19,221 nucleotides of DNA, from NCBI GenBank assembly GCA_018224315.1, contig JAGTVF010000361.1:1-19221 (forward strand). The letters run 5' to 3'. The DNA is from Desulfobacterales bacterium (GTDB taxonomy: Bacteria; Desulfobacterota; Desulfobacteria; Desulfobacterales; Desulfosalsimonadaceae). A program made the translations under genes and the position numbers. The notes under the pieces are model-generated. The model was given only the letters and a program-made list of their open reading frames with translations, was not told where the DNA came from and ran no database searches. Below are positions 1-19,221 of this stretch, in pieces (position 1 is the first letter of the stretch; the number at the start of each line of letters is the position of its first letter).

Positions 1-205
1 CGTTGATGGCCACATAAAAGAGCCTGGAGCCCATGATTGCGGCAATAACCAAAAAAAAGCACAAATCCGTGATCCGGTCCGGGTTCATCCCCCATCGCCG
101 GGCATGGCTGCGGGCAAACACGATTGCGGCCAGTGCGCCCGCGGCAACGAAAAATCCATAAGTATAAACGGTCACAGGCCCGATTTCAAACAATACCGGA
201 AACAT
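1..205 (-). CDS. lgt: Prolipoprotein diacylglyceryl transferase, N-terminal part (cut by window edge)
   Basis: Only the first 68 codons lie in the window; the gene runs off the left edge. Lgt is an inner-membrane enzyme that moves diacylglycerol from phosphatidylglycerol to the lipobox cysteine of prolipoproteins. The visible part starts MFPVLFEIGPVTVYTYGFF, a typical Lgt start, followed by a first membrane segment (about residues 12-30), a short basic loop (SHARRWGMNP), and a second membrane segment containing the family-typical GSRLFYV. The ATG at 203-205 has AAGGGT upstream on the minus strand. It lies 60 nt downstream of lspA, the next enzyme of lipoprotein maturation, which supports the call. 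The catalytic region is outside the window. Confidence 0.93.
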   Translation of the reverse strand, partial: MFPVLFEIGPVTVYTYGFFVAAGALAAIVFARSHARRWGMNPDRITDLCFFLVIAAIMGSRLFYVAIN

Positions 206-265
206 ATTTACCCTTTAGAAAAGACTTTCACTTTACGTTATAACTATTTGGAATTTCAGTTTTAT

Positions 266-754
266 TTATAACGTTTTTTTAAAAAACACGTGCCAGGCAA
301 AAATGATCATGCCGATGGTAATGGCGCTGTCTGCCACGTTAAAAGCCGGCCAGTGCCAGGTCCGGAAATAAACATCGAGAAAGTCAACGACCTGGCCGTA
401 TCTGAGCCTGTCAATGAGATTGCCCACAGCCCCGGCCAGTACCAGGCTCAGGCCGGCTGCCAGCACCGGATGCTCCGGAGGGGTTTGCACATAGAGATAA
501 AGGATCAGGCCCAGGGCCGCCAGGGTGACCAGGATGAAAATCCCTGCCATCCACAGCCCGGCATTGTCTGCAAACAGCCCGAATGCCCCTCCGGGGTTGC
601 GGTAGTGAACGATGTTGAAAAATCCGGGCACCACGGCGATACGTTCGTATAAGGGCACCAGGCTGACAACGGCGAATTTGGATGCCTGGTCGGCTGCGAT
701 CACCAAAGCGGCCAACGCTGCAAACAGCCCGTGCCTTTTTGTACCAGAACTCAA
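266..754 (-). CDS. lspA: Lipoprotein signal peptidase (signal peptidase II), TTG start
   Basis: This 162-residue inner-membrane aspartyl protease cleaves the signal peptide from lipid-modified prolipoproteins after Lgt has acted. Family motifs are visible: DQASKF near residue 22, NPGGAFGLF at 53-61, [10 protein letters not shown] at 111-120 and FNVADSAI near 138-145. The two catalytic aspartates are Asp115 (NLID) and Asp142 (NVAD), 27 residues apart as in E. coli LspA. Four hydrophobic segments fit the known topology. The start codon is TTG at 752-754. It overlaps the ileS stop in a TTGA arrangement and is preceded inside ileS by AGGAG at a spacing of 5, so translation is probably coupled to ileS. 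No ATG lies near the N-terminus. Confidence 0.96.
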
Positions 755-3564
755 GATGTCTCCTGTGTTGCGGATTCAGCCAGGGACACAGCGCATCTGC
801 GGCAGATACCGGGCTTTTCTGCATCATGTCCCACGCTGGGATCATGAACCCAGCAGCGCTGGCATTTTTCCGCATCAGAGGGCTGAACCCGGATCTTGAT
901 GCGCTCCATAGCGGTTTGCTCAAAATCGGCATCCGCCTCTTCCAGGGAAACCAGATCCACTGCAGAGACAATAAAAAAGCTGCGCAGGTCCTGTTTGTAG
1001 GACGCCAGCAGTTCATAAAGGGTTGAGGCCGCGGCAATGGTTAGGTGTGCATCCAGTGAATGGCCGATAATTTTTTCCGCCCTGGCCGACTCCATGACCC
1101 GGGTGGCTTCCCCGCGGATCTCAAGCAGTTTTTCCCACCGGGCCGCCAGGTCCGCGTCCGTGAAATCCGGGCGGATTTCGGGAAACACGGCCAGGTGCAC
1201 ACTGGACTGCTTGCCGTGCCAGTCCGGGGCATACGACCAGATCTCCTCTGCTGTAAAGGGCAGCACCGGCGCCATGATCCGGACAAGGGCCGAAAGGGTA
1301 TGAAACATCACCGTCTGTGCCGATCGCCGGGCCCGGGATTGATCCGGGGACGTATAAAGGCGGTCTTTTAAAATATCGAGATACACCGATGAAAGATCAA
1401 TGGTACAGTAATTGTACAGGGAGTGATAGACCACATGATAATCATATTTTTCATAGGCAGCCGTGCAGCGGCCCACAAGGTTTTGCAGGCGGTGGAGCAT
1501 GTAGCGGTCCATATCCGGCATCTGCCCGCAGCTGACCCGGTGTTGTTCCGGATCAAAATCATAGAGATTGCCCAGCATAAACCGGCAGGTGTTGCGAATC
1601 CGGCGGTAGGCGTCGCTTAGCTGCTTTAAGATATTGTCTGAAATCCGGATATCATCCTTGTAATCCGATGCCGCCACCCAGAGCCGCAGGATTTCCGCCC
1701 CGTACTTGTCAATCACCTTTTTTGGGGCAATGACGTTGCCCACGGACTTTGACATCTTTCTGCCCTCCCCGTCGACCACAAACCCGTGGGTGAGAACCGA
1801 GCGGTAGGGGGCTTTGTCTTTTAACCCCACTGCGGTGAGAAGAGAGCTGTGAAACCAGCCCCGATGCTGGTCCGAGCCTTCCAGGTAGAGATCAGCCGGC
1901 CAGGTCAGGTTGTCTCTGGCCTCCAGGACTGCGGCGTGGCTGACCCCGGAATCAAACCACACGTCTAAGATATCGGTTTCCTTTTCAAACTCCGTGTGCC
2001 CGCATTTTTCACAAGACGTGTTTTGGGGCAGAAAATAAGCGGCATCCTTTTGAAACCAGATGTCTGCTCCGTTTTCCAGAAAGGCATTATACACCCGGTC
2101 CACCACCTCCCGGCTGATCATGAGTTCGCCGCACTTTGCGCAGTAAAACACGGCAATGGGAACCCCCCAGGAGCGCTGACGGGACACGCACCAGTCCGGC
2201 CGGTTGGCGATCATGGAATAAATTCGCTCCCGGCCCCAGGCCGGAATCCATTTCACGGTGTCAATGGCTTCCAGGGCTTTTTGCCGCAGGCCGGTGCGGT
2301 CCATGGAAATAAACCACTGGGGCGTGGCCCGGAAGATCACCGGTTTTTTGCACCGCCAGCAGTGGGGATAGGAGTGGGTCATGTTTTGCAGCGCCAAAAG
2401 CATGCCGTCTGCCCGGAGCCGTTCAATGATGCCGGAATCGGCCTCAAACACGAACTGTCCGGAAAATTCCGGGATGTCTTCGGTGATCCGGCCGCTGTCA
2501 TCCACCGGGGAATACGCATCCAGGCCGTAGGAAAGCCCCACCTCGTAGTCCTCCCGGCCGTGGCCCGGGGCTGTGTGCACGCAACCGGTGCCGGCTTCCA
2601 GGGTCACGTGACCGGCCAGAACGATCAGCGAGTCCTGATCCAGAAACGGGTGCCGGCATTTGCGCTTCTCAAGGTCTGCGGGATGGATATTGGCCAGAAT
2701 CTGATAATCAGTGATCCCAAAAATCGGCATGCAGGTCTCCACCAGGTCCCGGGCCAGGATCAGGACCCCCTGCTCTGGTGTTTTTACCGCGCAATAGGCA
2801 AAATCCGGGTGCAGGGCCACGGCCAGGTTGGCCGGCAGGGTCCAGGGCGTGGTGGTCCAGATCACCAGGGAGACGTCTTTGCCTGCCAGGGCCGGGTCAA
2901 TCTGTCCGGGATCATCGGCCAGGGGAAACCGGACATAAATGGACGGTGAGGCCTCGTTGGCATATTCGATTTCGGCTTCCGCCAGGGCGGTTTTGCATGA
3001 CGAGCACCAGTAAATGGGCTTTTTGGAGCGAAACAGGCTGCCCTGGAGGGCAAATTCCCCGCACTGGCGGGCAATCTCAGCTTCATAGGCATAGCTCATG
3101 GTCAGATACGGATCTTCCCACTGGCCCATCACGCCCAGGCGCTTGAATTCGTTTCGCTGAATATCAATATATTTTTCCGCATATTTGCGGCATTCCTGCC
3201 GAATTTCCGCGGCAGACATGTTTTTTTTCTTCGGTCCCAGGGCCTTGTCCACGTTATGCTCAATGGGCAGGCCGTGGCAGTCCCAGCCGGGCACGTATTC
3301 GGCGTTGTAGCCGGTCATCTGCATGGAGCGCACAACAATGTCTTTTAAAATCTTGTTTAAGGCCGTGCCGATATGAATATTGCCGTTGGCATAAGGAGGG
3401 CCGTCATGAAGAATAAAGGGCCTTCGGGTAGCCGAATCTTTTCGGATCATGTCATATAGGTTTAACGCTTCCCATTTGTTGAGCTGTTCCGGTTCCCGGT
3501 TGGCCAGGTTGGCTTTCATGGGAAAACCGGTCTTGGGCAGGTTCAGTGTTTTTTTATAATCCAT
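751..3564 (-). CDS. ileS: Isoleucyl-tRNA synthetase
   Basis: This 937-residue class I synthetase charges tRNA-Ile in the cytoplasm; E. coli IleRS has 938 residues. The ATP-binding signature [11 protein letters not shown] is at about 58-67; its fourth position is Thr where E. coli has His, a variant I recall from deltaproteobacterial Ile[12 protein letters not shown] follows. The editing (CP1) domain contains [12 protein letters not shown]. The KMSKS loop ([10 protein letters not shown]) is near residue 602. The C-terminal zinc-binding region has CQRCWVH and CRRC. Further CxxC pairs (CSSC, CWRC, CAKC, CEKC) lie in the middle of the protein. The ATG at 3562-3564 has AAGGCGG upstream. It heads the ileS-lspA-lgt run. 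Confidence 0.98.
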
Positions 3565-3626
3565 CTCAGCCGCCTTGTATTCTTGGGATCTGTTTGCATG
3601 GGCATTAACCGACTCAAAAGCTTTTA

Positions 3627-3656
3627 AATTTATGTCAAGGCCATGGAATATGTCAA
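3627..3656 (-). promoter_or_regulatory. Candidate sigma-70 promoter of ileS-lspA-lgt
   Basis: On the minus strand TTGACA (3651-3656) is followed after 18 nt by TAAATT (3627-3632, 4 of 6 matches to TATAAT). It lies about 63 nt upstream of the ileS start. The -35 hexamer is part of a 9-bp direct repeat that recurs 18 bp away, which could be accidental or an operator. Prediction from sequence only. Confidence 0.5.
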
Positions 3657-3687
3657 GGACTTTGACACTGCGGCCTGGGTGTTTTTC

Positions 3688-3717
3688 TTGACAGGATCAA
3701 AACCCGCAGCTTATACC
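3688..3717 (+). promoter_or_regulatory. Candidate sigma-70 promoter of dtd-dacB
   Basis: TTGACA (3688-3693) and TATACC (3712-3717) are separated by 18 nt, pointing towards dtd. The leader to the dtd start would be about 115-120 nt. It contains a perfect 6-bp hairpin, GCCCTG/CAGGGC at 3738-3755, without a U-tract. The arrangement is divergent with the ileS promoter. Confidence 0.5.
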
Positions 3718-3841
3718 GGAAAACAACAAGATCGCCTGCCCTGGAAAATCAGGGCGGCAAAAACGCAAAATATTTGAAAAACCCAAACCGGCCGATTTTC
3801 AGGTTTGCCGCAGATACAAGGAAGCCGATGGAAAGAATACA

Positions 3842-4291
3842 ATGATTGCATTGGTCCAGCGCGTAAAAAAGGCCTCGGTGTGTGTTGACGGCACACAGAT
3901 CAGCGCCATTGACGCAGGTCTGCTGGTGCTGCTGGGCGTGGCCGACACCGATGAACCCAAAGACATTGCTTATGTGGCCGACAAGGTCGTCAATCTGCGC
4001 ATATTTGCAGATGAACAGGGCAAAATGAACAGATCCTTGTTAGACATAAACGGCCAGATGCTGGTGGTCTCCCAGTTCACTTTGCTTGGCGACTGCCGCA
4101 AAGGGCGCAGACCCTCGTTTGCCCATGCCGCAGATGCGCAGAAGGCCGAATCCTTTTACCTGGAATTTGCCGACCATGTGCGCCAAAAAGGCATTGACGT
4201 GGAGACCGGACAATTTCAGGCCATGATGGAGGTCCGCCTGGTCAATGACGGCCCGGTAACCCTTACGGTGGAAAGCAGGCCCGGAACATGA
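3842..4291 (+). CDS. dtd: D-aminoacyl-tRNA deacylase (DTD1 type)
   Basis: The 149-residue protein hydrolyses D-aminoacyl-tRNAs (D-Tyr-tRNA and others) and Gly-tRNA-Ala, so D-amino acids do not enter translation. It begins MIALVQRVKKASVCVDG, the usual DTD start. The active-site motif SQFTLLGDCRKGRRPSF is intact near residues 79-95. The second signature, NDGPVT near residue 137, corresponds to the family NxGPVT carrying the Gly-cisPro that excludes L-aminoacyl substrates. Length is normal (E. coli 145). The ribosome binding site is weak (GGAAAG about 8 nt before ATG). Its stop overlaps the start of the downstream carboxypeptidase gene by 4 nt (ATGA). Confidence 0.97.
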   Translation: MIALVQRVKKASVCVDGTQISAIDAGLLVLLGVADTDEPKDIAYVADKVVNLRIFADEQGKMNRSLLDINGQMLVVSQFTLLGDCRKGRRPSFAHAADAQKAESFYLEFADHVRQKGIDVETGQFQAMMEVRLVNDGPVTLTVESRPGT

Positions 4292-5514
4292 AACCCAAAA
4301 ATGCTGTAGCCGCGCGCCCAATATTCTTGACATCATGGATCTGCTGGATGATGCTTTTGCTGCTGCTGCCGGCAGCAGCCTGGGCCGGCACCTGGAAAAA
4401 CGTGGATCAGATGATCGGCCCGGATGATTCAGCCGCTGTTTTTGCCCCGGACTTCCGGGTCCTGTATGCCAAAAATGCCGATCAGATGCAAATCCCGGCA
4501 TCCACGCTCAAGGTCTTCACCGCCCTGTGCGCCCTTGAGCGTCTGGGTGAAGATTTCCGGTTTGAAACCCGGTTTTATCTCAATGACAAAAACGACCTGA
4601 TGATCAAGGGGTACGGGGATCCTTTGCTGATCAGCGAACAGGTGGCTGAAATTGCGGAAATTCTGGCCGAACGGATCGGGCAGGTGCGGCATCTGATTCT
4701 GGATGACACGTGGGCGGATGCCGGAATCGAGATTCCGGGCAGCCGCGCGCATTCCCTGCAGCCATATGACGCGCCCGCCGGGGCTTTGTGTGTGAATTTC
4801 AACACCGTTGCCGCAGAAAAACGCAACAATACCTGGGTTTCCGCAGAGCCCCAGACCCCGCTTCTGCCCCTTGCCAAAAAGCGCCTCAACCAGATCCAGC
4901 CACAATCCGGCCGGATTCTTTTGTCTTCGGCCAACCAGGACAACCTGATTTACGCCGGTCAGTTGTTTGCCCATTTTCTGGGCCAACACGGTCTTGCTCC
5001 AACCGGACAGATCCGCGCGGCAGCAGCAGATCCGAAAACCAGTCAACTCGTATACCGCCACAGGTCGGCCTTTTCTCTCACAGCGGTGGTCTCGCAGATC
5101 ATGGCCTATTCCAACAATTTCATGACCAATCAGGTTTTGCTGGCTTTGGGGGCGGAAAAATTTGGCCCGCCGGCCACCCTGGAAAAAGGCGTGACCGTGA
5201 TGCATCATTATGCCGAAAATCAACTCGGCATCTCCCCGGAAATTGTTGAAGGTTCCGGGCTTTCCCGAAAAAACCGCATGAGCGCGCACATGTTCGGGCC
5301 GGTGCTGCACGGGTTTGCCCCGTATTATGACCTGCTCACGGAAAAAAACGGTATTTTTTATAAAACCGGCACATTAACCGGTATTCAGACCCGGGTCGGC
5401 TTTGTTTCCCACCAGGGCAAGTTATACGGCTTTGCCGTGCTGATCAACACGCCGGGCAAGGCCGCAGACCCGGTAACAAAAGCCATTGCCGCCAATATCC
5501 GCAAAAATCAATAG
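4288..5514 (+). CDS. dacB: D-alanyl-D-alanine carboxypeptidase/endopeptidase, PBP4 (DacB) type, peptidase family S13
   Basis: This 408-residue protein is a predicted periplasmic penicillin-binding protein that trims or cleaves peptidoglycan peptide side chains. A signal peptide is clear: hydrophobic stretch at about 19-33 with likely cleavage after AWA (residue 33). The three penicillin-binding motifs are present: STLK (nucleophile Ser72, Lys75), SNN (Ser275) and KTG (359-361). The order and the long distance between the first two motifs match family S13. It is shorter than E. coli DacB (477), probably because the accessory domains inserted between motifs are reduced. Its ATG overlaps the dtd stop (ATGA), so the two genes are very likely co-translated. 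The precise activity (carboxypeptidase or endopeptidase) cannot be read from sequence. Confidence 0.93.
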   Translation: MKPKNAVAARPIFLTSWICWMMLLLLLPAAAWAGTWKNVDQMIGPDDSAAVFAPDFRVLYAKNADQMQIPASTLKVFTALCALERLGEDFRFETRFYLNDKNDLMIKGYGDPLLISEQVAEIAEILAERIGQVRHLILDDTWADAGIEIPGSRAHSLQPYDAPAGALCVNFNTVAAEKRNNTWVSAEPQTPLLPLAKKRLNQIQPQSGRILLSSANQDNLIYAGQLFAHFLGQHGLAPTGQIRAAAADPKTSQLVYRHRSAFSLTAVVSQIMAYSNNFMTNQVLLALGAEKFGPPATLEKGVTVMHHYAENQLGISPEIVEGSGLSRKNRMSAHMFGPVLHGFAPYYDLLTEKNGIFYKTGTLTGIQTRVGFVSHQGKLYGFAVLINTPGKAADPVTKAIAANIRKNQ

Positions 5515-5571
5515 CGCCGGCCCGGATGCTGAGCCGCCTGGTGACGCAGTGACAGGTATTGAGAAAAGCCG
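5515..5571. other. Short convergent gap between dacB and folE2
   Basis: These 57 bases separate two genes that end facing each other. I see no classical terminator with a T-tract. A 6-bp long-range inverted repeat (ATAGCG near 5512, CGCTAT near 5570) spans the gap and slightly enters both genes. It is too short and too wide to call a terminator. Confidence 0.3.
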
Positions 5572-6414
5572 CTATAGAAGAGAAGGTTCCTGGCCGCTTG
5601 TAATAGAGGCATAGGCATTGTGGTTGTGAATGGACTCGTAGTTTTCCACGCCCACGGCAAACCAGGTAATGTTTTTGTCCGCCTTTAACTCCAGGGCAAT
5701 GTCGCGGACAATGTCTTCCACGAATTTGGGGTTGGAAAAGCCCTTTTCAGTGACATGTTTTTCATCCGATCGCTTGAGCACTGAATACACGTCGCAGGAG
5801 GCGGTGCGCTCCACAAGGGCAACCATGTCCTCAATCCAGATGAATTTCTTAAACCGGGTGCTCAGATACACCTTGCCCCGCTGGTTGTGGGCGCCGTGGT
5901 CACTGATTTCCTTGGAACAGGGACAGACCGAGGAGATGGGGACCACGACCTCGGAAACCAGGTCCACGCTGGATTTGGAATTCACCGAGCCGATAAACCG
6001 GCAGGTATAGTCCATGAGTCCGGGCGATGCGGTGACCGGGGCCTGCTTTTCAATGAAAAACGGGAAAGTAACCTCGATGTGGGCGGATTCCGCGTTGAGA
6101 TGCGCCTTCATCTGGTTGAGGATATCCGAGAAGGTTTTTAAGGAAAGCTTGGGCCGAAACAAATGGAGCAGTTCCACAAACCGGCTCATGTGCGTGCCCT
6201 TGCATTCGTGGGGCAAATCCACGTACATGTTGATGGACGCCACGGTGTGCTGATAGCCGTTGTTGCGGTCCAGCACGGTGACGGGATAACGCAGGCCCTT
6301 GATGCCGACCTTGTTGATGGCAATGTTGCGGTAATCGCGCTCATTCTGAACGTCTTTCATGGTCCGTTCAATATTGAGCCGCCGCAGTTCTGCCTCGGTT
6401 TCGTCGCCGATCAT
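5572..6414 (-). CDS. folE2: GTP cyclohydrolase I, type IB (FolE2)
   Basis: FolE2 converts GTP to 7,8-dihydroneopterin triphosphate, the first step towards tetrahydrofolate and, in many bacteria, queuosine; unlike FolE it does not strictly need zinc. The core starts DVQNERDYRNIAINKVGIKG, typical of the family. The catalytic-cysteine motif CPCSKEIS starts at Cys164, followed by GAHNQRG. ENYESIHNHNAYA near the C-terminus is also characteristic. With ATG at 6412-6414 the protein has 280 residues. A longer in-frame extension to 6549 would overlap ttcA and has no family resemblance, so I rejected it. An ATG at 6358-6360 (262 residues) is a possible alternative; neither start has a strong ribosome binding site. 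It is last in the leuB-greA-rpoZ-ttcA-folE2 run, 43 nt after ttcA. Confidence 0.95.
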   Translation of the reverse strand: MIGDETEAELRRLNIERTMKDVQNERDYRNIAINKVGIKGLRYPVTVLDRNNGYQHTVASINMYVDLPHECKGTHMSRFVELLHLFRPKLSLKTFSDILNQMKAHLNAESAHIEVTFPFFIEKQAPVTASPGLMDYTCRFIGSVNSKSSVDLVSEVVVPISSVCPCSKEISDHGAHNQRGKVYLSTRFKKFIWIEDMVALVERTASCDVYSVLKRSDEKHVTEKGFSNPKFVEDIVRDIALELKADKNITWFAVGVENYESIHNHNAYASITSGQEPSLL

Positions 6415-6457
6415 TTTTGTCAAACCGTTGTCCCTGTTTTCTCCGGTGGTCCGGGCA

Positions 6458-7204
6458 TCAGCGCAGCCGGCCCGCCGGTTTGAGCATGTAATCCATGTTG
6501 ATGTGCCCCAAAGATCTGAACATGTTGTTTTTGATCTTCTTTTTGCCACGGGTCAGGCCGGCCACGATCTCCTTGATTTCCCGTCGCTTGGAGCTGGCCC
6601 CGGACGGACACGGATTGACAAATTCCGGAAAATCCATGGCTTCTGCAAACCGGCGGAGCCGGTCTTCATCCACGTAGGCCAGGGGGCGGATGATGGTGAA
6701 TTTGCCGTCAAACATCTGCTGGGCCGGCCGCATGGTGCCCATGACCCCTGTATAACACATGTTGATGAAAAATGTCTCCAGGATATCGTCCTTGTGATGC
6801 CCAAGGGCGATTTTGCTGCACCCGGTTTCCTCCGCCTTTTCGAAAATCCGCTGCCGCCGCCTGCGGGCACACAAAAAACACGGATTTTCCAGATTTTCAT
6901 CACTGTGGGCCACGATTCCATGATCTGTGTATTCCACCTGCAGCTCCAGGTCAAGCTGCCGCCGGCACCATTGCTTCAACTCTGAAGCAAAACCGCCGTC
7001 AAACCCGGGATCCACATACAAAGGCACCAGCTGGTAATCAATGGGAATGCGCCGCAGGCGCTCGGCAAGCATCCACAGCAGACTCAGGCTGTCCTTGCCG
7101 CCCGAGACCCCCACCAGGATGCGATCGCCGGCAGAGATCATGTCATAATGGTGGATCGCCCGGCCCATGTCCCGGTTCACGGCTTTGTAGGAATAATCCG
7201 ACAT
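6458..7204 (-). CDS. ttcA: TtcA-family tRNA 2-thiolation enzyme (PP-loop ATPase)
   Basis: TtcA-type enzymes activate a tRNA cytidine (position 32 in E. coli) with ATP and introduce sulfur, using a [4Fe-4S] cluster. The protein has 248 residues from ATG 7204. The PP-loop SGGKDS is at 34-39. A CxxC pair (PCFLCARRRR, near 107-110) and a later Cys (NPCPSGASSKR, near 198) correspond to the three cluster ligands of TtcA. GHHKDDILET is another family motif. A TTG at 7216 gives four more residues, but ATG 7204 places the ACAGG element at a more usable distance and matches typical MSDY starts. E. coli TtcA is longer (311 residues). The target base here is inferred, since TtcA and TtuA relatives share this fold. 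Confidence 0.85.
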   Translation of the reverse strand: MSDYSYKAVNRDMGRAIHHYDMISAGDRILVGVSGGKDSLSLLWMLAERLRRIPIDYQLVPLYVDPGFDGGFASELKQWCRRQLDLELQVEYTDHGIVAHSDENLENPCFLCARRRRQRIFEKAEETGCSKIALGHHKDDILETFFINMCYTGVMGTMRPAQQMFDGKFTIIRPLAYVDEDRLRRFAEAMDFPEFVNPCPSGASSKRREIKEIVAGLTRGKKKIKNNMFRSLGHINMDYMLKPAGRLR

Positions 7205-7221
7205 GCGCTTAAACAAACCTG

Positions 7222-7530
7222 TCAGTCGGTTTCAGAACCCGGTTCCGGGGAGTCCTGCGGGTCGGATGGCACTGGATTTTCAGGTTCAGTGCCGGCACCC
7301 GCATTGACTTCCACATCATCGGGAATAAAAGTCTCTTCGGCATGTTCGGTAACAAATACTTTTCCGGCCGCGATTTCCCGCAGGGCCGCCACGATATCTC
7401 CGTTGCTCGGCGCCTTGATCAGGCGATCAGTGCCTTCCCGAAGCTGCCGGACGCGCTTTGCCGCCGTATGTACCAGCAGAAAGCGGTTCGGAATACGCTT
7501 TAAGCAGTCTTCCACAGTAACTCTTGCCAT
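7222..7530 (-). CDS. rpoZ: RNA polymerase omega subunit
   Basis: The 102-residue omega subunit helps assemble and stabilise the beta' subunit of RNA polymerase and is part of a ppGpp site in proteobacteria. The first 65 residues show the family pattern: [17 protein letters not shown], then [11 protein letters not shown], then [14 protein letters not shown]. The last 30 or so residues are acidic and rich in Pro, Glu and Asp, and probably disordered. The ATG has AAAGGA 8 nt upstream. It sits between greA (19 nt) and ttcA (17 nt), so two RNA polymerase-associated genes are neighbours. Confidence 0.95.
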
Positions 7531-7549
7531 GGGTGCAGTCCTTTCTTAT

Positions 7550-8017
7550 TTAAACGATATCCGCAAGTTCGTAATTTCTGCGGCCGGCCGGGGCGTCTAT
7601 GACGATTTCATCGCCGAGTTTTTTGCCGACAATGGCTTTTCCCAGTGGTGATTCAACCGAGATGCGCCCTTCCTTGATATTGGATTCCTCGGGACCCACC
7701 AGCTGATAGCTGACCTCGTCGCCGGTATCAATGTTTTCAAGAACAACCGTGCAGCCAAACACGGCCTTGTCCTTGGGCAGGGTGTCGGGATCGATCACCT
7801 CGGCGTTGGCCAGCTTGTATTCCAGCTCGTTGATCCGGCCGTCGAGAAAACTCTGGCGTTCCTTTGCCGCGGAAAACTCGGCGTTTTCCGATAAATCCCC
7901 GTGGGCCCGGGCCTCTTCGATTGCGCGAATATTGCCGGGCCGCTCAACTTTGCGAAGCTGGTGAAGCTCTTTTTTTAAGGTTTCAAACCCTTGTCTGGTG
8001 ATCGGTACCTGTCTCAC
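7550..8017 (-). CDS. greA: Transcript cleavage factor GreA, GTG start
   Basis: GreA enters the RNA polymerase secondary channel and stimulates cleavage of backtracked RNA. The 155-residue protein has the N-terminal coiled coil with the acidic tip motif HGDLSENAEF (Asp and Glu that act at the catalytic Mg) and the FKBP-like C-terminal domain with SPLGKAIVGKKLGDEI. I chose the GTG at 8015-8017: it gives VRQVPITRQGFETL, which fits the family start, and AGGGGAAGG lies just upstream. The longer frame to 8107 overlaps the preceding dehydrogenase gene and has no GreA resemblance. It begins 13 nt after the leuB-like stop. Confidence 0.95.
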   Translation of the reverse strand: MRQVPITRQGFETLKKELHQLRKVERPGNIRAIEEARAHGDLSENAEFSAAKERQSFLDGRINELEYKLANAEVIDPDTLPKDKAVFGCTVVLENIDTGDEVSYQLVGPEESNIKEGRISVESPLGKAIVGKKLGDEIVIDAPAGRRNYELADIV

Positions 8018-8030
8018 AATCCTTCCCCTG

Positions 8031-9098
8031 TTATCCGGTTTTAATGTAATCGGCCACCAGGCTGCCCACCTCTGCGGTGGTGTATCCCATTTTCCCGGCG
8101 GCCACATCCTTGAGATCGTCCTTTAGCACTTTTTTGACGGCTTGTTCCACGTCTGCTGCAGCCTTTTGCTCACCCAGGGCTTCGAGCAGCAGCTGGGCCG
8201 AACTGATGGCTGCCAGCGGGTTGATGATCTGTTTGCCTGCGTATCTGGGCGCGGAGCCGCCAATGGGCTCAAACATGGAAACGCCCTCGGGATTGAGATT
8301 GCCCCCTGCGGCAATGCCCATGCCCCCCTGAATCATGGCGCCAAGGTCGGTGATAATATCGCCGAACATGTTGTCTGTGACAATAACATCAAACCACTCG
8401 GGGTTTTTGACCATCCACATGCACGTGGCATCCACGTGGGCATAATCGGTTTCAATATCCGGATATTCTTTGGCCACTTCGTAAAATGCGCGCTCCCAAA
8501 GATCAAATGCGTAGGTGAGCACGTTGGTTTTGCCGCACAGGGTGAGCTTTTTCTTTTGATTGCGCTTCCGGCAGTATTCAAATGCAAAGCGTATGCAGCG
8601 CTCAACGCCTTTGCGCGTGTTAATCGATTCCTGGATCGCCACTTCATCCGGGGTGCCCCGCTTTAAAATGCCGCCGGCGCCGGCATACAGCCCTTCGCTG
8701 TTTTCCCGGATGACCACGAAATCAATATCGGCAGGGCCCTTGTCCTTCAACGGCGTGCTCACGCCTTCGTAGAGCTTGACCGGCCGAAGATTGATGTACT
8801 GATCGAGTTCAAAGCGAAGCTGGAGAAGCAGGCCTTTTTCCAGTATCCCGGGTTTGACATCCGGGTGGCCGATGGCGCCCAAAAAAATGCCGTCCTGGGT
8901 GCGAAGCTCGTCAATGACGTTTTCCGGCAGGATTTCGCCGGTTTTCATATAATGTTCCCCGCCCAGGGGATAATGCGTCCAATGAAACGAAAATCCGTGT
9001 TTCTGTGCCGCCCGCTCAAGCACTTTCAGTCCTTCGTCCACCACTTCCGGTCCGGTTCCGTCGCCGGGTATCACGGCGATGTTATAGGATTTTCCCAT
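8031..9098 (-). CDS. leuB: Isopropylmalate/isocitrate-family beta-decarboxylating dehydrogenase, probable 3-isopropylmalate dehydrogenase
   Basis: The 355-residue protein belongs to the NAD(P)-dependent beta-decarboxylating dehydrogenases (LeuB, Icd, tartrate and homoisocitrate dehydrogenases). Visible motifs: [10 protein letters not shown] near the N-terminus; [13 protein letters not shown] with the substrate-binding arginines; [11 protein letters not shown]; and [15 protein letters not shown] with the metal-binding aspartates. [13 protein letters not shown] lies in the cofactor region. LeuB oxidises and decarboxylates 3-isopropylmalate in leucine synthesis. Exact substrate is uncertain: [11 protein letters not shown] and [10 protein letters not shown] differ from classical E. 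coli-type LeuB, and no other leu gene is in the window. The ATG has GAGGAAA at good spacing. It appears to head the operon that continues with greA. Confidence 0.82.
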
Positions 9099-9144
9099 TG
9101 ATTTCCTCTTTTTTTGTCTTGCATTTATGCGTTTGGAAATAAAT

Positions 9145-9161
9145 ATTTCAAAATTTGAAAT
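9145..9161. promoter_or_regulatory. 17-bp perfect palindrome between psd and leuB, operator-like
   Basis: ATTTCAAAATTTGAAAT is perfectly symmetrical around one central base. It lies directly after the psd stop and 47-63 bp upstream of the leuB-like start, where a promoter or operator would be expected. It is A/T-rich, has no T-tract and contrasts with the GC-rich coding sequence around it. A shorter inverted repeat, GCATTTATGC, is at 9121-9130. No recognised regulator site is assigned. Confidence 0.4.
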
Positions 9162-9163
9162 GC

Positions 9164-9841
9164 TTAGCTTAGGTGCAAATATCCCATGATGCTCTGGCCC
9201 GCCTTGACCTTGTCGCCCACTCGGACCGCTGATTCAGTATTCTCCGGCAGATACAGATCCACCCGGGAGCCAAAGCAGATCATGCCGAAACGCTGACCTG
9301 CGGTCATGTTCTGATTTTGCGCGACAGTGCAGATTATTCTGCGCGCCACCAGGCCGGCGACCTGCACCACTGCGATTTCATGTCCGGTTTCCGTGCGCAT
9401 AATCACGGCGTTGTGCTCGTTTAGCCGCCAGGCCCGGTCCTTGTCAGCCGGGTAAAACCGACCGGGCGCATAACGGATGGCCGCCACCGTTCCGTCAAAC
9501 GGAATCCTGTTGACGTGGACGTTGAATACATTCATGAAAACTCCGATGTTCAGGCAGCGGCCCGTGCCAAAAGGATTGGATTCGAGGGGTCGCACGCACA
9601 CCACTTTTCCGTCTGCCGCGGATATCACCGCGTTTTCCGTCTCAGGGGTGGCCCGGTCCGGATCCCGGAAAAACCAGCAGAAGAAAAAGGTAACAACCAG
9701 ACCCGCCAGTGCCAGTGCGGCAATTTCCAGAAGCGCGAAAATCAATGTGGCAAAACCGGCCGCAAAAATCAGCGGATAACCGGGTGCGGCAATAGCAAAG
9801 GCCGACCGGTTCTGCGGGTCGGCCCATCGAAAACCCCCCAT
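9164..9841 (-). CDS. psd: Phosphatidylserine decarboxylase proenzyme
   Basis: This pyruvoyl enzyme decarboxylates phosphatidylserine to phosphatidylethanolamine at the inner membrane. It is the short, PSD-A type, 225 residues from ATG 9841. Two hydrophobic stretches lie near the N-terminus (about 15-60), followed by FFRDPDR and the core motif VFMNVFNVHVNRIPFDG. The self-cleavage site is GS in CFGSRVDLYLP; Ser192 would become the pyruvoyl group of a 34-residue alpha chain. A TTG at 9859 would add six residues, but ATG 9841 is better placed behind AAAGAGG. A strong promoter lies just upstream. The usual partner pssA is not in the window. Confidence 0.94.
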   Translation of the reverse strand: MGGFRWADPQNRSAFAIAAPGYPLIFAAGFATLIFALLEIAALALAGLVVTFFFCWFFRDPDRATPETENAVISAADGKVVCVRPLESNPFGTGRCLNIGVFMNVFNVHVNRIPFDGTVAAIRYAPGRFYPADKDRAWRLNEHNAVIMRTETGHEIAVVQVAGLVARRIICTVAQNQNMTAGQRFGMICFGSRVDLYLPENTESAVRVGDKVKAGQSIMGYLHLS

Positions 9842-9894
9842 ATCAATCCTCTTTCTCAAGTCAACTGGTATTTTTGTCTAATTTCAATCCGATT

Positions 9895-9923
9895 ATTATA
9901 TTTGGCGAATTAAGCCCTGTCAA
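9895..9923 (-). promoter_or_regulatory. Consensus sigma-70 promoter of psd
   Basis: On the minus strand TTGACA (9918-9923), a 17-nt spacer and TATAAT (9895-9900) match the sigma-70 consensus in every position. It lies about 54 nt upstream of the psd ATG and begins one base past the T-tract of the preceding terminator. Confidence 0.8.
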
Positions 9924-9924
9924 T

Positions 9925-9947
9925 AAAAACGCGCAGCAAGGCCTGCG
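9925..9947 (-). terminator. Rho-independent terminator after tsaB
   Basis: Read on the minus strand, the stem CGCAG/CTGCG (9943-9947 with 9932-9936, loop of 6) is followed by CG and then TTTTT (9925-9929). It lies about 40 nt after the tsaB stop and closes the lon-tsaB transcript directly before the psd promoter. Confidence 0.65.
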
Positions 9948-9984
9948 GAAAAGCGATTTACGGCCCCTGGCACAAAAGCAGCCT

Positions 9985-10689
9985 TTATTTCCCCGGGGAT
10001 TTCTTCTTTCGCTCTGCATCGGATTGGCGGATATAATGCGGCACAACCCCGGCAGCGTCTCTGACCGCACCGGAACCCAGCATTTCACCCGCCATTTCCG
10101 CAACCACGGCTGCACGGATCCGGTTTTGAATCCCCGGGGCCAGCCGCGCGCTGCCGGAAAGACGGCTGATGATGCGCCCGCTGTAAAGCACGGCACCCGA
10201 ACCGGCAAACCAGCAGGGCTGCCGGCCCAGGGCCGAAATTTCATCGATCACCCTGTCCGGGCCGGCCACCTGTGCCGGCATCATTTCCTCCAGACGTCCC
10301 TGTTCCAGGCCAAAAACCTGGGCATAAACCTGTTTTTTCCTGGCATCGAGCATGGCACAAAACAATCCGGAAACACCCAGATACGGCCACGCCAAAGCTT
10401 CCAGGCACGATACCGGGCACACGGGAAGCCCGTGTGCCATGGCAAAACCCTTGACCGTGGCCATGCCAATGCGCAGGCCGGTAAAGCTGCCCGGCCCGCT
10501 TGTCACGGCCAAGGCGTCGAGCTCAGAGATCTGTTGTCCGGAAAGCTCCAGCACAGCGTCAATCAGCCGCATCAGGTGCCGGGAATGGGTCTGGTCCAGA
10601 TCCGCTCCGAATTCAGCCGTGATTGTCCCCTGCTGCATCAGGGCCACGCTGCAGGTCCGTGTTGCGCTGTCAACAGCCAGCAGATTCAT
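9985..10689 (-). CDS. tsaB: tRNA threonylcarbamoyladenosine biosynthesis protein TsaB
   Basis: TsaB (YeaZ) is the partner of TsaD and TsaE in forming t6A at position 37 of ANN-decoding tRNAs. The 234-residue protein starts MNLLAVDSATRTCSVAL, an ASKHA-fold phosphate-binding start. It contains TSGPGSFTGLRIGMATVKG near residue 65 and MDARKKQVYAQVFG near 110. The C-terminal PHYIRQSDAE is typical of the family. I chose the ATG at 10687-10689; an upstream ATG at 10719 overlaps the lon stop region and adds ten unrelated residues. The gene starts 16 nt after lon and has a terminator behind it, so it is probably cotranscribed with lon. Confidence 0.95.
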   Translation of the reverse strand: MNLLAVDSATRTCSVALMQQGTITAEFGADLDQTHSRHLMRLIDAVLELSGQQISELDALAVTSGPGSFTGLRIGMATVKGFAMAHGLPVCPVSCLEALAWPYLGVSGLFCAMLDARKKQVYAQVFGLEQGRLEEMMPAQVAGPDRVIDEISALGRQPCWFAGSGAVLYSGRIISRLSGSARLAPGIQNRIRAAVVAEMAGEMLGSGAVRDAAGVVPHYIRQSDAERKKKSPGK

Positions 10690-10705
10690 TGCCTGCTTGT
10701 CCCGG

Positions 10706-13177
10706 CTATCCGGTAGCATTGGCAGTTTTTTTGGCCGGCTTTTTTGTTGATCGCGCCGGGGTTTTCTTCTTTTTGGCCGCAGCAGCGGATTTTTTGGCCA
10801 GATCCTTTCCGATGGCCACCTCTATGGCCTGATCCAGGGTGCTGACCGGGATGAACTTGATCTTGCGGCGCACGTTTTTGGGAATCTCGGAAAGCTCAGG
10901 CTTGTTTTTCTCCGGGATGATAATGGTGTTGATGCCAAATCGCAATGCACCGATGGCTTTTTCCCGCAGGCCGCCGATGGGCAGCACACGTCCGCGAAGA
11001 GAGATCTCACCGGTCATGGCCACGCACTTGTCCACCGGCTGACCGGTGAGCGCTGAAATCAGGGCTGTTGCCATGGCAATGCCCGCAGATGGCCCGTCTT
11101 TGGGAATGGCCCCGGCCGGCACATGAATATGGATGTCTATGGATTCAAACACATTTTTGTCAAGCCCCAGCTCCTTTTGGTGGGCCCGGGCATAGCTGAC
11201 CGCGGCCCGGGCCGACTCCTGCATCACCTCCCCGAGCTGGCCGGTGATAATGAGCTCGCCCTTTCCTTCCAGAAGCGAAACCTCCACATACAGCACCTCT
11301 CCGCCCACCTGAGTCCAGGCCAGGCCCGTTGCCAAACCCACCTGGGATTCGTCCTGATCGAGCTCGGGAATGTAGCGCGGGGGGCCCAGATAGGTATTTA
11401 AACTGCCACGGGTGATGCGAAACGGGCCTTTTTTGCCCTCTGCCATTTTCCGGGCGACTTTTCTGCATAAGGCCCCGAGTTCCCGCTCCAGGTTGCGCAA
11501 GCCGGCCTCGGAGGTATATTCGGTGATCAGGCGCGCCAGGGCTGAATCGCTCACGGAAAGATCCCGGCTTTTTAGCCCGTTGTCTGACAATTGCCTGGGC
11601 AGCAGGTATCGTCTGGCAATCACATGCTTTTCATCCTCGGTGTAGCCGGCCAGCTGGATGACCTCCATGCGGTCGAGCAGGGCCGAGGGGATGGTATCGG
11701 TCATGTTGGCCGTAAGAATAAACAGCACCCTGGACAGATCAAAGGGCATGTTTACGAAATGATCGCTGAAATTGGTGTTCTGCTCCGGGTCCAGGGCCTC
11801 AAGCAGGGCTGAGGACGGATCTCCCCGAAAATCCATGCCGATTTTGTCAATCTCGTCCATCATGAACACGGGATTGTTGCTGTTGCAATGTTTGAGCCCC
11901 TGCAGAATCCGGCCCGGCATGGCGCCGATGTAAGTGCGGCGGTGTCCCCGGATTTCCGCCTCGTCTCTGATACCGCCAAGCGACATGCGGAAAAAATTCC
12001 GGTTCATGGCATCGGCAATGGACTGGCCAAGCGATGTCTTGCCCACCCCGGGCGGGCCCACAAAGCACAGAATCTGTCCTTTTTTATCGGGATTGAGCTT
12101 GCGTACGCTCAGATATTCCAGGATCCGGTCCTTGACCCGGTCAAGCCCGTAATGGTTTTTGTCCAGCACGCTTTTGGCTTTGGGAATATCAATGACATCC
12201 TTTGTGGAGCGACTCCAGGGCAGATCCACCAGCCAGTCCAGATAGGTGCGGACAATGGTGGCCTCTGAGGAATCCGGATGCATCTGTTCCAGTCTTTTGA
12301 GCTGCTTTTCGGCTTCCTTGCCCGCTTCTTTGGGCATTTTGGCTTTTTTGATGCGTTTGCGGTATTCCTCCACTTCAGCGGAACGTTCATCCTGTTCGCC
12401 CAGTTCCTTGTGAATGGCCCGGACCTGCTCGCGCAAAAAATAATCCCGCTGGTTTTTCGATATTTCATCCCGCACATGGGACTGAATCTTGGCCTGAACC
12501 GTGGAGAGTTCCACTTCCTTGGCCAGATAATTGTTGACCTGCTTGAGGCGTTCAACCGGATCTTCTGTTTCCAGCAGCCCCTGGGCCTCTTCGGTTTTTA
12601 GTTTCAGGTTGGAGGAAACCAGATCCGCGAGTTTTCCGGGATTTTCAATCTCATCGAGCAGCATGCTGATCTCACCGGTATACTCACCGCGGATGTTTAG
12701 AATTTTTTCGCAATTTTCCCGGACGTTTCGCATCAAAGCCTGATGCTCCACGTCGGATATATCCGCCGCATCATCCGGGACCAGATCAAAGGACACCTCG
12801 TAGAACTGTTTTTTACTGGCAAACCGTTTGACCCGGCCCTTTTCCAGGCCATGGATCAAGACCTTGAAATGCCCGTCGGGCAGCTTGATCATGCGCAGAA
12901 TCCGGCAAACCGTTCCCACCCGGTAAATATCTTTGGATTTCGGATCCTCGTCCATGGGATCTTTTTGTGCGGCCAGAAAAAGCAGCCGCTCCTTTTTCAT
13001 GGCGGCCTCCACCGCGCGCAGGGATTTTTCCCGTCCGATGTAGAGGGGCAAAACCATGTCCGTGAAAATCACCATGTCCCGCACGGGCAGCAGTGGAAGC
13101 CGATCCGGGATTTCAACCTCCCGTTCGTCGCTTTCATCTATGAGTCGAATCAGATCGTCCTTATCACTTTCGGCCAT
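10706..13177 (-). CDS. lon: ATP-dependent Lon protease (LonA)
   Basis: Lon unfolds and degrades damaged and regulatory proteins in the cytoplasm. The 823-residue protein has the N-terminal LAN domain (LPLLPVRDMVIFTDMVLPL from about 25), a coiled region, and the AAA+ module with Walker A GPPGVGKTS (Lys380) and Walker B FMMDEIDKIG. The C-terminal protease domain has the Ser-Lys dyad: Ser697 in KDGPSAGIAMA and Lys740 in GGLREKAIGA, 43 apart as in E. coli (679/722). The start is ATG 13177 with GGAGT upstream; a longer frame to 13249 has no family support. The last 30 or so residues are an unusual Lys/Ala/Thr-rich tail. No sigma-32 or CIRCE element was found upstream. Confidence 0.98.
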   Translation of the reverse strand: MAESDKDDLIRLIDESDEREVEIPDRLPLLPVRDMVIFTDMVLPLYIGREKSLRAVEAAMKKERLLFLAAQKDPMDEDPKSKDIYRVGTVCRILRMIKLPDGHFKVLIHGLEKGRVKRFASKKQFYEVSFDLVPDDAADISDVEHQALMRNVRENCEKILNIRGEYTGEISMLLDEIENPGKLADLVSSNLKLKTEEAQGLLETEDPVERLKQVNNYLAKEVELSTVQAKIQSHVRDEISKNQRDYFLREQVRAIHKELGEQDERSAEVEEYRKRIKKAKMPKEAGKEAEKQLKRLEQMHPDSSEATIVRTYLDWLVDLPWSRSTKDVIDIPKAKSVLDKNHYGLDRVKDRILEYLSVRKLNPDKKGQILCFVGPPGVGKTSLGQSIADAMNRNFFRMSLGGIRDEAEIRGHRRTYIGAMPGRILQGLKHCNSNNPVFMMDEIDKIGMDFRGDPSSALLEALDPEQNTNFSDHFVNMPFDLSRVLFILTANMTDTIPSALLDRMEVIQLAGYTEDEKHVIARRYLLPRQLSDNGLKSRDLSVSDSALARLITEYTSEAGLRNLERELGALCRKVARKMAEGKKGPFRITRGSLNTYLGPPRYIPELDQDESQVGLATGLAWTQVGGEVLYVEVSLLEGKGELIITGQLGEVMQESARAAVSYARAHQKELGLDKNVFESIDIHIHVPAGAIPKDGPSAGIAMATALISALTGQPVDKCVAMTGEISLRGRVLPIGGLREKAIGALRFGINTIIIPEKNKPELSEIPKNVRRKIKFIPVSTLDQAIEVAIGKDLAKKSAAAAKKKKTPARSTKKPAKKTANATG

Positions 13178-13436
13178 TGTTACTCCTGAAAAAATCAAAT
13201 ATTTAAGTTTTTGCCGTCCTGACTGCCGTTTATGGGCTGGGCTACGCATAAATCAAACCATGGCCCGGAGTCAATAGCCATGTGACGGCAAAAAACGATT
13301 TTGCATCCCCCGGGGATATGATAGTTGGGGTTTTACGGTCTTAATGCGTCAGTATTTTGAAATATGAGACTGAAGAATATATCCATTTTATTTTTTCGCC
13401 TGTATGGTTGATTCATTATTTAGCAGGGTTGAAGAC
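13178..13436. other. Divergent intergenic region between lon and the prepilin peptidase
   Basis: These 259 bases hold no coding sequence I can support. Towards lon, TTGACT (13269-13274) and TTATGC (13246-13251) are 17 nt apart, a weak sigma-70-like pair. A perfect inverted repeat, ATCCCCCGGGGAT, is at 13305-13317; its role is unknown and it has no T-tract on either side. No clear promoter towards the prepilin peptidase was found. Confidence 0.4.
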
Positions 13437-14216
13437 ATGTCAAATCTGATTTTCTGGTTTTTGGTATTTTGCGCCGGTCTTTGCATGGGAAGTTTTTTAA
13501 ATGTCTGCGTCAGCCGGCTTCCCCAGAAACTGTCCATTGTTCGGCCCGGCTCCCGGTGCCCGGACTGTTCGGCGCCCATTGCCTTTTATGACAACATCCC
13601 CGTTATCAGCTGGCTGCTGCTCAAGGGCCGCTGCAGAGCCTGCGGCCGGAGCATTTCAATACGCTACCCCATAGTGGAGCTTGCCGCCGGGGTCATGGCT
13701 GTGCTTGTGGTTGTCCAGTACGGCCCGGTTCTGTCGGCCTTGATTTATTTTTTGCTGATCTGTGCGCTGATAACCATATCCCTTATCGATCTGGACCATC
13801 GCATCATCCCGGACATAATTAGCCTGCCCGGTATTGCCGCCGGGTTTCTGGCCTCGTTTCTGCTCCCTGAACTGTCCTGGCTTGATTCATTGCTCGGCAT
13901 ACTGATTGGCGGCGGCCTTCTCTATGCTGTAGCCCTGGGCTATTACCTGTTTGCCGGCAAGGAAGGCATGGGCGGCGGCGATATCAAGCTTTTGGCCATG
14001 CTCGGAGCCTTTATCGGCTGGAAAGGCGTTTTTTTCACCATTTTTACGGCATCACTGATCGGAACCATCACCGGAATAATCATGATGCTGGCTGCGGGCA
14101 AAAATCTCAAGTTTGCCGTGCCTTTCGGACCGTTTCTGTCCCTGGGCGCGGTGGTTTACCTGTTTTTCGGACAGAGCCTGATTCAATGGTACTTTTTCGG
14201 GCCCCGGCCCTGGTAA
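13437..14216 (+). CDS. pilD: Type IV prepilin peptidase / leader peptidase (PilD family, A24)
   Basis: This membrane aspartyl protease removes the leader of type IV pilins and type II secretion pseudopilins and usually N-methylates the new N-terminus. The 259-residue protein starts with a membrane segment and GSFLNVCVSRLP. A cytoplasmic loop with two CxxC pairs (CPDC, CRAC) follows, as in zinc-binding bifunctional PilD. The catalytic aspartates are Asp118 in SLIDLDHRIIPD and Asp182 in GMGGGDIKLLAMLGA. Several further membrane segments complete the fold. I chose ATG 13437 because AGGG lies about 9 nt upstream; ATG 13404 adds eleven residues and has no ribosome binding site. No pilus gene is in the window. 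Confidence 0.93.
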   Translation: MSNLIFWFLVFCAGLCMGSFLNVCVSRLPQKLSIVRPGSRCPDCSAPIAFYDNIPVISWLLLKGRCRACGRSISIRYPIVELAAGVMAVLVVVQYGPVLSALIYFLLICALITISLIDLDHRIIPDIISLPGIAAGFLASFLLPELSWLDSLLGILIGGGLLYAVALGYYLFAGKEGMGGGDIKLLAMLGAFIGWKGVFFTIFTASLIGTITGIIMMLAAGKNLKFAVPFGPFLSLGAVVYLFFGQSLIQWYFFGPRPW

Positions 14217-14483
14217 CCTACCGGCAAACCCCAATGAATTTGAACAAGTCTTTAAATCATGCTTGACACGGCTGTTTTGGCCAAGTATTGTTACCGGAAA
14301 TCAAGATTGCAAACAGTGATTCAGAGACAATTGTGTTTTTATATTGCATGATATGACTGCTGACCCGTATTTGGCCTCAATGGGCGCCATAGATCATCGC
14401 CTTTAATCGTTTCTGCCGTATCCGGCAAGGCAGAACGAACCCCTGAATATCAACCACCCAAAAGCAATGAAAGGAGTCGTGCA
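14217..14483 (+). other. Leader region of the HU gene
   Basis: This 267-base region separates the prepilin peptidase from HU and has no supported coding sequence. It contains the promoter at 14263-14291 and, 47 nt before the HU start, a strong hairpin at 14408-14437: TTCTGCC pairs with GGCAGAA, extended by CG/CG across one bulged base. An alternative inner stem TGCC/GGCA is also possible. No T-tract follows it. From the predicted promoter the untranslated leader would be about 185 nt, long for a small gene. Confidence 0.5.
14263..14291 (+). promoter_or_regulatory. Candidate sigma-70 promoter of the HU gene
   Basis: TTGACA (14263-14268), a 17-nt spacer and TATTGT (14286-14291, 4 of 6 matches) point towards the HU gene. 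It lies 47 nt after the prepilin peptidase stop, so HU probably has its own transcript. Confidence 0.6.
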
Positions 14484-14753
14484 GTGAACAAGGCAGATTT
14501 AGTAAACGAAGTGGCAAAAGTCGTCAGCACCAAAAAAGAGGCCCAGGCAGCAGTTGATTGTGTGATCCAGACCATCACAGACGCCATGTCAAAAGGCGAC
14601 AGTGTAACCCTGGTCGGATTCGGCACATTCAAATCGGTCAAGCGCGAAGCCCGCACCGGAAGAAACCCGCAAACCGGTGCCGCCATTAATATCAAGGCGC
14701 GCAAAGTCCCCAAATTCACCCCGGGAAAAGGTTTGAAAGAATCGCTCAATTAA
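14484..14753 (+). CDS. hup: HU-family DNA-binding protein
   Basis: The 89-residue protein is a nucleoid-associated histone-like protein that binds and bends DNA as a dimer. It starts MNKADLVNEVAKVV with the helical dimerisation half, then VTLVGFGTFKS, and the DNA-binding beta-arm with the signature REARTGRNPQTG and the intercalating proline. It ends KARKVPKFTPGKGLKESLN. The length fits HU and not IHF, whose subunits have different arm sequences. The start codon is GTG at 14484-14486 with a strong AAAGGAG 7 nt upstream. A long leader precedes it and a strong terminator follows. Confidence 0.96.
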   Translation: MNKADLVNEVAKVVSTKKEAQAAVDCVIQTITDAMSKGDSVTLVGFGTFKSVKREARTGRNPQTGAAINIKARKVPKFTPGKGLKESLN

Positions 14754-14821
14754 TTGTGCACACACCCCGGTACTGTGCCGGACGGCCTTTGGCCAGATCG
14801 ATGAGCCGGTATCCGCTTTTT

Positions 14822-14867
14822 AAAAAGGCGACACGCAGTCCTTACTGATCTGCGTGTCGCCTTTTTT
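14822..14867. terminator. Strong bidirectional rho-independent terminator between HU and the HesB-like gene
   Basis: A 17-bp perfect stem (14822-14838 with 14850-14866; core GGCGACACGCAG) encloses an 11-nt loop. It is flanked by an A-run on the left and a run of six T on the right, so it can act for transcripts from either side. HU ends 68 nt to the left and the HesB-like gene ends 35 nt to the right, facing it. Confidence 0.93.
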
Positions 14868-14901
14868 GATATTTTGACGGCTTGTCAGCCAAGTGCTGTA
14901 T

Positions 14902-15204
14902 CTAGCAGGTTCCCCCGCAGCTTGAGCATCCCTGGCCCAGTTCAATGCTGGAGCTGATGGCAAACCCGAACCCGGTAAAATCGATTTTAATGGGCTGGGC
15001 TTCGGCCAGGAAATCCTTATTTGCAATGAACTGAAAATTGTTCACGTCAAAGACTTCATCGGATTCGTTTGGTTCATCCAGAACCATGGCCAGAGACGGC
15101 CCCCCTCACCCGCCGGGGTTGAGCAGGACCCGGATGGGCTTGGGGTCCTTGTCTTTGAAAAATTCCGAAATCTTCTCGTATGCTGCATCTGTTACTTCAA
15201 GCAT
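14902..15204 (-). CDS. HesB/IscA-like selenoprotein (in-frame UGA read as selenocysteine)
   Basis: HesB/IscA proteins are small A-type carriers or scaffolds in iron-sulfur cluster assembly. The frame from ATG 15204 has an excellent ribosome binding site (GGAGGG, spacing 6) and runs 100 codons to TAG, with one in-frame TGA at codon 33 (15106-15108). The residues around it read IRVLLNPGG-U-GGPSLAMVLDEP. This aligns with the IscA region around its first conserved Cys (Cys35 in E. coli), so the UGA sits exactly at that Cys. The C-terminus, CSSCGGTC with Cys93, Cys96 and Cys100, replaces the usual CGCG pair. A SECIS-like hairpin follows the UGA. HesB-like selenoproteins are a described bacterial family. 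It has its own promoter region and terminator. Alternatives are a nonsense-mutated gene or sequencing error, which I consider unlikely. SelA, SelB, SelC and SelD would have to be encoded elsewhere. Confidence 0.88.
15070..15086 (-). promoter_or_regulatory. Candidate bacterial SECIS hairpin
   Basis: In the HesB-like mRNA, TGGTTC (15081-15086) pairs perfectly with GAACCA (15070-15075) around the loop TGGAT. The first loop base is 26 nt after the UGA, and G is its second base. As I remember the bacterial SECIS consensus, the apical loop lies about 16-37 nt downstream with a G in the first two loop positions; this hairpin fits. A nearer hairpin (GGCC/GGCC at 15088-15101) may stack below it. Confidence 0.65.
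15106..15108 (-). other. Selenocysteine (UGA) codon 33 of the HesB-like gene
   Basis: TGA is in frame with the ATG at 15204 and the TAG at 14902. Coding similarity to HesB/IscA continues unbroken on both sides, and the codon replaces the first conserved cysteine of the family. Confidence 0.86.
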
Positions 15205-15430
15205 GTCTATCCCTCCAAGGTTCATTTGATGGCAATATATAAGTTAAAGTTTTAAAAACTAGCCGCAAACATCGTTATTGTCAACAAAAATTTTTTTTGA
15301 CTTGCTTTTGCGGATCTGCTATTGCACCGGACACCGTGAAAATACGGCAGATTGTTTTTTGGCCGGCTGCCATTTCCCGGCGCCGTAAATACACAATAAC
15401 CACGATTGAATAAAAAGAAAGGATACAAGC
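15205..15430. other. Divergent promoter region between the HesB-like gene and ndk
   Basis: This A/T-rich 226-base region has two face-away promoter candidates. Towards the HesB-like gene, TTGACA (15279-15284) and TAGTTT (15256-15261) are 17 nt apart. Towards ndk, TTGACT (15297-15302) and TATTGC (15320-15325) are 17 nt apart. The two -35 boxes are 12 bp apart across a run of A and T. The -10 boxes are poor, so this is tentative. No coding sequence was seen. Confidence 0.45.
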
Positions 15431-15847
15431 ATGGAACAAACCCTGTCCATTATCAAGCCAGACGGCGTCAACCAGGGCCTGATCGGCGAAGTCATAAAGC
15501 GTTTTGAGGCAAAGGGCATCCGGATTGCGGCCATGAAAATGCTGCAGATGACAAAAAAACAGGCCCAGGGCTTCTATGCCGTCCACCGGGAGCGCCCGTT
15601 TTTTGAAAGCCTGACCGATTTCATGACCTCGGGCCCTGTCGTGGCCATGGTGCTTGAAGGCGAAAACGTGATTGAAAAAAACCGCAGCCTCATGGGGGCC
15701 ACCAACTACAAGGAAGCCGAGGAAGGCACCATCCGACGGGATTTTGCCACGGATATTGAAAAAAATGTGGTGCACGGCTCGGATTCACCCGAAACCGCGG
15801 CCTTTGAAATCAGTTACTTTTTCAACCAGTTTGAACTGGTCAGCTAA
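15431..15847 (+). CDS. ndk: Nucleoside diphosphate kinase
   Basis: Ndk transfers the gamma phosphate from ATP to nucleoside diphosphates through a phosphohistidine and balances NTP and dNTP pools. The 138-residue protein starts [20 protein letters not shown], which is typical. It contains [10 protein letters not shown] and [14 protein letters not shown]. The active site [12 protein letters not shown] carries the catalytic His115. Length is normal for bacteria. The ATG has AAAGGA about 8 nt upstream. It appears to be transcribed alone, between a divergent promoter region and its own terminator. Confidence 0.98.
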
Positions 15848-15856
15848 ATATCAGTC

Positions 15857-15893
15857 GGGGGCGGATATAAAATTTTCGCCCCCTGACTTTTTT
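15857..15893 (+). terminator. Rho-independent terminator of ndk
   Basis: GGGGGCG (15857-15863) pairs with CGCCCCC (15877-15883), and a T-run (15888-15893) follows after TGAC. It lies 10 nt after the ndk stop. lepA ends at 15892 on the other strand, so the T-run overlaps the lepA stop. The same hairpin may also help end the lepA transcript, though its T-tract there is poor. Confidence 0.8.
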
Positions 15894-17685
15894 ACTCTTT
15901 GCTTTTTAAAACGGACAGAAACGCGCTTTGCGGGATCATCACCTCCCCGGCCATCTTCATCCGCTTTTTTCCCTTTTTCTGCTTTTCCAGCAACTTGCGC
16001 TTCCGGGTAATATCACCGCCGTAGCACTTGGCGGTCACGTCCTTGCGATAGGCATTAATGGTTTCCCGGGCAATGACCTTGCCGCCGATGGCGCCCTGGA
16101 GGGCGATTTTAAACATGTGCCGCGGGATTTCCTCCTTTAGCTTCTCGCATGTCTGCCGGGCCCGAAACGGGGCCTTGTCCCTATGTACCAGCTGGGACAA
16201 GGCATCCACGCGTTCGCTGTTGATCAAAATATCCACGCGCACGATATCGGACTGCCGGTAATCGAGCATGTCATAATCAAACGAGCCATAGCCCTGTGTG
16301 ACGGTTTTGAGCCGGTCGTAAAAATCATAAACCACCTCGGCCAGGGGCATTTCAAACACCATTTCCATGCGGCTGCTGCCAAAGTACTGGTAATTGGTGT
16401 TAATCCCCCGCCGTTCCAGGCAAAGCTGCATGATCTGGCCCATGTAGGTATCCGGCGTAAAAATCGAGGCCCGGATGTAGGGCTCCCGGATATAGGCGAT
16501 ATTGACCGGATCCGGGTAAAGCGCCGGGTTTTCGATTGTCATTACCGTGCCGTCGTTTAGCCCGATTTCATACTGTACCGAGGGTGCGGTGATGATCAGG
16601 GAAAGATCGTATTCCCGCTCCAGGCGCGCCTGGACAATCTCCAGGTGAAGCAGTCCCAGAAAACCGCACCTGAACCCGAAGCCCAGGGCCGCGGATGTGT
16701 CCTTTTCATAGACAAGGGAGGCGTCGTTTAATTTCAGCTTGTCCATGGCCGCGGCCAGATCCGGATACTCATCCGTGTCCACCGGGTAAATGGAGGAAAA
16801 CACCACGGGCTTGGGTTCCTTAAAGCCCGGCAGGGCCTTTTCGCACGGGCGTTTTTTTACGGTAATGGTATCGCCGGTGCGCGTGTCGCTGACAGTTTTG
16901 ATTCCGGCGATGATATAGCCCACCCGCCCGGCGGTGATAAACTTCTGGGGCACCCGTTTGATCTGGAAGATGCCGGTTTCCTCCACCGTGTATTCTGCCT
17001 GATTGGACATGAACATAATCCGGTCGCCGGGCCGCAGGGTGCCGTCGATCATCCGGAAATGCACCACGGTTCCCCTGAACGGATCATAATGGGAATCAAA
17101 GATCAGGGCTTTAACAGGTGCGTCCGGATCTCCCTGGGGCGGGGGCAGCTGGGTAACAATGGCTTCCAGGATCTCCTCTGTTCCGATCCACTCCTTGGCC
17201 GATGCCAGAATGGCCGTGTCCGGATCAAGGCCGAGTTCATCTGCAATCTGGAGCTTAACCTTTTCTATATCAGCAGAGGGCAGATCAATCTTGTTGATCA
17301 CCGGAATGATTTCCAGGTCATGCTCCAGGGCCAGGTACAGATTGGCAATGGTCTGGGCCTGAACCCCCTGGCTGGCGTCCACCAGCAGCAGCGCACCCTC
17401 GCAGGAGGCCAAAGCCCGGGAGACCTCATAGGAGAAATCCACATGGCCCGGGGTGTCAATGAGATTGAGATAATAAAGATGGCCGTCTTTTGCGGTATAG
17501 GGAAGACAGATGGTCTGGCTTTTGATGGTAATGCCCCGCTCCCGCTCCAGATCCATGCTGTCTAGCATCTGGTCCTTGAAATCCCGTTCAGCCACAATGT
17601 CGGTGGACTGGATCAGGCGGTCGGAAAGGGTTGACTTTCCGTGGTCAATATGGGCGATAATGCTGAAGTTGCGAATGTTTTTCAT
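15892..17685 (-). CDS. lepA: Translation elongation factor 4 (LepA), back-translocating GTPase
   Basis: LepA is a ribosome-associated GTPase resembling EF-G; it acts on stalled or maturing ribosomes. The 597-residue protein is of normal length. The G domain shows AHIDHGKST (G1), [11 protein letters not shown] (G2), [12 protein letters not shown] (G3) and NKIDLPSAD (G4). The family-specific C-terminal domain includes [20 protein letters not shown] and ends with [14 protein letters not shown]. The ATG at 17683-17685 has a modest GGAAT upstream. It is 105 nt downstream of the rhomboid gene, and whether it is in the same operon is unclear. Confidence 0.98.
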
Positions 17686-17734
17686 ATAATTCCAATTGGA
17701 TAAACCGATTCAAAATTCCTGCGGGAAAAACCCC

Positions 17735-17778
17735 GGAGAAAAATGTGTTCTCCTATCAATTCAAAACAGACCTGTCAA
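17735..17778 (-). promoter_or_regulatory. Gap between rhomboid gene and lepA: hairpin and weak promoter candidate
   Basis: On the minus strand TTGACA (17773-17778) is followed after 17 nt by TAGGAG (17750-17755), a poor -10. A hairpin GGAGAA/TTCTCC (17735-17753) lies just downstream, followed by GGGGTTTTT, so it might instead be a weak terminator of the rhomboid transcript. Both readings are tentative. Confidence 0.3.
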
Positions 17779-17790
17779 GACAGACCCGTT

Positions 17791-18774
17791 TTACCAGGGC
17801 TGCTCGATGCGCACGGTCAAATACAGATCCCCTTTGTTTCCGGAACCGTCATCCCGGCCCAGGCCCTTTAAACGCAAGACATTTCCGTCCCGCGTTCCGG
17901 GCGGAATTTTGAGCCGGTACATGCGGTTGTGAAACCCCCAGGGAATGTTGACCCGTTTGGTGGTCCCGGCAGCGGCTTCATACGGGGTAATTTGGATGGT
18001 TTCATGAAGATCCGGTGCAGAGCCCCCGCCCCCGGGCCGGATGACCTGGAGGTGATCGCTTTTTTTGCGCCGGATGCTGCCCCGGTGATACCCGTTTTGC
18101 CCGCGGTTGTCGGGCAGCAGGGGAAAGAGCTTTAAAGCAACCATCCCGCAGACAAATCCCCCGATATGGGCCCACCAGGCAATGCCCGCCTGCTGGGCCT
18201 GGGCGCCGGCGGCATTGAGCACCTGCATCAGAAACCACAGCCCCAGAAAGAAAAAAGCCGGTATCTCCACAAAAAACGGTATAAACAAAATCGGGATCAA
18301 TGTCAGGATCCGGGAATGGGGATAGAGCAGAAAATAGGCCCCCATAACCCCGGCAATGGCCCCGCTGGCCCCGATGACCGGTGTTGTGGACTGGGCGTTT
18401 AAGGCAAAGTGAAACAATCCGGAAACAAGGCCGCAGCCCACGTAGAAAAGAATAAAATAAAACGACCCGAGCCGGTCCTCCACGTTGTCGCCGAAAATAT
18501 AAAGGCTCCACATGTTAAACAGCAGGTGCAGAAACCCGCCGTGGAGAAACATAAAGGAAAACAGGGAAAACACCTGCTGAAGCGGCGTGAAATAAACCGA
18601 TATCTCCCCGGAGGTATAACGGGCGGGCACCAGACCATAGGTGAAGATGAAATGCTGCAGCTCCCGGGGACCGTAAGTGATCTGGGACAGGAAAACCAGG
18701 ACATTGACGGCAATAAGCACGTGGGTGACCAGGGGATAATGCCTGGCCGGTATGGTATCGCGCAATGGAATCAT
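17791..18774 (-). CDS. Rhomboid intramembrane serine protease with a C-terminal DnaJ_C-like domain
   Basis: The 327-residue protein has two parts. Residues 1-220 form a six-segment rhomboid: FMFLHGGFLHLLFNMWSLYI in the second/third segment region, the nucleophile Ser137 in VIGASGAIAG, and the catalytic His203 in WWAHIGGF. All catalytic residues of an active protease are present. After a basic, glycine-rich linker (about 222-255), residues 256-326 resemble the C-terminal substrate-binding domain of DnaJ/CbpA: HETIQITPYEAAAGTTKRV, then LKIPPGTRDGNVLRLKGLG and GDLYLTVRI. No J domain (HPD) or zinc fingers are present. Topology would place this domain on the same side as the last membrane segment's C-terminal end; I cannot fix which side. 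ATG 18774 has AAGG 9 nt upstream. It lies 46 nt after nadC. The substrate is unknown. Confidence 0.9.
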   Translation of the reverse strand: MIPLRDTIPARHYPLVTHVLIAVNVLVFLSQITYGPRELQHFIFTYGLVPARYTSGEISVYFTPLQQVFSLFSFMFLHGGFLHLLFNMWSLYIFGDNVEDRLGSFYFILFYVGCGLVSGLFHFALNAQSTTPVIGASGAIAGVMGAYFLLYPHSRILTLIPILFIPFFVEIPAFFFLGLWFLMQVLNAAGAQAQQAGIAWWAHIGGFVCGMVALKLFPLLPDNRGQNGYHRGSIRRKKSDHLQVIRPGGGGSAPDLHETIQITPYEAAAGTTKRVNIPWGFHNRMYRLKIPPGTRDGNVLRLKGLGRDDGSGNKGDLYLTVRIEQPW

Positions 18775-18820
18775 TTATGCCGGCCTTGCCCGGGGTTTTG
18801 TCCCGGAAAAAGTAAGTCGG

Positions 18821-19221
18821 TCACTTATTTCCCGACGGGGCCACGGTCATGCTCAGATCCACGAACCGGGCCGCATGCGTCAGCGCCCCCATGGAAACAA
18901 TGTTGACGCCAAGTTCGGCCAGGCGGGCAATGCGCCCGGCCTCCACCCGGCCTGATACCTCGATTTCGGCCCCAATGCCGATATGTGCCGCAGCTTCGGC
19001 AATGGCGGCATCATCCATGTTATCGAGCATGATCACATCCGCGCCTGCAGCCATGGCCTCTTTGACCTGGGCCAGGGTTTCGGTTTCCACTTCGACCCGC
19101 ACCAGATGGGAGATATGCCCCCGAACCGCGTTGACTGCGGCCGTGATGCTGCCGCAGGCCGCAATGTGATTGTCTTTGATCAGCACCCCGTCATACAATC
19201 CCATGCGGTGGTTAAACGCCC
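18821..19221 (-). CDS. nadC: Nicotinate-nucleotide pyrophosphorylase (quinolinate phosphoribosyltransferase), C-terminal part (cut by window edge)
   Basis: The last 132 codons are in the window; the 5' part lies beyond the right edge. NadC makes nicotinate mononucleotide from quinolinate and PRPP in de novo NAD synthesis. The visible part begins FNHRMGLYDGVLIKDNHI, the conserved NadC core following the missing GGG-H region. It continues with VRVEVETETL, GADVIMLDNM, IEVSGRV and VNIVSMGALTHAARFVDLSM, all characteristic of the TIM-barrel-like phosphate-binding C-terminal domain. The ATG at 19204 is internal and not a start. The rhomboid gene follows 46 nt downstream. Confidence 0.96.
   Translation of the reverse strand, partial: AFNHRMGLYDGVLIKDNHIAACGSITAAVNAVRGHISHLVRVEVETETLAQVKEAMAAGADVIMLDNMDDAAIAEAAAHIGIGAEIEVSGRVEAGRIARLAELGVNIVSMGALTHAARFVDLSMTVAPSGNK

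What the first reader, a model, noticed from the sequence alone, without database searches (positions are those of the whole stretch)
14902..15204. Selenocysteine-containing HesB/IscA-like protein hidden by an in-frame UGA
Seen: a strong ribosome binding site (GGAGGG), an ATG at 15204 and a frame of 100 codons broken only by TGA at codon 33. The residues before (VLLNPGG) and after (GGPSLAMVLDEP) the TGA belong to one HesB/IscA-like protein. The TGA falls on the first conserved Cys, an Fe-S ligand in IscA. Known: a family of HesB-like selenoproteins exists in bacteria (TIGR01911, as I recall). Inferred: this organism makes selenocysteine and uses Sec in place of the cluster-ligand or redox Cys. 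The CSSCGGTC tail, with three Cys instead of CGCG, suggests a chemistry different from classical IscA. A standard gene caller would report a 61-residue fragment or nothing.
Basis: partly seen in the sequence, partly recalled or inferred. Interest (0 to 1): 0.85.

Follow-up and report, generated by a model that had tools for sequence, protein, structure and literature searches.

The report
Selenocysteine HesB/IscA-like protein gene
A small iron-sulfur-carrier-like bacterial protein appears to be built with selenium at its key metal-binding position, read from a codon that normally means stop; this kind of selenoprotein was already known.

Summary
Observation and main interpretation both hold. 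Window 14902-15204 (minus strand) is a 100-residue HesB/IscA-like gene with one in-frame TGA (15106-15108, codon 33) at the first conserved Cys position. TGA stands at the aligned codon in 53 of 68 homologous genes found in 60 genomes. A hairpin, GGNUC-UGGAY-GAN'CC, starts 23 nt after the T of TGA; all five pairs form in 66 of 69 TGA genes and 1 of 26 Cys homologues. The genome has tRNA-Sec(UCA) and a selB cut by a contig end. selA and a convincing selD were not found in this 91%-complete assembly, though relatives have them. HesB-like selenoproteins have been in print since at least 2005. So: a real new member of a known kind, lost by standard gene calling. Its role is unproven; best guess, an A-type Fe-S carrier with a selenolate ligand. 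Side leads: Sec/Cys tandem hesB pairs, and Cys-hesB genes beside selC*-type tRNAs.

The parts
14902..15204 (-). HesB/IscA-like selenoprotein gene, 100 residues, in-frame TGA read as Sec at codon 33, TAG stop
   Evidence: NF038090 109.3 bits over cut-off 85; PF01521 29.6 over 26.3; IscA-like fold
15106..15108 (-). in-frame TGA (Sec33) at the first conserved Cys position of IscA-like proteins
   Evidence: coordinates; TGA at the aligned codon in 53 of 68 homologous genes; invariant column in 54 TGA proteins
15071..15085 (-). SECIS-like hairpin GGUUC-UGGAU-GAACC, offsets 23-37 from the T of TGA, G at loop positions 2 and 3
   Evidence: all five pairs in 66 of 69 TGA genes against 1 of 26 Cys homologues; pair 25/35 varies U-A, C-G, G-C
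15205..15222 (-). upstream stretch with the GGAGGG Shine-Dalgarno-like site
14820..14862 (.). strong inverted repeat followed by T: intrinsic-terminator-like hairpin between convergent hesB and the HU gene
   Evidence: -26.5 kcal/mol; sequence

Best explanation
The gene makes a 100-residue selenoprotein of the IscA/HesB family. SelB with Sec-tRNA-Sec (anticodon UCA) binds the hairpin just downstream of codon 33 and directs Sec to that UGA. Shown by computation: the conserved UGA, the hairpin that goes with UGA, tRNA-Sec and a partial selB in the genome, the fold. Inferred: the protein works like an A-type Fe-S carrier or iron-binding protein in which Sec33, Cys96 and Cys100 take the place of the three ligand cysteines of IscA, the selenolate giving a more nucleophilic or more reversibly oxidised ligand. 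I put about 0.97 on Sec insertion and about 0.5 on the carrier role; the confidence below is for the selenoprotein identity.
For: Family membership. TGA at the aligned codon in 53 of 68 homologous genes; 52 of 60 genomes have a TGA copy. Hairpin: all five pairs in 66 of 69 TGA genes against 1 of 26 Cys homologues; its Leu codon is CTG in 53 of 53 while CTG is 115 of 308 Leu codons elsewhere in these genes. Own genome: tRNA-Sec(UCA) 76.5 bits and a SelB N-terminus running off contig C8. Of the 60 genomes, selA passes its cut-off in 51 and tRNA-Sec its gathering score in 50; selD passes in 6 of 9 genus genomes, each with one TGA. The ortholog at the same locus in G025 (L071) has Cys and only 2 of 5 hairpin pairs. 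Model with pLDDT 83.7; best Foldseek hits IscA and SufA.
Against: selA gave no match and selD only 54.7 bits (cut-off 125) in the own assembly; the selB match is 227.9 bits, under its cut-off of 242.25, being cut by the contig end. The region folds no better than shuffles by energy alone (z -0.49). tRNA-Sec does not separate TGA genomes from others in a phylum sample: 62 of 66 against 73 of 82, Fisher p 0.39, as nearly all have it. The 26 Cys homologues are on average more distant, and the hairpin lies in codons of conserved residues, so part of the contrast may come from protein divergence. I saw no Fe-S assembly gene among the recurrent neighbours printed (not every neighbour was annotated). 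The last ten residues, with the tail Cys, are unordered in the model, so ligand geometry is not shown.
Confidence: 0.93

Rival explanations
1. The UGA is (also) read as cysteine by a second system, selC* tRNA-Cys(UCA) with SelB*, for example when selenium is short.
For: The two closest relatives, G003 and G004, carry a second UCA tRNA of the selC* type beside a second SelB-like gene, though that gene scores under the selB cut-off (218.2 and 219.2 against 242.25). selC* tRNA-Cys and SelB* are described for Desulfobacterales (PMC7609411).
Against: Only one tRNA-Sec match over the gathering score in the window's own genome. Of the 52 genomes with a TGA copy only 11 show a second match over the gathering score (hand count, whose filters may lose weak matches; six of the 11 examined). 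In the six examined selC* genomes the TGA-hesB hairpin is the usual one: complete in five, 4 of 5 pairs in G048 (by eye).
Confidence: 0.05
2. Sequencing error or a decaying gene: the real codon is TGC or TGT, or the gene is dead.
For: The window is a contig of a draft assembly of 384 contigs.
Against: TGA at the same codon in 52 genomes, with no other stop inside and 33-98% identity in the relatives.
Confidence: 0.005
3. UGA is an ordinary sense codon (such as Trp) in this organism.
For: Five public proteins show W at this position (P0008, P0010, P0011, P0016, P0017), probably UGA translated with another code; their DNA was not checked.
Against: 4 of 17 other listed window genes end in TGA. 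14 of the 15 non-TGA genes have Cys there or at the next aligned residue; the 15th, L090, lacks that part. The hairpin accompanies TGA.
Confidence: 0.005
4. A selenoprotein, but a thiol/selenol redox protein or metal sensor and not an Fe-S carrier; Sec33 forms a selenenylsulfide with a tail Cys. (Rival to the role only.)
For: A review thinks it likely that most uncharacterised selenoproteins have redox functions (PMC13188914 passage). No Fe-S assembly gene among the recurrent neighbours printed. Flexible Cys-rich tail.
Against: Fold and the pattern of three conserved ligand-like positions are those of IscA; no CxxU or UxxC motif at Sec33.
Confidence: 0.35

Closest known systems
NCBIfam NF038090 IscA_HesB_Se (IscA/HesB family protein)
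   Same: Passes the curated cut-off (109.3 against 85 bits), match over profile positions 1-101/101; 54 of 54 members of alignment A1 match at E 0.001 or better
   Different: Nothing essential; a new member
HesB-like selenoprotein family as reviewed (TIGR01911, motif UxGP)
   Same: U[GA]GP motif in 53 of 53 TGA genes; a review table lists UxGP (PMC13188914); 11 bacterial HesB-like selenoproteins in 2006, among them Deltaproteobacteria (PMC1794560)
   Different: Scores below the TIGR01911 cut-off (39.3 against 66.35). A 2007 study also had two HesB clusters that did not join (PMC1914089)
IscA / SufA / ErpA A-type Fe-S carriers
   Same: Fold and position of the first conserved Cys; two conserved tail Cys
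   Different: Sec in place of the first Cys; tail GCSSCGGTC; 16-23% identity to the nine Foldseek hits with E under 0.001, one of which is DsrR; below the curated cut-offs of TIGR00049, TIGR01997, TIGR02011 and the ErpA models
Methanococcus maripaludis HesB-like selenoprotein
   Same: HesB-like; identified as a selenoprotein by mutagenesis and 75Se labelling (PMC11097638 passage)
   Different: Archaeal; not compared by sequence here; its disruption mutant was not impaired in nitrogen fixation according to that paper (authors' unpublished observation)

Membership tests
NF038090 IscA_HesB_Se | score over the curated cut-off of 85 bits | tested here: met
   109.3 bits
TIGR01911 HesB_rel_seleno | score over the curated cut-off of 66.35 bits | tested here: not met
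   39.3 bits
PF01521 Fe-S_biosyn | score over the gathering score of 26.3 | tested here: met
   29.6 bits
Bacterial selenoprotein | in-frame UGA conserved at a functional Cys position | tested here: met
   53 of 68 homologous genes; Cys in 14 of the other 15, L090 lacking that part
Bacterial selenoprotein | SECIS hairpin downstream with a G in a small apical loop | tested here: met
   66 of 69 TGA genes against 1 of 26 Cys homologues; feature named in PMC1088965
Bacterial selenoprotein | genome encodes tRNA-Sec and SelB | tested here: met
   tRNA-Sec(UCA) 76.5 bits; SelB N-terminus at a contig end, 227.9 bits over 201 of 581 positions, under the full-length cut-off of 242.25
Bacterial selenoprotein | genome encodes SelA and SelD | tested here: inconclusive
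   selA none, selD weak in the own assembly; selA in 51 of 60 genomes, selD in 6 of 9 genus genomes
Bacterial selenoprotein | Sec shown in the protein | not testable with these tools
   needs 75Se labelling or mass spectrometry
A-type Fe-S carrier (IscA-like) | IscA fold | tested here: met
   Foldseek 1x0g, 1r94, 1s98, 2d2a, E 1.8e-5 to 7.5e-4
A-type Fe-S carrier (IscA-like) | three Cys (or Sec) ligands, Fe/Fe-S binding and transfer | tested here: inconclusive
   Sec33 and Cys96 invariant, Cys100 at least 90%; binding not testable here

The most novel reading that the evidence does not exclude
In this genus the same hesB UGA is decoded in two ways: as Sec by canonical tRNA-Sec/SelB, and as Cys by selC* tRNA-Cys(UCA)/SelB* when selenium is scarce: one codon with two meanings set by selenium supply. 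G003 and G004, whose HesB is 97-98% identical to the window's, carry tRNA-Sec, selB and a selC*/SelB*-like pair; selA was found in G004 but not in G003.
Probability: 0.05. Interest if true: 0.7.

Novelty: new member of a known kind. Interest (0 to 1): 0.22.

Why it matters
It shows again that gene callers lose HesB-like selenoproteins: public databases hold 61-66-residue pieces of close relatives that begin just after the UGA (for example P0006, P0019, P0020, P0021, P0034). I know of no biochemical role for Sec at an Fe-S ligand position of a carrier-like protein, so the family could test what a selenolate does to cluster binding. The tandem Sec/Cys gene pairs and the Cys-hesB genes beside selC*-type tRNAs offer natural comparisons.

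Tried and rejected
Rfam scan of the window: no match at gathering score, which neither supports nor opposes the hairpin. Folding energy of the 63-nt region: no better than shuffles (z -0.49); pair counts across genes were used in its place. Co-occurrence of tRNA-Sec with TGA copies in 148 phylum genomes: uninformative (62 of 66 against 73 of 82, p 0.39). Neighbouring genes suggest no pathway: in 53 TGA loci of about 3 kb, some cut short, the ndk-containing ORF cluster occurs in 30, the macro-domain cluster in 25 and the prepilin peptidase cluster in 24 (one macro representative and the window's HU, ndk, peptidase and lepA genes named by Pfam); only the 14 largest clusters were printed. selC* scan: hesB within 600 nt upstream in only 6 of 62 loci, so the link is not general. 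Literature on paired Sec/Cys hesB genes or hesB beside selC*: the listings and the passages that I opened did not mention them; the primary selC* paper and the Olavius selenoproteome paper were not held, so I do not claim that it is unpublished. Row dropped: L090 was left out of the Cys-hairpin count because its N-terminal part is missing in frame. The DNA behind the five W proteins was not checked.

Full report
What is there. The minus strand from 15204 to 14902 reads ATG ... TAG with one in-frame TGA at codon 33 (15106-15108), preceded by AACCTTGGAGGGATAGAC. Table 11 yields only a 61-residue ORF from an internal ATG at 15087. A terminator-like hairpin of -26.5 kcal/mol lies between this gene and the convergent HU gene, and ndk runs divergently on the other side, so the gene looks monocistronic (inference).

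Family. All 54 proteins of alignment A1 match NF038090 at E 0.001 or better. By sequence the solved relatives are AQ_1857, HI1723, IscA (yfhF) and SufA. An AlphaFold2 model (pLDDT 83.7, last ten residues unordered) is closest to IscA and SufA structures. Residue 33 aligns with the first conserved Cys of these proteins; that this Cys is an Fe-S ligand of IscA is recalled knowledge.

Conservation of the UGA. In 60 genomes (the own one and 59 relatives) 55 had a match, and 52 had at least one copy with one TGA. I collected all 68 matching genes; 53 have TGA at the aligned codon and 15 do not. Of the 15, 14 have Cys there or next to it and L090 lacks that part. The TGA column, G32, G35, P36 and Cys96 are among the invariant columns of 54 TGA proteins, and Cys100 is at least 90% conserved; Cys93 is in neither list. 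U[GA]GP occurs in 53 of 53, matching the UxGP motif listed for HesB-like selenoproteins (PMC13188914, passages).

The SECIS. From offset 23 after the T of TGA the window reads GGUUC-UGGAU-GAACC. In the 53 genes the pairs 23/37, 24/36, 25/35, 26/34 and 27/33 form in 53, 51, 52, 52 and 53; pair 25/35 is U-A in 29, C-G in 22, G-C in 1 and unpaired C-A in 1. The G-C case (L047) differs in both amino acids concerned. The Leu codon in the hairpin is CTG in 53 of 53, while CTG is 115 of 308 Leu codons elsewhere in these genes. With 16 TGA genes and 12 Cys genes from 18 further phylum loci, all five pairs form in 66 of 69 TGA genes and 1 of 26 Cys homologues (Fisher p 1.5e-18, not corrected for relatedness). 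The three TGA exceptions have 3, 4 and 4 pairs; the one Cys exception is the distant L091. Cys homologues are on average more distant, so part of the contrast may be protein divergence; but close Cys copies (L071, the tandem partners) also lack the full hairpin. Energy alone says nothing. A G in a small apical loop fits the description of bacterial SECIS elements (PMC1088965, passages).

The machinery. The window's genome (2.44 Mb, 384 contigs, completeness 90.91) has tRNA-Sec with anticodon UCA, 76.5 bits against 47, and a SelB N-terminus running off the end of contig C8, which explains a score (227.9) under the full-length cut-off (242.25). selA was not found; selD gave 54.7 bits against 125, which I do not count. 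Among the 60 genomes selA passes in 51 and tRNA-Sec in 50. Of the 52 with a TGA copy, 50 have selA or a tRNA-Sec of at least 70 bits, and the other two, G002 and G007, have selB over cut-off. selD passes in 6 of 9 genus genomes and carries one TGA in all six. The missing genes are most likely gaps in the assembly (inference).

Evolution. G025 has a Cys ortholog (L071) beside prepilin peptidase, HU and ndk genes, as in the window. It groups with the TGA gene of G019 (SH-aLRT 98) and keeps 2 of 5 hairpin pairs: a Sec-to-Cys change with loss of the SECIS. The tree has few columns and many unresolved forks. In a sample of 148 phylum genomes, 76 match NF038090 at E 1e-10, 66 with a TGA copy and 10 only with copies lacking TGA (of these I saw the Cys in G150 and G175 only); tRNA-Sec was found in 135.

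How it most likely works. Sec insertion by SelB at UGA33 is as sure as sequence alone can make it. The role is inferred: an A-type Fe-S carrier or iron-binding protein with Sec33, Cys96 and Cys100 as ligands. A thiol/selenol redox or sensor role is the main rival. I know of no assay that settles this. The M. maripaludis HesB-like selenoprotein was identified by mutagenesis and 75Se labelling; its function is called not clear, and its disruption did not impair nitrogen fixation (PMC11097638, passages).

What is known. HesB-like selenoproteins appear in lists of 2005 (PMC1088965), 2006 (11 members, Deltaproteobacteria among the hosts; PMC1794560), 2007 (two clusters, one with Desulfovibrio vulgaris; PMC1914089), 2022 and 2026 (PMC9312934, PMC13188914). 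Of all these I saw passages only. So this is a new member of a known kind.

Side leads. In 10 of the 76 matching phylum genomes a TGA hesB is followed on the same strand by a Cys hesB without the full hairpin, always in that order (10 of 10), with 100-365 nt between the matched stretches. They fall in three family groups (f38, f39, f63). In the tree most Cys copies lie with Sec copies of their own group; that of G136 is unplaced and the pair of G096 unresolved. A Cys-hesB lies just upstream of a selC*-type tRNA and a SelB-like gene in four of the 60 genomes (G018, G027, G033, G048); three of the four show a QGCGG motif, the fourth (L090) lacks that part. In 62 named loci with the selC* T-arm sequence, many cut by contig ends, hesB lies within 600 nt upstream in 6 and 3-4.6 kb away in 4 more, and a SelB-like match starts within 200 nt in 38 (hand count). 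selC* tRNA-Cys and SelB* are known (PMC7609411, passages and section 4); HesB and IscA do not occur in that review's text.

Noticed in passing
L115-L124 (G160, G136, G070, G096, G129, G155, G199, G203, G178, G071): Tandem pairs of hesB genes: Sec copy first, Cys copy second in 10 of 10, 100-365 nt between the matched stretches, in three family groups; suggests co-expression and perhaps a mixed Sec/Cys oligomer.
   Followed up: partly
L064, L078, L081, L090 (the same places as L175, L168, L157, L161); also L146, L162: Cys-hesB just upstream of a selC*-type tRNA (UCA anticodon, U before CCA), mostly followed by a SelB-like gene. L064, L078, L081 and L162 show a QGCGG motif, L146 GGCGG; the L090 copy lacks its N-terminal part in frame.
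   Followed up: partly
L107:6166-8223 (G004), L108:8942-9033 (G003): The two closest relatives carry a second UCA tRNA of selC* type plus a second SelB-like gene (under the selB cut-off) near selD and genes that look Hdr/Mvh-like to me (recalled, not tested); no second tRNA-Sec match over the gathering score in the window's own assembly.
   Followed up: partly
P0008, P0010, P0011, P0016, P0017: Database proteins with W where others have Cys or Sec, probably UGA translated with another genetic code; DNA not checked.
   Followed up: no
window 13404-17685 and relatives: Neighbourhood prepilin peptidase - HU - hesB(Sec) - ndk - lepA shared with several genus members, and a macro-domain gene near hesB in 25 of 53 TGA loci.
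   Followed up: partly
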